Made by a program: the position numbers and the translations under genes | Assembly: GCA_903825465.1 (NCBI GenBank) | Contig: CAIKAR010000051.1 | Location: forward strand, 1 to 44,262 | From: an uncultured Hyphomicrobiales bacterium | GTDB lineage: Bacteria; Pseudomonadota; Alphaproteobacteria; Rhizobiales; Beijerinckiaceae | Direction: 5' to 3' | DNA length: 44,262 bases | The notes under the pieces: generated by a model | Databases searched by the model: none | Told to the model about the DNA's origin: nothing | What the model saw: the letters and a program-made list of their open reading frames with translations, nothing else | Part shown: piece by piece, positions 1 to 44,262 of the stretch | Layout: each line of letters opens with the position of its first letter | Numbering within the stretch: the stretch's first letter is position 1

Positions 1-1
1 C

Positions 2-2314
2 GACGGTGCCGTGGCCGAGGTCGATTTCATCAAGAGCATCAATCCGCTTGGAGGAGAAGAAGCGACCGGTTTAGTCACGCGCTTTACTATTCGAAAAAAA
101 GCCTCGCCTGCAGGTTTTCCCGTCTGTCTGCGCCTGCTGTCCCAAACGGACATCATGAAGATCCTCGTTAATTCCTATCTCCAGGACGGCGACCAGGAGT
201 ACGAGGCTGAACTGGATGCGGCCGAGCTCGATGCCCACCTCCGCTCTTTTGAAAGCCGCTGCGCCGCCGCGGCGGTCGATGTGCTACGGAGCGAGGACAT
301 CTGGGACTTGCAAGAATACGTGATCAGACATGCGTCGGGCGCGGTGTCTGCTCGTTCAATCGAGTCGGCGTGGCCACGGCTGGCGAGCCTTGCGCCGCTT
401 TTGAACGTCGAGGATCGCGGCGCATTGCTGAGCATTCTTTGGGGCGGACATCAAACGTATACGGACCTCTTCGTTTCGCTTGCCGGCGCGCTTGCCGACT
501 TGAGCTTCTCGACGGACGCCTTTTGCCCCATCGAGAGTCTGTTGCCGGCGACGGACGGCATCTTGAATGTTAGGACGCTGGAGGCGCTGCTTTTGAGCAA
601 GGGGCCGGCGTTGCGTGTCAGCAATGGACAAGGCGGGGAGGTCGAGTTGTCGCGCGCCGTTGTCGCGGCGCTTGCCGCCGAATTGCGCATTGTCTGTCGG
701 GATGAACCGCGCGGTTTTCTTCGGCACACCGACTTGCTCGATTTTCCGGGCTATCGCAGCCGCACACGACAAAATCTCGCAAGATACATGCGCGACGCTT
801 CTCACGCCGCGCCTAAAGAGCTGTTTCTGCGTGGCAAGGTCGATTACCTTTTCCAGAGCTATACCGCCCATCTCGAGCTGACCAGCCTGATCCTATGTCT
901 GCCCGACTCCAATCTGGAGGTCACCAGCCTACCCAAGGCAATTGAAAACTGGATCAGCGTGACGCACGGATCGACGCCGGAAAAGCGTGTCGGAAAGCCG
1001 ACGCTGTTGTTCTTCGCGCTCACCAAGTTTGACCGCCATTTGATGGAATCTGCGGGAGAGGAAGGCAACGATCCGGCCTTGCGCTTCGAGATACGGCTCA
1101 ACGCCTCTTTGCTCAGCCCGTTCGCCAAGGTCGAGCCTTCCTGGCCGCGGCAGTGGACGTCCGGAAAGCCCTTCGACAATCTGTTTTGGATCCGCAATCC
1201 CAACTTCAAGGCGGAGCACGTCATCAACTATTCCGAGCGCCGGGAAGTTGAAATAATCCCGGCACGTCGTGTTCGCATCGGCCAGCTTCGCGATGCTTTC
1301 ACGGCCTCGGCGGCGGTCCGCACGCACTTTCGTGATCCCTCGCGCAGCTGGGACGAGGTCATGACGCTCAATGATGGCGGCGTTCGCTATCTCGCGGAAG
1401 CCATTTCGTCCATCGCGCCGGAGGATCTCAAGTTCGGGCAGATCGCCGCTCGCCTTGCGGACATGCGCCGTGAAATCCATGGCTTCCTGCATACCTATTA
1501 TGTTGACGACGACTACGTTGTGCGGCGGGCGCAGCGGCTCGCCGTCGTGGACGAGCAGATTTTCGTTGACCTCAACAACTGCGCGGAACGCGGGGCTTTC
1601 GGTACAGCGCTGCGTGGGCTGATGGTCGACGCGTCTGATTTTTACGGCGCCTTCTGGCAGTTGTTGAACCAGGCGGTGCCCGCCGAGGCTCGCGTGCCGC
1701 AGCCTCGCGCCCGCGGCCTTTTCACCAGCATCGTCAATAAGCAGACTGCGGAAGACGCCCCCACATTCGATCGATGGGGTCGAATAGGCGTCGCAGCGCT
1801 GAACTACTGGACGAACCTCATGTTCGAGCGGGCTGACGATCCCGCCTTTGCGCGGCGCATCGGCATCCGGCCCGAGACGTTGAATGAGATCGTGGCGGAG
1901 TTTGGGAACGCAGCGCGACGCGTCAAACTGCACGAACGAATCGCGGAGCAGATGAGGGAGCGCGCGACGCCAAATGAAAACCTTGACGCAGTGGTGCGCA
2001 AGATTGGACAGGTAACCGAAAAGGTTATCAACCGCTTCGTCGCCCAGCTCGACTTCGACAAATGGCCTCCCAGCGTGCAAAAAGCCGAATTTGGCGAAGA
2101 TCTGCTCGAGCCAGTTTTCCTATCAAGACCCGTTCAATACGATGTTGCGGAGTTGCGGGAGGAACGTCTCGATCTGGCAGTCGAATTCATGATCGGCTGG
2201 GGAACAGGTTTTCGCGCCACAGCGGCTAAGAACGCCACGTCCTTGAACGGCTTCGTCGAAGACCCCGCGCTGAACGCTCGCCTTGGTGAAATTCTCAAGG
2301 CGGTGGCGGCATGA
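2..2314 (+). CDS. SrfC-family (Virul_Fac) dynamin-like GTPase, 5'-truncated by window edge
   Basis: The reading frame is open to the left edge, so the N-terminus and the P-loop (G1) lie outside the window. A GTG at 11 is only an internal codon of what should be a longer protein. Counting from that codon (767 residues), a switch-I-like stretch GGEEATGLVTRFT sits near residues 14-26, a G3 motif DFPG at 244-247 and a G4 motif TKFD at 338-341; together with the large mostly helical C-terminal part this is the pattern of bacterial dynamin-like proteins of the SrfC/Virul_Fac family (PF10139). In other bacteria srfC sits with srfA and srfB; those would be upstream. The stop (2312-2314) is 19 nt before the next start, so co-transcription is likely. 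Family call is fairly firm; membrane remodelling is only inferred from the dynamin-like motifs. Confidence 0.82.
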   Translation, partial: DGAVAEVDFIKSINPLGGEEATGLVTRFTIRKKASPAGFPVCLRLLSQTDIMKILVNSYLQDGDQEYEAELDAAELDAHLRSFESRCAAAAVDVLRSEDIWDLQEYVIRHASGAVSARSIESAWPRLASLAPLLNVEDRGALLSILWGGHQTYTDLFVSLAGALADLSFSTDAFCPIESLLPATDGILNVRTLEALLLSKGPALRVSNGQGGEVELSRAVVAALAAELRIVCRDEPRGFLRHTDLLDFPGYRSRTRQNLARYMRDASHAAPKELFLRGKVDYLFQSYTAHLELTSLILCLPDSNLEVTSLPKAIENWISVTHGSTPEKRVGKPTLLFFALTKFDRHLMESAGEEGNDPALRFEIRLNASLLSPFAKVEPSWPRQWTSGKPFDNLFWIRNPNFKAEHVINYSERREVEIIPARRVRIGQLRDAFTASAAVRTHFRDPSRSWDEVMTLNDGGVRYLAEAISSIAPEDLKFGQIAARLADMRREIHGFLHTYYVDDDYVVRRAQRLAVVDEQIFVDLNNCAERGAFGTALRGLMVDASDFYGAFWQLLNQAVPAEARVPQPRARGLFTSIVNKQTAEDAPTFDRWGRIGVAALNYWTNLMFERADDPAFARRIGIRPETLNEIVAEFGNAARRVKLHERIAEQMRERATPNENLDAVVRKIGQVTEKVINRFVAQLDFDKWPPSVQKAEFGEDLLEPVFLSRPVQYDVAELREERLDLAVEFMIGWGTGFRATAAKNATSLNGFVEDPALNARLGEILKAVAA

Positions 2315-2333
2315 ACTCTCACAGGAGCCAGAG

Positions 2334-3119
2334 ATGCGCGGATTGATCGCCGCGGGATGGGTCAGCTTCGCGCTAATCGTGATCGTCGGTGGCGGCCAAT
2401 TCCTTTTTGCCTGCGATTTTGAGATGGGTGGCTGGCATTGGAACGCATGCCCGGCGCGTGCCGACACCGGTGCGATGGATACCGAAGCCGCGCGCGGTGA
2501 GAAGCTACAAAGGCAAATCCATGCGGCGGAATTGGAAGTCGTCCGCGAGCCCATTTGTGAAATACCGAAGGCGAACGGGGAGTTCGTTCAGTTGCAAAAG
2601 CGAACCTACGAGCGGGGAGCGATGTCCGGAAAGCTCGAGGTCTTTTTGGCGTGGCACACGCTTGACGACGTGGATCTGGAGGTCGAATGCCCGGGTGGCA
2701 AGATTACAGGCGTCGGCGATCATTTCGGGCCGGGTATTTGCGGAGATGGAAAACTCGATCTAGATGCGAATCGCAGTCTTACAATCAATGTCCAGCGAGA
2801 CCCTATCGAACACGTCGCTTGGCTTAAGGCTCCACCGTATGGCGAGTATTTCTTTTCCGCCCACATCTTTATGGTTCATGATCCCGAGCGGCCTAAAAAT
2901 ATTCCGTTCGAGATGACTGTGTCGCTTGATGGGGAGCAAAAGAAATGCAGCGGTTCACTGGAATGGATTCCGCGGTCGCTTGGAGTAAAAGCGCCTCGCG
3001 GCGGCATCCTGGCTACGCGTATTCTCGGCCTACGCTGGAAGTCCGGCGACCCGCTTCCAAAATGTGATTGGCAATCGCGCGACGCCACGTTTTGCGACGG
3101 ATCGTGTTCAAAGAATTAG
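2334..3119 (+). CDS. Membrane-anchored YfaP/DUF2135-like protein
   Basis: 261 residues. The ATG at 2334 is chosen because AGGAG lies 7 nt upstream (2322-2326) and a signal-anchor-like hydrophobic segment (residues 4-26) follows; an in-frame GTG at 2283 would overlap the SrfC-like gene. The rest should lie outside the cytoplasmic membrane. Residues about 101-210 contain FLAWHTLDDVDLEVECPGG, which resembles the 'LxW...DLDLHVxxPdG' beta-sandwich signature of YfaP/DUF2135 proteins. Several cysteines (residues 27, 39, 75, 119, 136, 205) could form disulfides. It follows the SrfC-like gene directly and shares its lower-GC composition, so it probably belongs to the same functional unit. The DUF2135 similarity is by eye and the role is unknown. 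Confidence 0.72.
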   Translation: MRGLIAAGWVSFALIVIVGGGQFLFACDFEMGGWHWNACPARADTGAMDTEAARGEKLQRQIHAAELEVVREPICEIPKANGEFVQLQKRTYERGAMSGKLEVFLAWHTLDDVDLEVECPGGKITGVGDHFGPGICGDGKLDLDANRSLTINVQRDPIEHVAWLKAPPYGEYFFSAHIFMVHDPERPKNIPFEMTVSLDGEQKKCSGSLEWIPRSLGVKAPRGGILATRILGLRWKSGDPLPKCDWQSRDATFCDGSCSKN

Positions 3120-3193
3120 GTTCGAATCCTTTGAGGCCAAGGCATTAAAATTGACTCCAGACGCCATAGATTTTGAGAATCGAAGCTAGCGAC

Positions 3194-4837
3194 ATGACCA
3201 TGAATTTCAAAAGCGACACCTCCCGGCCCGGCGGCGGCTACGCTATCTTGGCCATAGATACTGATTTGCTGCCCATCTCGTTGGCGATCGAGGACCGAAG
3301 CAACTGTTTATTTCTCGGACTTGGAGGCAAGTGGACCAAACAACCGCATTATTTCAAGGTCGAAATGGTTGACTCCACCAGCGTCCGGCTTGGCCCGGAA
3401 ATCGTCGACTATGTCGAAGCGGACACGATCGTAGGGCTGCATGGTGAAGGTGGCAAACTGCTCGGCGTGCAGGTCTGGCCTGCGATCCGGCCTAGCGCTG
3501 GTGCCAGCAGTGGCTTTGTCATGCCTAATCGTCTCGAAATGGCAGTCGCCACTGCCGTCGCGGAGGTGGTTGCGGCGACCCCGGCTGCGGCTTCGGCAAC
3601 GCCTGCCCATTCTCCTGTGGCGACGTTTGATGAGTTGCCGCCGCTTCCTCAACCTCCACTTATGAGCAATATTGAACCCATTGTGCCGCGGCTAAAGCCT
3701 GCGGGGCATAGTTCTGGGCTGCTTAAACCGCTTCTGATTGGCAACGGCGTCGCCTTGTTGATTTTGTTTCTGGTGTTTTTTCGCGGGACAGACGCGGCCA
3801 GAGGTCTCGTCTGCGAACCTAACAGTCCGCTAGCTGGGGCCGAAATCGCCAAAACACTGATCTCATGCCCTGCGAAGCCGGCCTTCAATCCTGAGGCAGC
3901 AGCGTATACCGATTATCTGCAATGCCTTCCGAGCAAGCCGGTCTGTGCACAAAAGGCCTGTAGCGATGTGTATCTCTCCAAGGTCCCGATTGGAAACCAC
4001 GCCGAGCAAGTTCGAGCTGCAGCTGCGGAAAGTCAAAGATCTTGCGTCGCAGATGCAGACAAGAAAACCGCCGCCGACAATTTCGCGGCCTTCAACGAAT
4101 GCTTGCGAGCGAATCCCAACGTCTGCAGCCGCGCACAATGTGTCGATCGCTTTCGCTACAAGCTGACAATTGAACCTTATGCGTCGAGCTTGCGCCAGGC
4201 GGCAGATCTCGCCGCCAATGACTGCCGACGCCAGCAGGAGGACGCCGGATTTGCGGAATTCAACCGGTGCGTCGCGGGGGCCGCCGCCTGCGACACGGCG
4301 CGGTGCGCGAGTGCTTTTACGTCAGCCAATCCAACTAGCGCGTACATCTCCCGTGTATTGCAAACTGCTGAGAACGCCGCGCGCACATGCGCCGCAGCGC
4401 GCCCCGCGCCCCAGCAACTCCCCTCACCGCCTCAAGTGAATTCGGCGGAACAAGCGACGCGTAGCTTCATCGCACGTTACTATTATAGTTCGAGTTCTCA
4501 GGGCGAAGCTGCCGGCGCGAGCCTGAGCAATTTTTTCGCGTCAAACGTCACGTTCTATGGCAAACCAATGTCCGGCGCTGCTGTAATGAGGGAAAAATCC
4601 AACTATAATAAAAGGTGGAACCAAAGAAGCTTTTCTCTGCGCGACGATTCCCTTTCAGTTGTCTGCAATTCATCCGGCGGAGTCTGTCGGGCAACCGGCC
4701 AGGTCTTATTTGATGTCGCGAGCACTTCGCCTCAAAGGAACGCCCGCGGTCTCTCCTCATTTGATTTTTTGGTCGCAGATCCTCAGTCCGATCCCAAGGT
4801 TGTCGGGGAGAGTGGAAATGTCCTGCAGCGCTATTGA
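3194..4837 (+). CDS. Membrane protein with triplicated four-cysteine module and NTF2-like C-terminal domain
   Basis: 547 residues from ATG 3194; ATG 3200 or TTG 3173 are alternatives and no ribosome site decides. Residues 1-100 form a globular domain of unknown type, 100-175 is an Ala/Pro-rich linker, and 178-197 a transmembrane helix. Residues 235-400 hold three copies of one module with cysteines spaced C-x6-C-x4-C-x27-C (C244, 251, 256, 284), C-x7-C-x4-C-x27-C (303, 311, 316, 344) and C-x6-C-x4-C-x27-C (359, 366, 371, 399), suggesting disulfide-tied helical hairpins in the periplasm. The last 130 residues, with 'VTFYGK...EK...RW' and a final 'VLQRY', resemble NTF2-like tails seen in rhizobial exported proteins. 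It follows the SrfC/DUF2135 pair on the same strand. No family name is recognised. Confidence 0.72.
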   Translation: MTMNFKSDTSRPGGGYAILAIDTDLLPISLAIEDRSNCLFLGLGGKWTKQPHYFKVEMVDSTSVRLGPEIVDYVEADTIVGLHGEGGKLLGVQVWPAIRPSAGASSGFVMPNRLEMAVATAVAEVVAATPAAASATPAHSPVATFDELPPLPQPPLMSNIEPIVPRLKPAGHSSGLLKPLLIGNGVALLILFLVFFRGTDAARGLVCEPNSPLAGAEIAKTLISCPAKPAFNPEAAAYTDYLQCLPSKPVCAQKACSDVYLSKVPIGNHAEQVRAAAAESQRSCVADADKKTAADNFAAFNECLRANPNVCSRAQCVDRFRYKLTIEPYASSLRQAADLAANDCRRQQEDAGFAEFNRCVAGAAACDTARCASAFTSANPTSAYISRVLQTAENAARTCAAARPAPQQLPSPPQVNSAEQATRSFIARYYYSSSSQGEAAGASLSNFFASNVTFYGKPMSGAAVMREKSNYNKRWNQRSFSLRDDSLSVVCNSSGGVCRATGQVLFDVASTSPQRNARGLSSFDFLVADPQSDPKVVGESGNVLQRY

Positions 4838-5004
4838 TGTGGGGGCGCTGGATTCCATCCATCAGGGCGGCGTTGTCACGTTGTCCAATCCGCGGCGCAA
4901 GAGGCCTCTACGTCGTATTTTCTCAAGCCGCTAGAGCCGCCTCGCGCGAAGTATTCATCGCCGCACCCTCGAAACGCGCGGTGGTTGGTGGCGGATCCGT
5001 CGGG

Positions 5005-5379
5005 TCAATGGAGATGGTTTGATGTGCATCCGCCGCGCAGGTCTTTCGGAATGAACGTGGCGTCATACGGGTACAAAGTGTCCGACATTCCATCGGAACC
5101 CTTCAAGTTTAACTCCATCCGCTGGACGACGATCTTCGCTGCGTTCCATAGTTCGAACGTATTCCGTTTGAGTATTTGAAAGGAGATGTTCGTCAGTTTG
5201 GTAGTCTGATGGGCGGCGGCGTCCGTGATCGTGAGCGTGTTTTCGGCGGTGCTGTATACGGTCGTGATGAAGGGTTCGGTGTAGGAGCACTTTATGATGT
5301 CCGCTTTCGCCGGGTGCGCGCATGCCAATGCGTTTGCGAAAGTGATCGCCATAGTCAATTTCCAGCGGTTTTGGCTCAT
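5005..5379 (-). CDS. Small secreted hypothetical protein
   Basis: 124 residues from the ATG at 5377-5379. It opens with a short positively charged stretch, a hydrophobic core and an AHPAKA-type cleavage site near residue 26, so it is probably exported. The mature part begins DIIKCSYTEPF and ends with YPYDATFIPKDLRGGCTSNHLH; the two mature cysteines may pair. The layout resembles small rhizobial exported proteins of unknown function. The frame stays open upstream to 5556, but that extension runs through the palindrome at 5533-5565 and has no export signal at its start, so the shorter form is preferred. It converges on the SrfC-linked genes and its relation to them is unknown. Confidence 0.62.
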   Translation of the reverse strand: MSQNRWKLTMAITFANALACAHPAKADIIKCSYTEPFITTVYSTAENTLTITDAAAHQTTKLTNISFQILKRNTFELWNAAKIVVQRMELNLKGSDGMSDTLYPYDATFIPKDLRGGCTSNHLH

Positions 5380-5532
5380 TAAGCGCCTTTGGAAATCGTA
5401 GTTTTCGCTGCGACCGTCGAGGTGACCGCGGAAAGGCCGGTCCGGCCAATTTGCGACAAGCTGGAGTCCAGACTCATAATCAATAGCTGACGAGATGCCG
5501 CATATCCAACAATCGAGCTCGCCAGGGGGTCG

Positions 5533-5565
5533 TGTACCCCCGTGCACGCCGTGCACGGGGGTACA
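5533..5565. repeat. Perfect 15-bp inverted repeat, 3-nt spacer
   Basis: TGTACCCCCGTGCAC (5533-5547), spacer GCC, then GTGCACGGGGGTACA (5551-5565). No T-run follows on either strand, so this is not an obvious intrinsic terminator. It lies in the 266-bp gap between the divergent small secreted gene (start 5379) and the binding-protein gene (start 5646), where an operator or a cruciform-forming site would be expected. The rest of the gap shows nothing recognisable. Confidence 0.7.
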
Positions 5566-5645
5566 GGCAGGCCCCCCGCCGCTGTGACGGGGTATGTGCA
5601 GTAGGGTCGGGTTTTCGATCCATCGACGCAGAGGGGGATGGTTGA

Positions 5646-6701
5646 TTGGCGGAGGCCGCCGGCATCAGCGTTTCATCGCGCGGTCGTTTCGTCCGCGTGG
5701 TTTTCGCGGCGGCGCTTCTTGGCTGCGCGTCCGGCGCGAAGGTGTCAGCGTCCGATTTCTATCAGGGGCGAACGATCACAATGGTCGTTGGCTCCGATGT
5801 CGGGGGCGGCTTCGACGCCTTCGCGCGCCTGCTGAGCCGCCATCTCGGGCGCGCCATTCCCGGAAATCCGCGAATCGTCGTCGAAAACATGCCGGGGGCC
5901 GGCAGCGCCGCGGCCGCGAGCTACATCTATTCGCTCGCGCCGAAGGACGGCACCGTGATCGGCGCGCTTGTGCCCGGAGGGCTCCTCGCGCCGCTCTTCG
6001 AGGGCCGACCCGCGGCCTATGACACGACGAAGTTTCGATTTCTGGGCAGCGCCAACGCCAGCGCCCGGCTTTGCATCTCGGAGAAGACGTCCGGCATCGC
6101 GACCTTTGAGGAGGCCACGAAAAGGAAGGTGCTCGTCGGCGCCGGCTCGGTGGGCAGCGCCTCTTACGATTACGCCTATCTGCACAAAAATCTTCATCAT
6201 GGAAATTTCGACATCGTGGCCGGCTACAAGGGCATGGCCGACATTCTGCTGGCGATGGAACGCGGCGAGGTTCAGGCGGTTTGCGGTTTCGACTGGTCGA
6301 GCCTCAAGACCCAGCGTTCCAATCTCGGCCCGGACGGCCAGTTCAACTTCCTCCTGAAGGTCGAGGTGCAACCGGACGCGCAACTCGACGCGTTGCGCAT
6401 TCCCGCCGCGCGGACCTTCGCCGCCAACGAAAGGGACGCGGCGGTCGGCGACCTCGTCGCGTCGCAGCAGATCTTCGGTCGGCCATACGCGGTGGCGCCG
6501 GACGTCCCGGCGGATCGCCTGCGTATTTTGAAAGCCGCCTTCGACGCGTCGATACGCAGCGAACAGCTTGCGAGCGAAGCGGCGGCCGCGGGCCTCCAGA
6601 TCGACTCGGCCAGCGGAAACCTGGTCGAAGAGGCGGTGCGAGCCATGTATCAAGCGCCGGCCGACATCGTCGCGGGCGCGAGAACGGCGATCCGGCCGTG
6701 A
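5646..6701 (+). CDS. Tripartite tricarboxylate transporter substrate-binding protein (Bug/TctC family)
   Basis: 351 residues from TTG 5646, supported by GAGGGGG at 5631-5637, 8 nt upstream; the ATG at 5638 is in another frame. Residues 10-35 look like an export signal. The mature start 'FYQGRTITMVVGSDVGGGFDAFARLL' and 'NMPGAGS' near 81-87 are characteristic of Bug/TctC solute-binding proteins (PF03401), which capture organic acids in the periplasm for a TctA/TctB permease. No tctA or tctB gene lies nearby, so this is an orphan binding protein and its ligand cannot be predicted. The gene ends 94 nt before argS. Confidence 0.82.
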   Translation: MAEAAGISVSSRGRFVRVVFAAALLGCASGAKVSASDFYQGRTITMVVGSDVGGGFDAFARLLSRHLGRAIPGNPRIVVENMPGAGSAAAASYIYSLAPKDGTVIGALVPGGLLAPLFEGRPAAYDTTKFRFLGSANASARLCISEKTSGIATFEEATKRKVLVGAGSVGSASYDYAYLHKNLHHGNFDIVAGYKGMADILLAMERGEVQAVCGFDWSSLKTQRSNLGPDGQFNFLLKVEVQPDAQLDALRIPAARTFAANERDAAVGDLVASQQIFGRPYAVAPDVPADRLRILKAAFDASIRSEQLASEAAAAGLQIDSASGNLVEEAVRAMYQAPADIVAGARTAIRP

Positions 6702-6795
6702 CAACCCGCGCTCGGCGGCATGAGCGAACGCGGCTCCCTTTTGACCCCGTTCGCTTTAGGCGCTATCCCGCGCGCCTATCGTCGGACGGGTGTAA

Positions 6796-8568
6796 ATGAA
6801 CATTTTCGCGGAATTTCAGGCGCGGATCGGCGCTGTGTTGCAAGGCGTGGTCGACAGCGGGCGGCTGCCGGCCGGCCTCGACCTGCGGCGTTTCACCGTC
6901 GAGCCGCCGCGCGACGCCTCCCATGGCGATCTCGCGACCAACGCCGCCATGGTTTACGCCAAGGACGCCAAGCCGCATTTCGCCAACCCGCGTCAGCTCG
7001 CGGCGGAAATCTGCTTCGCGCTCGCCAACGACCCCGATGTGGCGCAGGCCGAGGCCGCCGGGCCCGGCTTCATCAACATCCGCCTCGCGCCGAAGGTTTT
7101 CGTCGATGTCCTGCGCGCGGCGATTGTGGCGGGCGCGGACTATGGCCGCGGCGCGGCGAGCGGCGAAAAAGTCAACGTCGAATATGTCTCGGCCAATCCC
7201 ACCGGGCCCATGCATGTTGGCCACGGCCGCGGCGCGGTGTTCGGCGACGCGCTCGCCAATCTGCTCGCCTTCGCCGGCGCGGATGTCTCGCGCGAATACT
7301 ACGTCAACGACGCCGGCGCGCAGGTCGATGTGCTCGCGCGCTCGGCTTTCCTGCGCTACCGCGAGGCCCTGGGCGAAGACATTGGCGCGATCCCCGAGGG
7401 GCTTTACCCGGGCGACTACCTGAAGCCCGCCGGCGAGGCGCTGGCGAAACAATTCGGCGCTTCGCTGATCGGCAAGCCCGAGGGCGATTGGCTTGAAGCG
7501 GTGCGCGCGAAAACCATCGACGCGATGATGGTCATGATCCGCGCCGACCTCGCCGCGCTGAATGTCGAGCACGAGACGTTCTTTTCCGAGCGGAGCCTGC
7601 ACGAAAAGAAGAACGGCGTGTCGGAAATCGACCGCCAGCTCGAGGATTTGCGCGCCCGCGGCCTCGTCTATGAAGGCCGCCTGCCGCCGCCCAAGGGCCA
7701 GTTGCCCGACGATTGGGAAGATCGCGAGCAGACGCTGTTCCGCTCCACCGGCTTCGGCGACGACGTTGACCGCCCGCTGAAGAAGAGCGACGGCGCCTAC
7801 ACCTATTTCGCCAGCGACATCGCCTATCACAAGTCGAAGATCGACCGCGGCTTCCTCAAGATGATCGACGTGTGGGGCGCCGACCACGGCGGCTACGTCA
7901 AGCGCATGAACGCGGCGGTGAAGGCGGTGTCGGACGGCAAGGCCTCGCTCGACGTGCGGCTTTGCCAACTGGTGCGCCTCGTGCGCGACGGCGTCGAAGT
8001 CAAGATGTCGAAACGCGGCGGCACCTTCGTGACGCTGCGCGAGGTCGTCGACGAGGTCGGCCTCGACGCGACGCGCTTCATGATGTTGTTTCGCAAGAAC
8101 GACGCGATGCTCGACTTCGACCTCGCCAAGGTGATCGAGCAGTCGAAGGACAATCCGGTCTTCTACGTGCAGTACGCGCACGCGCGCGGCAAATCGATCT
8201 TCCGTCAGGCGCAGACCGTGTTCGCGGGGGCCGATCTGTCGGGGCCGGCGCTGGCGCGGGCCGATCTCGCGTTGCTCGAGGATCCCGGCGAGCTTGAGCT
8301 TGTCAGGTTGATCGCCCAGTATCCGCGTCAGATAGAGGCGGCGGCGCAGGCGCGGGAGCCTCATAGAATCGCCTTTTTTCTGCACGATCTGGCCAGCGCG
8401 TTCCATTCCCATTGGAATCGCGGCAAAGAATCACCGCAATTACGGTTCGTTAATGAAGAAAGCGGAGATTTATCCCGTGCCAGACTTGCGTTGGTGTTTT
8501 CATTAACGTCGGTTCTGGCCTCAGGCCTGTCGATTTTGGGGGTGGGCGCCCCGTCGGAAATGCGCTGA
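6796..8568 (+). CDS. argS: Arginine--tRNA ligase
   Basis: 590 residues, normal for ArgRS. This cytoplasmic class I synthetase charges tRNA-Arg with arginine using ATP. The HIGH signature appears as HVGH (residues 140-143) after NPTGPM, and the KMSKS loop as KMSKR (403-407). The N-terminal additional domain (about 1-110) and C-terminal anticodon-binding DALR-type domain (from about 470) are both present. ATG 6796 is used. It heads the argS - SPOR - nagZ - scpA - scpB run, an order common in Rhizobiales. A long antisense frame over the gene is a GC-rich shadow. Confidence 0.97.
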
Positions 8569-8586
8569 GGTTTTCCGCGATATTTG

Positions 8587-8611
8587 AAGGCGGAAAGCAA
8601 AGCCGCCTTTT
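8587..8611 (+). terminator. Intrinsic terminator after argS
   Basis: Stem AAGGCGG (8587-8593) pairs with CCGCCTT (8603-8609) across a 9-nt loop, followed by a short T-run to 8611. It lies 18 nt past the argS stop and before the SPOR gene, so it may end or attenuate argS transcription. The T-run is short, so read-through is likely. Confidence 0.6.
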
Positions 8612-8651
8612 GTCGCGTCCCCGGGCGCGATGGAAAATCGCGAGGTAATTC

Positions 8652-10166
8652 ATGAGTGAGTCCCAGTCGAGTCGCGCGCCCCTGGATATCGAAGAGTTCG
8701 AGCGCCGCATGAGCGCTCCCGATCAATTCGACGACATGGGCGAAGACCCCTTGGAGGCCCTCGCGCGGCTGGTCGATGGCCCATCCAACGCATCGGCGCC
8801 GTCCATTGGCACCGGGTTGGTCGCCGCTACGCCGCGCATGCCCCTGGCTGTTCCGCCGCGCGCCGTAGCCGCGCCGATTGCGGCCGAGCCACGGCCGGGC
8901 GCCGAATGGGATAGCGACTTCAGCGATTGGGAAGAGGAATTGCGCGACATCGCCGGCGGCGCCGCGCTGAAGCCAGTCGAGGCCGCCCCCCCGGCGGTGG
9001 TCGCGCCCGCGTGGCGCGCTCCGGACCCCGCGCCGCGCTTTGCGGCGTTCGAGGCGATGGATTCGCTTCCCGAAACACCGGCGGAACCTGTCGGGCCGCT
9101 TGTCGACGCGGTGTTGCAGCCTGCCAGCGACGCGGGTGGATTCGGCGCCGGAACCGCCTTGCCCAAGACGCAAGATTACCCTGTGGGGGACGACGCCCAC
9201 GCCTGGTTGAACGAGCCTGAAGTCAATTGGCGCGCCGACGAGGAACACGCCGGGCCGCCTCCGGCCGTCGAGGCCAAGTCGCGGCGTCCATTGATTTACG
9301 CCGGCGCCGGCGTTTTCGCTTTGCTCGCCGCCGTCGGTGGCGGCTGGGCCTTGTCGGGTTCCAAGGGCGCGAAAGCGCCGCCGACGATTCTGGCGAGCGT
9401 CGAGCCGTCGAAAGTCCAGCCGGCGGCGCCGGTCGCCGACGGTTCGGCTTCGAATACCAGTCTGTTCGATCGGGGCGGCGACAAGGTCGGATCGAGCCGC
9501 GTCGTCAACAATCAAGAGCAACCCATCGATGTGCAGGCCCAAACCGCGTCTACGCGCGTTGTCGGGCCGGGCGCCGCGATGTCGACGCCGCCTCAAGCCG
9601 CGTCCGCCACCGCTGGCGGCTATTTTCCAGAGCCGAAGCGGGTCAAAACCGTGTCTGTGCGTCCAGACGGCTCCATCATCGAGGGCGACGCCGCGCCCGC
9701 GCGAACGCCGCCCGTGTTGGCGCCAGCGTCAGCCGCGCCGCAACCCCCAGTGGCGAAGCCCACAACCACAGTCCCCAAGACAGCGGCGCGCGCCATGGCA
9801 CCCGCGAAGCCCGACACTGTCGCCACCGCGACGCCGGCGCCACAACCGCCCAAGCCTGTCGACTCCGCGCCAAAACCGGCGAAGGTCGCGTCCATCGCGC
9901 CCGCGGCCGCCACCGGAGCGGGCGGCGGCTTCGCCGTCCAGTTCGCCGCGACCGGCAGCGAGGCGGAAGCGCGCGACCGCGTCGCCAAGGTGCAGTCGCA
10001 ATACGGCTCCACTCTCGACGGCCGCAAACCCGGCGTCGTCCACGGCCAGGCTAACGGCGCCGAGGTTTATCGCGTGCGCGTCGGCGGCATGACGAAAGAA
10101 GCCGCGGTCGCGCTTTGCGTCAAGGTCAAGTCGAGCGGCGGCTCGTGTTTTGTCGCCGCGAACTAG
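8652..10166 (+). CDS. SPOR-domain membrane protein
   Basis: 504 residues from ATG 8652. An acidic, low-complexity cytoplasmic part (1-210) is followed by a transmembrane helix (about 214-235), a long Ala/Pro-rich periplasmic linker and a C-terminal SPOR domain (about 425-504, starting GGGFAVQFAATGSEAEA). SPOR domains bind denuded glycan strands at the division septum, so this bitopic protein probably acts in cell division or envelope remodelling, which fits the next gene, nagZ. The linker is strongly biased in composition, which creates long false frames on both strands. Confidence 0.9.
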   Translation: MSESQSSRAPLDIEEFERRMSAPDQFDDMGEDPLEALARLVDGPSNASAPSIGTGLVAATPRMPLAVPPRAVAAPIAAEPRPGAEWDSDFSDWEEELRDIAGGAALKPVEAAPPAVVAPAWRAPDPAPRFAAFEAMDSLPETPAEPVGPLVDAVLQPASDAGGFGAGTALPKTQDYPVGDDAHAWLNEPEVNWRADEEHAGPPPAVEAKSRRPLIYAGAGVFALLAAVGGGWALSGSKGAKAPPTILASVEPSKVQPAAPVADGSASNTSLFDRGGDKVGSSRVVNNQEQPIDVQAQTASTRVVGPGAAMSTPPQAASATAGGYFPEPKRVKTVSVRPDGSIIEGDAAPARTPPVLAPASAAPQPPVAKPTTTVPKTAARAMAPAKPDTVATATPAPQPPKPVDSAPKPAKVASIAPAAATGAGGGFAVQFAATGSEAEARDRVAKVQSQYGSTLDGRKPGVVHGQANGAEVYRVRVGGMTKEAAVALCVKVKSSGGSCFVAAN

Positions 10167-10260
10167 CGGGTTGAATCTGGGGGTGAACGGCGGCGCTCCG
10201 CGCCCGTTCGCCGTTAAGGGCCAGGTATGGCTAGAGGCCAGTTATGACTAAGGGCCACGC

Positions 10261-11277
10261 ATGATCCCGGACGCCAGGGCTTTCATCACGGGATGCGCCG
10301 GTCCGGTCCTGTCAGTTGAAGAGCGCGCTTTCATTCGGCGCTATCAGCCATGGGGCCTGATTGTTTTCCGGCGCAACGTCGATACGCCCGAAGCGCTGTC
10401 GGCTCTGACATCCACTTTCCGCGAGCTTGTTGGACGCGCCGACGCTCCCGTGCTGATCGACCAGGAGGGTGGCCGGGTGCAACGCATGACCGCGCCGCGC
10501 TGGCCGAAATATCCAGCGGCGCGGACATTCGCGGGCCTGGGGCGGCGACGGGGTCTCGAAACCGCCGCGTTGTCGGCGCGCTTGATGGCCAGCGACCTCG
10601 CCGCTGTCGGCGTCAATGTCGACTGCCTTCCGGTGCTCGACGTGCCGGCCGCCGACGGCAACGAGATCATCGGCGACCGCGCCTACGCCGACAATCCCGC
10701 CGATGTCGCGCTTTTCGGCAGGGCGGTGGCCGAGGCGATGCTTGCCATGGGCGTTCTGCCGGTGGTCAAACATATGCCGGGGCATGGCCGCGCCCGCGTC
10801 GACAGCCATCTTGAATTGCCTGTTGTGACGGCCTCCCGCGCCGATCTCGAAGCGGTGGATTTCGCCCCGTTCCGCGCGCTCGCCGACCTGCCGCTCGGCA
10901 TGACCGCGCATGTCGTTTACACCGCGCTCGACCCTGCGGCCCCGGCGACGTTGTCGAGGACCGTGGTGCGCGACATCATCCGCGGCTTTATTGGCTTCGA
11001 CGGGCTTTTGATGACCGACGACCTCTCCATGAAGGCGCTGGCGGGAGGTTTCGCGGAGCGGGCGCGGGCCGCTTTCGTCGCTGGGGTGGATGTGGCGCTG
11101 CACTGCAACGGCGATATGCGGGAAGCGGAGCCTGTCGCCGAGGTCTCGCCGATGTTGGCCGGTCGATCTCTTGAGCGCGCCGAGAGCGCTTTAAGGCGCG
11201 TTTCAGGGCCTCGCGACCCGATAGTTGCTGTGGACGCCCGCGCAAAACTCGACTTGGCGCTTGCGGCGCTGGCCTAG
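10261..11277 (+). CDS. nagZ: Beta-N-acetylhexosaminidase NagZ
   Basis: 338 residues, family GH3. The cytoplasmic enzyme removes N-acetylglucosamine from GlcNAc-anhydromuropeptides during peptidoglycan recycling. Visible motifs are DQEGGRVQRM (67-76), the NagZ hallmark KHMPGHG (170-176) and the MTDDLSM loop with the catalytic aspartate (about 253). The ATG at 10261 follows a short gap holding only a weak GC dyad without T-run (AACGGCG 10186-10192 / CGCCGTT 10209-10215). Its place between the SPOR gene and scpA is conserved in related bacteria. Confidence 0.95.
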   Translation: MIPDARAFITGCAGPVLSVEERAFIRRYQPWGLIVFRRNVDTPEALSALTSTFRELVGRADAPVLIDQEGGRVQRMTAPRWPKYPAARTFAGLGRRRGLETAALSARLMASDLAAVGVNVDCLPVLDVPAADGNEIIGDRAYADNPADVALFGRAVAEAMLAMGVLPVVKHMPGHGRARVDSHLELPVVTASRADLEAVDFAPFRALADLPLGMTAHVVYTALDPAAPATLSRTVVRDIIRGFIGFDGLLMTDDLSMKALAGGFAERARAAFVAGVDVALHCNGDMREAEPVAEVSPMLAGRSLERAESALRRVSGPRDPIVAVDARAKLDLALAALA

Positions 11278-11323
11278 AGCGGCCAATCCTCCCTTGCCCC
11301 GCCGGGCGTGTGAGGAGTGATTC

Positions 11324-12151
11324 GTGGCGAAGGAACTGCCCTTCGAGGATGTGGCCGAGCTCGACAAAGGGGTCTCGGAGCCGTCGTTTCTGGTGGATAT
11401 CGACGGTTTCGAAGGGCCGCTCGATTTGCTGCTGGAACTCGCCCGTCGGCAAAAGGTCGATCTCCACAAGATTTCCATCCTCGCGCTGGCCGAGCAATAT
11501 CTCCTGTTCATCGAGGAGGCGCGCAAGGTCCGCCTCGAACTGGCCGCCGACTATCTCGTCATGGCGGCGTGGCTCGCCTATTTGAAATCGCGCCTGCTGC
11601 TGCCCGAGCAGGCGAAGGGCGAGGAGCCCGCCGCCGCCGACCTCGCCGCCGCGCTCGCCAACCGCCTGCGCCGTCTCGAAGCGATCCGCGCCGCCGCCGA
11701 AAAGCTGGTCAACCGGCCGCGCCTGGGCCGCGACACCTTCCTAAACGGCGCGCCCGAGGGCGTGACGATTCTGCGACGCCCGATGTTCAAGGCGTCGTTG
11801 CACGATTTGCTGAAGGCCTACGCGCGCCAGCGCGAGACCCGCATGGCGCGTGTCTCGATACCCAAGCGCAACGTCTGGTCGATACCGGAAGCGCGCGAGG
11901 CGCTGGAGCGGCTCGCCGGCACGATCATGGACTGGACGACCCTCGACGGCTATTTGCTGCAATATTGCGTTGCGCCCGAGATGCGCAAAACCGTCCGCGC
12001 CTCGTCGTTTTCCGCGTCGCTGGAACTGGTGCGCGAGGGCAAGCTCGAAATGCGCCAGGACCGGACCTTCGCGCCGATCTGGGTGCGCGGCGTGGCGGCC
12101 GGGGCGCGTCCGGCGGAGGAAGACACGACGGCCGGCGATCAGGCGGCGTGA
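11324..12151 (+). CDS. scpA: Segregation and condensation protein A
   Basis: 275 residues. The GTG at 11324 is supported by GAGGAG at 11312-11317. ScpA is the kleisin of the SMC-ScpAB condensin-like complex that compacts and separates sister chromosomes. The N-terminal 'FLVDIDGFEGPLDLLLELAR' signature and the C-terminal winged-helix part 'RASFSASLELVREGKLEMRQD' are clear. The stop lies 43 nt before the scpB start. Confidence 0.95.
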   Translation: MAKELPFEDVAELDKGVSEPSFLVDIDGFEGPLDLLLELARRQKVDLHKISILALAEQYLLFIEEARKVRLELAADYLVMAAWLAYLKSRLLLPEQAKGEEPAAADLAAALANRLRRLEAIRAAAEKLVNRPRLGRDTFLNGAPEGVTILRRPMFKASLHDLLKAYARQRETRMARVSIPKRNVWSIPEAREALERLAGTIMDWTTLDGYLLQYCVAPEMRKTVRASSFSASLELVREGKLEMRQDRTFAPIWVRGVAAGARPAEEDTTAGDQAA

Positions 12152-12194
12152 GTTTGAAATCCCGGTGTTGCGTTTGAAAATCCAAGGAGTCGCA

Positions 12195-12965
12195 GTGTCC
12201 GACAATATCGCTCGATTGTTCCCCGGTGAGCTTGATCCCACCGCCCACGCGCGGGACGAGGCCTTGCGCGAGGCCAGCCGGATCGCCGAGGCGCTGATCT
12301 TCGCCTCCGCCGAGCCGGTTGACGAGGCCGAGATCGCCAAGCGGCTGCCCGAGGGGGTGGAGGTTCGCGAGGCGCTGGACCTGTTGCGGGCGCAATACGC
12401 GGGCCGCGGCGTCAATCTGGCGCGCGTCAACCGCAAATGGCTGTTTCGCACGGCGGAGGATCTGGGCTGGCTGCTGTCGCGCGAGCAAAGCGAGCCACGC
12501 AAGCTTTCCCGCGCCGCGATCGAGACGCTGGCGATCATCGCCTATCATCAGCCCGTGACGCGGCCGGAAATCGAAGACATCCGCGGCGTCGCGATTTCGA
12601 AGGGCACGCTCGACGTGCTGCTCGAAACCGGCTGGACGCGTCTGCGCGGCCGCCGCAAGGCGCCCGGCAGGCCCGTGACCTACGGAACGACCGACACGTT
12701 CCTGCTGCATTTCGGGCTTGAGCAAATCACCGATCTGCCCGGCCTCGACGAATTGAAATCCGCGGGGCTCTTCGAGGGAACGCTGCCCAAGGGCTTTGGC
12801 GTGCCCAAGCCGCGCGACGATTCGGCCCTCGCCGACGACGAAGATCCCTTGGAAGATGGCGCCGCGGACCTGTTCGACACCGCGCCGCTAGCTGTCGCGG
12901 ACGACGCCGAGGCGATCGCCGCCGCTGACGAGACCGCCGCCGTCGAGATTGAAGACGAAGGGTGA
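12195..12965 (+). CDS. scpB: Segregation and condensation protein B
   Basis: 256 residues. The GTG at 12195 is preferred because AAGGAG sits at 12184-12189, 5 nt upstream; the frame is open further upstream but would overlap scpA. ScpB forms dimers that bind ScpA in the SMC complex. Its two winged-helix domains are visible, including the family hallmark 'ETLAIIAYHQPVTRPEIEDIRG' region (about 112-133) and 'GRPVTYGTTDTFLLHFGL'. An acidic tail (from about 210) ends in the first unit of a 20-bp tandem repeat, which supplies the stop codon. The tatABC genes often found next in Rhizobiales are absent. Confidence 0.94.
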   Translation: MSDNIARLFPGELDPTAHARDEALREASRIAEALIFASAEPVDEAEIAKRLPEGVEVREALDLLRAQYAGRGVNLARVNRKWLFRTAEDLGWLLSREQSEPRKLSRAAIETLAIIAYHQPVTRPEIEDIRGVAISKGTLDVLLETGWTRLRGRRKAPGRPVTYGTTDTFLLHFGLEQITDLPGLDELKSAGLFEGTLPKGFGVPKPRDDSALADDEDPLEDGAADLFDTAPLAVADDAEAIAAADETAAVEIEDEG

Positions 12966-13017
12966 TCTCGCTCAGGGGAAGGGTGATTTCACTCAAGAAA
13001 GGGTGATTTCACTCAGG
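12957..13017. repeat. Three tandem ~20-bp repeats spanning two convergent stop codons
   Basis: Units built on GAAGGGTGATTTCACTCAGG occur at about 12957-12976, 12978-12996 and 12997-13017; the first differs slightly (GATCTCGCTC). The core GGGTGAT starts at 12960, 12981 and 13001. The TGA in unit one is the scpB stop (12963-12965); the TCA in unit three (13009-13011) is the stop of the convergent small gene. Confidence 0.85.
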
Positions 13018-13206
13018 CTTGGGCGCGAGATTGGCCTTCGCCTGCTTGATCAGCTCCGAAAGCTGCTTTTTCAGGTGGCGTCCCTCGATCTGGCGGGAAT
13101 CATATCCCTCCTTGCCGAGCATCCGAACAAGATCGGAAACGCCCACGCACGTTCCCGCCCGCGCGATCTCGAACGCGCGTTCAATCGCCAATTTACGTAA
13201 TTCCAT
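13009..13206 (-). CDS. Small conserved-looking hypothetical protein (65 aa)
   Basis: 65 residues from the ATG at 13204-13206 (a 70-residue form from 13221 is possible; neither has a strong ribosome site). The protein is basic and mostly helical, with MELRKLAIERAFEIARAG at its start and a Lys-rich end. Its residue mix is that of a real protein, unlike the shadow frames around it. It may be a small DNA- or RNA-binding protein, but no family is recognised. It is convergent with scpB and separated from it by the tandem repeats that carry both stop codons. Confidence 0.55.
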   Translation of the reverse strand: MELRKLAIERAFEIARAGTCVGVSDLVRMLGKEGYDSRQIEGRHLKKQLSELIKQAKANLAPKPE

Positions 13207-13354
13207 GGCGCTGCGTAGCATGGATCGCGGTCTTGCGCGAGCCCGCGCAGTCTCTCGAAATTCAAACTTGGACTATGCCTTGCGGATGATAGTCGCGATG
13301 GCGGTTTGACTGGCGTTGACACAATCGCGCCGGTGAAAACGCGCGCGAAAAAAA

Positions 13355-15004
13355 TCAATCGGCCCCGTAAACCTTGGCCGCCGCCTCGCGCGACACATAT
13401 CCTTCCGCCACGTCTGTTTCGACCGCCGCCCTGTCGCGCGCCCTGGCGGCGCCGAACCCGCCGCCGCCGGCGCTTTGCATCAGGAAGCGGTCGCCCGCCT
13501 TCAATTCGTAGCGACCAGACGCGCGCGTTTCGACCTCGTCGGGCGCGCCGAGGCGCACGATGAAGCGTCCGCCCGCGCCGTCGCCGCCGCCATCGACGCC
13601 GCCGGGCGGAAAACGCGACTTGTCGAAGCGGCGGATGATCATGGCGTCCTCGAGCAATTCGTATTCGCGCCGGAACGACACGCCGCCGCGCCATTGTCCG
13701 GCGCCGCCGGTGTCCGGCGCGAGGCTGAATTGCCTTATGCGGCAGGGATATTCGGACTCGAGGATCTCGATCGGCGTGATGTGGAGGTTGCTCAGATGCG
13801 CCGCCGAGCACGAGGCGCCGTCATGGCCCTGGCCGCCGCCATAGGACGAGCCGACGATCTCGTATTGCATCGTGGATTGGCCGGGCCGGCCCTTCGCCCA
13901 CGCGATCAGCAGCGCGCTCGACGAGCCCGCGTGGGCGCAGGCGCGGGCGGGATTGAGCTTCGCCATCGCTTCGAGGATGACATCGACGAGCTTGAGATTG
14001 ACCTGTTGGTAGTTCGACACCGGCGCGGGCGGCGACGCGTTGGTCACCGTGTTCGGCGCGACGACGATTTTCACGCAGTCGCGCATGCCGTCGTTGAAAT
14101 GCAATTTGGGGCCGAGGCTGCCGATGAGCGAATAGAACACGCAGGCCTCGACCATCGAGGGCCGCAGATTGATCGGGCCCCGCGCTTGCGGATCGCTTTT
14201 GGAAAAATCGAATTCGGCGATTCCGTTCTTGAACGTCACGGTCGCGGCGAGCTTCACCGGCTTGTCGATGGAAACGCCGTCGTTGTCGAGAAAGCCTTCC
14301 GCCGACGCGTCGCCCTCGGGGAGTTTGGCGATGGCCGCGCGAAGCTCCTCCGCCGCGCCCCGCAAAATCGCCGCGAACGCGCCGGTCACCGTCGCCGCGC
14401 CGAAGCGCTTGCACAATTCCGCGACGCGCGCGGCGCCCATTTGCGTCACCGCGATTTGCGCGCGCATGTCGCCGCCGACCAGAAACGGCTGGCGCGAGTT
14501 GGCGAGAATGAAGCGCTCGATGTCGGGCAGCGCCCGCCCGGCCTCGCAAATGCGAATTGGCGGCACCAGCGTGCCCTCGTGGTACATCTCCGTCGCGTTC
14601 GCGGACGTCGAGCCCGGATTCGTGCCGCCGACGTCGGCCTTGTGGGCGATCGAGCCGGAGAACGCGACGAGCTTTCCATCGGTGAAAACCGGCGCGACAA
14701 AGGCCATGTCCGAAACATGCGGCAAGCCGCCCTCGTAGGGATGGTTGCTCACGAAAACATCGCCCTCGCGCAGCGTGTCGCCATAGAGCTCGACGACGCG
14801 GCCGACGAGATGCCGGTACACCGGCGCGTGGAAGAACATCGGCGGCGACACGATCAGCCGCCCGTCCTTGTCGAGCACGACACAGGAAAAATCGCGGGAT
14901 TCGCGGATGATCGTCGAATAGCCCGAGCGGTAGAAGTGATAGTGCATCTCGTCGACGAGGCTGGCGATCTTGTTGCGCAGGATCTGGATGGTGACCGCGT
15001 CCAT
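13355..15004 (-). CDS. Hydantoinase B/oxoprolinase-family subunit
   Basis: 549 residues from the ATG at 15002-15004; an upstream in-frame start would overlap the preceding gene. 'MDAVTIQILRNKIASLVDEM' opens the HyuB domain (PF02538), followed by 'SNHPYEGGLPHVSDM' and the C-terminal 'LAPDTGGAGQWRGG' and 'GGGGFG' motifs. With HyuA this forms an ATP-dependent amidohydrolase or carboxylase of the N-methylhydantoinase / 5-oxoprolinase / acetophenone carboxylase group; substrate cannot be told from sequence. The start is 2 nt after the stop of the HyuA gene, so translation is probably coupled. It is the last gene of this minus-strand run. Very long antisense frames here reflect GC bias. Confidence 0.9.
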   Translation of the reverse strand: MDAVTIQILRNKIASLVDEMHYHFYRSGYSTIIRESRDFSCVVLDKDGRLIVSPPMFFHAPVYRHLVGRVVELYGDTLREGDVFVSNHPYEGGLPHVSDMAFVAPVFTDGKLVAFSGSIAHKADVGGTNPGSTSANATEMYHEGTLVPPIRICEAGRALPDIERFILANSRQPFLVGGDMRAQIAVTQMGAARVAELCKRFGAATVTGAFAAILRGAAEELRAAIAKLPEGDASAEGFLDNDGVSIDKPVKLAATVTFKNGIAEFDFSKSDPQARGPINLRPSMVEACVFYSLIGSLGPKLHFNDGMRDCVKIVVAPNTVTNASPPAPVSNYQQVNLKLVDVILEAMAKLNPARACAHAGSSSALLIAWAKGRPGQSTMQYEIVGSSYGGGQGHDGASCSAAHLSNLHITPIEILESEYPCRIRQFSLAPDTGGAGQWRGGVSFRREYELLEDAMIIRRFDKSRFPPGGVDGGGDGAGGRFIVRLGAPDEVETRASGRYELKAGDRFLMQSAGGGGFGAARARDRAAVETDVAEGYVSREAAAKVYGAD

Positions 15005-15006
15005 GT

Positions 15007-17103
15007 TCACGCCTTTTCCAGCACGAGGTTGCGGTGTCCATCGACGCGCGCGCTCCACGACGGCGGCACGATGGTTGTCGCGTCGAACTGCTCGACGACG
15101 GCGGGGCCGGCGACCTCGACGCCGATGTCGAGGCGCTCGCGCTCGTAAACCGACGCGGAAACCGCCGTCTTGCCGTCGAAATAGATGTCGCGCTCGCCCT
15201 TGAACGCTTCCGCGGCGGCGCGCGGCCGCGCGGGCGCGGCTTCCAGCTTCTGCTCGTATTTCGGCGCCGCGACCCGCGCGCGAACGCGGTAGCTGACGAC
15301 TTCGACGGAGCGTTCCCTGGCGGCGTGGCCGTGGATTTGCGCGTGACGCTCGTCGAATTTTTCGCGCGCGGCGGCGAGCTTGTCGGCGTTCAGCGCGCCG
15401 GCCGCCGCGCCGTCGAGCGGCGTGCGCAGTTCGTAGCCTTGCCCGGTGTAGCGCATGTCGAGTTCGCGCGCGAAACCGGCGGGCGCGCCGCCCAACCCCT
15501 CGGCGGCGAGTTCTTCGCGCGCGCGCGCTTCAAGCGCCGCGAAAACAGCCTCCGCGTGGTCGGCGGAGATCGCCGCGAGCGGCGACAGTTCAGAGCGGAT
15601 GTAGTCGTGCACCACGTCCGTGCAGAGCAGGCCCAGCGCGGAGAAGGCGCCCGGCCGCGGCGGCACGAGTATGCGGCGCATGTTGAGCTCTTCCGCGACG
15701 GCCGCGGCGTGGACGGCCCCGGCGCCGCCGAACGGCAGCAGCGTGAAGGCCGAGAGGTCGACGCCGCGCTTCGCCGCGAACACAAGCACTTCGTCGGCCA
15801 TGCGCATGTCGACGATTTTGCGCACGCCCGCGGCGGCTTCCACCACGCCCATGCCAAGCGGTTTGGCGATCTTGTCGTCGATGGCGGCGCGCGACGCGGC
15901 GGCGTCGAGTTTTTGCGCGCCGCCCAGGAAATAATCGGGATTGAGATAGCCGCACACGACATCGGCGTCGGTGACGGTCGGGTTGGTGCCGCCGCGTCCG
16001 TAGCAGGCGGGGCCGGGGTCGGCGCCGGCGCTTTGCGGGCCGACGGTCAGGAAGCCCGCGCCGTCGATCCACGCGATGGAGCCGCCGCCCGCGGAAATCG
16101 TCGTCATGTCGAGCGCCGGAACGTCGATTTGCCGGCGCGCGATGACGCCCTCGGTTGTCTCCAGCGGCGCGCCGCCTTGAATGAAGGCGATGTCGGCGGA
16201 GGTGCCGCCCATGTCGAGCGTCACGAGCCCGTGGTCGGCGTCGCTTTCGGCGAGATAGGCGCTCGCCTGCGCGCCGGCGGCGGGGCCGGAGAACAGCGTG
16301 TGGACCGTCTTGCCGCCGGCGATGGCGGTGGCGAAGGGCATGACGCCGCCATTCGACTGCATGAGATAGCGCTGCTTGGTGACGACGCCGGCGGAGTCGA
16401 GCCCGTCGTTCAGGCTCGCGATATACCGCGTCAACACAGGCTCAAGATAGGCGTTGAGCAGCGTCGTCGACATGCGCGGCCACTCGCGCAGCCGTGGCAG
16501 AACCTCGCTCGAGATCGACACGCCGATGTCGGGCGCCTCCTCGTTGAGGATGCGCCGCGTCTCTTCCTCGTGCGCGGGATTCATGAACGAGAAAAGGTAG
16601 CAGACCGCGATCGATTCAACGCCCGCGTCGCGCAGCTCGCGCGCCGCCTCGCGCACGGCCCCGGTGTCGAGCGGCGTCAACACGGCGCCGGCGTGGTCGG
16701 AGCGTTCCGGTATTTCGCGGGTGAGGCTTTGCGGCGCGATGGGTTGCGGCTTGGCGTAGAAATAATCGAACAGGTTGCCGTCGCGCGCCTGCGCCTGGAT
16801 TTCCTGCACGGCGCGGAAACCCTTGGTGACGAGCATGCCGACTTTCGCGCCGCGCATTTCCAGAAGCGCGTTCGTGGTGATCGTGGTGCCATGCGCGAAG
16901 AATTCGATGTCGCCCGCCGCCGCGCCGCGCGCGACGAAGCGCCGCACGCCGTTGAGCACGCCGAGCGCCGGGTTCTTCGGCGTGCTCGACACCTTCTCGA
17001 CCATCAGGGCGCCGGTGGCGACGTCGAGAAGCACGAGGTCGGTGTGCGTGCCGCCGACATCGACGCCAAGCCTGTAACGCGAATTCGCCATTTGTATTTC
17101 CAT
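15007..17103 (-). CDS. Hydantoinase A/oxoprolinase-family subunit
   Basis: 698 residues from the ATG at 17101-17103; an ATG 12 nt later (17091) is also possible. The N-terminal 'YRLGVDVGGTHTDLVLLD' and the later 'LVTLDMGGTSADIAFI' are the two phosphate-binding motifs of the HyuA actin-like ATPase fold (PF05378/PF01968). A C-terminal domain (from about 520) completes the family layout. It should couple ATP hydrolysis to opening of a cyclic amide or to carboxylation, together with the HyuB subunit encoded next. It starts 17 nt after the TAXI-like gene, so TAXI-like - hyuA - hyuB is probably one transcript. Confidence 0.92.
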   Translation of the reverse strand: MEIQMANSRYRLGVDVGGTHTDLVLLDVATGALMVEKVSSTPKNPALGVLNGVRRFVARGAAAGDIEFFAHGTTITTNALLEMRGAKVGMLVTKGFRAVQEIQAQARDGNLFDYFYAKPQPIAPQSLTREIPERSDHAGAVLTPLDTGAVREAARELRDAGVESIAVCYLFSFMNPAHEEETRRILNEEAPDIGVSISSEVLPRLREWPRMSTTLLNAYLEPVLTRYIASLNDGLDSAGVVTKQRYLMQSNGGVMPFATAIAGGKTVHTLFSGPAAGAQASAYLAESDADHGLVTLDMGGTSADIAFIQGGAPLETTEGVIARRQIDVPALDMTTISAGGGSIAWIDGAGFLTVGPQSAGADPGPACYGRGGTNPTVTDADVVCGYLNPDYFLGGAQKLDAAASRAAIDDKIAKPLGMGVVEAAAGVRKIVDMRMADEVLVFAAKRGVDLSAFTLLPFGGAGAVHAAAVAEELNMRRILVPPRPGAFSALGLLCTDVVHDYIRSELSPLAAISADHAEAVFAALEARAREELAAEGLGGAPAGFARELDMRYTGQGYELRTPLDGAAAGALNADKLAAAREKFDERHAQIHGHAARERSVEVVSYRVRARVAAPKYEQKLEAAPARPRAAAEAFKGERDIYFDGKTAVSASVYERERLDIGVEVAGPAVVEQFDATTIVPPSWSARVDGHRNLVLEKA

Positions 17104-17120
17104 CCTGGCGTCGCCGCCCT

Positions 17121-18008
17121 TCACGCCAAAAGGCCGGCCGCGCGATAGGCGGCGCGCGCGCCCTCGTGCAGCGGCACGCCTTCGAATTCGAGCGCCGAAG
17201 CGCCGCGCGACGCCAGCGGCGCCCACAGTTCGGCGACGCCGCGAAACAGCGGGTTGAGCCGCGCCAGTTCGTCCGCGCCGTCCACGATCCCGCGCGCAAC
17301 CGCTTCGACGCTGGCGGCGCTCCGCCGTTCGTGGGCGACAAGCACATTGACCACGCCGGGCTGCGCGACATCCTCGCCCAGCGCGCGCAGAGCGCCCTTG
17401 CGCATCGTCGCGCGGCGATAGACCGGGTTCTTCGCCATGACTTTTTCAAGATCGCCCGGCGCGTAGGGCACAACCCGCAGATCATAGGCCGCGTCCAGCC
17501 TCGTCATCACGGGATTGGGAATCGGGCATTGCAATTGCGCGTCCACTTCGCCGCGCCCGAGCGCGTCGCCGCCGGCGGAAAAGTCGAGAAACACCGGCTC
17601 GATGTCGTCGAAGCCAAAGCCAAGCGCGTCGAAAATCGACAGCGCGTGCTGCGCGGAGCCGGAGGCCGCGGGTCCGACCGACACGCGCTTGCCGCGCAAG
17701 CCGGCGACGTCGGAAATGTTCGACCCCGCGCGGCTGACGAAATACATGGGTCCGAGATTCATCGGCGCCACCATGCGCAGCGCGATCGGCGCCTCGAAGG
17801 GCTTTTCGCCGCGCAGCGCGCGCCCGATCCAGTTCGCCGCCATGAAGCCGAAGTCGAGATCGCCCGCGCCGAGGCGGCGCGCGTTTTCAATGCTGGCGGA
17901 CAAAGAGACGAGAATATCGACCGGAGCGCCGGTCTTTTCGATCACGGCCTTCAACGCGAGGCCTTGATTCAAGAACGTGCTGTTCGGCTCGGCGGTCCCG
18001 ATGCGCAT
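17121..18008 (-). CDS. TAXI-family solute-binding protein, without export signal
   Basis: 295 residues from the ATG at 18006-18008 (TTG 18020 would add four residues). The body matches TRAP-associated extracytoplasmic immunogenic (TAXI) binding proteins: it starts 'MRIGTAEPNSTFLNQGLALKAV', continues with 'ADLDFGF'-like and 'LRGKRVSVGPAASGS' stretches, and ends with the usual helical lobe. TAXI proteins normally carry a signal peptide; here the frame has a stop at 18063-18065 and the codons between encode no hydrophobic segment. It is either cytoplasmic or has lost its leader. No TRAP permease gene is nearby. The neighbouring hyuAB genes suggest it may sense or bind their substrate. Confidence 0.8.
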   Translation of the reverse strand: MRIGTAEPNSTFLNQGLALKAVIEKTGAPVDILVSLSASIENARRLGAGDLDFGFMAANWIGRALRGEKPFEAPIALRMVAPMNLGPMYFVSRAGSNISDVAGLRGKRVSVGPAASGSAQHALSIFDALGFGFDDIEPVFLDFSAGGDALGRGEVDAQLQCPIPNPVMTRLDAAYDLRVVPYAPGDLEKVMAKNPVYRRATMRKGALRALGEDVAQPGVVNVLVAHERRSAASVEAVARGIVDGADELARLNPLFRGVAELWAPLASRGASALEFEGVPLHEGARAAYRAAGLLA

Positions 18009-18071
18009 GGCGTTTCCCAATGGCGCGGGAAATCCGTTGTCAGCGACCGCGTCCGGGTCTTTTTAGGTTGC

Positions 18072-18815
18072 TTATCCGCCGAAACGCAATGCCCATTGAT
18101 GCGCGCCCGCGGTCCACGCGAAATAGCCGAGCGCCATGAGCAGCAGGCAAAGCGCGATGGAGCCGAGGAACTCGACGACGAACACAAGAGCGGCGGTGAA
18201 AAACCCGCGCCGCCGACGCGGAGCGGGGACGGCCGCGAGCTCGGCGAGCGCCGGCGCCGCCGCGGCGTTTTCGTTCGCCGCCGCCGCGCTGTCGCCCAAT
18301 TCCGTTGTGGACGACGGCGTCGTCTCGGGCATCCCTCTGGCGATCAACGCGCGGGCGGCCTGTTCGATCGTCTGGTCGGAGGCGAGCGCCTGTTCGCGCT
18401 CGACAAGGCGGCGCGCGATATAGGCCGTCACGGCCTCGACGATGTCTTCCGGCTTGTCGCTCTCCATGACCGTCACGCGGCCATGGCGCGTGTCCTGCAG
18501 GAAGCGGAATGTCCGGCGGTCCCGCGCCATCTCGACGAAGCCGAGCATGTCGACGAAGTAGCGGGGTTTTTCGCCGGGCGCGAGGCCGGTGTCGAAGAGG
18601 TCGATGGTGGCGGGCACTTGCGCCAGCACCGGCTTCAACGCCTCGCCGATCATTTCAAGCCGCGCGGTCTCGCCGCCGCGGATTTCCGCGAGGGCTTCCG
18701 AGTGCTGCGCGGTCTCGACGCGCGCCCGGCGGATCGCGAGAGCGAGATTGGGAACACGCGTCGGCGCGCCCAACCCGTTCGCGCCCTTGTCGTCTTCAGC
18801 CGCGCCCGATTCCAT
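18072..18815 (-). CDS. C-terminally membrane-anchored hypothetical protein
   Basis: 247 residues from the ATG at 18813-18815; an alternative TTG at 18845 would add ten. Residues 1-170 are soluble and mixed charged. A linker rich in Ala, Ser and Thr follows, then a basic patch PRRRRG and one long hydrophobic segment of about 25-30 residues near the C-terminus. No enzyme motif is visible and no family is recognised. It lies between the DUF2852 gene and the TAXI-like gene on the same strand. Confidence 0.68.
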   Translation of the reverse strand: MESGAAEDDKGANGLGAPTRVPNLALAIRRARVETAQHSEALAEIRGGETARLEMIGEALKPVLAQVPATIDLFDTGLAPGEKPRYFVDMLGFVEMARDRRTFRFLQDTRHGRVTVMESDKPEDIVEAVTAYIARRLVEREQALASDQTIEQAARALIARGMPETTPSSTTELGDSAAAANENAAAAPALAELAAVPAPRRRRGFFTAALVFVVEFLGSIALCLLLMALGYFAWTAGAHQWALRFGG

Positions 18816-18892
18816 CACGCCAATCCCGCCTTCGCAATGCACCAATCATATCGCGGGCGCGGCGCGGTGGCGAGTCGTTGTCGGCGCCTAAC

Positions 18893-18947
18893 TTAACGGC
18901 GCCGCCGCCGCCACGCGATGTGAACCACGGGCGGCGACGGCGTTATG
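18893..18947 (-). other. Long GC-rich imperfect dyad after the DUF2852 gene
   Basis: Read on the minus strand, an imperfect arm CGCCGTCGCCGCC pairs with GGCGGCGGCGGCG about 25 nt on. It follows the DUF2852 stop directly. No T-run follows, so a Rho-independent terminator is unlikely, though an RNA-stabilising stem is possible. Confidence 0.3.
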
Positions 18948-18957
18948 GACGCGGGCG

Positions 18958-19518
18958 TCACGGCGCCGGGTTGGCGGGTCCGCTGTTGGCGCGCTCGCGC
19001 ATAAACCTGTCGAATTCCTCGCGGTCGCGCGCCCGGCGAAGATTGCCGATGTGATCGGAGAAGGCGCGCTCCGCCGCCTCCAACTTGCGGCGCTCTTCCT
19101 CAAGTCGCGACAATTCGCCCGCGCGCCAGTCGTCGAAGGCGGCGTTGCCGGTCGAGCGAAAACCCCAGCCGCCGCCCATGCCGCCAGCCGCGCCACGGCC
19201 GTTGAACTGATCGCGGAAATTGCGGGCGGATCGCGCCGCGGTTTCAGCGCGATCGCCGGCGAAGGTGAAGAGGTCGCCGCCGTAGCCGCTGCGGCTCTGC
19301 CAGACCTTGAAGGCGACGACTGACAGGCCAAGCGGCCAAAACACCATGAATCCAAGGATCATCGCGGCAAGCTCCAGAGGGCGCCACCGCCCCATGCCCC
19401 GGCACCGGGCCGAGGAGCCCCAATTGCCTGGCCCCGATGTGCCGTTGGCGGACTGGTTGTTCGTGGATTGGTCCCAGCCCTTGGGGCCGTTGGACGATGG
19501 ATCGGCTGAGTATGTCAT
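18958..19518 (-). CDS. DUF2852 family membrane protein
   Basis: 186 residues from the ATG at 19516-19518, with AGGAG about 7 nt upstream. The N-terminus is Gly/Ser/Asn-rich. One hydrophobic segment (about residues 47-70, 'LELAAMILGFMVFWPLGLSVVAFKVW') is followed by a Gly-rich stretch and a basic-acidic helix with 'FDDWRAGELSRLEEERRKLEA' and 'REEFDRFM'. This is the layout of DUF2852 proteins, which are widespread in Rhizobiales and have no known function. Confidence 0.88.
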   Translation of the reverse strand: MTYSADPSSNGPKGWDQSTNNQSANGTSGPGNWGSSARCRGMGRWRPLELAAMILGFMVFWPLGLSVVAFKVWQSRSGYGGDLFTFAGDRAETAARSARNFRDQFNGRGAAGGMGGGWGFRSTGNAAFDDWRAGELSRLEEERRKLEAAERAFSDHIGNLRRARDREEFDRFMRERANSGPANPAP

Positions 19519-19564
19519 GTCGTCACTCCTGGAATCGCGGCCCGATCAAACGAACCACAAAGCG

Positions 19565-19585
19565 AATGTAATATACATTTACATT
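19565..19585 (-). promoter_or_regulatory. AT-rich inverted repeat upstream of the DUF2852 gene
   Basis: AATGTAA (19565-19571), 7-nt spacer TATACAT, then TTACATT (19579-19585). It lies 47 nt upstream of the DUF2852 start in an otherwise GC-rich gap shared with the divergent carbonic anhydrase gene, so it may be a regulator site or overlap a promoter. Confidence 0.45.
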
Positions 19586-19765
19586 TTTGGTTTCACAGGG
19601 GAGGGTCAATAAAAATCTTTCGGGCGGACCGGCCAAATCTTTTGGAGGAGCCGGAGCGGAAAATCGGGGCCGCCACCGGCCCTTCGGCGTATATCTGGTT
19701 GCGGAATCCGCCGATTCAAGCGAATCCCGCGAGGTTAAGAGGTCGCCACTTTAAGGGGTCGCCAC

Positions 19766-20299
19766 ATGGCAATCTATTCGTTGGACGGGCAGGGGCCCGA
19801 CCTCCCGGCGTCGGGGCGTTACTGGATCGCGCCGGACGCCACGGTTGTCGGAAAAGTCCGGCTCGGCGAAGACGCGAGCGTCTGGTTCGGCGCCGTTCTA
19901 CGCGGCGACAACGAATGGATCGTGGTCGGCGCGCGCTCGAATGTCCAGGACGGCTGCGTGATGCATTCGGATCCGGGGTTTCCCCTCGACATTGGCGAGG
20001 ATTGCACGATTGGCCATCGCGTCACGCTGCACGGCTGTTCGATTGGCGCGGGTTCGCTGATCGGCATGGGCGCCACCATTCTCAACGGCGCGCGCGTCGG
20101 CGCCAACTGTCTGGTGGGCGCGGGGGCGTTGATCACCGAGGGCAAAACATTCGCGGATGGCTCGCTGATCGTCGGCGCGCCGGCGAGGGTGGCGCGCGCG
20201 CTCGACGCCGAGGCGATCGCGAAATTCGGCCGCGCGGCCCCCGGCTACGTGCGCAACCACAGGCGGTTCGCCGCGGGGTTGAAACGGATCGACGTCTAG
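19766..20299 (+). CDS. Gamma-class carbonic anhydrase family protein
   Basis: 177 residues from ATG 19766. The protein is a left-handed beta-helix built of hexapeptide repeats. The metal-binding histidines of the gamma carbonic anhydrase / YrdA / PaaY group are in place: H67 in 'VMHSD', and H84 and H89 in 'IGHRVTLHG'. It should form trimers with the metal between subunits and may hydrate CO2, although many family members show weak or no activity. A short direct repeat GGTCGCCAC (19740-19748, 19756-19764) precedes the start. It converges on the PilZ gene with no gap. Confidence 0.9.
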
Positions 20300-20932
20300 C
20301 TACAGCTTGACGCTCTCGTCGAAGCTCGCCGGATCGAACGAGCGGATGAATTCGACGGCGATGCCGCCCTCGAATTCGCGCACCACCCGGCCGTGCGTTT
20401 TGCCGACCGTGACAAGCGAGCCGAGGGGCGGCCGCGCGTCGGTCTTCATCCCGGCGCCGGACAGCGAGACATCGACGAGTTTGATGAGATATTCGCGCCC
20501 GTCCGACAAAATGAGCGTCGAGCGTGGGTTAATTGGCTGGACGCGTTCGTGGCGGCGATCTTCCGGCAAGCCGAGCGCTTGGCGATTGGCGAGCCAGGTC
20601 AATTGATCCGCGAGCTTTTCCCGTTTCGTCGCCGTGCCGGTCAACGCGGCGGCGAATCCGGTGTCGAGATGCCGGACGGCGACGCCCTCGATCCGTCCGA
20701 TTTCGTCGAGATAGGCGATAATCCGCGAACCGATGGTGGGCCGCACGGGCGCGAAGAGCGCCACGCCGCCGGGCGACACATCTATGGTCTGGCAGGGGAA
20801 TTCGCGGCGGTCTTCGAGCATGTAGCGGCCGAGCAGGGTCACCTTGACCCGCTGCGTGCGCCGGCGGTCGCGTGCGCGCGACATGAGGTTATCGATGGTC
20901 TCCGTGGAAACCGCTGCAGCGACCCGTTTCAT
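20300..20932 (-). CDS. Tandem PilZ-domain protein
   Basis: 210 residues from the ATG at 20930-20932; an upstream extension in frame looks non-coding. Two PilZ domains lie in a row. The first has RRTQR (24-28) and DVSPGG (51-56); the second has RRHER (126-130) and DVSLSG (154-159). These RxxxR and D/NxSxxG pairs are the cyclic di-GMP-binding motifs, and both sets look intact, so the protein may bind the nucleotide at two sites. No output domain is attached. An HD-GYP protein encoded at about 37-38.6 kb is a possible phosphodiesterase counterpart. Confidence 0.85.
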   Translation of the reverse strand: MKRVAAAVSTETIDNLMSRARDRRRTQRVKVTLLGRYMLEDRREFPCQTIDVSPGGVALFAPVRPTIGSRIIAYLDEIGRIEGVAVRHLDTGFAAALTGTATKREKLADQLTWLANRQALGLPEDRRHERVQPINPRSTLILSDGREYLIKLVDVSLSGAGMKTDARPPLGSLVTVGKTHGRVVREFEGGIAVEFIRSFDPASFDESVKL

Positions 20933-21063
20933 TGACGCACCCAAGCGAACTCGTGGAAGGCAAGCTAGGTTCCAAGTGTTAATTTCAAATGAGCGAATGA
21001 CGCGATGTCGAAAAAAAGCCACGCCCGAGCCGCAATTATCCGACTGAACCGCGGGTATATTAT

Positions 21064-21101
21064 TCGTCAATGACGATTTACTTAGCGTAATTAAAATTAC
21101 G
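21064..21101 (-). promoter_or_regulatory. Two short dyads upstream of the PilZ gene
   Basis: TCGTCA-A-TGACGA (21064-21076) and CGTAATT-AA-AATTACG (21086-21101) are both perfect inverted repeats in an AT-rich patch between the end of the PAS_5 gene (21170) and the PilZ start (20932). They look like operator half-site pairs. No convincing -35/-10 pair was fixed. Confidence 0.4.
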
Positions 21102-21169
21102 GAACGGGAGCCAGGGCTTGGCGTTTCGATCGTTTGATTTGATTGAGGCGGACCGCGCGGCGCCAGGGC

Positions 21170-21772
21170 TTATTTCGCGCGACCGCCTTTGAAGACTTGA
21201 AACCTGGGGGTTGCGGACTGATTAACATTGGCCGCTTGCGGAGACGTGGTCCTGGCCGCCGCCTCAATCGCCGGAGTCGTGTCCGTCGCAATGATCCGCC
21301 ACGATGTCAGGCGCAACAGGGAGGGCTCGACAAGCCCCATCCAGTTGGGAACAGTCGCGGGCGCGAGCGCGCCAAGAAGCCGGGAGTGGGTTTTGCCGTG
21401 GTGGCGCAGCGGCAAAAGCAGCAGTTCGAAGTCGAGCTCTCGTTGCCCCGGGGCCATGATGGTGGCGCCGGCGACGGCGGGACGGGAATCGTCGAGCACA
21501 TCGCGCACGATGTCGCGAATGCCGCGGCGGTCCGCCTCGTCGAAGAGAAGCGGAAAGCTTTCGCCCTTCAATTCCCGCGCGAACAAGGCCGCGATCCGGG
21601 CGCCGGCGACGCGCAGGGGCAATTCCATGCCGGGATCGACCTCCAGGATAAAGGTGTCGAGAAGCGCGTTCTTGATCGCGGCGGGGTCGATGTCGTTGCG
21701 CTCGGGCGCCATCCGGCCGTCGCGCAACTTGTCCCAGTAGGCGTGGAGAACGCGGTTTGTCGGGTGTTTCAT
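21170..21772 (-). CDS. PAS_5 family protein
   Basis: 200 residues from the ATG at 21770-21772 (MKHPTNRVLHAYWDKLR). The first 150 residues follow the PAS_5 (PF07310) pattern of Rhizobiales: 'HAYWDKLRDGRMAPERNDIDP', 'DPGMELPLRVAGARIAALF' and a later 'LLLPLRHHGK'. A polar tail follows. PAS folds sense small ligands or redox state, but ligand and partner of PAS_5 proteins are unknown and there is no catalytic or DNA-binding domain. The frame extends upstream to 21892 without coding character. Confidence 0.8.
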   Translation of the reverse strand: MKHPTNRVLHAYWDKLRDGRMAPERNDIDPAAIKNALLDTFILEVDPGMELPLRVAGARIAALFARELKGESFPLLFDEADRRGIRDIVRDVLDDSRPAVAGATIMAPGQRELDFELLLLPLRHHGKTHSRLLGALAPATVPNWMGLVEPSLLRLTSWRIIATDTTPAIEAAARTTSPQAANVNQSATPRFQVFKGGRAK

Positions 21773-21980
21773 TTCGGCGCCCCGGGCGGCGTTTCGCCGC
21801 AAAACTGTCGGATTTTGGCGCGCTTGTCCGTCGTTCGCGCCGATGTGGGCGGCACGCTGCCAGCGGCGTGCCACGTGGTTTAGAACCCACACTCCATTTC
21901 CCCCTGTAAATTAACCTTCGATTGTCTATTGCCTTGCCTGGGCGCGTCATCGGGCGCACTCTGCGGACAGCCAAACGGAT

Positions 21981-22133
21981 GGCGCGCCGGCTTAGCCGGG
22001 GAAGCGCCGCCGTCAAGCCGGGACCGCGCGCCAAGCCTTTGCTCCAAGGCGAAGCGGGATGGTCGAAAAGCTTGGAAGGCGCGCCGCGTCTGAAATGAAA
22101 GGGGAGGGCCACGCTTCGGGGCCCTCCCTTTTT
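21981..22133 (+). ncRNA. Candidate structured small RNA or leader ending in a strong terminator
   Basis: The 484-bp gap between the PAS_5 start (21772) and the rhomboid start (22257) holds no convincing ORF but clear RNA structure. GGCGCGCCGGCTT (21981-21993) pairs with AAGCCGG (22015-22021) and CGCGCC (22027-22032) around a 5-nt bulge. GCCTT (22035-22039) pairs with AAGGC (22046-22050). The stretch ends in a strong plus-strand terminator at 22102-22133. The 5' end is not known and no promoter was fixed. It does not show the RNase P, SRP, tmRNA or 6S signatures I know. Confidence 0.35.
22102..22133 (+). terminator. Strong Rho-independent terminator
   Basis: GGGAGGGCC (22102-22110) pairs perfectly with GGCCCTCCC (22120-22128) across a 9-nt loop and is followed by TTTTT (22129-22133). 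No protein gene ends upstream on this strand, because the nearest gene is on the minus strand. It must therefore end a non-coding transcript or act as an attenuator in a long rhomboid leader. Confidence 0.85.
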
Positions 22134-22256
22134 CATGTCCGGGCGCCGGCGTGTTGCGCGCGCCAACTGCGTCTGGACGGCGACTCTCCGCGCCCGCGGC
22201 GTGCTAAAGCTTCGCGCCGCGCGCGGCCGCGCGCTTCGCTGTCGGCTGGAGATCAG

Positions 22257-23078
22257 GTGAAGAGAGAGCCCTTATTCAATGTTCCGGCGATTGTTCTGGC
22301 CATCGTCGCCGCGCTGGTCGCCGTCCATGGCTGGCGCGAATATTTTGTGTCGGACGATTTCGACGCTCATTTGCTCGCGTGGTTCGCCTTCGCGCCGGGC
22401 CGGCTGACCTATCTCTTCGACCCCGACGGCGTCGCCGCGGTTCTGTCCGCGCTTGGCGCGACCGGCGACGCCGACGATTTCAACAACGCGCGGTTTTTTC
22501 TCGGCGACGGGTCGCCGGAATGGTGGACGCCGCTGACCTATTCATTTCTTCACGCGAATTGGGCGCATTGCGGGGTCAATTCGATCTGGCTCGTCGCGTT
22601 CGGCTCGCCGGTCGCGAAACGGATCGGCGCGGCGCGCTTTCTCGCGCTGTTCGCGGCGGCGGCGATCGCCGGGGCGGCGCTGCACTGGCTGTTCCATCGC
22701 TTCGATTTCGCGCCTGTCATCGGCGCCTCGGCGGCGGTGTCGGGCGCGATGGCGGCGGCTTGCCGGTTCATATTCCAGCCCGGCGGCATGGTTGGCTTCG
22801 GCGATCCCGCCGCGGCCCACCCGCCGCTGGTGTCTCTGCCGGAACTGGCGCGGGACGGGCGCGCGGTTTTGTTTTTGATCTTCTGGTTCGGCGGCAATCT
22901 CGTTTTTGGATTGCTGTCGCAGCCTTTGGGCATAACGCCCGGCCCTGTCGCCTGGGAGGCGCATGTCGGCGGCTTTCTCGCGGGGTTTCTGTTGTTCCCC
23001 CTGCTTGATCCGCCCGCGCCGCCTGAGGTCGCGACCACGCCCGCGGCCGAAACCGGGCCGGACCAACCCGCCGTTTAG
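22257..23078 (+). CDS. Rhomboid-family intramembrane serine protease
   Basis: 273 residues from GTG 22257, supported by TGGAGA at 22247-22252. At least six hydrophobic segments lie between residues 8 and 250. The rhomboid landmarks are present: 'SFLHANWAHCGVN' (H99, H104, N108), the serine loop 'GASAAVSG' (S158) and the last-helix histidine in 'WEAHVGGFLAG' (H236). The residue after the serine is Ala rather than the usual Gly of GxSG. Rhomboids cleave transmembrane segments of membrane proteins. The C-terminal tail is Pro/Ala-rich. The stop overlaps that of the convergent scaffold gene by 4 nt. Confidence 0.87.
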   Translation: MKREPLFNVPAIVLAIVAALVAVHGWREYFVSDDFDAHLLAWFAFAPGRLTYLFDPDGVAAVLSALGATGDADDFNNARFFLGDGSPEWWTPLTYSFLHANWAHCGVNSIWLVAFGSPVAKRIGAARFLALFAAAAIAGAALHWLFHRFDFAPVIGASAAVSGAMAAACRFIFQPGGMVGFGDPAAAHPPLVSLPELARDGRAVLFLIFWFGGNLVFGLLSQPLGITPGPVAWEAHVGGFLAGFLLFPLLDPPAPPEVATTPAAETGPDQPAV

Positions 23079-23527
23079 GCGGGCGTCGCCGCGCCGGCCC
23101 GGGCCTCTATCTGGCCAACCGCGTCGACGACCGCGTCGAACGTCAGCAGCGTCGAGGCGTGCCGCGCCTTGTAGTCGCGCACCGGTTCGAGAACCGCGAT
23201 GTCGGCCCATTTGCCGTCGTTCGGCGGCGCGCCGTTTTCCTTCAGCATTTTGCGCACGGTCTCGCGGATGGCGCGCAATTCCTCCGGCGTCGAGCCCACG
23301 ATGTTGCGCGCCATGATCGAGGAAGAGGCCTGGCCGAGCGCGCAGGCTTTCACGTCGTGGGCGAAGTCGGCGATCCTGCCGTCGCGCATGACGACATCGA
23401 CCGTCACCGTCGAGCCGCAGAGGCGGGAATGCGCGGTCGCGCTGGCGCCGGGTTCCGCAAGACGCCCCTGACGCGGAATGTCGGCGGCGAGTTCGAGGAT
23501 GCGCTTGTTGTAGACGTCGTTCAGCAT
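23075..23527 (-). CDS. SufU/IscU-like iron-sulfur scaffold, variant ligands
   Basis: 150 residues. The fold and the cysteines C37 ('LCGS') and C62 ('KACALGQASS') match the IscU/SufU family, which assembles [Fe-S] clusters or relays sulfur. The spacing to the third ligand region (about residue 123) matches the SufU subgroup with its extra insertion. The third ligand is His (ARHAS) instead of Cys, and the Asp normally following the first Cys-Gly (CGD) is Ser. Both changes should alter metal binding. Similar proteins occur near hisI and folE in Rhizobiales. It is divergent from folE. Confidence 0.85.
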   Translation of the reverse strand: MLNDVYNKRILELAADIPRQGRLAEPGASATAHSRLCGSTVTVDVVMRDGRIADFAHDVKACALGQASSSIMARNIVGSTPEELRAIRETVRKMLKENGAPPNDGKWADIAVLEPVRDYKARHASTLLTFDAVVDAVGQIEARAGAATPA

Positions 23528-23586
23528 GGCGTGACCCGCTGGCTCTCGCTTTTTGGGGGGAACAGGCCCATACTATATAGGCAGGG

Positions 23587-23602
23587 GTTCCGGAAACGGA
23601 AC
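23587..23602. promoter_or_regulatory. Perfect hairpin between scaffold gene and folE
   Basis: GTTCCG (23587-23592), GAAA, CGGAAC (23597-23602): a perfect 6-bp stem with a GNRA tetraloop, or a 16-bp operator-like dyad. An AT-rich TACTATATAG stretch lies just upstream (23572-23580 region). It is 128 nt before folE and 60 nt before the divergent gene. Confidence 0.35.
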
Positions 23603-23729
23603 AACCCGCTGGCGCTCCGTATGGTCGGCGCGCGCAACCGAGCCGAAGAGGGTCTTTTCTTCAACGCGTGTGGTCCAGCTTCAGGCTCCGCGCGTACATA
23701 TTTCGAAGCCAACCGATTGGAGGCGCCAC

Positions 23730-24368
23730 ATGGACGCTGTGGTTAAGCCCTTAAAACCCGTTCCCTCCCGAAACGATTTTTCCCTCGCTCCAAAAGCGAA
23801 GCCAACACGCGAGGAGGCCGAGGCCGCCGTCCGCGTCTTGCTGCGCTGGGCGGGAGACGACCCCTCGCGAGAGGGCCTCGTCGACACCCCCAAGCGCGTG
23901 GTGAAGGCCTACGAGGAATTGTTCAAAGGCTATCAGCAGGACGCCGCGCAGATATTGTCGACGGTGTTCGAGGATGTCGAAGGCTACGACGACATGGTGC
24001 TGGTGCGCGACATTCCCTTCGCTTCCCATTGCGAGCATCACATGGTGCCCTTCGTCGGCAAGGCGCATGTCGCCTACTTTCCCAGCGATGGCGTTGTTGG
24101 CCTGTCGAAACTGGCCCGCGTTGTCGAGGTTTTCGCGCGCCGCCTGCAAACGCAGGAGACCATGACGGCGCAGATAACCGAGGCCATCGAAGACGCGCTG
24201 CGGCCGCGCGGCATCGCCGTGCTCATCGACGCGGAGCACATGTGCATGTCGATGCGCGGCGTGCAAAAGCACGGAGCGTCCACCATCACGACGCGCTTCA
24301 CCGGCCTGTTCCGCGACGAGCCGGCCGAGCAGGCGCGGTTCTTCACGATGGTGCGGGGAATGAAGTAG
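23730..24368 (+). CDS. folE: GTP cyclohydrolase I
   Basis: 212 residues from ATG 23730, with GGAGG at 23719-23723; the frame is open further upstream without coding character. FolE turns GTP into 7,8-dihydroneopterin triphosphate, the first step to tetrahydrofolate. Zinc ligands are C101 and H104 in 'SHCEHH' and C172 in 'EHMCMSMRG'; '[13 protein letters not shown]' near 46-57 and the 'GLSKLAR' loop are also typical. The N-terminal 25 residues are variable. No folE-associated riboswitch motif was found upstream. Confidence 0.96.
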
Positions 24369-24382
24369 GGGGCTTGACAGCG

Positions 24383-25132
24383 TCAGCCGTAGGCCTTCCA
24401 GAACACCCACGCGGTCATGGCGAAATTCAGCCAGGCGATGCCGAGGCGAAGCGTTCGCGGCGGCAGCAGCCTCGCCGCGCGGGCGCCGAAATAGCCGCCG
24501 ACGACGCCCCCCGCCAGCATAACGCCCGCCTCGCGCCAGAAAATCTGGCCGATGAAGATGAAGAACACGATCGCCATGGCGTTGGTGACGCTGACGGTGA
24601 GCGTCCGCACCGCCGCCATCGCCTTCAAGTCGCGCGCGCCGAAAATCGTCCAGACAGCGAGCATCATCAGCCCCACCGCCGCGCCGAAATAGCCGCCGTA
24701 AACGCCGACGAAGAATTGAACCACGACCAGCGCCGTCTTGCCCAGCGTCATGCGCGCCCGCAGAAAATCGCCGATCCGCGCGCCGAAGGCGAAGGCGATC
24801 GCGCCCGTCAGCAACAGCCACGGCACGATCGCGTCGAAGGCGCTTGAGGGCGTGTAGATCAGCAGCAGGGCGCCCGCCGCGCCGCCGATCAGGCTGACGC
24901 CGAGCAACAGAATCGGGGAGGCGTCGCCAAACGGGCGGAAGTCGTGGCGGTAGGCGAAAGCGCTGGCGAAGGTGCCGGGGCAAAGGGCCAGCGTGCTCGT
25001 CATGTTGGCGGCGACCGACGGCACGCCGACCGACATCAGGGCGGGCAGGCTGATAAACGTGCCGCCGCCGGCGACGGCGTTCATCGCGCCGGAGACAACA
25101 GCGACAAGCGCGAGAAAAACGTAGCTGGTCAT
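24383..25132 (-). CDS. TSUP-family (TauE/SafE) membrane transporter
   Basis: 249 residues from the ATG at 25130-25132. Seven to eight hydrophobic segments are visible. The N-terminal repeat motif 'GAMNAVAGGGTFISLPAL' and the internal counterpart 'GVYGGYFGAAVGLMML' are hallmarks of the TSUP/TauE-SafE family, which exports sulfite, sulfoacetate or related anions. The gene converges on folE and is divergent from hisI, and nothing nearby points to a substrate. Confidence 0.9.
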   Translation of the reverse strand: MTSYVFLALVAVVSGAMNAVAGGGTFISLPALMSVGVPSVAANMTSTLALCPGTFASAFAYRHDFRPFGDASPILLLGVSLIGGAAGALLLIYTPSSAFDAIVPWLLLTGAIAFAFGARIGDFLRARMTLGKTALVVVQFFVGVYGGYFGAAVGLMMLAVWTIFGARDLKAMAAVRTLTVSVTNAMAIVFFIFIGQIFWREAGVMLAGGVVGGYFGARAARLLPPRTLRLGIAWLNFAMTAWVFWKAYG

Positions 25133-25230
25133 GGTTTTCCGTCTCGGACGCGCGCGCCTTTTCACACGCGCCGCGACAATGTTCAAATCGCCGGTGATTG
25201 TGTTAGAGGCGTCGAGACAGCGAGGTTTCC

Positions 25231-25656
25231 ATGGAATCGTCCACGACCCCAGCGTATTTCGCGCCGCGCGGCGACAAGCGCGCCATCGAGGAGGGCGCGG
25301 CCTTCCAGCCGAAATTCGACGCCGACGGCTTGATTGTGTGCGTGACGAGCGAAGTCCACACGGGCGACATTCTGATGGTGGCCTATATGAACGCGGAAAG
25401 CCTGCGCCTGACGCTGGAAACCGGCGTCGCGCACTATTGGTCGCGCTCGCGCCAAAGCCTCTGGCGCAAGGGCGACACCTCCGGCCAGACGCAACAGGTG
25501 GTCGAAATGCGCGTCGATTGCGATCAGGACGCGCTGTTGCTCAAAGTCGAGGCTGGCGGCGACGGAAAAGCTTGCCACACCGGGCGCCGCTCGTGTTTTT
25601 ATCGCCGCGTCGAAACCGCTTCCGGGGCGGCGCGGCTGGCGCTCGATCCGGCGTGA
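25231..25656 (+). CDS. hisI: Phosphoribosyl-AMP cyclohydrolase
   Basis: 141 residues from ATG 25231. HisI opens the adenine ring of phosphoribosyl-AMP, the third step of histidine synthesis. The typical stretches '[14 protein letters not shown]', '[18 protein letters not shown]' and the zinc cysteines C97, C115 and C122 ('DCDQDALL', '[13 protein letters not shown]') are intact. It is the stand-alone form without a HisE domain, as usual in alphaproteobacteria, and no other his gene is nearby. The next gene on the strand starts 84 nt later. Confidence 0.96.
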
Positions 25657-25740
25657 GCGCGATGTTCAGGCGCTGTTAAGGCTGTCACGGGAAACTTGGG
25701 GCCGTTCGGGCGCGCGCGCCCCGGCCATCGCGAGCGCGTT

Positions 25741-26718
25741 ATGAAAGGCTTTCCCTTCGGTCACATCCTCGCCAGCGCCGACTCAGGCGCCGGGACGCCG
25801 CCGCTGTTGCCGCGTCGCAGGCCGAAAATAGGCTTGGCGCTCGGCGCGGGCTCGGCGCGGGGCTGGTGTCACATCGGCGTGCTGCGCGAATTCGAGGCGA
25901 TGGGCGTGAAGCCCGATATCATCGCCGGCACGTCGATTGGCGCGGTCGTCGGCGGTTGTTTCGCCGCCGGCCGCCTCGACGAGCTTGAGGCCTTCGCGCG
26001 CGGCATGACGCGGATGCTCTTTCTCGCCATGCTCGACTGGAGTTTTTCCGGACGCGGCCTGATCGCCGGCGCGCGCCTGCGCGGCCGGTTGGAGGAGGGG
26101 CTCGCGGAAACGATGATCGAGGATTTGCCGACGCGGTTCGCCGCCGTCGCGACGGAGGCGGGATCGGGCCGCGAAGTCTGGTTGACGCGAGGGCCTCTGG
26201 CGCGGGCCATTCGCGCCTCCTACGCGCTGCCGGGAATATTCGAGTCGGTGAAGGTCGGCGACCACTGGCTGTTCGACGGCGCGGTCGTCAATCCTGTGCC
26301 GGTGAGCGTGTGCCGGGCGCTCGGCGCCGACATCGTGATCGCGGTCAACATCATCGAATCCGCCATGGCTTTTCATGACGCGGGCGACGCCGGGCTGCCC
26401 GCCGAGCCCTCGCCGGAACCCCACGGCCTGCTGGGCGCCGCGCGCGGCCATTGGCTGCGCGGCTGGTTTTCAAGGCGCGAGGACGGCGGCCCGAGCATGG
26501 CGAGCGTCATGACCGACGCCTTCAACATCACGCAGGATCGCATCTCCCGCTCGCGCCTGGCCGGCGATCCCCCCGATGTCTTCGTCCGCACGCGGTTGGA
26601 CCACGTCGGCCTGTTCGATTTTCACCGGGCGGGCGAATTGATCGAGGCCGGCCGCGAAGCGGCGCGGAGGGCCGCGCCGGAATTGCGGCAGGTTGGACTG
26701 ATCGACGCTTCCGAGTAG
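25741..26718 (+). CDS. Patatin-like phospholipase (RssA-like)
   Basis: 325 residues from ATG 25741. The oxyanion-hole stretch 'GLALGAGSARGWCHIGVL' (31-48), the nucleophile motif GTSIG (63-67) and the catalytic aspartate in 'FDGAVVNP' (D179) give a complete Ser-Asp dyad of the bacterial patatin family. No signal peptide is seen, so it is probably cytoplasmic or peripherally bound to the inner membrane and acts on acyl esters of lipids. The hisI - patatin - CBS neighbourhood recurs in Rhizobiales. Confidence 0.9.
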   Translation: MKGFPFGHILASADSGAGTPPLLPRRRPKIGLALGAGSARGWCHIGVLREFEAMGVKPDIIAGTSIGAVVGGCFAAGRLDELEAFARGMTRMLFLAMLDWSFSGRGLIAGARLRGRLEEGLAETMIEDLPTRFAAVATEAGSGREVWLTRGPLARAIRASYALPGIFESVKVGDHWLFDGAVVNPVPVSVCRALGADIVIAVNIIESAMAFHDAGDAGLPAEPSPEPHGLLGAARGHWLRGWFSRREDGGPSMASVMTDAFNITQDRISRSRLAGDPPDVFVRTRLDHVGLFDFHRAGELIEAGREAARRAAPELRQVGLIDASE

Positions 26719-26730
26719 GCCAGCGAAACG

Positions 26731-27162
26731 TCAGGCGGTCGCGATGTATTCGCGCAGCGCCCTGTGCTCGGTCTCGATTTCCTCGATGTGGGTCTTCACC
26801 ACGTCGCCGATCGAAACAAGGCCGACCAAACGCCCGTTTTCGACGACCGGCAGATGCCGGAAGCGGCCGCGCGTCATGGTTTCCGTCACCTCGGCGACGG
26901 TGGCGCGGCCCGTCGTTGTGACGACCTTCGCCGTCATGTGGCGCGTCACGGGCTGCTCCAGGGCGTCCGCGCCGGCGCGCGCGAGGGCGCGCACAATGTC
27001 GCGCTCGCTCAGAATGCCGAGCAGCGCGCCGTCGGCGCCCGTCACGACGACGGCGCCGATGCGCTTGTTGGCGAGCATGTTGACGGCTTCCCCGATGGTG
27101 CGGTGGGGTTGGATGGCGACGACGTCGGTTCCCTTGTCGGCCAGAATACGAGCGACTGTCAT
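26731..27162 (-). CDS. CBS-domain pair protein
   Basis: 143 residues from the ATG at 27160-27162, with GAGGAGG just upstream. The protein consists of two CBS motifs (about 8-60 and 73-125; 'MLANKRIGAVVVTGADGALLGILSERDIV' and 'MTRGRFRHLPVVENGRLVGLVSIGDVV') with no fused enzyme domain. Such Bateman modules usually bind adenine nucleotides and regulate partners; the partner is unknown. It is convergent with the patatin gene and lies just downstream of tRNA-Asn on the same strand. Confidence 0.9.
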   Translation of the reverse strand: MTVARILADKGTDVVAIQPHRTIGEAVNMLANKRIGAVVVTGADGALLGILSERDIVRALARAGADALEQPVTRHMTAKVVTTTGRATVAEVTETMTRGRFRHLPVVENGRLVGLVSIGDVVKTHIEEIETEHRALREYIATA

Positions 27163-27278
27163 GCAGACCTCCTCGTGTTTCCCGCGGGAGATTCGTTGAG
27201 CCCGCCGGCGAAGTGTCCTCCCGCGACGGCCCTCGCGCAAGCGCGACTTTCGACGGTGATGAACGGCGGCGGCGACGC

Positions 27279-27354
27279 TGGCTCCCTGAGCAGGGCTCGA
27301 ACCTGCGACAATTCGATTAACAGTCGAATGCTCTACCAACTGAGCTATCAGGGA
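27279..27354 (-). tRNA. tRNA-Asn (anticodon GTT)
   Basis: The 76-nt gene on the minus strand begins TCCCTGATAGCTCAG and ends CTCAGGGAGCCA. The acceptor stem is TCCCTGA/TCAGGGA, the anticodon loop CTGTTAA gives GTT, the T arm GTTCGAGCC is standard, and the 3' CCA is encoded (27279-27281). Confidence 0.96.
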
Positions 27355-27473
27355 TCGCTGAGCAGCGTGGCGCGCCTATAGCAGGCCGCGCCGGCGTTGC
27401 AAAGCCTGAATCGCGCGTGAACCCGGCGGCCTCGAAACCGCCGCGCGCGCGGCGTGGAATCGTTCGTTATGGC

Positions 27474-27503
27474 TTGCGGTGGGAGCGCAATCGTTGCTAT
27501 GAG
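27474..27503 (+). promoter_or_regulatory. Putative promoter of tRNA-Cys
   Basis: TTGCGG (27474-27479), an 18-bp spacer, and TATGAG (27498-27503) lie about 30 bp before the tRNA 5' end. This would give a short leader. It is a plausible housekeeping-sigma promoter but not a perfect match. Confidence 0.4.
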
Positions 27504-27532
27504 GCGCGACCCTTGGGCGACCCGATTCCCAT

Positions 27533-27606
27533 GGCCTCGTGGCGGAGTGGCTACGCAGAGGACTGCAAATCCTTGTACGGGGGTTCGATTCCCTCCGAGG
27601 CCTCCA
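27533..27606 (+). tRNA. tRNA-Cys (anticodon GCA)
   Basis: The 74-nt gene has acceptor stem GGCCTCG/CGAGGCC, discriminator T and encoded CCA (27604-27606). The anticodon loop CTGCAAA gives GCA. The T arm GGGTTCGATTCCC is standard. The 336 bp between it and the next coding start (27943) hold no ORF with coding character, no terminator with a T-run and no visible copy of the tRNA 3' end. Confidence 0.96.
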
Positions 27607-27942
27607 ATCGTCGTTTTCCCCATTTAATATTGTTGATCGTTTCCCGATATTTCCCTCACCCGCTTGAAAGCATCCCGCGCCTGCGGGATTTCGACTGAAT
27701 TCCTGTCTTGCGCCAACATGAGCGCGACACCTCGCGCCGGAAGGCTCAAACAATTACCACCGAGCGCGATCCAGAGCCCGATGTGGCGTGAAGCATTCTG
27801 AACGCATGGCCTTGCGAGCGGTTGAAGATACGGTTCCGCGAGGGCGTTGAGCCAGGCTCTTGCCAACCACCTGGCCGACGCGGATAAGCGTCGTCAGCGG
27901 CGCTCGGACGCCATGCGTTCACACAGACAGGGAGGAGGCGTG

Positions 27943-29133
27943 ATGTCCAGTTCGCGTCGCGACATAATGAAAATCGCAGGCGCGGTCGGCGCGCTTGGCG
28001 TCGCCGGCGCCGCGCGGGCGCAGCAGGCGGGCGCGCCAGCGGCGTTCGACTTCGGCAATCCCAGCGACTTCGAACGCGAATTGAAGATCGTCAATTGCGA
28101 GTGGCTGGAGGAAGACGCTAAAAAAATCCTGCCGCCATGGCGTTTCGCGGTGATGGGGCCGAACGGCGACGGCTGGACCTATCGGGAAAATCGGCGCGCC
28201 TTCGGCGACTACCCGATTCTCGCGCACCGGCTTCAAAACGTCGACGACAAGGCGATCGATCTTCGCGTCCAACTCCTGGAACACAGTCTGCCGTTTCCGA
28301 TGATCGTATGCCCGATGGGCGCGCAAGGCACCTTTCACGCGCGGGCGGAAGCGGCTTCCGCCGCCGGCGCCGAGGCGGCTGGCACCCTGTTCGTCATGTC
28401 CGGCGCCGCGACATTGCCGATGGAGGATGTCGCCAAGGCGCACCCCGGCCCCAAGTGGTTCCAGATTTACATGAACGCCGACATGGAGATTAACCGCTGG
28501 CTCGTGCAGCGCGCGAAGGCCGCCGGCTTCTCCGCGATTGTGCTGACGGCGGACGCGCTGGGCCCGGGCCAAAGCGACGAATACATTCGCCTGGGCCGTC
28601 CGCAGCCTCCGGGCGCGGAAACGCCCGGCAATCACGATCCAGCGCGGGGTGGCAGGGGCGTGTTTCGCAATTTCAAGCGCAACATTGGCTTTGACGACAT
28701 CGGCTTCCTGCACGAGGCCTCGGGCTTGCCCGTCGTCGCCAAGGGCCTGCTGCGCGCCGACGACGCCAAGCAGGCGGTCGCCTCGGGCGCCGCCGCCGTG
28801 TGGATTTCCAATCACGGCGGCCGCCAGATGGATGGCGTGCCCGCTTCCATCAGCATGTTGGGGCCGGCGGCGGACGCGTTGGGCGGCAGCGTCGCGATCA
28901 TCCTCGACAGCGGCGTGCGGCGCGGCATCGACATTTTCAAGGCGCTGGCGCTCGGCGCCAACGTCGTGTCCGTCGGCCGGCCTGTGCTCTGGGGCATGAC
29001 GGCGGGCGGCTCGGCTGGTGTCAAGGGCGTTTTCACCCAACTCGCGGCGGAGCTGAAGGCGGCCATGCTGCTATCGGGCGTCGCCAAGGCGACAGACATC
29101 CATCGCGACTTCGTGCGTTACAAACCGGTCTGA
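27943..29133 (+). CDS. Tat-exported FMN-dependent alpha-hydroxyacid oxidase-like protein
   Basis: 396 residues from ATG 27943, with GGAGGAGG at 27931-27938. The N-terminus MSSSRRDIMKIAGAVGALG is a twin-arginine signal with AARA-type cleavage near residue 26, so the FMN protein should be exported folded. The body is a TIM barrel of the glycolate/lactate oxidase family; the catalytic His-Arg pair is in 'SNHGGRQMDG' (H291, R294), and the phosphate-binding 'LDSGVRRGIDIFKALALGA' follows. The N-terminal substrate-binding tyrosine ('DYY' or 'NYI' motif after 'LP') is replaced by Val-Met in 'LPPWRFAVMGPNGD'. Substrate unknown. Confidence 0.85.
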   Translation: MSSSRRDIMKIAGAVGALGVAGAARAQQAGAPAAFDFGNPSDFERELKIVNCEWLEEDAKKILPPWRFAVMGPNGDGWTYRENRRAFGDYPILAHRLQNVDDKAIDLRVQLLEHSLPFPMIVCPMGAQGTFHARAEAASAAGAEAAGTLFVMSGAATLPMEDVAKAHPGPKWFQIYMNADMEINRWLVQRAKAAGFSAIVLTADALGPGQSDEYIRLGRPQPPGAETPGNHDPARGGRGVFRNFKRNIGFDDIGFLHEASGLPVVAKGLLRADDAKQAVASGAAAVWISNHGGRQMDGVPASISMLGPAADALGGSVAIILDSGVRRGIDIFKALALGANVVSVGRPVLWGMTAGGSAGVKGVFTQLAAELKAAMLLSGVAKATDIHRDFVRYKPV

Positions 29134-29370
29134 GTGATCGGAGAAATCGAGCTGGTCTGGCGTTTAAGGCCCGGCGTTTCCGATGAGATGGGAAACGCCA
29201 GCGGCGCCAAGGCCGCGCGGGTCGCCTCGATCCTTGCCGCCGATCCCGCGAACCGCGGCGCGCTGGCCTTCAGCCGTGCGGCGATCCCGCTGCCGGCGTT
29301 CTCGGGGATGGGAGCGTGTGGCGATCTTGGGCGTTTGCCTTCGCGCGAACGCGTGAAGGGTTCAAGGTGA
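29134..29370 (+). CDS. Possible small hypothetical ORF
   Basis: 78 residues from a GTG directly after the oxidase stop; its TGA (29368-29370) overlaps the GTG start of the next small gene. Codon third positions are GC-rich, as in real genes here, and the junctions look like translational coupling. The sequence shows no signal peptide, membrane segment or known motif. It could be a non-coding stretch between the oxidase and the next gene. Confidence 0.3.
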   Translation: MIGEIELVWRLRPGVSDEMGNASGAKAARVASILAADPANRGALAFSRAAIPLPAFSGMGACGDLGRLPSRERVKGSR

Positions 29371-29573
29371 ACAAAATAATATCGCTCTCCGTTACACTCA
29401 TGGTTGTCGCGGCCATCGGCGGGATAACGTTCAGTTGCGCGCGAACGAACGCCCAACATTATGAGACGGCGCGGCAATGCGCCAAAACCGGAGGAACGTG
29501 GCTTCCGGCCGGCTTACAGGGCGGCAATTGCCTCGCGCGCGGCAAGGAGGGTGTTACGGGCGCTCCACGGTGA
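29367..29573 (+). CDS. Small secreted or lipid-anchored protein
   Basis: 68 residues from GTG 29367, with GAAGGG at 29355-29360. The start VNKIISLSVTLMVVAAIGGITFSCA is a clear export signal; the cysteine after FS might allow lipoprotein processing, though the box is not a strict match. The short mature part has cysteines in 'ARQCAKTGGTWLP' and 'GGNCLARG', which may form one disulfide. It resembles small exported rhizobial proteins with a 'C...GGTW...C' pattern. Function unknown. Confidence 0.55.
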   Translation: MNKIISLSVTLMVVAAIGGITFSCARTNAQHYETARQCAKTGGTWLPAGLQGGNCLARGKEGVTGAPR

Positions 29574-29717
29574 ACGCGCTGGGGTTGAGGGGAAGGCGGC
29601 GCCCTTCCAACCAGCAGATTTTAAAGGTTCTAATCTAGGGCTGTAACGGCAATTTCCATTGACCCGCCGATTGTCCGCTTGCTAGGCGTTGTGCCTGATT
29701 TTGCGCGCAGGGTTCCT

Positions 29718-29990
29718 ATGATCGTCTGCTCTTGCAATGTTTTTTCGGACACCGATGTCAAAGGCTGCCTCCGTCGCGACGGCGGGGCTCCCTCGGGCTC
29801 GGGGCGAAATATCAGCGTGCGGGATGTTTACACGCGCTTGGGGTGCGTCCCGCAGTGCGGCGGTTGCGCGCCCGTGATCGCCAAACTGCTGCAAGCTTCG
29901 CAGTCGAACGACTGCCAGGACATGGCGCGGCTCTTGAATGACAACGAGCGGCCATCGGATTTCGCGTTAGGGAGCTATCATGAAGGGTGA
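29718..29990 (+). CDS. bfd: Bacterioferritin-associated ferredoxin-like protein
   Basis: 90 residues from ATG 29718. It has the [2Fe-2S]-binding Bfd fold: C4 and C6 in 'MIVCSCN', then C47 and C50 in 'PQCGGC', with an additional C43. Bfd docks on bacterioferritin and passes electrons to the haem so that stored iron is released as Fe2+. The insertion 'RRDGGAPSGSGR' between the cysteine pairs is longer than in enterobacterial Bfd. The 3' end overlaps the bfr start by 11 nt, so the two are translated together. Confidence 0.9.
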   Translation: MIVCSCNVFSDTDVKGCLRRDGGAPSGSGRNISVRDVYTRLGCVPQCGGCAPVIAKLLQASQSNDCQDMARLLNDNERPSDFALGSYHEG

Positions 29991-30474
29991 CGTCAAGGTC
30001 GTCGAGTATCTGAATCGGGGCTTGCGCAGCGAACTCACCGCGATCAATCAATATTGGCTTCACTATCGCATTCTGGCCAACTGGGGATACAAGCAGCTCG
30101 GCCGGAAATGGCGCGAGGAATCGATCGAGGAGATGGGGCACGCCGATCGCTTCGTCGATCGCATCCTGTTCCTGGATGGTTTTCCGAACATGCAGTCGCT
30201 CAATCCGCTGCGAACCGGGCAGACCGTGCTGGAAATCATCGAGCTCGATCTCGCCAGCGAAATGGAGGCGCGCGCCCTCTATATCGAGGCGGCCAACTAT
30301 TGCGTGTCGGTGAACGACCGCGTCACCAAGGATCTCTTTGAGAAGCTCGCGTCCGACGAGGAAGAGCACATCGATTTTCTCGAAACGCAGTTGGAACTCA
30401 TCAAACAAGTCGGCCTGGCGCTCTACGCCCAGAAGCACATCGGCGATTTCAGCGAAGAGTCCAAGAAGGATTGA
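29980..30474 (+). CDS. bfr: Bacterioferritin
   Basis: 164 residues, usual size for Bfr. The 24-subunit shell stores iron and carries haem between subunit pairs. All ferroxidase ligands are present: E18, Y25, E51, H54, E94, E127 and H130. M52, the haem ligand, is in 'EEMGHADRF'. It overlaps the upstream bfd gene, which encodes its iron-release partner. No Irr or Fur box could be assigned upstream of bfd with confidence. The 223 bp after the gene hold no terminator with a T-run. Confidence 0.95.
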   Translation: MKGDVKVVEYLNRGLRSELTAINQYWLHYRILANWGYKQLGRKWREESIEEMGHADRFVDRILFLDGFPNMQSLNPLRTGQTVLEIIELDLASEMEARALYIEAANYCVSVNDRVTKDLFEKLASDEEEHIDFLETQLELIKQVGLALYAQKHIGDFSEESKKD

Positions 30475-30697
30475 GTTGGCGGGCTGGGGCGCTTTGGCGC
30501 GCCGGCCACCGCTGTCAGGGGCTCCCGCGGCTCGCAAAATCGCCGCCGCCCGGTAATCCCATATTAACGCCGTCGGGCCGAAAATGCCCGAATTCGCGCC
30601 ACCGGGACGCCCGAAAGCGCCACGCGCGCCCTTTTACAAGGCGCCCCGGAATGTTACAGGAGCGTCGCGTTTCCGTCAGAATTGCTCCGGTATCCCC

Positions 30698-31870
30698 ATG
30701 TCCATAGCCAAGCCAACGGTAAAACCCGCCGATCCCCGCTTTTCCTGCGGCCCGACCGCCAAGCATCCCGGCTGGAGTCCGGCCAATCTGGACTGGTCGC
30801 TCATGGGCCGCTCGCATCGCTCGAAAGAGGCGCGCGCCCGTATCCGCGACCTCACGGCGCGCATTCGCCGCGTGCTTGGCGTGCCCGACGATTATCACAT
30901 CGGCATGACGGCGGGCTCCGACACCGGCGCGATGGAGATGGCGTTGTGGTCGCTGCTCGGCGCGCGGCCGGTCGATCTGTTCGGCTGGGAGGCGTTCGGC
31001 CTCGACTGGGTCGTCGATACGATGGAGCAGTTGAAACCCGCCGGCGCGCGCGCCTTCACGCCCGAATACGGCGTCCTGCCGGACTTTTCCAAAGCCGATC
31101 CGAAGCGCGACTGCGTCTTCACCTGGAACGGCACCGCGGCCGGCGTGCGCGTTCCCAACGGCGACTGGATCAGCGACGCGCGCGAAGGCTTGACGATCTG
31201 CGACGCGACATCGGCCGTGTTCGTCATGGACATCCCGTGGCGAAAAATCGATGTGCTGACGTTCTCGTGGCAGAAGGCGCTCGGCAGCGAGCCCGGGCAT
31301 GGCACGATCATCATGAGCCCGCGCGCCATCCAGCGGCTTGAAACGCACACGCCGTCCTGGCCGATTCCGAAACTCTACCGGCTCGCCAACAAGGGCCGGG
31401 TGAACATGGAATTCTTCGACACCGAAGTCATCAACACGCCGTCGCTCATGTGCGTGGAGGACGCCATCGACGCGCTGAAATGGGCCGAATCGATCGGTGG
31501 CCGTCCGGCGATGGCGGCGCGCACGAAAAAGTCGTTCGAGGTGTTGGAAAACTGGGTCGCGCGGACGCCGTGGATTGATTTTCTGGCGCGCGACCCCGCG
31601 ACGCGCTCGCAGACCTCGGTGTGTTTCGTCTACAGCGATCCCGACTATCTCGGGCTGAACACGGCCCGTCGCGCCGACTTCGCCGCGCGCGTTTACGCGC
31701 TGCTTGAATCCGAGCGCGTGGCGCTCGATGCCAACGCCTACAAGGACGCGCCTCCCGGCCTGCGGATCTGGTGCGGCGCGACGGTCGAGGCCTCGAATGT
31801 CGAAGCGCTGCTGCCGTGGATCGAATGGGCCTACGCGACCGTCAAAGCCGAGGTTTTCGCGCCCGCGTAG
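30698..31870 (+). CDS. serC: Phosphoserine aminotransferase
   Basis: 390 residues from ATG 30698; the frame is open upstream without coding character. It matches the alphaproteobacterial-type SerC (class V aminotransferase): 'RFSCGPTAKHPGW' near the start, 'LMGRSHRSKEARAR' binding the substrate, and the PLP lysine K193 in 'FSWQKALGSEPG'. It converts 3-phosphohydroxypyruvate and glutamate to phosphoserine in serine synthesis. serA, which often follows, is absent; mobA comes next after 24 nt. Confidence 0.94.
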   Translation: MSIAKPTVKPADPRFSCGPTAKHPGWSPANLDWSLMGRSHRSKEARARIRDLTARIRRVLGVPDDYHIGMTAGSDTGAMEMALWSLLGARPVDLFGWEAFGLDWVVDTMEQLKPAGARAFTPEYGVLPDFSKADPKRDCVFTWNGTAAGVRVPNGDWISDAREGLTICDATSAVFVMDIPWRKIDVLTFSWQKALGSEPGHGTIIMSPRAIQRLETHTPSWPIPKLYRLANKGRVNMEFFDTEVINTPSLMCVEDAIDALKWAESIGGRPAMAARTKKSFEVLENWVARTPWIDFLARDPATRSQTSVCFVYSDPDYLGLNTARRADFAARVYALLESERVALDANAYKDAPPGLRIWCGATVEASNVEALLPWIEWAYATVKAEVFAPA

Positions 31871-31894
31871 TTCTTCCCCGCGTTGGGAGTGGAC

Positions 31895-32491
31895 ATGGAC
31901 TCCATCGCCGGCGTCGTCCTCGCGGGGGGAAAATCCACCCGCATGGGCCGCGACAAGGCCTTCGTCGATTTTCGCGGCGAGCCGCTCGTCGGCCACGCGA
32001 TAAAACGGCTCGCGCCCCAGGTGGCGCGCGTCGCGATCAGCGCCAACGGCGATCCCCAGCGCTTCGCCGCCTTTGGCGCGCCGGTGTTGCCCGATGTTTC
32101 GCCCGGCCATCCCGGGCCTTTGGCCGGGATTCTCGCCGGCTTGAAATTTTTCGCGCGCGAAAACGGCTTTGAGGCCATCGTCACGGTTCCCTGCGACGCG
32201 CCTTTCGCGCCGCGCGACCTTGTCGCCCGGCTCGTCGCGGCGCGGCGCGCGGAGGGCGCCGTTGTCGCGGCTTCCACGCGCGGTGTGGAACCTCTGTTCG
32301 CGCTGTGGCCTCTCGCCGCGGCGGACGCGGTAGAGGCGGCGCTCGCGAAGGGCGACGCGTCGGTGTGGCGGTTGCTCGAAGGGATCGCCGCCGCGCAAGT
32401 GGACATTCCCGTCGGGCGTGGCGCGGACTGGACCCTCAATCTAAACGCGCCGGAGGAATTGGCGGCGGCGGAGGGGTTCTCGCCTTCTTGA
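31895..32491 (+). CDS. mobA: Molybdenum cofactor guanylyltransferase
   Basis: 198 residues from ATG 31895, with GGGAG at 31886-31890. The nucleotide-binding start 'VVLAGGKSTRMGRDKA' (7-22), 'PGPLAGILAGL' and 'VPCDAPF' are the standard MobA signatures. It attaches GMP to molybdopterin to give the MGD cofactor of DMSO-reductase-family enzymes. No other moco gene lies nearby. Co-transcription with serC is likely from spacing. Confidence 0.92.
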   Translation: MDSIAGVVLAGGKSTRMGRDKAFVDFRGEPLVGHAIKRLAPQVARVAISANGDPQRFAAFGAPVLPDVSPGHPGPLAGILAGLKFFARENGFEAIVTVPCDAPFAPRDLVARLVAARRAEGAVVAASTRGVEPLFALWPLAAADAVEAALAKGDASVWRLLEGIAAAQVDIPVGRGADWTLNLNAPEELAAAEGFSPS

Positions 32492-32545
32492 ACCCCGCGC
32501 GCGTTTGTGAGAAGCCGAACACCGGCATCGCAGGGGTCTTCCGTC

Positions 32546-33409
32546 ATGGCCAAAACAGCTTTCCTCGGCCTCGGCGTCATGGGCTCTCCCATGGCCGGGC
32601 ATCTTGTGGCCAAGGGCCACGCCGTCACCGTTTTCAACCGCACCGCCGCCAAGGCCGAAGCCTGGGTCGAGAAACACAAAGGCGCGCGCGCGCCAACGCC
32701 GCGCGAGGCGGCGCTGGGGCAGGAGATCGTCTTCGCCTGCGTCGGCAACGACGACGACCTGCGCGCCATCGCGCTGGGTCCGGACGGCGCGTTCGCCGGC
32801 ATGGACGAGGGCGCGGTGTTCGTCGATCACACGACGGCGTCCGCCGATGTCGCGCGCGAGCTTCACGCCGAAGCGACGCGGCGCGGCCTCGGCTTCGTCG
32901 ACGCGCCCGTCTCGGGCGGGCAGGCGGGCGCCGAGAACGGCGCGCTCACCGTCATGTGCGGCGGCGACGCGGAGGCTTACGCGGCGGCCGAGCCCGTTAT
33001 CGCGTCCTACGCGCGCATGTGCAGGCTGATGGGGCCGGCGGGCGCGGGGCAATTGACCAAAATGGTCAACCAGATCTGCATCGCGGGCCTCGTGCAGGGG
33101 CTCGCCGAAGGGATCCATTTCGCCAAGGCGGCGGGGCTCGATGTCGGCGCGGTGATCGACACCATTTCCAAGGGCGCGGCGCAGAGCTGGCAGATGGAAA
33201 ACCGCTCCAAGACCATGGACGCCGGCCAATACGAATTCGGCTTCGCGGTGGATTGGATGCGCAAGGATCTGTCGATTTGCGTCGCCGAGGCCCGCCGCAA
33301 CGGCGCGCAATTGCCGGTCGCCGCGCTCGTCGATCAGTTCTACGCCGAGGTGCAGAAAATGGGCGGCGGACGCTGGGACACGTCGAGCCTGCTGGCGCGG
33401 CTGAAGTAG
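32546..33409 (+). CDS. NAD(P)-dependent beta-hydroxyacid dehydrogenase (HIBADH family)
   Basis: 287 residues from ATG 32546. The Rossmann start 'AFLGLGVMGSPMAGHLVAKG' (5-24), 'FVDAPVSGGQAGAENGALTVM' in the middle and catalytic K172 in 'LTKMVNQ' are the three family signatures. Members reduce or oxidise 3-hydroxyisobutyrate, tartronate semialdehyde, succinic semialdehyde or glyoxylate; the sequence does not settle which. Lying after serC, a role in C2/C3 acid metabolism is conceivable, but this is inference. Confidence 0.9.
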   Translation: MAKTAFLGLGVMGSPMAGHLVAKGHAVTVFNRTAAKAEAWVEKHKGARAPTPREAALGQEIVFACVGNDDDLRAIALGPDGAFAGMDEGAVFVDHTTASADVARELHAEATRRGLGFVDAPVSGGQAGAENGALTVMCGGDAEAYAAAEPVIASYARMCRLMGPAGAGQLTKMVNQICIAGLVQGLAEGIHFAKAAGLDVGAVIDTISKGAAQSWQMENRSKTMDAGQYEFGFAVDWMRKDLSICVAEARRNGAQLPVAALVDQFYAEVQKMGGGRWDTSSLLARLK

Positions 33410-33509
33410 TTTTTCCGAACGGAAGAGGCTCAGCCGGCTCCGATTGACACCGCTCGCGACGGGCGCGAGAACCATTCGAGATGGCGCGCGCGCCTTGCGG
33501 GGAAAAAAC

Positions 33510-33938
33510 ATGTTCGTGGGACTTTTGGCGTTGACGCTGGCGGCCGTTTACGCGGGCGCCGCGCTCTACAACAACCTCGTCGAACAGCCCGCGCGCCTGT
33601 CGCTCGACGACGACGCCATGATGGCGGAATGGAAGCCCAGCGACCGCCGCGGCTTCGCGTTCATGGGGGCAGTGGCGCTGCTGTCGGCGATTTGCGGCGT
33701 CGCCGCCTTTCACGACACGCTCGACGTCCGTTGGCTGGCGGGCGCCATCGTCGCCATCGCGAGTTGGCCCTACGCGTTTTTCGTCATCGTGCCCTTCAAC
33801 AACCGGCTGCTCGCGGCCGGCGCGGCCAAGGGCTCTCCAGACGCGCGGCTTCTCATCCGCGATTGGGGCGTGCTGGCGTGGGGCCTGAGCGCCATTGGCG
33901 TCGTCGCCACAGGCACATTCCTATGGGCGCTTGCGTGA
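33510..33938 (+). CDS. DUF1772 family membrane protein
   Basis: 142 residues from ATG 33510, with GGGGA just upstream; the frame is open further back without coding character. Four hydrophobic segments (about 2-22, 52-70, 75-97, 117-140) and the pattern 'AGAALYNNLVEQPARL' and 'FNNRLLA' fit the DUF1772 (anthrone oxygenase-like) family of small four-helix membrane proteins. Function in bacteria is not established. The gene converges on the caspase-like gene; the gap has a GC stem without T-run. Confidence 0.82.
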   Translation: MFVGLLALTLAAVYAGAALYNNLVEQPARLSLDDDAMMAEWKPSDRRGFAFMGAVALLSAICGVAAFHDTLDVRWLAGAIVAIASWPYAFFVIVPFNNRLLAAGAAKGSPDARLLIRDWGVLAWGLSAIGVVATGTFLWALA

Positions 33939-33984
33939 GCGAAACGTCGGCGGGGTCCGTCTCGGCGCCCCGCTAACGCGATCG

Positions 33985-36417
33985 TCAACGGCAGACCGGC
34001 TGTCCGGGGTGCCCGCAATCGGGCCGGCCGCGTGACGGCGGTTGCTGCGGTTGTGGCTGCGGCTTGGGTTGTTGTTGCTGCTGGCGCTGCTGCTGCTGCC
34101 TCTGCTGCTCCTGCGCCCGTTGCTGCTGTTGTTGTTGCTGCCGCGCCTGATCCTGCTGCTGGCGTTGCTGTTCCTGCGCTTTCTGCTGTTGCTGCTGCTG
34201 CTGTTGGCGCGCCTGGTCCTGCGCGCGCTGCTGTTGCTGATTCTGCTGCGCGCGTTGTCGAGCCTGGTCCTGCTGCTGTTGAAGCTGCTGCTGGCGCGCC
34301 TGTTCCTTCTGTTGGGCGGCGGCGGCGGCCGCGGCCGCCGGGTTCACCGCCGGCGCGAGCGGAGTTTGGCCAGCGTTGTTGCCCGGCCGGCCCGCGGATG
34401 GGTTGCCAAGCCGCTGCGCGCCATTCGAGCCAGGCGCGGCGGGTTGAAGCGGCGAAGCTGGTTTCAAAGCCTCGGCTGGCGCGCTGGGCGCGATGGGCGA
34501 AGTCGGCCGCGCGCCTTGCGCGGGCAGGGCGTTGTTGGGTTGGTTGAAGCGGTTGTTGGCGCCGGGGGCCGACCCCTGCGGCTGGGCCGCGCCCTGTCCG
34601 GGTAGCGCTGTGTTGGGCTGATTGAAGCGGTTGCTGGCGCCGGGGGCCGACCCCTGCGTCGGAGCCGCGCCTTGTCCCGGCAAGGCGTTGTTCGGCTGGT
34701 TGAAGCGGTTGTTTACGCCGGGCGTGGCTCCCTGCGGCGCGGGCGCGCCTTGTCCGGTCAGGCCGGCGCGCGTCAACGTCTGCGGCGTCGCCGCGATCGG
34801 CGGCAGGAAGGGTTTGGCCGCCACGGCGGGGCGCGCTCCGGCCTGTGGGGCCGGCGGGCGGAAGCCACCCGCTGGCGGCGGGCCAAAGCCCGTCACGCCA
34901 GCCTGGCGCCGCTCGGTCTGGTTTGAGATCAGCTTGCCCGCGATAATGCCAGCGGCCAGCGCGGCGGGAATCGCCACATAGGGGAAGACGCGGGCGCGCT
35001 CGCGATGATCCCGATCGTAGTCGTAGGGCGTGGCCGGCCCGACGATCCCTCGGGGCAGGGCCCACCATGGCGGCGGCGGCGGCGCGGCGGTCTCTGGCAG
35101 GAAGTACACCTCCTCCTGATCTTCCGCGTAGACGGGCGGCGGCGGGGGCGCCCACCACGCCGGCGCGGGCGCGTAGAACGCCACCGCGTCGGGCGGCGCG
35201 CCGCCAGCGTCGTAATAGACGGGCTCGCCGTTGGCGAAATAGACAGCTTCGTCCGGCGGCGGCGGGGCGATGTCGTATTCGGCGGGCGCGTATTCTGCCG
35301 GCGGCGCTTCGGCGGCGGCGAGCCTCTCCAGCCGGCGGCGCGCGTCGACGACATGCGGGCCGTTGGGATAGCGGCTCAGATAGGTCCAGAAGCCGTTGGG
35401 GCTGTTGAGGTTGACGGCGCGCCGCCAGGTCAGCGCCTCGCGCCGCGCCGCCAGCAGGCCGCGGGCGTTCTTGGCGAATTTGCTCCGGGGATAGCTCGCG
35501 AGAAACTCCTCGTAGCCGCCGATCGTGTCGCGATCGAGCGCGGCGGCGTAGGCGTCGGCGTCGGCGAACTCGCGGATAGGCTTTTTCCGCGCCGCCTCGA
35601 TCTGCCCGACCGGCGTGGCGTCGATGCCGGCGCTGGCGGGCGCGGGGTCTGTCAACGCGTAAGCGGGGTCGATCTTGCTGGCGTCCCACGGCGTTTGCGC
35701 GCCCTTGGTGGCCTGCGCCGTCAGGGTGCGCGTCCGGTCGAAAATGTCGTTGAGCGGCAGGCCGGGAATGCGCATCGCCTCGGCCAGCGCCTTCGCGTAG
35801 GGGCCATAGGCGCCGTCCGGCGTCGGCGCGAACATGCCCGGCGCGGCGTTGAAGGCGACCAACGAACCCGGGTCGGCGTCGACGATGGTGAGGCCCGGCG
35901 CGGTCTGCCGGCCTTTGAGAAAGGGGCCGGCGTAGGCGAGGTCGAGCGCCATGAAGCGGGCTTTGGCCGGCGTCGCGTCGAGCGCGCGCGACAGGTCCGA
36001 AACGCGGATCGCGTTGAGCGCCAGGTCGCCCGCGTTGGCGATCTTCGCGCCCACCGGAATGAAATAGTTCTCGCCGTCGGCCTGCGCGCCATAGCCGGAG
36101 AGATAGACGCCCGCGACCGCGCCCGGCCCGGCCTGCTGCACCTTGTCGAGGAATTCGCGGAACGAGGCGCGCAGCGTGTCCTGATCGAGGTTGCGCGCGC
36201 CCGTCACGTCGAAGCCGGTCTGCTTCAGCGTGTCGGCCACGAGCCCGGCGTCGTTGGCCGAGGTTTTCAGCGGCGCGCCCTCGTAGCCGTCGTCGCCGAT
36301 GACAAACGCGAAGCGCGCTTCGGGCGCCTGCGCGCGCGCGCTCGAAACAAGCGCCGGCGCGAAACAGGCGGCGAGCACAGCCGCGCCGGCGGCGAAGGGA
36401 CGAAAAGGCTTGAACAT
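33985..36417 (-). CDS. Exported caspase-fold protein lacking catalytic His and Cys, with repeat and Gln-rich tail
   Basis: 810 residues from the ATG at 36415-36417. An export signal (1-30) precedes a caspase-like p20 domain (34-about 250: 'RFAFVIGDDGYEGAPL', 'SANDAGLVADTLKQTGF', 'GENYFIPV'). The catalytic His of 'SGHG' is Tyr (Y109, 'YLSGYG') and the catalytic Cys of 'LDACR' is lost ('LDLAY', 158-162), so it cannot be an active peptidase. A helical hairpin region (about 280-370), a Pro/Tyr-rich part, a transmembrane helix (478-497), three 26-residue repeats with 'NRFNQPN' (about 568-640) and a long Gln/Arg-rich coil (about 700-790) follow. It may be a scaffold or an envelope protein. Confidence 0.82.
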   Translation of the reverse strand: MFKPFRPFAAGAAVLAACFAPALVSSARAQAPEARFAFVIGDDGYEGAPLKTSANDAGLVADTLKQTGFDVTGARNLDQDTLRASFREFLDKVQQAGPGAVAGVYLSGYGAQADGENYFIPVGAKIANAGDLALNAIRVSDLSRALDATPAKARFMALDLAYAGPFLKGRQTAPGLTIVDADPGSLVAFNAAPGMFAPTPDGAYGPYAKALAEAMRIPGLPLNDIFDRTRTLTAQATKGAQTPWDASKIDPAYALTDPAPASAGIDATPVGQIEAARKKPIREFADADAYAAALDRDTIGGYEEFLASYPRSKFAKNARGLLAARREALTWRRAVNLNSPNGFWTYLSRYPNGPHVVDARRRLERLAAAEAPPAEYAPAEYDIAPPPPDEAVYFANGEPVYYDAGGAPPDAVAFYAPAPAWWAPPPPPVYAEDQEEVYFLPETAAPPPPPWWALPRGIVGPATPYDYDRDHRERARVFPYVAIPAALAAGIIAGKLISNQTERRQAGVTGFGPPPAGGFRPPAPQAGARPAVAAKPFLPPIAATPQTLTRAGLTGQGAPAPQGATPGVNNRFNQPNNALPGQGAAPTQGSAPGASNRFNQPNTALPGQGAAQPQGSAPGANNRFNQPNNALPAQGARPTSPIAPSAPAEALKPASPLQPAAPGSNGAQRLGNPSAGRPGNNAGQTPLAPAVNPAAAAAAAAQQKEQARQQQLQQQQDQARQRAQQNQQQQRAQDQARQQQQQQQQKAQEQQRQQQDQARQQQQQQQRAQEQQRQQQQRQQQQQPKPQPQPQQPPSRGRPDCGHPGQPVCR
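34050..34320 (-). repeat. CAG/CAA-type low-complexity repeat (poly-Gln coding)
   Basis: The 3' part of the pseudo-caspase gene is built almost wholly of CAG, CAA, CGC and GCG codons, giving Gln-rich runs broken by Arg, Ala and Glu. It is prone to slippage and creates a false Leu-rich frame on the other strand. Confidence 0.85.
34498..34740 (-). repeat. Three 78-bp tandem repeats within the pseudo-caspase gene
   Basis: Near-identical 78-bp units encode 'NRFNQPNNALPGQGAAPTQGSAPGA'-like peptides three times (residues about 568-594, 595-620, 621-640; the last is partial). Differences are few, indicating recent duplication. Confidence 0.85.
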
Positions 36418-36491
36418 AGGCGTCGCGTCCCGTGGGGTTCTAGTCGTCACAAAGGATACCGCCACGCCTGAACACTCGATGAACGTCTGAG

Positions 36492-36528
36492 TCCATGCAA
36501 GGGTTCCAAGCACGGTTCCATGCAAGGG
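36492..36528. repeat. Direct repeat TCCATGCAAGGG upstream of the pseudo-caspase gene
   Basis: TCCATGCAAGGG occurs at 36492-36503 and again at 36517-36528, a 25-bp period, about 75-110 bp upstream of the pseudo-caspase start. The spacing of roughly two and a half helical turns could suit a regulator site. Confidence 0.5.
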
Positions 36529-36531
36529 AAG

Positions 36532-36558
36532 TGCTTCTCCCGCGACGCGGGAGAAGCA
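36532..36558. repeat. Near-perfect palindrome between YdeI-like and pseudo-caspase genes
   Basis: TGCTTCTCCCGC (36532-36543), a 3-nt centre, and GCGGGAGAAGCA (36547-36558). It follows the end of the YdeI-like gene by 26 nt on the minus strand, so it may act as its terminator stem, but no T-run follows on either side. Confidence 0.55.
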
Positions 36559-36583
36559 TTCGCGCGCCGCGTCCGTTTTCAAA

Positions 36584-37159
36584 TCAATGAAATTTTTCGC
36601 CACGCGCCAACTGCGCGAGCATCTGCGCCAGCCGCTTGGCCCGCGTCTCGGGCTTCTTCGCCGTATGCAGGCGATAGTAGATCGAAAAGAGGTTCTTGCG
36701 GTCAAGCGTCAGGAAAAACGCCTTCGCCTTGGGCGCGGTTTCCAACGCGTCGAGAAAGTCCCGCGGGATCGTCATCCCAGCCGAACCGGCGTAGGCCCTG
36801 TCCCAACGGCCGTCCGCCTTCGCCGCTTCCACCTGCGCCAAGCCCGCCGGCGCCATTCTCCCCTCCGCGATCAGCTTCGTCGCGTGAGCGCAATTCCGGG
36901 CCGACCAGTTTGACTTCGGTTTCCGGGGCGTCAGGCGTTGCAGGAACGACGCGGCGTCGAGCGGCTGCTTGCGCCCATCGATCCACCCGAAGCGGAGGGC
37001 CTCCACAACACAATCGTTCCAACTCAACGCGCGCCTGTCCGCGTTCGCCTTGAATAGTCTCACCCAGAGTTCCGAAGCGGACGAATGGCGCTCCGCGAGC
37101 CAGTCGCCGAGCTCCGAGGCGTTCTCGAACGCGCGTGGCGTAAGTCGTGTGCCAACCAT
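36584..37159 (-). CDS. YdeI/OmpD-associated family protein
   Basis: 191 residues from the ATG at 37157-37159; an upstream in-frame start at 37222 is possible but would lie in sequence shared with the duplicated copy at 38.7 kb. 'FENASELGDWLAERH', 'ALSWNDCVVEALRFGWIDG', 'RLTPRKPKSNWSARN' and the C-terminal 'FSIYYRLHTAKKPETRAKR' are signatures of the YdeI family (also called bacteriocin-protection or DUF1801-linked YdeI). The protein is soluble, with no signal peptide. Function is poorly defined. Confidence 0.87.
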   Translation of the reverse strand: MVGTRLTPRAFENASELGDWLAERHSSASELWVRLFKANADRRALSWNDCVVEALRFGWIDGRKQPLDAASFLQRLTPRKPKSNWSARNCAHATKLIAEGRMAPAGLAQVEAAKADGRWDRAYAGSAGMTIPRDFLDALETAPKAKAFFLTLDRKNLFSIYYRLHTAKKPETRAKRLAQMLAQLARGEKFH

Positions 37160-37194
37160 GTCGAATGCTAGGCCGACGCGAAGCCTATGGGAAG
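37106..37194. repeat. Segment duplicated at 38713-38801 (copy A)
   Basis: This 89-bp stretch covers the first codons and upstream flank of the YdeI-like gene. It aligns without gaps to 38713-38801 with 16 mismatches by eye, about 80% identity. Copy A has the ATG start codon. Confidence 0.75.
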
Positions 37195-37264
37195 ACGGGG
37201 CGGAGCGAGTGACTTCGCCCATGTCCGGCGGCGCGGGCGGTCATAGGCGCGGAATGCGAGAACC

Positions 37265-38611
37265 CTAAGCCGCGGCCTGTTCGAGTTGGCCCATGGCGCG
37301 AACCAGCGCGTCGAAACATCTCCCGTCGATCGCCGAGCCGACATCCGATTTCATAATGGAGAGCGCCTTGGAAACCGACATGGCCGCCCGATAAGGCCGG
37401 TCGGCTGTCAGGGCGTCGAAGATATCGGCGGTCGTCAACATGCGCGTCGCGTCGCAAATTTCGTCGCCCTTCAGGCCGCGCGGATAGCCCTTTCCGTCCA
37501 GGCGCTCATGATGGGCCCCCGCGATGCGGGCCAGATCGCGAAACGCGCTTATGCGGAGCAAAATCTGTTCGCTGAGCATGGGATGGGCGCGAATGACCGC
37601 CCATTCCTCCGCGTCGGGCTTGCCCGGCTTGTCCAGAATTTGATTTGAAACCCCAAGTTTTCCGATGTCGTGCAACAGCGCCGCGCGCTTCAAATATCGA
37701 CGCTCGGTTTCGCCATGGCCGAGCTCTTGCGCGATCATGTCGGTGAAAAGCGTCACCCGGCGGCTATGGCCGGCGGTGAAAGGACTTTTGGAGTCGACGA
37801 CATCGGCGAACGCCGCCGCGACATCGTCCAAATAGTCGTCGTCCACGCCGTGATCTTCGTCGCTGTCGATCATCTCGACGATCATCTCGCCGAGGCGGGG
37901 CGAAGCCAGGCCCGACCAGAATCCCGGCTCCGCCGCGACCTTTTCGAACGCTTTCACAAGCGTCGGATCAAGCCAGGAGCCGGAGCGTTTGGAAACTTCC
38001 GCCTTGGCGGCCTCTACGCCCGCGCTGGTGTGAAACACGTCGGCGACTTGAGAGAGCAAAGCGATGCGCGCGCCCATCGATATGTCGGCGCCGCCAAGCC
38101 CCGTCGGCTGCCCCTTGCCATTCCAATGCTCGTCGAGATCGAGGATGCCCTGGGCGACGCGCTCGGAAAAACGCATCCGCCGAACAATGTCCGCGCCTCT
38201 TTGACAACGCGTCTCGATCAACTCGCGAGCGATCGCGCCCGACGCCGCGAAGGCCGAAACAAGCGCGCGAAAGCGCTCCGCGAGGCCGGCCTTGAGGCCG
38301 GTGTGTGAGAGCACGAACCGCAGAACCTGCGGCAAACTCTCGTTGACGGTTTTGATGTCGCGTTTGAATTCAATGTCATCGGTCAAAAACAGCTGGCAAA
38401 TGCGCGCGGCGTTGCTGCTGCACCCAATGTCCTTGAGCAAAAGCGTGTAGTGCAGATCGGCCAGCTGGTCCGCCGCCAACCCCATTTCGCGGCCGACGCG
38501 CGCGCCAATCCAGCAGCATCGAACGCCGTGGCCCTGCGGCTGGCCTTCGGTCAGATCGAGAGCGTAGCTCAGCGCGCTCAGCAGCTCGGCTTTTTTTATT
38601 CGATGTTCCAT
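37265..38611 (-). CDS. Tandem HD-domain protein with C-terminal HD-GYP
   Basis: 448 residues from the ATG at 38609-38611. The C-terminal half has a full HD-GYP set: 'LLHDIGKLGV' (HD at 314-315) and 'HHERLDGKGYPRG' (367-379), typical of cyclic di-GMP phosphodiesterases. The N-terminal half is a second, degenerate copy: KD (60-61) replaces HD, and 'EHWNGKGQPTG' (161-171) matches the GYP loop with Gln for Tyr. No sensor domain or membrane segment is present. It probably lowers cyclic di-GMP, with the first domain regulatory. A PilZ protein in this window could sense the same nucleotide. Confidence 0.9.
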   Translation of the reverse strand: MEHRIKKAELLSALSYALDLTEGQPQGHGVRCCWIGARVGREMGLAADQLADLHYTLLLKDIGCSSNAARICQLFLTDDIEFKRDIKTVNESLPQVLRFVLSHTGLKAGLAERFRALVSAFAASGAIARELIETRCQRGADIVRRMRFSERVAQGILDLDEHWNGKGQPTGLGGADISMGARIALLSQVADVFHTSAGVEAAKAEVSKRSGSWLDPTLVKAFEKVAAEPGFWSGLASPRLGEMIVEMIDSDEDHGVDDDYLDDVAAAFADVVDSKSPFTAGHSRRVTLFTDMIAQELGHGETERRYLKRAALLHDIGKLGVSNQILDKPGKPDAEEWAVIRAHPMLSEQILLRISAFRDLARIAGAHHERLDGKGYPRGLKGDEICDATRMLTTADIFDALTADRPYRAAMSVSKALSIMKSDVGSAIDGRCFDALVRAMGQLEQAAA

Positions 38612-38712
38612 CGAGTCGCGAGCGCCTCCGAGGCCAAGACCTGTTGGGAGGCCAAGACTCGTTAGCTTATGTCGAGGCCGTTAACAGCGCGTGTCGCGCG
38701 GCGGGGCCGGGC

Positions 38713-38801
38713 GCCGAACTCCCAGGCGTTCTTGAACGCGCGCGAGGAATGTCGCGCGCCATCAATGTCGGATGCATGGCCGACGCGAAGCCAATTGGAA
38801 G
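38713..38801. repeat. Segment duplicated from 37106-37194 (copy B, start codon lost)
   Basis: Counterpart of copy A in the same orientation. The start ATG is ATT here, and only the first 20 or so codons of the YdeI-like gene remain ('SSRAFKNAWEFG' against 'TPRAFENASELG'). Confidence 0.75.
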
Positions 38802-38934
38802 GTTGGACCGCGCGAGCGGCTTCCGTTGTTCGCGCGCCAGGCGTCGCGAAAACATTCGTCCACGCGTCGATCATGGGCAGCAGATAGTAGCGCCCGTTGG
38901 TGTCGGGGACTGTGAGAACCATGGGTTCGCGCGA
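38713..38934 (-). pseudogene. Chimeric remnant: DUF1254 fragment joined to a YdeI-like 5' fragment
   Basis: On the minus strand, 38928-38824 encodes 'EPMVLTVPDTNGRYYLLPMI' followed by 'DAWTNVFATPGARTT', the core signature of DUF1254 proteins, which are normally over 300 residues. The flanking sequence does not continue the family on either side. The same frame then runs into copy B of the duplicated YdeI 5' segment. The whole 638-bp gap from 38612 to 39249 holds no intact gene, only this debris and the terminator at 39219-39250. Confidence 0.65.
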
Positions 38935-39200
38935 GGTGGCCGCGATGGCGGAGCGCGTCATGCGAGTGATGCGGGATTCGACGATCATGTCGACCGGCCC
39001 TATTCGGCGCGCCTTCGACCGGGCGGACGCGTTTGTGCTCGCCCATGGCTTTGCCGGAGTGCTCCGGGCCATGATCAATGTTGAACACGATGGCCCTTCT
39101 CAAGCAGCGATAGAAACCGCGCTGGCGCGGATGGTCGTGAGCTTCGTGGGATGAAGCGCGGCCCGGATCGGAGCTTGGTACCGCGCGCGTGCGCGATGTA

Positions 39201-39250
39201 GGGTCGAAAAATCGCAAATCCACCGCGGAAAAGCGCGGTGGAGGGTTTTT
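39201..39250. terminator. Bidirectional intrinsic terminator
   Basis: TCCACCGCG (39219-39227) pairs with CGCGGTGGA (39234-39242) across loop GAAAAG. On the plus strand GGG then TTTTT (39246-39250) follows; on the minus strand TTTGCGATTTTT follows the stem. On the minus strand it begins 7 nt after the stop of the aspartic protease gene and should end that transcript. Confidence 0.8.
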
Positions 39251-39858
39251 CACCGGCCCCTGAGCGCGAGGCGGCCGTTCTCCACGCCGTAACCCGCTAG
39301 CCCATCAAGGAAATTCTGGCCAAGCAGGTTTTCGTTCAACGCGCCTTCGCGCGCCACCATCGCCTCGACGCGCCGCTGCGAGATCGAGCCCACCGACAGG
39401 CTGTCGAGCCGTGTCAAAGCGGCCCGGGCGACGCCGTTCGCGGTCGATACGGTTTCGGTAAAACGCAATGATTTCATATCGATGCCGAGCTTGCGGGCGT
39501 CCTCGGCGCGCAACGTCACTAGCGACGCTCCGGTGTCGAAAAGAAACGGCAGATCGACGCCGTTCGCCTTCATCCGCAAAACAAAATGACCGTCGCGGCG
39601 CCGCGCGACCTCGGCGATTCCAGGTTTTGAATCAATGACATACCCAGGCTGGATCTCGGCCTGTACACGCTCGTACACGGGCCGTAGAGCGTCGCGGTAG
39701 GCGTAGGCGCCAAGGAAGAAAATTCCCAACGCCGCCCAAACCAGCAAGTCTCTGATAAGAGACGCGAAATGACCGCGGTAACGGACCAACATTGAGGAGG
39801 CTAGAACAATCAGGCCGATCGCCCAAATAGTTCGAACAACCATGTCCCCGGTTGTCAT
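39250..39858 (-). CDS. Membrane-anchored retropepsin-like aspartic protease (clan AA)
   Basis: 202 residues from the ATG at 39856-39858; a second ATG at 39843 is possible. Two hydrophobic helices (about 9-25 and 38-54) precede an extracytoplasmic retropepsin-like domain with the catalytic triplet in DTGAS (108-112) and the C-terminal 'LLGQNFLDGLAGYGVENGRLAL' typical of the TIGR02281 family in alphaproteobacteria. Active enzymes would work as dimers. The substrate is not known. Confidence 0.88.
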   Translation of the reverse strand: MTTGDMVVRTIWAIGLIVLASSMLVRYRGHFASLIRDLLVWAALGIFFLGAYAYRDALRPVYERVQAEIQPGYVIDSKPGIAEVARRRDGHFVLRMKANGVDLPFLFDTGASLVTLRAEDARKLGIDMKSLRFTETVSTANGVARAALTRLDSLSVGSISQRRVEAMVAREGALNENLLGQNFLDGLAGYGVENGRLALRGR

Positions 39859-39976
39859 ATGAAAACCTTGTTGAACCCCTCTGCGATCATAACGTAGGCG
39901 CGATGGAGGCGAATTTCAAATCCGCCCGATGAAACCTAGCAATATCATATGCTTGACGTGGCCACGAACTGGCGCT

Positions 39977-40384
39977 TCAGCGCGAGGCCCGGGCTCCGCC
40001 GGCTCGCGTCCAGGTAACGCTTTTACATAAAACCGCGAGCACGCAGCCCGATGTTTTCAGCGTATTTCCCGCGACTGTCATAGTCCCGGCATAGGTTTTT
40101 CCATCGCCCGGATTGATTGCGGTGCCCTTCCACGTGTTCGGGCCGCTTTGTTTCATGCCGTTTAACACGCTTGTTCCCGGTTTCGCCGGAGAAGACTTGT
40201 CGGCTTGCTTGATGACAACCCCGCAATAGCTGGCACCACAGGGCGAAATACGCACAAGGAGGCCGCCGTTGTCTCGGGCCCATACGCCGGAAGGCGTATC
40301 CGCAGCCAGAACCGGTGTCGCTAAAACAGCCAAACCCCCAAGCGCGATTATCGTCGAGCGCGCCATTTTCATCGTTCGTTTCAT
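39977..40384 (-). CDS. DUF2147 family exported protein
   Basis: 135 residues from the ATG at 40382-40384, preceded by GGAGGA. The signal peptide ends near 'VLAADTPSG'. The mature part, 'GVWARDNGGLLVRISPCGASYCGVVI' then 'WKGTAINPGDGKTYAGTM' and 'LKTSGCVLAVLCKSVTWTR', matches DUF2147, a small lipocalin-like beta-barrel family of the periplasm. The four mature cysteines can form two disulfides. It is divergent from cobT across 110 bp. Confidence 0.87.
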   Translation of the reverse strand: MKRTMKMARSTIIALGGLAVLATPVLAADTPSGVWARDNGGLLVRISPCGASYCGVVIKQADKSSPAKPGTSVLNGMKQSGPNTWKGTAINPGDGKTYAGTMTVAGNTLKTSGCVLAVLCKSVTWTRAGGARASR

Positions 40385-40494
40385 GTCGTCCTCCAACCCG
40401 TTGTGCTAACTCGGAAAATTTCACGCGGCAAGAATGGCTTCCCAACGCGTAACCGCCTAAAAGTCGGAACGCCCGATCCCCCAACGAGTTCCGC

Positions 40495-41511
40495 ATGAAC
40501 CCCACCGGCTTGCCCTTTGACGACATCCGCGCGCTGTTTCCACTCATGCCAGGACCGTCGATATCCTGCGCCGCGGACGTCCGCGCCCGCGACGCCCGCC
40601 TCGCCAAACCGCCGGGAGCGCTCGGACGGCTTGAGGAAATCGTTGAGTTCATGGCGGCGTGGCAGGGAAAGTCGAAGCCGACGATGGATCGGCCGCAAGT
40701 TGTTGTATTCGCTGCGAATCATGGCGTTGTCGCGCAGGGCGTGTCGCCTTACCCACAGGCCGTCACGCGGGCCATGATGGAAAATTTCACGGCTGGCGGC
40801 GCCGCGATCAACCAGATTTGCGGCGCTTATGGGCTCGGCTTGAAAGTTTTCGACCTCGCGCTCGACATTCCAACTGGAGACATCACGCAAACCGCGGCGC
40901 TTGACGAGAAAGCCGCGGCCGCGACATTCGCCTTTGGCATGGAAGCCATTGCCGGCGCCGACGTTTTATGCCTGGGAGAGATGGGGATTGGCAACACAAC
41001 CATCGCGGCCGCGATCTACCACGCGCTCTACGGCGGCGAGGCCTCCGACTGGGTTGGGCGCGGCATCGGCGACGATGACGCCGGCCTCGCGCGGAAAATC
41101 GACGCGGTGAAACGGGCTCTGATGGCGCATGGCGGCCATCTCGACGATCCGCTCGAGATCATGCGGCGCATCGGCGGGCGCGAAATCTGCGCCATCGCGG
41201 GCGCGATCATGGCGGCGCGCTTGGAGCGCGTGCCGATTGTGCTGGACGGTTATGTGGTCACCGCCGCCGCGTCGATCCTCCACGCGATCAATCCCGCGGC
41301 GCTCGACCATTGCGTGGCCGGGCACGTGTCGTCGGAAGGAGTCCATGCGGAGGCGCTGCGGCGTCTCGGCAAGAAACCTTTGCTCGATCTCGGGTTGCGG
41401 TTGGGGGAGGGCGCCGGCGGCGCGCTGGCGATGGGGTTGATAAAAGCGGCGCTTGCCTGCCACGCCGACATGGCCACATTTGAATCCATCGGCGTGCCGG
41501 ACGAGTCGTAG
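40495..41511 (+). CDS. cobT: Nicotinate-nucleotide--dimethylbenzimidazole phosphoribosyltransferase
   Basis: 338 residues from ATG 40495. CobT makes alpha-ribazole phosphate, the lower ligand of cobalamin. 'LAKPPGALGRLEEI', 'VVFAANHGVVAQGVSPYPQAVT', 'LGEMGIGNTTIAAAI' and the C-terminal 'HADMATFESIGV', which holds the catalytic glutamate, are clear. It is isolated from other cob genes. The 110-bp upstream gap is too short for a cobalamin riboswitch and none was seen. Confidence 0.95.
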   Translation: MNPTGLPFDDIRALFPLMPGPSISCAADVRARDARLAKPPGALGRLEEIVEFMAAWQGKSKPTMDRPQVVVFAANHGVVAQGVSPYPQAVTRAMMENFTAGGAAINQICGAYGLGLKVFDLALDIPTGDITQTAALDEKAAAATFAFGMEAIAGADVLCLGEMGIGNTTIAAAIYHALYGGEASDWVGRGIGDDDAGLARKIDAVKRALMAHGGHLDDPLEIMRRIGGREICAIAGAIMAARLERVPIVLDGYVVTAAASILHAINPAALDHCVAGHVSSEGVHAEALRRLGKKPLLDLGLRLGEGAGGALAMGLIKAALACHADMATFESIGVPDES

Positions 41512-41572
41512 CGTGGGTGGCGACTTTCAATCGGCGAAACGCTTGTATCGACGCGAACGGGAGGATTTCGAA

Positions 41573-42373
41573 GTGGCTGCGACAAGCAAGGCGATTTCAC
41601 AGGCGGCTGTTGAACGCTTCGATCTGCGCGGACGCGTCGCGATCGTTACGGGCGGTGGCAAGGGCATCGGCAAGATCTACGCGCGCGAATTCGCGCGCGC
41701 CGGCGCGCGGGTTGTCGCGGCCGACATCGATGGAGACGCCGCGGAAACCGTCGCTCGCGAGATTGTGGGGGAAGGCTACGAGGCCATTGGCCTGCGGACC
41801 GATGTCGCCGACGCGGACGCGGTTGAACTGATGGCGAACGCGGCGCTCAAAAAATATGGAACCATCGATGTCCTCGTCAACAACGCCTCGTTGATGAGCG
41901 TGTTGCCGCGCCGCGACTGGATGGAAATCCCCGTCGAGGAATGGGACAAGGTGATGGAGGTCAATTTGCGCGGCATGTTTCTTTGCTGCCGCGCCGTCGC
42001 GCCGACGATGAAGGAAAAGCGCGCGGGGAAAATCGTCAACATCTCATCGAGCCGCGTATGGGAGGGAACGCCTTTACGGCTCCACTACACCACCTCGAAA
42101 GCCGGCGTCGTCGGCCTCACACGCGCGCTCGCGCGCGAACTCGGAGCATACAACATCACCGTCAACGCGGTGACGCCCGGCGCGACATTGAGTGAAACCC
42201 AGGTCGCGAGCTCGTCTGGCAATTATCTCGCGACGCGCGTCGTTGGACGAAGCCTGGAGCGACCCCAGACGCCGGAGGATCTTGTCGGCGCCGTGATGTT
42301 CCTATCGACGGCGGCGAGCGACTTCATCACCGGCCAGACGCTCAATGTCGATGGCGGAAAGGCCATGCACTGA
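41573..42373 (+). CDS. Short-chain dehydrogenase/reductase
   Basis: 266 residues from GTG 41573, with GGGAGG at 41560-41565; the frame extends back into cobT without a better start. Classical SDR features are TGGGKGIG (26-33), NNAS near 111-114, the catalytic serine in 'NISSSRV', and Y172/K176 in 'YTTSK'. 'AADID' after the second strand suggests NAD(H). Substrate not predictable. It may be co-transcribed with cobT (61-nt gap). Confidence 0.9.
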   Translation: MAATSKAISQAAVERFDLRGRVAIVTGGGKGIGKIYAREFARAGARVVAADIDGDAAETVAREIVGEGYEAIGLRTDVADADAVELMANAALKKYGTIDVLVNNASLMSVLPRRDWMEIPVEEWDKVMEVNLRGMFLCCRAVAPTMKEKRAGKIVNISSSRVWEGTPLRLHYTTSKAGVVGLTRALARELGAYNITVNAVTPGATLSETQVASSSGNYLATRVVGRSLERPQTPEDLVGAVMFLSTAASDFITGQTLNVDGGKAMH

Positions 42374-42392
42374 CGCTAGGCGGCGCAGTCAA

Positions 42393-43904
42393 TCAGCCGT
42401 TTTCCGCGAGCAACGACAATTGGCGACGTCCACCTTCGTCGGCCAAGTCGGTCAAATGCGTGGGATAGTCGCCGGTGAAGCAATGGTCGGTGAATTGCGG
42501 GCGCGCGTTGTCGCGGCCATTCTCGCCCATGGCCCGGTAGATCCCGTCGATCGACAAAAACGCCAGCGAATCCGCGCCGATCATCGCGCGCATTTCCTCA
42601 AGCGTGTGGTTCGCCGCGAGCAGCCTGTCGCGGCTCGGCGTGTCGATTCCGTAATAGTCGGGGTGCGTGATCGGCGGCGAGGAAATCCGGAAATGGACCT
42701 CCGCGGCGCCGGCGTCGCGCATCATCTTGACGATTTTCACCGACGTGGTGCCGCGCACGATCGAATCGTCGATCAGGACGATGCGTTTGCCCTTCACCAC
42801 GGAGCGGTTGGCGCTGTGCTTGAGGCGCACGCCGTTTTCCCGGATTTTCTGCGTGGGCTGAATGAAGGTCCGCCCGACGTAGTGATTGCGCACGATGCCG
42901 AGTTCGAAGGGAATGTTCGCCTCGCGCGCGTAGCCAATGGCTGCGGGAACACCCGAATCCGGCACCGGCACGACGACATCACCCGCGACGCCCGATTCGC
43001 GGGCCAGTTGCGCGCCCATGGCTTTGCGCACGTCGTAAACGGGGCGGCCGTGCACGATTGAATCGGGTCGCGAGAAATAGATGTATTCGAAAATACAGGG
43101 CCGCATCCGCATGGGCGGGAAGGGCTTGTGAGATTCCAGCCCGGTCGGATTTTCAGCGGTTTTTTCGGAAATGACGACGATCTCGCCGTTCTCCACGTCG
43201 CGGATGAAGCGCGCTCCGATAATGTCGAGCGCGCAGGTTTCCGAGGCGAGAATGTAGCATCCGTCGAGTTCGCCAAGCACGAGCGGACGGATGCCCAGCG
43301 GATCGCGCACGCCCATCAGTTTTTTGTTTGTCAGCGCGACGAGGGAATAGGCGCCCTCGATCTGGCGGAGCGCTTCGATAAAACGATCGAGGATGCGCCC
43401 CTTGCGGCTGCGGGCGACCAGATGAAGAATGACTTCCGTGTCCGACGTCGATTGGTAGATCGCGCCCTGCCGCACCAATTCCCGCCGAAGCGTCACGCCG
43501 TTGGTCAGATTGCCGTTGTGGCCGAGGGCGAAGCCGCCGGAATCGAGTTCTGCGAACAAGGGTTGCACATTGCGCAGAATGGTTTCGCCCGTGGTCGAAT
43601 AGCGGACGTGGCCAATCGCGGCGGAGCCCGGCAGACGCTCGATCGTGGCGACCGAGGAAAAATGGTCGCCGACAAGGCCCATTCGCCGTTCGGGCGAAAA
43701 ACGCTTGCCGTCGAATGCCACGATGCCCGCGGCTTCTTGTCCACGATGTTGGAGGGCGTGCAGTCCCAGCGCCGTGATCGCGGCGGCGTTCGGGTGGCCG
43801 AAAATGCCAAAGACCCCGCATTCCTCGCGAAGCCGGTCGCCATCTAGGTCCAGTTCTTCGCCATGAGCTGAGCCGGGGAGTGTCGCGTAATCGTCAAAGC
43901 GCAT
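42393..43904 (-). CDS. purF: Amidophosphoribosyltransferase
   Basis: 503 residues from the ATG at 43902-43904. PurF makes 5-phosphoribosylamine from PRPP and glutamine, the first step of purine synthesis. A 28-residue propeptide precedes the Ntn nucleophile C29 in 'EECGVFGIFG'. The glutaminase domain ends near 250, and the PRPP-binding loop is 'IVLIDDSIVRGTT'. Of the CxxCFTG pair that ligates the Fe-S cluster in Bacillus-type PurF only the second Cys is present ('DHCFTGDYP'), so a cluster is unlikely. It follows cvpA, as in many bacteria. Confidence 0.96.
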   Translation of the reverse strand: MRFDDYATLPGSAHGEELDLDGDRLREECGVFGIFGHPNAAAITALGLHALQHRGQEAAGIVAFDGKRFSPERRMGLVGDHFSSVATIERLPGSAAIGHVRYSTTGETILRNVQPLFAELDSGGFALGHNGNLTNGVTLRRELVRQGAIYQSTSDTEVILHLVARSRKGRILDRFIEALRQIEGAYSLVALTNKKLMGVRDPLGIRPLVLGELDGCYILASETCALDIIGARFIRDVENGEIVVISEKTAENPTGLESHKPFPPMRMRPCIFEYIYFSRPDSIVHGRPVYDVRKAMGAQLARESGVAGDVVVPVPDSGVPAAIGYAREANIPFELGIVRNHYVGRTFIQPTQKIRENGVRLKHSANRSVVKGKRIVLIDDSIVRGTTSVKIVKMMRDAGAAEVHFRISSPPITHPDYYGIDTPSRDRLLAANHTLEEMRAMIGADSLAFLSIDGIYRAMGENGRDNARPQFTDHCFTGDYPTHLTDLADEGGRRQLSLLAENG

Positions 43905-43989
43905 CGCTGGCCTTTCGTCACCAACGCTATGTAGCGCCTAAGCGCGACAAGGCAAGCTTCGCGCCGGCGTCCATGAACCGGGAAGCCAC

Positions 43990-44262
43990 TCAGCGGCGCG
44001 CGAAATTTCCATCGAACGCGAAAATCGCATTTGGCAACTTCCGCTCCAATTCGGTCTTCTGGCCCGGCCGGGCGGGGGGGGCCGGCTTGTCTGGCTCTCC
44101 TTCCGCCGGGGAATCGTCGCCGCCCTTCTTCTTCAGGACCGACGATATCGTGCTGTCGAGATTTTCGGGCAGCATGCCTTGTAGCTGTGTTCCCGTCGCT
44201 TCGAGCCATGAGCGCGTTTTCGACGTTCTGACCCAATCCGGATAGGATTTTTCCGGCATGAG
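43990..44262 (-). CDS. cvpA: CvpA-family membrane protein, C-terminal part only
   Basis: The frame is open to the right edge of the window, so only about 90 C-terminal residues are visible. 'YPDWVRTSKTRSWLEATGTQLQGMLPENL' matches the segment after the last membrane helix of CvpA, followed by a Lys/Pro-rich cytoplasmic tail. An ATG at 44259 is internal. CvpA lies upstream of purF in many proteobacteria and has roles in colicin V export and envelope stress. The gap to purF is 85 bp. Confidence 0.75.
   Translation of the reverse strand, partial: LMPEKSYPDWVRTSKTRSWLEATGTQLQGMLPENLDSTISSVLKKKGGDDSPAEGEPDKPAPPARPGQKTELERKLPNAIFAFDGNFARR

What the first reader, a model, noticed from the sequence alone, without database searches (positions are those of the whole stretch)
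2..4837. SrfC-type dynamin-like GTPase linked to two membrane-anchored extracytoplasmic proteins
The SrfC-like gene carries visible GTPase motifs (DFPG, TKFD) and is followed in tight order by a signal-anchored DUF2135-like protein and a novel one-helix membrane protein with disulfide-type repeats. The three share lower GC than the core genes that follow. This looks like an accessory unit in which a cytoplasmic dynamin-like protein works with periplasmic partners, which is not how srfABC is usually described.
Basis: partly seen in the sequence, partly recalled or inferred. Interest (0 to 1): 0.72.

Follow-up and report, generated by a model that had tools for sequence, protein, structure and literature searches.

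The report
Tail of membrane-spanning SrfABC-type operon
The three genes are the end of an extended version of the bacterial srfABC operon, in which two predicted energy-using proteins inside the cell are encoded beside membrane-anchored proteins with exchangeable outer parts; this gives the poorly understood 'virulence factor' SrfABC a testable role in the cell envelope.

Summary
Window 2-2314 is a SrfC-family gene (PF10139) cut at its 5' end by the contig edge; P0002 (2334-3119) and P0003 (3194-4837) follow on the same strand at lower GC. The best relative, a Rhodoblastus MAG, carries the upstream genes missing here (trypsin-domain SrfA, second SrfA, SrfB, SrfC with P-loop) and, after srfC, orthologues of P0002 and P0003. 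P0002 is the membrane-plus-periplasmic half of alphaproteobacterial SrfA. P0003 belongs to an unnamed family (cytoplasmic domain 'P3N', one helix, variable outer part) found in 24 of 36 SrfC loci read, usually as the next gene. In 397 genomes of the order, 14 have P3N and SrfC, 1 SrfC only, 2 P3N only. Many related loci carry T6SS-Tag-like genes (printed in 2013); the window's clade shows none. Six compact srfABC loci without these partners nest inside clades that have them, so they look reduced. My reading is a trans-envelope NTPase machine with swappable periplasmic heads. Linkage is shown; mechanism is inferred; 'dynamin-like' is not shown.

The parts
2..2314 (+). srfC-family gene (SrfC, predicted cytoplasmic P-loop GTPase), truncated at its 5' end by the contig edge; about 94 N-terminal residues with the P-loop are missing
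   Evidence: PF10139 E 2.3e-185; 80% identical to L005 SrfC; G3 DFPG and G4 TKFD present
2334..3119 (+). P0002: signal-anchored, probably periplasmic protein: helix, short stretch, DUF2135/PPC-like beta module; equals the second half of alphaproteobacterial SrfA
   Evidence: 64% orthologue directly after srfC in L005; BLAST to the TM-onward part of SrfA2 of Methylobacterium, E 1e-13, and to Mesorhizobium SrfA2, E 3e-32 (small subject set); SrfA-profile hit covering positions 195-407, E 1.2e-12
2547..2978 (+). DUF2135/PPC-like module of P0002
   Evidence: profile A5, which includes it, E 2.7e-45; module profile hits subtilase C-terminal part in PDB, E 4e-7
3194..4837 (+). P0003: single-pass membrane protein, probably N-in; P3N domain (residues about 1-111), disordered linker, helix (about 180-200), three Cys alpha-hairpin repeats (244-399), alpha+beta C-terminal domain
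   Evidence: 58% identical to L005 16927-18570; model m883b7168e587; repeats
3194..3523 (+). P3N domain, the srfC-linked cytoplasmic domain
   Evidence: profile A4, which includes it, E 1.3e-34; 24 of 1960 ORFs of 25 loci at convergence

Best explanation
The block is the 3' end of an extended srf locus (srfA1-srfA2-srfB-srfC-P0002-P0003, the first three judged from L005) that encodes an inner-membrane, envelope-spanning NTPase machine. SrfC (P-loop GTPase) and SrfB (probable actin/Hsp70-type ATPase, recalled from motifs) sit in the cytoplasm. They are coupled through two kinds of small cytoplasmic adaptor domain (SrfA-N and P3N) to single transmembrane helices, each carrying an exchangeable periplasmic head: trypsin-like protease, DUF2135/PPC-like beta module, Cys alpha-hairpins, Sel1 or other domains. 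The heads sense or act on the cell wall or outer membrane, and nucleotide turnover drives or is gated by that contact. In many relatives the input is supplied by a T6SS-Tag-like sensory cassette; in L005, the window's sister, it seems to be replaced by four P3N paralogues with different heads. SHOWN: gene order, homology, module swapping, co-occurrence. INFERRED: topology, complex formation, direction of signalling, function.
For: L005 has trypsin-SrfA, SrfA2, SrfB, SrfC, P0002-like, then three P3N proteins with different outer parts, one of them P3N fused to the P0002 module; a fourth P3N gene lies upstream. 36 of 38 loci read have SrfC by BLAST; of these 24 have P3N, 27 a SrfA-N gene, 17 the P0002 module and 17 a VWA+ABC+FtsX+SUMF1 set. 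In the order, both P3N and PF10139 in 14 genomes, PF10139 only 1, P3N only 2, neither 380 (Fisher p 8e-23, relatedness ignored). In the phylum, P3N in 4 of 364 genomes, all PF10139-positive, three of them not used to build the profile and each right after srfC. Most SrfA-like proteins read show one hydrophobic helix, and seven scanned match NF040486 below its cut-off. SrfC and SrfB trees nest six compact loci inside P3N-bearing loci. A published swarming defect of srfC and srfB mutants (PMC4219756, passages) and SrfA-B-C complex formation (PMC6950479, abstract) fit.
Against: No experiment bears on the window's proteins. SrfB was not found in the window's own assembly (one search's profile search had no positive control), probably because the contig breaks there, but loss is not excluded. 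The P3N profile was built from srf loci, 9 of the 14 double-positive genomes gave it sequences, and 7 of the 15 SrfC genomes are one genus. 12 of 36 SrfC loci lack a significant P3N hit: 6 compact loci, 5 with another or divergent gene at that place (L032, L046, L047, L074, L075), and a congener's locus (L037) where the gene after srfC lies on the other strand. In the phylum sample 13 of 17 SrfC genomes gave no P3N match. One genome (G310) has a P3N protein with no srf gene in 15 kb. Two of six compact SrfA proteins and L005 SrfA2 show no helix at the script's threshold. SrfC's structure prediction failed.
Confidence: 0.55

Rival explanations
1. Secreted toxin/effector: SrfC (with SrfA and SrfB) is a tripartite cytotoxin or exported effector, and the extra proteins are export helpers or passengers.
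For: Xenorhabdus SrfABC was cytotoxic to cultured cells and the three proteins form a complex; its srfC is 2682 bp with T6SS-control genes nearby, so it is a long form, not a reduced one (PMC6950479, abstract and introduction read). SrfC was suggested as a T3SS effector (PMC2897811, passages).
Against: Members occur in free-living or plant-associated alphaproteobacteria such as Rhodoblastus, Humitalea, Methylobacterium and Mesorhizobium. Most SrfA-type members carry a hydrophobic helix, some with a protease domain.
Confidence: 0.12
2. Anti-phage or anti-competitor defence: a sparse, often plasmid-borne GTPase + ATPase + protease set acting on attack at the envelope.
For: Sparse distribution (15 of 397 genomes of the order), presence on plasmids (140 of 72,556 records), Tag-like cassette known from T6SS retaliation (recalled; PMC11881912 search listing only).
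Against: Of 8 proteins scanned against PADLOC only the trypsin domain of SrfA1 gave a hit. No nuclease domain was seen in the 27 proteins scanned; an amidase-like gene in L005 (by eye) was not scanned.
Confidence: 0.15
3. Local hitchhiking: the two downstream genes merely travel with srfC on a mobile block and have no functional tie.
For: Lower GC than the genes downstream; blastn similarity to L005 stops at 4838; SrfC found in only 2 of 37 genomes of the genus, and the two SrfCs belong to different clades.
Against: P3N and the P0002 module recur beside SrfBC in many genera and the P0002 module is part of SrfA proteins.
Confidence: 0.05

Closest known systems
srfABC operon (SrfA NF040486, SrfB PF07520, SrfC PF10139)
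   Same: SrfC family by Pfam; SrfB and SrfA relatives directly upstream in the closest relative
   Different: Here srfC is followed by a detached SrfA periplasmic half and a P3N protein; in L005 there are two SrfA paralogues, one with a trypsin domain; the six compact loci read lack all of these
srf-tagQRST-ppkA neighbourhood of host-associated Deltaproteobacteria (PMC3608642, 2013, passages read)
   Same: SrfB/SrfC next to T6SS threonine-phosphorylation-pathway genes and an unnamed gene labelled LigA, which may be the P3N gene (my inference)
   Different: No Tag-like gene within the window or the 22 kb of L005; L005 multiplies P3N proteins instead
T6SS threonine phosphorylation pathway (TagQRST, PpkA)
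   Same: In 17 of 36 loci a VWA protein, ABC ATPase, FtsX-like permease and SUMF1 protein are near srfBC; correspondence to PpkA/TagT/TagS/TagR is by domain type and by PMC3608642
   Different: The one VWA protein scanned showed only VWA domains in Pfam, no kinase; set not seen in the window or L005
DUF2135 / PPC-like beta modules (PF09906; C-terminal part of subtilases 5fax, 1wmd)
   Same: Module of P0002 and its relatives aligns to them
   Different: Below Pfam's cut-off; joined to a helix or SrfA instead of a protease
Dynamin superfamily / GBP GTPases
   Same: G1 (in L005), G3 and G4 motifs; weak profile hit to GBP1
   Different: No dynamin domain hit and best GBP hit E 0.08 in 1 of 20 members; fold not obtained

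Membership tests
SrfC (PF10139) | Match above Pfam cut-off along the protein | tested here: met
   618.9 bits vs cut-off 28.1, profile 79-878
SrfC (PF10139) | Intact P-loop | tested here: inconclusive
   Missing from the window because the contig begins there; present in L005
srfABC operon | srfA and srfB upstream of srfC | tested here: inconclusive
   Not found in the own assembly (without positive control); present in L005, 80% identical in SrfC
srfABC operon | SrfA family protein (NF040486) | tested here: inconclusive
   P0002 fits only the second half of the SrfA alignment A10 and has no NCBIfam hit; seven other SrfA-like proteins hit NF040486 below its cut-off
DUF2135 (PF09906) | Match above Pfam cut-off | tested here: not met
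   P0002 no hit; relative in L032 19.8 bits vs 22
Dynamin superfamily | GTPase motifs G1, G3, G4 | tested here: met
   GPSQAGKS (L005), DFPG, TKFD; motif names recalled
Dynamin superfamily | Dynamin-type G-domain fold with helical stalk | tested here: inconclusive
   Model pLDDT 36.6; GBP1 E 0.01
T6SS Tag sensory cassette | VWA + ABC + FtsX + SUMF1 genes beside srfBC | tested here: not met
   None in the window or in L005's 22 kb; the window's own upstream side is missing
Anti-phage defence system | Match to a PADLOC model of a known system | tested here: inconclusive
   8 proteins scanned; only the trypsin domain of SrfA1 hits RT-Protease_XI models
Tripartite SrfABC cytotoxin | Cytotoxicity of purified or expressed proteins | not testable with these tools
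   Reported for Xenorhabdus (PMC6950479, abstract)

The most novel reading that the evidence does not exclude
SrfABC is the core of a separate class of trans-envelope machine: two cytoplasmic NTPases drive a set of single-helix membrane arms whose periplasmic heads are exchanged between two adaptor chassis (SrfA-N and P3N). P3N proteins (a proposed 'SrfD') are its missing core subunit, and compact srfABC loci, Salmonella-type by recall, are stripped remnants.
Probability: 0.35. Interest if true: 0.78.

Novelty: new variant of a known kind. Interest (0 to 1): 0.55.

Why it matters
SrfABC has been called a virulence factor, a T3SS effector and a toxin, with no agreed function (PMC3608642 and PMC2869309, passages read, both call it unclear). 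The comparison moves it to the cell envelope, gives it a candidate fourth subunit with a recognisable domain, shows that SrfA has exchangeable outer parts, and suggests that compact loci lost partners. Each point can be tested in harmless soil bacteria or in E. coli K-12.
Full report
What is there. The window begins at the first base of contig C51 of a 142-contig genome of 3.9 Mb. Three + strand genes follow: 2-2314 (open at its 5' end), 2334-3119 and 3194-4837 (ATG starts chosen by me for the last two). The first matches PF10139 Virul_Fac (SrfC) at E 2.3e-185 over profile positions 79-878; the other two have no Pfam or NCBIfam match. About 94 N-terminal residues of SrfC, with the P-loop, are cut off by the contig edge; DFPG and TKFD are present. 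P0003 has a hydrophobic helix near residues 180-200 and three Cys repeats that align to each other better than any of 500 shuffles per pair. A model with five sequences gives a beta domain at about 1-100, a disordered linker, alpha-hairpins at 233-402 (both parts mostly pLDDT 70-88) and a poorly modelled alpha+beta end.

The missing context. The closest relative in named genomes is a Rhodoblastus MAG, L005 (80% in SrfC). It holds, in order: a P3N protein (432-2150), a TPR-like protein on the other strand and an amidase-like gene (both names by eye), SrfA1 with a trypsin domain (E 3e-17), SrfA2, SrfB (PF07520, E 7e-259), SrfC, an orthologue of P0002 (64%), a fusion of the P0003 front half with the P0002 module, a P0003-type protein with another C-terminal part (Sel1-like by eye, no Pfam hit), and the P0003 orthologue (58%). 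blastn similarity between the window and L005 stops at window position 4838, right after the third gene. SrfB was not found in the window's own assembly (one search had no positive control), most simply because the contig breaks just upstream. The exact order srfC-P0002-P0003 was seen only in L005; a stand-alone P0002-like gene also lies two genes after srfC in L032.

What P0002 is. It matches the second half of alphaproteobacterial SrfA proteins: BLAST to Mesorhizobium SrfA2 at E 3e-32 and to Methylobacterium SrfA2 from the membrane helix onward at E 1e-13 (small subject set). The SrfA alignment A10, run on the own genome, hits P0002 and nothing else, over alignment positions 195-407 (E 1.2e-12). 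In L005 the SrfA2 protein itself ends soon after its hydrophobic stretch (by eye). So a module that sits on SrfA elsewhere sits on its own helix here and on a P3N chassis in the L005 fusion. The module resembles DUF2135 (a relative at 19.8 bits against a cut-off of 22) and the C-terminal part of two subtilases (E 4e-7 and 2e-5).

What P0003 is. Six seeds (P0003, four L005 proteins, one Cereibacter protein) picked 18 of 1960 ORFs in the first round, the seeds' own ORFs included, and 24 at convergence; all lie in the window or in loci fetched for SrfC. In loci from named plasmids the gene after srfC carries this domain in Methylobacterium, Mesorhizobium, Cereibacter, Rhizobium and Enterobacter sp. 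638. In Gluconobacter and strain UR115 a one-helix protein sits there without a significant match. In the window and L005 the P0002 gene lies between srfC and the first P3N gene. In the congener locus L037 the gene after srfC is on the other strand and no P3N was found.

Genome-scale association. In 397 genomes of the order, PF10139 was found in 15 and P3N in 16; 14 have both. SrfC without P3N: G192. P3N without SrfC: G310 and G264. Nine of the 14 genomes gave sequences to the profile and seven of the 15 are one genus, so the Fisher value (8e-23) overstates independence; the low count of P3N without SrfC (2 of 382) does not depend on the seeds. In 364 genomes of the phylum, P3N was found in 4, all among the 17 with SrfC; three (G554, G692, G453) were not in the profile and each match begins 55-63 nt after the SrfC match. 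The other 13 SrfC genomes there gave no P3N match: 9 of the 10 of family f89; three of one genus of the own class, where a divergent gene sits in that place in the two loci read (L074, L075); and G530, whose P3N gene was found at E 1e-8 in the fetched contig though the genome search had missed it.

Wider locus. Of 38 loci read including the window, 36 have SrfC by BLAST (not L040 and L082). Among these 36: P3N in 24, SrfA-N in 27, the P0002 module in 17, and a VWA + ABC ATPase + FtsX-like permease + SUMF1 set in 17. Domain content of the set was checked in one locus and by annotation in three. That srf genes neighbour tagQRST and ppkA was published in 2013 for Deltaproteobacteria, with an unnamed gene called LigA (PMC3608642, passages); the Xenorhabdus paper also notes T6SS-control genes beside srfABC. 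The window and L005's 22 kb show none of the set.

History. In the SrfC tree six compact loci of family f89 (SrfC frames of 710-820 aa, no P3N match and no Tag-like set) form a clade (100/100) inside a clade whose other rows, L044, L072 and L073, have both. The SrfB tree gives the same nesting, with L081, which has P3N, further out. The trees are midpoint-rooted. Loss in the compact branch is the simplest reading. The window's SrfC pairs with Rhodoblastus; the only other SrfC found among 37 genomes of the genus, several of them incomplete, groups with Methylobacterium, so the genus seems to have gained srf loci more than once.

Mechanism. The parts list points to a machine at the inner membrane: cytoplasmic SrfB and SrfC, cytoplasmic adaptor domains, single helices and outer heads. 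Linkage and modularity are shown. Topology (from helices, cysteines and a protease domain), coupling and purpose are inferred. The toxin/effector view rests on cytotoxicity of expressed proteins of a long-form locus (PMC6950479) and on a suggestion (PMC2897811); it does not account for the membrane helices or for carriers such as Rhodoblastus and Humitalea. A defence role is not excluded. The label 'dynamin-like' should be dropped until a G-domain fold is shown: the best evidence is GBP1 at E 0.01 and the structure attempt failed.

Verdict. A real and well-supported linkage, correctly spotted. It is the tail of a known kind of operon in an extended, modular form that seems not to have been described as such; the six literature searches made here could not test that fully.

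Noticed in passing
plasmid records: 140 of 72,556 plasmid records carry a SrfC relative, 114 of them from Klebsiella; srf loci are frequent plasmid passengers there.
   Followed up: no
G008:C50 (L003, L037): A second, different SrfC (34% identical), cut at its 5' side by a contig end, in a congener; it groups with Methylobacterium, a separate acquisition, and the gene after it is on the other strand.
   Followed up: partly
window 5750-6340: Part of the ORF 5646-6701 has many DNA matches of about 65-86% across the own and related genomes, a large paralogous family; looks like a TctC/Bug-type receptor by eye, no Pfam hit above cut-off.
   Followed up: no
G310:C18:5187-6560 (L082): A P3N-domain protein with no srf gene within the 15 kb read: the domain may have a life outside srf loci.
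   Followed up: partly
L042 12608-17779, L045 12712-17174: Rhizobial srf loci are followed by a glycoside hydrolase family 3 gene (both), with PAN-domain genes annotated in L042, instead of Tag-like genes.
   Followed up: no
G000:C109:11365-11667: A second, weak DUF2135-like match in the own genome (E 2.6e-5).
   Followed up: no
window 27282-27354 (-) and 27533-27603 (+): Two divergent tRNA genes (Rfam).
   Followed up: no
L031 (G394): SrfC of this genome has an in-frame TGA in the search result; left as it is.
   Followed up: no
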